10,898 nucleotides of DNA, from assembly GCA_005884605.1 (NCBI GenBank), contig VBBE01000004.1:1-10898 (forward strand), read 5' to 3'. The stretch comes from Candidatus Bathyarchaeota archaeon (GTDB lineage Archaea > Thermoproteota > Bathyarchaeia > 40CM-2-53-6). The position numbers and the translations under genes were made by a program. Positions within the stretch are counted from its first letter, which is position 1, and every line of letters begins with the position of its first letter. Of the stretch, positions 1-10,898 are shown in pieces. A model generated the notes under the pieces. It saw nothing but the letters and a program-made list of their open reading frames with translations. It was not told where the DNA came from and did no database searches.

Positions 1-1
1 C

Positions 2-427
2 ACAATGAGAAGCGCAATGTACGCCAACGAGATCGCTGAGATCCGGAAAATCGCCAAAGTCACACTCAGAAGCGAACTCGCACTCGAACAAGTCGTACTA
101 CGACTAGAAACAATCCAGGAATTCGGCGATGTCGCAGCCATGATGGGCCCAGTAGCTGGAGTTGTACACCAAATCAAGAACCAGATCGCGGGAGTTATCC
201 CACAAGTCGGATACGAACTAGGTGAGATCTCTGACACACTAAACAGCGTAGTCATGGAAGTCGGCGAAGCAACAGGACAAGGCTACGACCTAGAAGCATC
301 AGGTCCAGAAGCCTCAAAGATCATCTCTGAAGCCAACACCATAGCAGAGACACGGATGCGTGAGAAGTTCCCGGAGTTACCCTCTCCAACCGCCGTCGCA
401 GAACACGAGACAGTGATTCCAAGGTAG
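2..427 (+). CDS. ESCRT-III / CdvB paralogue (5' end outside window)
   Basis: This is the C-terminal 141 residues of a Snf7/ESCRT-III family protein of the CdvB type. Such proteins polymerise at the membrane during archaeal cytokinesis. The frame is open to the window edge, and the region matches the middle of the two other CdvB proteins here (residues about 65-190 of the cdvB product), so the ATG at position 5 is internal and the N-terminal helices lie outside the window. Visible landmarks are YANEIAEIRK, then a helical core with LEQVVLRLETIQEFGD, then the acidic stretch around MEVGEA, then the C-terminal MREKFPELPSP, a proline-rich motif resembling the MIM2 motif bound by Vps4 MIT domains. 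The protein stops soon after that motif and has no winged helix, as in the accessory CdvB1/B2/B3-type subunits. The next gene, cdvA, starts 34 nt downstream. Confidence 0.88.
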   Translation, partial: TMRSAMYANEIAEIRKIAKVTLRSELALEQVVLRLETIQEFGDVAAMMGPVAGVVHQIKNQIAGVIPQVGYELGEISDTLNSVVMEVGEATGQGYDLEASGPEASKIISEANTIAETRMREKFPELPSPTAVAEHETVIPR

Positions 428-436
428 GAGTAACTT

Positions 437-454
437 CGCCAACATTTTTTGGTG
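437..454 (+). promoter_or_regulatory. Small stem-loop covering the probable cdvA ribosome-binding site
   Basis: CGCCAA (437-442) can pair with TTGGTG (449-454) in six base pairs, one of them G-U, around a T-rich loop. GGTG at 451-454 is the only Shine-Dalgarno-like sequence at a normal distance (7 nt) from the cdvA ATG, so the stem would hide it. The run of six T at 445-450 could instead act as a weak archaeal terminator between the upstream cdvB paralogue and cdvA. The stem is short and may be chance. Confidence 0.3.
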
Positions 455-461
455 CAAAATC

Positions 462-1175
462 ATGCCGATAACACTTGAACAAGTCCGAAGATTCCTCGGC
501 AGAACCCTCCAAGACCCCTACGGCCGAGCCTTCGGCAAAGTCGTAGGCATCTCCGCCAACCTCAGAGACGAGGTAACCGGAGTAGGAATAGAAGAGGGCA
601 ACGGAGAATTCCTTCAGTGCCCCGGCGACAGGGTCGCCATAACCGGCGACACCCTCGTCCTCGCACCGGCTTGGAAGGTCGAAGCAGAGGAATTCCGCAA
701 AGAATTCGACATCGTAACCAGACGCCTGCGAGCCCTTGACGAGCTCTTCAGTGTCGGCGACATCCAGAAGGACGTCTACGAGGATTTAAGGAAACAACAC
801 GAGGACGCGATCAACGAGCTCAAAGGCAAGAGAAAGGAGATCATTGATACTCTCAGTCAACGAACCAGCACCCTCAACACACAACTGCGACAGCTGCAGA
901 CTCACCTCGCTGGCAACAAAATGTTGCACGCTTCAGGCGAGTTCGACGATATGAATTACAAAGCAGCGAGCGACGCCATCGACAGCGGCCTCGTCCGAGC
1001 AATGGCAGAGAAGAAAGACGTCGAGTCAATCTACAGTTACCTCCAGAAACTCGACGGCACCCAAGCTCCACCCGCTGCACAACAACCCCAACCAATATCT
1101 CAAGTCCCTCAACCAACAACGACAACCTCCCCTTCGAGAGACCCCGTTCTAGTACTTCACGTGAGGGAGACTTAG
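462..1175 (+). CDS. cdvA: CdvA, membrane-scaffold cell division protein
   Basis: CdvA is the first component of the archaeal Cdv division system. It assembles at mid-cell on the membrane and recruits CdvB. The 237-residue product has a PRC-barrel domain at residues 10-70 (FLGRTLQDPYGRAFGKVVGI, later LAPAWKVE), a long coiled coil at about 75-198, a Pro/Gln/Thr/Ser-rich linker at 200-226, and a short hydrophobic C-terminal strand DPVLVLHVRET. In Sulfolobus such a tail (the ESCRT-III-binding peptide) completes the broken winged helix of CdvB; assigning that role here is inference. The ATG at 462 is supported by alignment with the second CdvA-like protein in this window: both begin 11 residues before the LGRT motif. 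The stop codon overlaps the strong Shine-Dalgarno sequence of cdvB, matching the cdvA-cdvB-cdvC order known from Sulfolobales. Confidence 0.92.
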   Translation: MPITLEQVRRFLGRTLQDPYGRAFGKVVGISANLRDEVTGVGIEEGNGEFLQCPGDRVAITGDTLVLAPAWKVEAEEFRKEFDIVTRRLRALDELFSVGDIQKDVYEDLRKQHEDAINELKGKRKEIIDTLSQRTSTLNTQLRQLQTHLAGNKMLHASGEFDDMNYKAASDAIDSGLVRAMAEKKDVESIYSYLQKLDGTQAPPAAQQPQPISQVPQPTTTTSPSRDPVLVLHVRET

Positions 1176-1191
1176 GAGGATTCAAGGGCTG
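1174..1191 (+). promoter_or_regulatory. Strong Shine-Dalgarno and CTG start of cdvB
   Basis: AGGAGGA (1174-1180) overlaps the cdvA stop codon and lies 9 nt before CTG (1189-1191). Reading from that CTG gives M-F-R-K, matching the M-F-R start of the paralogue at 4864, which has a normal ATG. The first ordinary start codon in frame, TTG at 1228, lies 48 nt from this Shine-Dalgarno sequence and has none of its own. Confidence 0.72.
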
Positions 1192-1992
1192 TTCCGAAAG
1201 TTCGAGGAGAGAGTCCATCCTATTCCATTGAAAGAGCGCATAGCGCAAGCTCTGTTCAGACTCGGATCCCAGAAAGAAAAACTGGAGCATATGTCAGCCA
1301 GGCTCCAGCAGCGCGACAAGGAAATGTTCCAACGCTGCATCGGTGCACAGCTTTCCAAGGACACGGCTCACGCAGCCCTCTACGCCAACGAGTGCGCCGA
1401 GATTCGGAAAATGGCTCATCTCACACTCAGCAGTGAACTAGCCCTCGAACGCGTCATCCTCCGAATGCAAACAGTCGAAGAGTTTGGCGACATCATGGCC
1501 CAAATTGCTCCCGTCATAGGAGTCGTTCGCGAGACCCGTGGTAGAATCGCTGGCGTCATCCCCGAAGTAGCCAACGAGCTCGGCGAAGTCAACAACATGC
1601 TTAGCGACATGAGCATGGAAACCGGCCAAGTCGGCGAAGACCAAGGATTCGACATGAGCGCCTCAAGCGGTGAGGCACGCAAGGTCCTCGAAGAATCCAG
1701 CGCCATCGCATCCCAACAAATGAAAGAGCGATTCCCAGAACTACCGCTACCTGAAGCTCGCCAACCCCTTCCAGAAGCCGCAACCCGCGCAACCGAACAA
1801 AGAATCCCCATCGCGATCACCACTTCAGGATCAGAAGAGGCTCCACTGGAAGACAAGCTGCTTGATTACATCAAATCGCACAATGGCGAGTTGAGTCTCA
1901 ACAATTGCTCTGCAGAGTTGCTGGTCCCAAGCGATGACATCAGACGCTCTCTACAACGGCTCAAGGATGACGGAAAAATAGTCATGGACTAA
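1189..1992 (+). CDS. cdvB: CdvB, ESCRT-III division protein with C-terminal winged helix
   Basis: This is the main CdvB, the ESCRT-III subunit that binds CdvA and starts assembly of the constricting polymer. From the CTG at 1189 it has 267 residues: the helical ESCRT-III core at about 10-150 (VHPIPLKERI, QQRDKEMF, YANECAEIRK, RMQTVEEFGD), an acidic linker, a proline-rich MIM2-like motif at 182-188 (FPELPLP) followed by more prolines, and a winged-helix segment at 218-267 (LEDKLLDYIKSHNGELSL, then IRRSLQRLKDDGKIVMD). The winged helix is known to bind the CdvA tail, and only this copy of the three has it. The start differs from a conventional call: the 13 residues between CTG and the TTG at 1228 align with the N-terminus of the other CdvB (VHPIP against IKPTP). 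If CTG is not used, the protein would start at 1228 with 254 residues. Confidence 0.9.
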   Translation: MFRKFEERVHPIPLKERIAQALFRLGSQKEKLEHMSARLQQRDKEMFQRCIGAQLSKDTAHAALYANECAEIRKMAHLTLSSELALERVILRMQTVEEFGDIMAQIAPVIGVVRETRGRIAGVIPEVANELGEVNNMLSDMSMETGQVGEDQGFDMSASSGEARKVLEESSAIASQQMKERFPELPLPEARQPLPEAATRATEQRIPIAITTSGSEEAPLEDKLLDYIKSHNGELSLNNCSAELLVPSDDIRRSLQRLKDDGKIVMD

Positions 1993-2015
1993 GACGGGAG
2001 ACAAGTGCTCCCGTC
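1993..2015 (+). promoter_or_regulatory. Perfect 8-bp stem-loop between cdvB and cdvC
   Basis: GACGGGAG (1993-2000) is the exact reverse complement of CTCCCGTC (2008-2015), with a 7-nt loop ACAAGTG. It begins on the base after the cdvB stop codon and ends 19 nt before the cdvC Shine-Dalgarno region. No T tract follows, so it is not a typical archaeal terminator. An RNA processing or stability element, or a translational control structure, fits better. Confidence 0.6.
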
Positions 2016-2033
2016 CAAGCCCTTCAGTGTCAC

Positions 2034-2051
2034 AAGGAGGGACAAGAAATC
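2034..2051 (+). promoter_or_regulatory. Strong Shine-Dalgarno and apparent ATC start of cdvC
   Basis: AAGGAGGG (2034-2041) is followed after 7 nt by ATC (2049-2051), and then by codons for SASEELESLAVKYAKEA, the start of an MIT domain. Archaeal CdvC proteins typically begin with Met-Ser-Ala at this point. In this frame there is no ATG, GTG or TTG between the upstream stop at 1968-1970 and the ATG at 2289. Confidence 0.7.
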
Positions 2052-3194
2052 TCAGCATCAGAAGAACTGGAATCGCTGGCAGTAAAATACGCGAAAGAAG
2101 CCATCGAGCTCGAGAGAAAAGGCTCCAAACGCCTCGCCGCCACAAAATACCAACGAGCCATCGAGGTCCTACTCAAGCTATGCTCCCTCTACCCAGCCGC
2201 GCCTCAAAACAAAGTCTACACAGAACACGTAGAGGCATACAAGAAACGAATCCAAGAACTCCAATCCGATGAGCCGATAGCTCATTCCATGGATTCCACT
2301 GAGACCCGAGATTCCAAGACCATCAAGCTCGACCAGTGGGTTCTAACCGAGAAACCGGACATCAGCTGGAGCGACATTGCGGATCTAGAGAGGCCAAAAA
2401 GGGCAATCGAAGAGTCGATCATCTTCCCCGTCCGAAGACCAGACCTGTTTCCCCTTGGGTGGCCACGAGGAATACTCTTCTTCGGGCCTCCGGGTTGCGG
2501 AAAAACGCTCCTCGCCGCAGCCATTGCGAGCGAGATCAAAGGGATGTTCTTCTGCGCCGACGCCGCCTCCCTAATGTCAAAATGGCTCGGAGAATCCGAG
2601 CGAAACGTCTCCCAACTATTCACTAAGGCAAGAGAAGTCTCTGAAAACGGACAGCCCGCGATCGTTTTCATCGACGAAATCGACTCGCTGATGGGCGTCA
2701 GGGGAGAAGAGGTCGGCGGAGAGGTCCGCGTCAGAAACCAATTCCTCAAAGAGATGGACGGCATCCTTGACAAGAATAAGAAATTACATGTCTACCTCAT
2801 CGGCGCAACAAACAAGCCCTGGGTCCTAGACGAGCCGTTCATCCGACGATTCCAGAAGAGAATCTACGTCCCGCTCCCAGACGTCAAAGCCCGCATGGAC
2901 ATGTTCCAGATATACTCTCTAAACCTGAAGTTCCAGAACAACGTCGACTTCGCCGAGCTGGCCCGTAGGACCGAGGGGTATTCTGGGGGGGACATTCGCG
3001 ATCTATTCCAGTCCACCCAGATCAAGGTGGTTCGCGACTTCTTCCAGCGTGGCGCCGCTAATGATCTCAACGCGATTCCGGACCCGATTACCATGGAAGA
3101 CTTCGAAACCATCATCGTTGGCCGACGGCCAAGCGTTTCACAGAACATCATCAAGCGCTACTTCGACTGGGACGAATCATTCAAGGCATCATAG
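2049..3194 (+). CDS. cdvC: CdvC / Vps4-type AAA+ ATPase
   Basis: Vps4-family ATPase that extracts and remodels ESCRT-III (CdvB) subunits during cytokinesis. With the ATC start it has 381 residues. The MIT domain spans about 2-72 (LAVKYAKEAIELERKGS, KYQRAIEVLLKLCSLYP, EHVEAYKKRIQEL). After a short linker comes the AAA+ module: ISWSDIADLERPK, Walker A GPPGCGKT at 146-153, pore-loop region SKWLGESE at 177-184, Walker B IVFIDE at 205-210, sensor-1 Asn 255 in GATNKP, paired arginines 266-267 in FIRRFQKRIYVPLPD, and GYSGGDI at 310-316. Starting at the first ATG (2289) would remove the whole MIT domain although its coding sequence is intact. Either translation starts at ATC or the base at 2051 is a consensus error for G. 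The gene follows cdvB as in the Sulfolobus cdvABC operon. Confidence 0.92.
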   Translation: MSASEELESLAVKYAKEAIELERKGSKRLAATKYQRAIEVLLKLCSLYPAAPQNKVYTEHVEAYKKRIQELQSDEPIAHSMDSTETRDSKTIKLDQWVLTEKPDISWSDIADLERPKRAIEESIIFPVRRPDLFPLGWPRGILFFGPPGCGKTLLAAAIASEIKGMFFCADAASLMSKWLGESERNVSQLFTKAREVSENGQPAIVFIDEIDSLMGVRGEEVGGEVRVRNQFLKEMDGILDKNKKLHVYLIGATNKPWVLDEPFIRRFQKRIYVPLPDVKARMDMFQIYSLNLKFQNNVDFAELARRTEGYSGGDIRDLFQSTQIKVVRDFFQRGAANDLNAIPDPITMEDFETIIVGRRPSVSQNIIKRYFDWDESFKAS

Positions 3195-3207
3195 AGGATG
3201 AAAAGAC

Positions 3208-3678
3208 ATGAACCTTGATGGAACTGACCTACGCATCCTCGCGGAGCTCGTGGAGAACTCCAAACAGTCCTACGTTGAGATAGGCCGAAAACTCGCACTC
3301 CACCCCAACGTAATAGCCTACAGGGTCAACCGATTGGAAGACGCACACATCATCCGTGAGTACACAACCCTGATCGACTTTTCAAAACTCGGTCTCTCAG
3401 AACAGGTCATCGTTGCTGCCAACTTCCCCAGCACCCCATCCAGGGAAGACATCCTGAAACAAATATGCGAGATTCCAGAGACCCTCAACGTCATCAGTTC
3501 CCTCGGAACTCCGGAGGGACTCGTCTTCATAGTCGCGCGCAACAAGGAAGACGTGAACGCCGTTCTATCCAAGCTCCGCTCAATGAACCTCGACATCGAC
3601 TTCGCCTCCTCAGTCATCAGGACCTATGACGAGGGACGATTGGGAATGTTCCTCCGGTCCATGGCAGGCCCTGAATAG
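3208..3678 (+). CDS. Lrp/AsnC-family transcriptional regulator
   Basis: A 156-residue DNA-binding protein. It has an N-terminal helix-turn-helix at about 3-50 (LDGTDLRILAELVENSKQS, IGRKLALHPNVIAYRVNRLE) and a C-terminal ligand-sensing/oligomerisation (RAM-like) domain at about 60-145 with alternating strands and helices. Family members usually form dimers to octamers and often respond to amino acids; the ligand here cannot be told. The ATG has GAGGATGA (3194-3201) 6 nt upstream, beginning on the last base of the cdvC stop codon, and the gene lies 13 nt after cdvC. Lying inside a division gene run, it may control this operon or a separate regulon; the sequence does not decide. Confidence 0.87.
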   Translation: MNLDGTDLRILAELVENSKQSYVEIGRKLALHPNVIAYRVNRLEDAHIIREYTTLIDFSKLGLSEQVIVAANFPSTPSREDILKQICEIPETLNVISSLGTPEGLVFIVARNKEDVNAVLSKLRSMNLDIDFASSVIRTYDEGRLGMFLRSMAGPE

Positions 3679-3692
3679 AAGGTCGACCTTAA

Positions 3693-4160
3693 TTGGAAAA
3701 GCCATCCTGGTCCCCGATCGTCCTATCCGGCGCTATCCCACGCGAAGCCACGGACCTACTCGCAATCCTAGTAATGGGAATAGTGGCTCTCGAAGCCTCA
3801 ATAGCAACAATAAGCCCCTCTCCATTCAACTCGCGGCCCTGGCTCTCCCTCCTAGTCGTTCCTCCGACGTGCGCTCTAGCGTCAATCTCCACCACGACTC
3901 GAAAAACAAGGGAGGAATTAGCCCTCTTTGCTTACGGAGGCTCCAGCTGGCAGATTCTTCTCCGCTATTTCATTAGAGGAGCGATCATCGCTCTGGTAGC
4001 ATTCTCTCCAATAATATTCCGAGGATTCCTTACAGCGACTTCGATCCCCGAACTAATCCTAACCGGGGTCATCCTATTGCTCGCAGGAGGCCTGTTCTAC
4101 TCGCTCCCGAGCCTTCGCAGAATACGATCTTCTTCGTTCGTAGAGAATTACAAGAGCTAG
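3693..4160 (+). CDS. Minimal FtsX/MacB-like ABC permease without ectodomain
   Basis: A 155-residue membrane protein with four predicted helices at about 20-42, 49-68, 89-112 and 118-139. The layout is that of an FtsX-type permease. A charged amphipathic segment (KTREELALFAYGGSSWQILL) between helices 2 and 3 resembles the coupling helix that contacts the ATPase, and the last helix ends in SLPSLRRIRSS, like the family's terminal Pro-x-x-Arg stretch. In normal FtsX/MacB/LolC proteins a large extracellular domain lies between helices 1 and 2; here the loop is about 8 residues. An in-frame TAA directly before TTG (3693) fixes the earliest start, and AAGGTCG at 3679-3685 is its ribosome-binding site. 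The stop is 5 nt before the ATPase gene, so the two products very likely form one complex. The substrate or role is unknown. Confidence 0.72.
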   Translation: MEKPSWSPIVLSGAIPREATDLLAILVMGIVALEASIATISPSPFNSRPWLSLLVVPPTCALASISTTTRKTREELALFAYGGSSWQILLRYFIRGAIIALVAFSPIIFRGFLTATSIPELILTGVILLLAGGLFYSLPSLRRIRSSSFVENYKS

Positions 4161-4165
4161 CTACA

Positions 4166-4861
4166 ATGACATCCGTGATCGAAACCAGGTCAGTGGTAGT
4201 CGAGTACCCTTCAGTCAGAGGGGTTCTGCGGCTCTACGATCAGGGCGTTTCTTTGAAGGTTGATCAAGGAGACTTCCTTGCAGTCCTCGGCGGTTCTGGT
4301 TGGGGAAAATCGACACTCGTGAATGTCGTCTTGGGATTGGAGAAACCCTTTCACGGGTCGGTAAGCTTCCGCGACCACGACGTTACACGAGAGTCCTTCG
4401 TAAAACGGTGCGGCTTGGTTAAGACCGCCGCCGTGTTTCAGCGACCCACCGCACTTCCGCAGATGACAGTTTCGCAAAACCTGCACCTAGCCCTTTCATT
4501 AGCCGGTGTCCCGAGAAAAGAGCGAGATGAAAGAATCAAAGAGGCTCTCGCTTTCTTTGGATTAGACAAGATCGAACGGTCATACCCTGACGGACTGAGC
4601 GCTGGACAACGAAGACGAATCGACCTCGCGAGAGCGCTAGCCGTCAAGCCCGAGTTACTAGTAATCGACGAGCCAACAGGCGACTTGGACGGCTCGGCCA
4701 CTAACCTGCTAATCCCTCTGTTGAGAGGACTGAACAGAAACCAGGGAACGACGATCTTCATGACCACAGCCCTGCCTCGCCAAGCCTCTCAAGCCAAACA
4801 CCAGGTGCACCTCAGACCACCCGCATATCTCACGCCGGAAAACAGGATGATAGGAGACTAA
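4166..4861 (+). CDS. ABC transporter ATPase, FtsE/LolD/MacB-like
   Basis: A 231-residue nucleotide-binding subunit, probably partner of the FtsX-like protein just upstream. Motifs in order: aromatic A-loop region near Tyr14, Walker A GGSGWGKST at 42-50, Q-loop Gln92 in FQRPTALPQMTV, signature LSAGQRRRIDLARAL from 144, Walker B LLVIDEP with the catalytic Glu at 169, and D-loop GDLDG. The switch histidine usually found after the following strand (consensus ending in T-H) is absent: the stretch reads TTIFMTTALPR, with Ala near position 202. The C-terminal part after that is short and unusual, with histidines at 212 and 215 that do not lie at the switch position. It may therefore be a slow or regulatory ATPase. 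The gene ends 2 nt before the next cdvB paralogue, so it appears translationally linked to the division genes. Confidence 0.88.
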   Translation: MTSVIETRSVVVEYPSVRGVLRLYDQGVSLKVDQGDFLAVLGGSGWGKSTLVNVVLGLEKPFHGSVSFRDHDVTRESFVKRCGLVKTAAVFQRPTALPQMTVSQNLHLALSLAGVPRKERDERIKEALAFFGLDKIERSYPDGLSAGQRRRIDLARALAVKPELLVIDEPTGDLDGSATNLLIPLLRGLNRNQGTTIFMTTALPRQASQAKHQVHLRPPAYLTPENRMIGD

Positions 4862-4863
4862 TC

Positions 4864-5472
4864 ATGTTCCGCGACAATCCCTCGTTAACCGATAGAATTC
4901 GAGAAGCCATCAAACCTACACCGATGAAGCAACGGATCCAGTTCGCCACTCACAAGCTCCGCACCCAAACAACGAAGTTGGAGCGCAGCATCACCCAGAT
5001 GGAATCGCGAGACCAGACCCTTCGGGACAAGTGCACAAAGGCCTTGGAAGCACGGGACACACAAACCGCGACCGTTTTCGCAAACGAGTGCGTACAGATT
5101 CGGAAACTAATCAAAACATCCCTCCGAAGCCAAATTTGCCTAGAACAGGCACTACTCCGTCTTGAGACAGTGGAACAGTTCGGCGATATGGTCCATAGTA
5201 TGGGTTCTGTCAGAGGACTCCTCGGGACAGTGAGGAGCGAGCTAGAGGGCAAACTTCCCGAGATATCAACCGGCGTAGGCGATGTTGAAGACTCGCTAGA
5301 GAACCTCACGATGGAGATCGGGGAGGCCGTTGACTCGGATGGAATGTCGATCCCGGTCAACGATGAATCTGCCCATATCCTGAAGGAGGCGGATCTTATG
5401 GCTGAGGCGAAGATGCGAGAGAAGTTCCCTGAGATTCCGCAGATCGTGAATCCAGCCCATCGAGTGAGGTAG
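4864..5472 (+). CDS. ESCRT-III / CdvB paralogue without winged helix
   Basis: A complete 202-residue Snf7/ESCRT-III protein. The N-terminal basic helices run from about 10 to 60 (TDRIREAIKPTPMKQRI, THKLRTQTTKLERSITQME, SRDQTLRDKC), followed by FANECVQIRKL, the core helix LEQALLRLETVEQFGDM, an acidic segment around MEIGEAVDSD, and the C-terminal EKFPEIPQIV, which carries a MIM2-like FPEIP at 188-192. It ends ten residues later and lacks the CdvA-binding winged helix, so it resembles the accessory CdvB1/B2-type subunits that drive constriction or scission. ATG with AGGAG (4852-4856) seven nt upstream is a normal start. It is followed after 7 nt by a second cdvA-like gene, repeating the arrangement at the left edge of the window. 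Confidence 0.92.
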   Translation: MFRDNPSLTDRIREAIKPTPMKQRIQFATHKLRTQTTKLERSITQMESRDQTLRDKCTKALEARDTQTATVFANECVQIRKLIKTSLRSQICLEQALLRLETVEQFGDMVHSMGSVRGLLGTVRSELEGKLPEISTGVGDVEDSLENLTMEIGEAVDSDGMSIPVNDESAHILKEADLMAEAKMREKFPEIPQIVNPAHRVR

Positions 5473-5479
5473 AATCTAG

Positions 5480-6046
5480 ATGTTATCTCCCGAGCTGGAG
5501 ACGAAAGCTCTCCTCGGCCGAACGGTGAGCGACATCTACGGCAGGCTATTAGGAAGAGTGATCGGTATCGAGCGAAACCCCTTCGGCGAGATGGAAGGCG
5601 TCCAAATAGAAGCAACGGGCGGAATTATTCTCACAGCGAAAGCTCGACAAATGGCATTAACCCCGAAGACTATCACAATTTCGCCGGAGTGGAAGCTGGA
5701 ATCCGAGGACATCATCTCCGAACTAACACTGTTGAGAAAGAGAGTTGGTGCTCTTGAATCGTTGAAAGATTCAAGGGAAATTGACGGTGAGATATACTCG
5801 GAGCTCTTGGAGTCTCAGAAGGCAGGCTACATGGATAAGGCGAAGGCGGCAAGTGCTTTGGTCAGCTCAATGCGATCAAGGCTCGCCGAGTTGACGGGAC
5901 AGATCACTAGTCTGACAAAATATCTCGTGAACGCTAAGTTAGATCATAAGAGTGGTGAGTTGGACGAGGCCTCTCTGAAACTAGCACAGGGCTCAATCGA
6001 GCCTAGTTTGAGGCCTTTGATCGCGGAGAACAGAGCACTGACGTGA
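5480..6046 (+). CDS. CdvA paralogue without C-terminal tail
   Basis: A 188-residue protein homologous to the CdvA at 462 over its whole length. It has a PRC-barrel at about 10-72 (LLGRTVSDIYGRLLGRVIGI, later ISPEWKLESED) and a coiled coil at about 75-185 with the shared pattern LVNAKLDHKSGELDEAS (LAGNKMLHASGEFDDMN in the other copy). It ends at RPLIAENRALT, so the proline-rich linker and terminal hydrophobic strand of the first CdvA are missing. It should therefore not be able to recruit the winged-helix CdvB in the usual way, and may co-assemble with the first CdvA or serve the adjacent CdvB paralogue. The ATG is preceded by GTGAGGT (5464-5470) with 9 nt spacing. It follows the CdvB paralogue by 7 nt. 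Confidence 0.85.
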   Translation: MLSPELETKALLGRTVSDIYGRLLGRVIGIERNPFGEMEGVQIEATGGIILTAKARQMALTPKTITISPEWKLESEDIISELTLLRKRVGALESLKDSREIDGEIYSELLESQKAGYMDKAKAASALVSSMRSRLAELTGQITSLTKYLVNAKLDHKSGELDEASLKLAQGSIEPSLRPLIAENRALT

Positions 6047-6052
6047 TAGTTC

Positions 6053-6391
6053 ATGACTAGCAAGGCGAGAAAAAACAAGCCGACGAGGATCGAGAAGGTT
6101 CTGCCTTTAGGCAAGATTATCGGATTCTTACGCGAGCGATTCCATGATCCCTACCTGAATCCTGAGGCTGAGGTGAGCTTCGTGGAATTTCAAGCAGCTT
6201 TTCCAGAGATCCTGCGGGAGGATTTGGAGGAAGGTTTGTCTCACTGGGTTATGAGACCTGGGGCGAAGGTGCTTTCAACGAAGACAACCGATCTTGATGG
6301 GCATCAGCTGCAGGTGTGGTACGTGCACGGGTTGCACGAAGAACACGCCGACTTTGAGGATTCCATGAGCCGAGGCCTCTTACAAGCCTAG
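6053..6391 (+). CDS. Small protein, possible winged helix, end of the division operon
   Basis: I do not recognise this 112-residue protein. A basic N-terminus (TSKARKNKPTR) is followed by a helix (KIIGFLRERF), a short strand, and a stretch VEFQAAFPEILREDLEEGLSHWVMRPGAKVLSTK, then a possible beta hairpin with TTDLDGHQLQVWYVHGL and an acidic, His-containing end. The order helix, strand, helix, helix ending before G-x-K-V, then hairpin resembles a winged-helix domain, but this is judged by eye only. No membrane helix or signal peptide is seen. It begins 6 nt after the second cdvA-like gene and is the last gene of the run, so it may be an extra division component or a regulator. The ATG at 6053 has no clear Shine-Dalgarno sequence, so it is probably translationally coupled. 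Confidence 0.68.
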   Translation: MTSKARKNKPTRIEKVLPLGKIIGFLRERFHDPYLNPEAEVSFVEFQAAFPEILREDLEEGLSHWVMRPGAKVLSTKTTDLDGHQLQVWYVHGLHEEHADFEDSMSRGLLQA

Positions 6392-6410
6392 CCACGAACA
6401 GACAAAGCCC

Positions 6411-6442
6411 TGTTACGTCAACACTCTACTAATTAGAGTAGA
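6411..6442. promoter_or_regulatory. Two adjacent small dyads after the division gene run
   Basis: TGTT-N5-AACA (6411-6423) is followed directly by TCTACT-aattag-AGTAGA (6425-6442), the latter a perfect 6-bp inverted repeat with an AT-rich centre. They lie 20-50 nt downstream of the last gene of the division run and about 160 nt before the nucleotidyltransferase gene. They could be operator sites or a 3'-end hairpin; no T tract follows. The rest of the 209-nt gap (6392-6600) shows no RNA gene or ORF that I can support. Confidence 0.3.
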
Positions 6443-6558
6443 AAATCGTAATTCCAAGCACTGGCATCCAAACCCATCATCATGGAGACTTTAGAAAGTA
6501 ACCGCCCGCGACCAAATGGTTCAATCCCCAATGAATTCTACCTACGCCAATTGAAGCC

Positions 6559-6566
6559 CTTATACA
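6559..6566 (+). promoter_or_regulatory. TATA-like box for the nucleotidyltransferase gene
   Basis: CTTATACA centred about 38 nt before the ATG at 6601 would place transcription start near 6589 using the usual archaeal spacing of about 26 nt, giving a very short leader of about 12 nt. No Shine-Dalgarno sequence precedes the ATG, which agrees with near-leaderless translation. Confidence 0.4.
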
Positions 6567-6600
6567 GGTCGAAGACCCGCCGCGAGACCGCGAGATACTG

Positions 6601-7323
6601 ATGAAGGCGTTTGTTCTGGCCGGCGGCGCCGGCACACGGCTCTCACCCCTCACAAGCTACGTTCCCAAGGGAATGATACCGATCGCGGGCAAACCATTCA
6701 TCGACTATGTAATCAGCTACCTCGCCAGCCATGGAATCCGAAACATCATCATGCTGTTATCCGACGAGGATAGCGAGGTCTACCGTAACCATCTGGACGA
6801 TGGATCAAAGTACGGCGTCAACATCGGCTATAGCATCAGCCCACGAATGGGCACGGCGAACGCGCTCAAGGAGGCCAGCGGCCACATCGATTCAACATTC
6901 CTCGTCTACTACGGTGACGTCCTCACAACCCTAGATCTCACGGACATGATCAGGTTCCACCGAGAGAAAAAAGCAACCTGCACAGTCGCACTCAGCACTG
7001 GCGTCCGAATCGACTACGGAGTCGGAAGAGTAGACAAAGACGGCAGAATAGAATATTTCGAGGAGAAACCGGTCATCAAGGAATACCCTGTCAGCATCGG
7101 AGTCTGTCTCTGTGAACCCACTGTTCTGAAATATTGTTCAAGCGGATCCGACATTGCGGCAAACGTCATACCCACACTTGTCGCGAAGGGAGAACGAGTC
7201 TACGGATACTTGACGCCGGAACCGCATCATGATATTGGATCTTTCAAGCAGCTCGATGAAGTGAAAAAGATCCTAAAGACTCAAAGCAAGAGTCAGACAA
7301 AGAGCGCTTCCAAGCAGGATTAG
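6601..7323 (+). CDS. Sugar-phosphate nucleotidyltransferase (NTP_transferase family)
   Basis: A 240-residue enzyme of the family that makes NDP-sugars from a sugar 1-phosphate and an NTP. The N-terminal signature is complete: LAGGAGTRLSPLT (6-18) followed by VPKGMIPIAGKP with the substrate-binding Lys23. MGTANALKEA (83-92) is the base-binding part, the metal-binding Asp106 lies in YYGDVL, and EEKP is at 154-157. Length fits the catalytic Rossmann-like domain alone; there is no left-handed beta-helix of the GlmU type, so it is closer to RmlA/ManC-like or archaeal single-domain enzymes. The exact sugar and nucleotide cannot be told. The last 15 residues are Lys/Ser/Gln-rich. It is probably transcribed alone and its stop codon overlaps that of the converging cysS by 4 nt. 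Confidence 0.88.
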   Translation: MKAFVLAGGAGTRLSPLTSYVPKGMIPIAGKPFIDYVISYLASHGIRNIIMLLSDEDSEVYRNHLDDGSKYGVNIGYSISPRMGTANALKEASGHIDSTFLVYYGDVLTTLDLTDMIRFHREKKATCTVALSTGVRIDYGVGRVDKDGRIEYFEEKPVIKEYPVSIGVCLCEPTVLKYCSSGSDIAANVIPTLVAKGERVYGYLTPEPHHDIGSFKQLDEVKKILKTQSKSQTKSASKQD

Positions 7324-8735
7324 GTTATCCAGCGCGTTTCCTCGGCCGAATCCTCTACCACGAAGCCAAGCTTGGCCATCCGATCGCGAATCCGATCAGC
7401 CGATTGAAAGTCGCGCTTGTTCCTAAGTTCATTCCTTAGCTCCAAAACAAAGTTCACCAGTTCCGACACTCTGTCCTGCGAGACAGTCTCCGACTCCAGA
7501 ACCCCGAGGATTGAACCCAGATCCTCTAATGCATCGATTATCGTGCTTTCAGATTTGTTTTGGGTGGTCCTCACTTCTTCCTCTGCCAATCCGACTATTC
7601 TGATGTAGGCAGCGAGTGCTCCTGGAGTGTTGAAGTCATCGTCCATAGCCTGGAAGAAGTCAGTCCGCGCCTCATCCAACCGTTTCAGAAGCCCGGACGA
7701 TTCCCCCTTTGTACCGTCTGTCTTGGTCCGAGCCAACACCAGCTGGTCACGCGCCCGTCTAAACCGTCTGGCGAGGCTGACAGCCTGCTCTAGCGCCTTA
7801 TCGGTAAAGTCCAGCGGGCTCCTGTAATGGGTCCCAGCATAGAACACGCGCAAACCCAGAGCTCCAACCTTCTGGATCATATCCTGGATGGTTATGAAAT
7901 TCCCTAGCGACTTATGCATCTCCTCTCCTTTGATACTCAACAGTCCAGTGTGAAGCCAATAGCGCGCCAACGGCTCCTTCCCTGTCAAACCCTCGGCCTG
8001 CGCGATCTCCGCTTCGTGATGCGGAAAGATCAGCTCCGTACCACCACCATGAACGTCATAGATTGGCCCGAAATATGTCAGTGTAATCGCGGTGTCCTCG
8101 ACATGCCAGCCGGGCCGTCCATTTCCCCAAGGGCTATCCCAGAATATCTCACCAGGTTTCTGGCCCTTCCACAACGCGAAATCTCCAGGATGTTTCTTTC
8201 GCGGGTCCGGGTCAACCCTGTGAACTGTCAGATCCTCAAGCTTCTGGTGGGAAAGTTTCCCGTAGCCTGGAAACTTGGAAATGTCAAAGTAGACATCATC
8301 CTCCACCCTGTACGCCAGCCCCTTCTTGAGAAGTCCGGCGACCTGATCTATGATCTCGGGAATGTGATCAGAAGCATTCGCATAGAGGTTTATGCTTTCC
8401 ACGTGAAGATCCCTCATGTCTTTGAAGAAGGATTTCGCCAAACGCTTCGCGAGTACAAGCGGTTCTTCCCCTAGATCGTGAGCCTTGTTGATGATCTTGT
8501 CATCAACATCAGTGATATTCAGCAGGAAGAAGACGCTGAACCCCTTCCTCCGAAGATACCGTGCTATGATGTCGTAAGCGACGTAGGTCTTTCCATGCCC
8601 AATGTGGGAGACATCCCAGACCGTAGGACCGCAAACAAACATGTTCACCCTGTTAGGCCGTATAGGCACGAACTTGTCCTGCCTCCGCGTCAGCGTATTG
8701 TAGACTCGAAGCTCGGAAGAAGACGGGTCTATCAA
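7320..8735 (-). CDS. cysS: Cysteinyl-tRNA synthetase
   Basis: A class I aminoacyl-tRNA synthetase that joins cysteine to tRNA-Cys. The 471-residue length is normal. HIGH is at 44-47 (VSHIGHGKT), following the zinc-site cysteine at 35 (FVCGPTVWD). ITDVDDKI, HPGDFALWK and HGGGTELIFPHHEAE are characteristic; His239 and Glu243 are the expected zinc ligands. Two motifs deviate: the usual W-H-I-E-C is WHVED, so one zinc-ligand cysteine is Asp214, and the KMSKS loop reads EMHKS at 272-276. The start is TTG at 8735: a stop lies in frame just upstream, no ATG or GTG is available, and GAGG (complement of 8744-8747) sits 8 nt before it. It follows the Nudix gene by 52 nt on the same strand, and a TATA-like TTATAG (complement, near 8775-8782) could give it its own promoter. 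Confidence 0.95.
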   Translation of the reverse strand: MIDPSSSELRVYNTLTRRQDKFVPIRPNRVNMFVCGPTVWDVSHIGHGKTYVAYDIIARYLRRKGFSVFFLLNITDVDDKIINKAHDLGEEPLVLAKRLAKSFFKDMRDLHVESINLYANASDHIPEIIDQVAGLLKKGLAYRVEDDVYFDISKFPGYGKLSHQKLEDLTVHRVDPDPRKKHPGDFALWKGQKPGEIFWDSPWGNGRPGWHVEDTAITLTYFGPIYDVHGGGTELIFPHHEAEIAQAEGLTGKEPLARYWLHTGLLSIKGEEMHKSLGNFITIQDMIQKVGALGLRVFYAGTHYRSPLDFTDKALEQAVSLARRFRRARDQLVLARTKTDGTKGESSGLLKRLDEARTDFFQAMDDDFNTPGALAAYIRIVGLAEEEVRTTQNKSESTIIDALEDLGSILGVLESETVSQDRVSELVNFVLELRNELRNKRDFQSADRIRDRMAKLGFVVEDSAEETRWIT

Positions 8736-8774
8736 CGCGAAAGCCTCTCTGTCATCTTACGGACAATCTAGTCC

Positions 8775-8782
8775 TCTATAAC
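8775..8782 (-). promoter_or_regulatory. Possible TATA box for cysS
   Basis: On the minus strand GTTATAGA lies about 43 nt before the TTG start of cysS, in the 52-nt gap after the Nudix gene. A start about 26 nt further on would give a leader of about 18 nt that contains the GAGG ribosome-binding site. It is a single AT-rich match, so cotranscription from upstream is equally possible. Confidence 0.25.
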
Positions 8783-8787
8783 TGACT

Positions 8788-9285
8788 CTAGCCAGTCGGA
8801 AGCTTGCTCTGACCCAGCTTGGCTTCCGAGGAATGAGCTTTCTCGGACTGAATAATGCCCCAGGCCTTCGAAAGCATCTCTTTCTCGTTCGGATAAGACA
8901 GCGTCTGAAGCGCCTTCTCGTAAGGCATCCACTCCATCGCATCATGCTCAGTCCCCACCTTCGCATCAGCCTGATCAGTCTCAAACAGGAAGAAATGGAC
9001 AGTTTTATCGTAAGTTTTCGCACGGAACCCGAACTGATACTTGATCGCGCCAAGCTTCCCATGCAACTTCACCCTACTCACACCCGTCTCCTCCCGCACT
9101 TCCCGCATAGCCGTCGTAACCTCATCCTCCCCCGCCTCAATCAACCCCTTGGGCAAGCACCAAACTCCTCTCTTGTTACTGGCTAGCGCCAGAAAAAGCG
9201 GCTTATCGCCATCCCAGCGATAGACAACCCCACCAGCGGATGTAACCCGGATCCTCTGTCTGGGCTGCATCCCGCCCCCATACAT
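8788..9285 (-). CDS. Nudix hydrolase
   Basis: A 165-residue pyrophosphohydrolase acting on a nucleoside diphosphate linked to another group. The Nudix box at 47-69 is perfect: G, five residues, Glu53, seven residues, then REVREETGV, giving the metal-binding glutamates. Upstream, TSAGGVVYRW and the substrate-side WCLPKGLIE are typical of the diadenosine-tetraphosphate hydrolase/MutT-like branch, and VHFFLFET and AMEWMPYEKAL follow later in the fold. Substrate is not certain. The ATG at 9285 is taken as start; a second ATG five codons later is an alternative, since the conserved part begins at about residue 12. It is 21 nt after the M24 peptidase gene and so is probably in the same operon. Confidence 0.9.
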   Translation of the reverse strand: MYGGGMQPRQRIRVTSAGGVVYRWDGDKPLFLALASNKRGVWCLPKGLIEAGEDEVTTAMREVREETGVSRVKLHGKLGAIKYQFGFRAKTYDKTVHFFLFETDQADAKVGTEHDAMEWMPYEKALQTLSYPNEKEMLSKAWGIIQSEKAHSSEAKLGQSKLPTG

Positions 9286-9306
9286 GAGTACAACCTAGGC
9301 GAAGGA

Positions 9307-10515
9307 CTATAATTCGATATCTTTCGACAAAGGCGTGATGTTTTCCGAGGGAGAACCAACAACCACAATATCCTCTATCCTGACACCGCCCCACTTAGGC
9401 TCGTAAAGGCCTGGCTCAATCGTCACCACGGACCCTTTTCGCAAGTGATCCTTCCCGTACAACGAGAGATACGGTCTCTCACCGATAGTCAATCCAACGC
9501 CGTGACCGAGCCCGTGCATGAACCCGCGAGTACGAGCCTCCTTGTTCCCCTTCACTAGCTGCCGCGCAGTGGGGTATCCTTTCATCTCAAAGATCTTGCA
9601 TGCGCTCGCCATCATCTCCTTGCAAGGAACCTGCTCCTTCACCATGTCCAGCGCGGAAGTCTGGACTTCAAGAACGGCATCATACATCTCCTTAACCTTC
9701 CTCGGCGCCGGACCGAAGAGATAGGTCCTGGTGCAATCGTGCCAATATCCATCCGGCTCGGAGGGAAATATGTCGAAGACAATAGGCTCCCCAGCCCGGA
9801 CAACATCCTCATCCTCACCCCTGTAATGAGGATCGCTCGACCTTCTTCCCGGAGCGAAAATAGTATCCTCCGGAGCAACAAGGTTCTGCTCAGAGAGCGA
9901 CCTTCCAATCACCTTCTTGACCGCTCCAACACTCAACGGCTTTGACTTGTAAGAAACCCTTCTTCCGTTGACCCTTGCCCCTCTCAGAAACCGCAGTGTA
10001 TCCTCGACAACCCGTATGGTTTTCTTCCCAAGAACCCTTAGTCGTTCGATCTCCCAGCGATCCTTTGTCTCACGCGCAGTCTCGATGATCGTAGGCGACT
10101 TCTCGCCAGTGATCTTCACGCCTTTACGGCGGAGGGCGTCGATCATATGCAAGGTGTTTGATACATCATTTCTTCCGGCAAGAATCGTAGAACCGTGAAG
10201 TCCCTCGTCTTTGATTATCTTCTGGTAGAATCGGATCCTCGCCTCGTCCCGGTCGTATTTGCTCGCTATGCGTTCGTAGCCGAAGTCAGAATAAGTCTTG
10301 ATATTGCGAACTTTTCCCTGGCGTGCACTGCCGACATCGATATTGCTGACTATGAGTGTCGGGTCATTCGATCCTCGTTTCATGAATATCCCACCCCTCG
10401 GCAGAGATGTTCCAGCTACGTATCGAAGGTCAGGGTTTCCGACAGTCGAATCTCCAAACACTATGATGGAACCGACATTTCTCTTTTCCATCTCCACATC
10501 GAGATCTTTGATCAA
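9307..10515 (-). CDS. M24-family metallopeptidase (Xaa-Pro dipeptidase/aminopeptidase-like)
   Basis: A 402-residue two-domain 'pita-bread' enzyme. The N-terminal creatinase-like domain spans about 1-150 (IIVFGDSTVGNPDLRYVAGT). The catalytic domain from about 160 carries all five metal ligands: Asp248 (VFDIFP), Asp260 (WHDCTRTY), His338 (HGLGHGVGL), Glu367 (TIEPGLY) and Glu381 (VRIEDIV). The family removes residues next to proline or cleaves Xaa-Pro dipeptides; a cytosolic role in peptide recycling is likely, as no signal peptide is seen. The TTG at 10515 is the most upstream normal start after an in-frame stop and has AAGG about 7 nt upstream; the ATG at residue 9 is an alternative. It leads a same-strand run with the Nudix and cysS genes. 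Confidence 0.92.
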   Translation of the reverse strand: MIKDLDVEMEKRNVGSIIVFGDSTVGNPDLRYVAGTSLPRGGIFMKRGSNDPTLIVSNIDVGSARQGKVRNIKTYSDFGYERIASKYDRDEARIRFYQKIIKDEGLHGSTILAGRNDVSNTLHMIDALRRKGVKITGEKSPTIIETARETKDRWEIERLRVLGKKTIRVVEDTLRFLRGARVNGRRVSYKSKPLSVGAVKKVIGRSLSEQNLVAPEDTIFAPGRRSSDPHYRGEDEDVVRAGEPIVFDIFPSEPDGYWHDCTRTYLFGPAPRKVKEMYDAVLEVQTSALDMVKEQVPCKEMMASACKIFEMKGYPTARQLVKGNKEARTRGFMHGLGHGVGLTIGERPYLSLYGKDHLRKGSVVTIEPGLYEPKWGGVRIEDIVVVGSPSENITPLSKDIEL

Positions 10516-10547
10516 GAAGATGCCTTAGTGATACCCGGCGAGAATAG

Positions 10548-10555
10548 TATATTAT
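10548..10555 (-). promoter_or_regulatory. TATA-like box for the M24 peptidase gene
   Basis: On the minus strand ATAATATA lies 32-39 nt before the TTG start, in the 90-nt gap between the ribbon-helix-helix-like gene and the peptidase gene. The usual 26-nt spacing predicts transcription start near 10525 and a leader of about 10 nt. It is the most AT-rich stretch of this gap. Confidence 0.4.
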
Positions 10556-10605
10556 GATTGGGAACAGTGTCCCAAAGTCAGGCGTTCAACGGTTCGGTGA
10601 GAGTA

Positions 10606-10878
10606 CTAATTTTTCCTAGCCAAAATGAGGGGCTTCTGAAGAGAAGTCCGAAAGAGCCTCTTCTGAGTGGATCTACGATGACGACTCTCCAACTCAACCC
10701 TCAACCGCTTCTCCTCTGCGCCGTGCAGCCAGTCAGGGATAAGGAGAACCCGGATAAGCTCCTGTACAGTAACTCCTCTTTGATGCGCTAGCTGCTTAAG
10801 CCTCAGATAGACTGCCCGGTCGAGCACCTGCATGAACTTGACGGAGTCTTTTGTGCCCCGAGTTCTCGATACTGGCAT
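10606..10878 (-). CDS. Small ribbon-helix-helix-like protein
   Basis: A 90-residue basic protein. Residues about 13-50 (VKFMQVLDRAVYLRLKQLA, HQRGVTVQELIRVLL, IPDWL) have the strand-helix-helix spacing of CopG/MetJ-type DNA-binding proteins, including a short strand, a turn with Gly-Val-Thr, and a hydrophobic second helix. The C-terminal 35 residues are rich in Arg and Lys and have no clear fold. It is probably a transcription regulator, but no partner such as a toxin gene is visible in the window. The ATG at 10878 is used; the frame remains open to the right edge, so a longer N-terminus cannot be excluded. The peptidase gene 90 nt downstream seems to have its own promoter. Confidence 0.62.
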   Translation of the reverse strand: MPVSRTRGTKDSVKFMQVLDRAVYLRLKQLAHQRGVTVQELIRVLLIPDWLHGAEEKRLRVELESRHRRSTQKRLFRTSLQKPLILARKN

Positions 10879-10898
10879 ACGGGCAACGGTAGCCCACT

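Follow-up and report, generated by a model that had tools for sequence, protein, structure and literature searches.

Putative near-cognate start codons in the ESCRT division genes cdvB and cdvC of Bathyarchaeia

Putative near-cognate start codons are a recurrent and conserved feature of the ESCRT division genes in Bathyarchaeia. In the 10,898-nucleotide stretch of Candidatus Bathyarchaeota DNA that was analysed (the window), cdvC very likely starts from AUC 2049 and cdvB from CUG 1189, and it is probable that these near-cognate starts have been kept by selection. The ATC of the window's cdvC appears as one branch of a wider trait, the predicted cdvB start being often AUH in Bathyarchaeia. The predicted position of the starts, their conservation and their enrichment in cdv genes come from sequence comparison. 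That they serve to cap protein levels has about an even chance of being right, and the involvement of any named regulator falls short of that.

The window carries the genes in the order cdvA-cdvB-cdvC and belongs to a Bathyarchaeia lineage. The nearest relatives are MAGs that carry the title Candidatus Bathyarchaeota or Crenarchaeota, and their sample names carry depth labels (e.g., 40cm) of what we take to be soils. A plasmid search with the window gave no match. The features that matter here are the following.

462..1175 (+), cdvA, with a CdvA coiled-coil (PF18822, E 5e-20), an ATG start and the stop TAG at 1173-1175
1175..1179 (+), GGAGG, Shine-Dalgarno of cdvB, 9 nt before the CTG
1189..1191 (+), CTG, inferred start codon of cdvB, CTG in 12 of 12 clade members and GTG in L012-L014
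1189..1992 (+), cdvB, ESCRT-III protein, started at TTG 1228 in the ORF table
2034..2041 (+), AAGGAGGG, Shine-Dalgarno of cdvC, 7 nt between it and the ATC
2049..2051 (+), ATC, start codon of cdvC as inferred from sequence comparison
2049..3194 (+), cdvC/Vps4, 381 aa, with MIT, AAA, lid and Vps4_C
2079..2264 (+), MIT domain of cdvC, lost under a gene call from ATG 2289
2289..2291 (+), ATG, first canonical in-frame codon of cdvC and start of the 301-aa truncated database entries
4864..5472 (+), second ESCRT-III gene (Snf7), with ATG, an ordinary start within the same window
5480..6046 (+), second cdvA-like gene (cdvA2), with ATG in the window

The start of cdvC at ATC 2049 had been proposed in a sequence-only reading of the window, and the elements of that proposal hold up. 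Reading in frame from the stop at 1968-1970, the first ATG, GTG or TTG is indeed ATG 2289, and AAGGAGGG lies exactly where it had been placed, 7 nt ahead of the ATC; within it, GGAGG occupies 2036-2040, 8 nt from the ATC. The reading also held that the MIT domain is encoded in frame with the ATC, and a domain search agrees: in the frame from the ATC, residues 11-72 match MIT with E 4e-6, at a score (27.3 bits) below the Pfam cut-off of 30. The AAA domain was found with E 4e-36, and Vps4_C exactly at its cut-off (21.3 of 21.3 bits). MIT was detected in all 17 related genomes, above the cut-off in 15 of them. The neighbours of cdvC are CdvA, by Pfam, and an ESCRT-III protein, by kinship. The N-terminal peptide of CdvC predicted from ATC 2049 is (Met-)SASEELESLAVK.

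Relatives of cdvC were gathered by scanning one genome per species with the 381-aa protein and keeping the best 80 of 318, and more were added by a genome search covering 38 genomes of the order. A clade with 98-99% protein identity consists of the window and L001-L009, L018 and L087 (species genomes G001-G009, G017 and G020). The codon at the cdvC site is ATC in 11 and ATT in one of these 12 members, which supports the use of a non-canonical start. The 19 other loci with at least 81% identity (L001-L018 and L087, from 18 genomes) have ATC in 13 cases, ATT in one, GTT in two and GTG in three. ATG occurs in none of them, the opposite of the pattern that the sequence-only reading had named as the sign of a faulty base, with ATG in the relatives and ATC in this assembly alone. 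The relatives at 81-86% identity have ATC (L010, L011 and L015), GTT (L012 and L013) or GTG (L014, L016 and L017). Loci further removed, in part from the same order, do have ATG at the site, L099, L101, L102 and L104 being among the examples. GTT, which is two changes from ATG, is also found at the start site of cdvB in L185; at the cdvC site of L012 and L013 it follows a CTG.

The pattern of substitution marks the same place. Among the 12 clade members, the variable columns at codon positions 1, 2 and 3 number 3, 4 and 7 in the 45 nt before the cdvC start codon, 0, 0 and 1 within it, and 5, 4 and 51 in the 237 nt (79 codons) after it. The codon-position bias sets in at the ATC, so protein-coding constraint begins at or near this codon. 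In 11 of the 12 members, no canonical start codon stands between the in-frame stop and MIT; the exception is L087, with a GTG at -1. In the wider group of 20, four members have a canonical codon upstream of a non-canonical cdvC site (ATG at -5 in L010, TTG at -5 and -17 in L012, TTG at -5 in L015 and the GTG of L087), and initiation in these four is therefore ambiguous. In L011-L014, CTG stands immediately before the site (-1), and L014 also has a TTG at -5.

A similar oddity in cdvB of the same operon is absent from the sequence-only reading. TTG 1228 falls inside a conserved PLKERI stretch, and the conservation of the protein extends upstream of it (LFRKFEERVHPIPLKERI). The window's cdvB has no canonical start ahead of the conserved N-terminal helix, and CTG 1189 is the best placed candidate. 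The Shine-Dalgarno that precedes it overlaps the TAG stop of cdvA by one base. In 11 of the 12 clade members, the variable columns by codon position are 0/3/1 before the CTG, 0/0/0 in it and 7/1/37 after it. The cdvB version from 1228 gave no Pfam match at E 0.01, and the protein is called ESCRT-III through kinship with relatives that carry PF03357.

The survey of cdvB was then widened to 202 sequences, of which 150 were left once duplicates in the start region and two sequences lacking a match had been dropped; 148 of these had a cdvB-like ORF, and 139 matched the ESCRT profile. The 139 deduplicated loci are mostly from Bathyarchaeia, with some from other Thermoproteota. In 73 of them, the stretch from the preceding in-frame stop to the ESCRT core is free of ATG, GTG and TTG, and the other 66 offer a canonical codon upstream, whether or not it is used. 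The site codons of the 73 are ATC (29), ATT (17), CTG (13), ATA (10), GTT (1) and GAT (1), with no Shine-Dalgarno found in two. These main counts come from a stricter set, as the first site-picking had chosen implausible codons in some rows (L010, L016 and L021 among them). In the 56 loci with ATH, the spacing from GGAGG is 8 nt in 37, 9 nt in 14, 7 nt in 3 and 10 nt in 2. Relatives have ATG (L039, L080 and L190), GTG (L012-L014) or TTG (L056) at the same site, and the ATG of L039 against L037, and of L190 against L191, marks this column as that of the start codon.

Counted over 111 close pairs of ATH or CTG loci, cdvB differences at codon positions 1, 2 and 3 come to 352/182/1052 over the downstream 72 nt, whereas the 24 nt ahead of the codon give a flat 186/168/174. 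The start-codon column itself shows 0/0/14 (ATC/ATA and ATC/ATT only), a figure that is confined to ATH and CTG loci by construction and is silent on AUG. Near-cognate codons at a distance of 5-10 nt were found in the true frame in 69 of 71 cdvB loci, in the +1 frame in five and in the +2 frame in none, the first figure being inflated by a site-picking rule that prefers near-cognates over other frame-0 codons. When canonical loci are included (n = 93), the cdvB site is ATC in 35, ATT in 19, CTG in 13, ATA in 11, ATG in 6, TTG in 5, GTG in 3 and GTT in 1. AUN codons at the site are thus AUH in 65 loci and AUG in 6, even though the picking rule favours ATG, GTG and TTG. Among 167 close cdvB pairs, 105 are identical, 17 are ATH/ATH and four are ATH/ATG (ATC/ATG or ATA/ATG), so AUG is rare at the site but not forbidden. 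The remainder are one ATA/TTG pair, one ATC/GTT pair and 39 CTG/GTG pairs, all of which set CTG loci against the three GTG loci. A tree of the cdvB core, a quick one with long branches that was used only for the scatter of AUH, places AUH on many branches, with 23 changes between having a canonical codon available and not having one. Outside the class, 17 of 18 cdvB loci in a phylum sample have a canonical candidate.

The specificity of the trait was gauged by a control that asked, for every conserved gene, if a canonical start is present upstream of the conserved part. At 71 loci outside the window's group, the genes flagged as lacking one were cdvB in 39 of 70 cases, cdvC in one of 70 (L103) and other genes in 15 of 246. 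Of the cdvC genes adjacent to the 56 AUH cdvB loci, 42 carry ATG at the site, 4 TTG, 4 GTG and 6 something else. On syntenic contigs of 15 genomes within the window's group, the flag fell on 31 of 348 gene instances, in 10 of 70 families: ESCRT-III/cdvB in 8 of 34, cdvA in 3 of 26, cdvC in 10 of 14 and cysS in 1 of 13. The ESCRT-III/cdvB, cdvA and cdvC families account for 21 of the 31 flags, one of the three in cdvA being false, since ATG is in place in G008. The other six flagged families involve few comparisons, short stretches or probable antisense frames. Earlier screens had flagged 183 of 835 candidate ORFs, many apparently antisense, and 44 of 371 after overlapping ORFs were removed. 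By this comparison, predicted non-canonical starts are enriched in cdv genes and are not confined to them.

Several such cases were seen elsewhere. The homologue of the window's cysS (8735, minus strand) has an apparent CTG start in G002, as against TTG in the window. At one and the same position, cdvA2 has CTG in G017 and G012, TTG in G005 and ATG in G003. The cdvA genes of L042 (2357-3091) and L062 (2360-3091) have no canonical start near the conserved beginning, and in both an apparent ACG start lies 7 nt after GGAGG. In fam5, a downstream gene family, four of 13 members (L050, L064, L065 and L069) were flagged without a canonical start. The CTG of cysS and the flagged fam5 genes make a generally relaxed initiation possible.

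The tRNAs were surveyed in G120, a genome in few contigs, where 41 tRNAs were called from 42 loci; in G005 only 15 tRNA matches were found, and the tRNA reading is that of G120. By criteria taken from general knowledge and from PMC6237735, one of its two CAU tRNAs is initiator-like (A at position 1 and a G-rich anticodon stem). There is one GAU tRNA, called Ile by ARAGORN. An AUH-reading initiator tRNA, with GAU or a similar anticodon, was sought in G120 and none was found. With a single initiator-like CAU tRNA, AUH would most simply be read by the normal initiator through a third-position mismatch.

Of the 20 genomes G001-G020, 18 carry two to three SUI1/aIF1 genes, whereas each of the 198 further genomes of the class that gave a match has exactly one. 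A separate search added one more copy each in G012 and G015. One SUI1 paralogue that was read (L254 and L255) is without the N-terminal cysteines. Every genome whose cdvC site reads ATC, ATT or GTT falls within G001-G020, and AUH cdvB outside the window's group goes with a single aIF1. The expansion of aIF1 and the cdvC starts are thus one coincidence on one branch, to be treated as a lead and not as evidence of cause. One extra aIF1 of the window's group may be a specialised factor, permissive or restrictive.

The explanation that we favour is that the initiator Met-tRNA (CAU) would read AUC and CUG as near-cognates on a strong Shine-Dalgarno, and the CdvC and CdvB products would begin with Met. 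These codons would be kept since AUG is, presumably, mostly selected against. Initiation would be weak and dependent on the stringency of the initiation factors (aIF1), and CdvB, in the window's lineage also CdvC, would be capped relative to CdvA. The synthesis of CdvB and CdvC may perhaps also be tied to translation of the upstream cistron. Two papers report that archaeal aIF1 discriminates against starts other than AUG (PMC6237735; PMC8211752), so AUH under a strong Shine-Dalgarno would be expected to give a low, aIF1-sensitive output. A more far-reaching version is a tentative one that we consider rather doubtful: the ESCRT-III operon of Bathyarchaeia would be under start-codon control through aIF1 stringency, as an infC-like valve on cytokinesis, AUH having been kept in cdvB on many branches for this purpose and the control being extended to CdvC in the window's group with the expansion of aIF1.

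Near-cognate starts might also have arisen without selection, if initiation is permissive and the cdv genes drifted to such codons under a strong Shine-Dalgarno. The apparent CTG starts of cysS (G002) and cdvA2 (G017 and G012), the apparent ACG starts of cdvA (L042 and L062), the interchange of AUH and AUG in four of 167 close cdvB pairs and the two to three SUI1/aIF1 genes of the window's group, against one in other Bathyarchaeia, all fit this account. However, drift would not readily give a frequency of 39/70 for cdvB next to 1/70 for cdvC and 15/246 for other genes in the same DNA, nor 65 AUH to 6 AUG at the cdvB site, with AUG one step away, nor AUH on many branches of the quick cdvB tree. 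We regard it as unlikely, though with some real weight. A true start at ATG 2289, with CdvC made without MIT, is where gene callers place the gene in some databases (P0061, 301 aa), and this ATG is kept in 10 of the 12 clade members. Yet it is replaced in L008 (ATC) and L009 (ATT), the next canonical codon in L008 being 85 codons further on, and the MIT stretch is under protein-level constraint, with 51 of 60 variable columns at third positions. Such a start is very improbable.

Programmed frameshifting from CdvA to CdvB and from CdvB to CdvC would need no start codon at all, and the window leaves room for it: with the upstream stop of the cdvC frame at 1968-1970 and that of cdvB at 1990-1992, the final 19 nt of cdvB are free of stops in the cdvC frame, the cdvB frame and the end of cdvA share 8 nt, and no stop bars the route in 20 of 67 cdvB loci, the window's clade included. 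In the other 47, however, a cdvB-frame stop at or after the cdvA stop bars it, and in L015-L017 entry into cdvC is likewise blocked by a stop beyond the cdvB end; the stretches ahead of the two starts show no codon periodicity, and each start has a spaced Shine-Dalgarno before it. Frameshifting is even less credible than the start at 2289. The sequence-only reading had named a G-to-C consensus error at 2051 as its main alternative, since a single-base change would yield ATG. Against it, 11 other species genomes, with many synonymous differences among them, have ATC or ATT and none ATG, by which a base-call error is excluded, and the same codon class starts cdvB in 56 loci from many projects. 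Its probability is close to nil. Selected near-cognate starts remain the reading that we prefer.

Regulatory start codons of this kind have been described in bacteria. The infC gene, which encodes IF3, likewise has a conserved AUH start (AUU or AUC) in a chromosomal gene. It differs in that it encodes the fidelity factor itself and is autoregulated, whereas cdvB and cdvC serve cytokinesis in archaea, where start fidelity is the task of aIF1 (SUI1) and no feedback is known to us. Closer in form is sigR of Streptomyces, which, according to PMC5472188, has an IF3-repressed GTC start with an extended RBS, the codon being GTC in 32 of 34 species and GTT in 2 of 34; the same text gives infC as misannotated in most Streptomyces genomes. 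The likeness to sigR (PMC5472188) lies in the non-NTG start, the extended Shine-Dalgarno, the coupled operon and the conservation across species, and also in the exchange of codons, ATT replacing ATC here, with GTT in relatives. In contrast, sigR encodes a bacterial sigma factor, for which altered start codons and IF3 alleles gave the proof of the effect (PMC5472188), while the cdv case concerns an archaeal division operon examined here by sequence comparison.

The features shared with infC and sigR are a start codon other than ATG, GTG or TTG that is conserved across species and a strong, spaced Shine-Dalgarno. The cdv starts resemble these regulatory starts, and we infer by analogy that such a role may carry over to the Cdv proteins. 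If so, the conserved AUH start of a cytokinesis gene would be a natural archaeal instance of infC-like, start-codon-based control, and the AUH cdv leaders would offer a ready set for testing the fidelity of aIF1.

In gene order (cdvA-cdvB-cdvC) and in its CdvA, MIT, AAA and Vps4_C domains, the operon is like the CdvABC/ESCRT-III operon of other Thermoproteota, from which it differs in its cdvB start, a canonical candidate being present in 17 of 18 phylum-sample loci outside the class. The start codons usually listed for archaea are AUG, GUG and UUG, as in one review (PMC7531240). The literature searched, mainly outside the subscription journals, yielded no treatment of AUH starts in cdv genes. 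A 2026 paper (PMC12818579) describes start codons of CdvB1 in Sulfolobales that are misassigned, but between Met positions.

Gene callers treat these starts unevenly. The sequence-only reading had predicted a call of CdvC lacking its MIT domain, and this proved right for a JGI entry (P0061, 301 aa), which has 99% identity to the window's cdvC and begins exactly at ATG 2289. It did not hold for six NCBI entries (P0005, P0007, P0008, P0010, P0012 and P0013), which have the full 381 aa and show M at the position of the ATC; the loci that they appear to represent are L004, L006, L005, L007, L009 and L018. Sorted by where they begin, the best 120 database relatives of cdvC fall into 26 at the site, 27 upstream of it and 67 that lack the site or spell it otherwise, the last class including some full-length entries since the sorting was by exact string match. 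For cdvB, the entries near-identical to L026 are shortened to 192 or 179 aa, and the NCBI entry P0128 opens with MKGFLHPNPPPF where G120 (L171) has ATC. Automatic annotation has thus partly accepted non-canonical cdv starts. AUH starts would explain the many CdvB and CdvC database entries without the N-terminal helix or the MIT domain, and such shortened entries could mislead studies of ESCRT evolution. In a further entry, P0118, cdvB (window residues 1-263) is fused directly to cdvC from residue 87, without MIT, which looks like a deletion or an assembly chimera.
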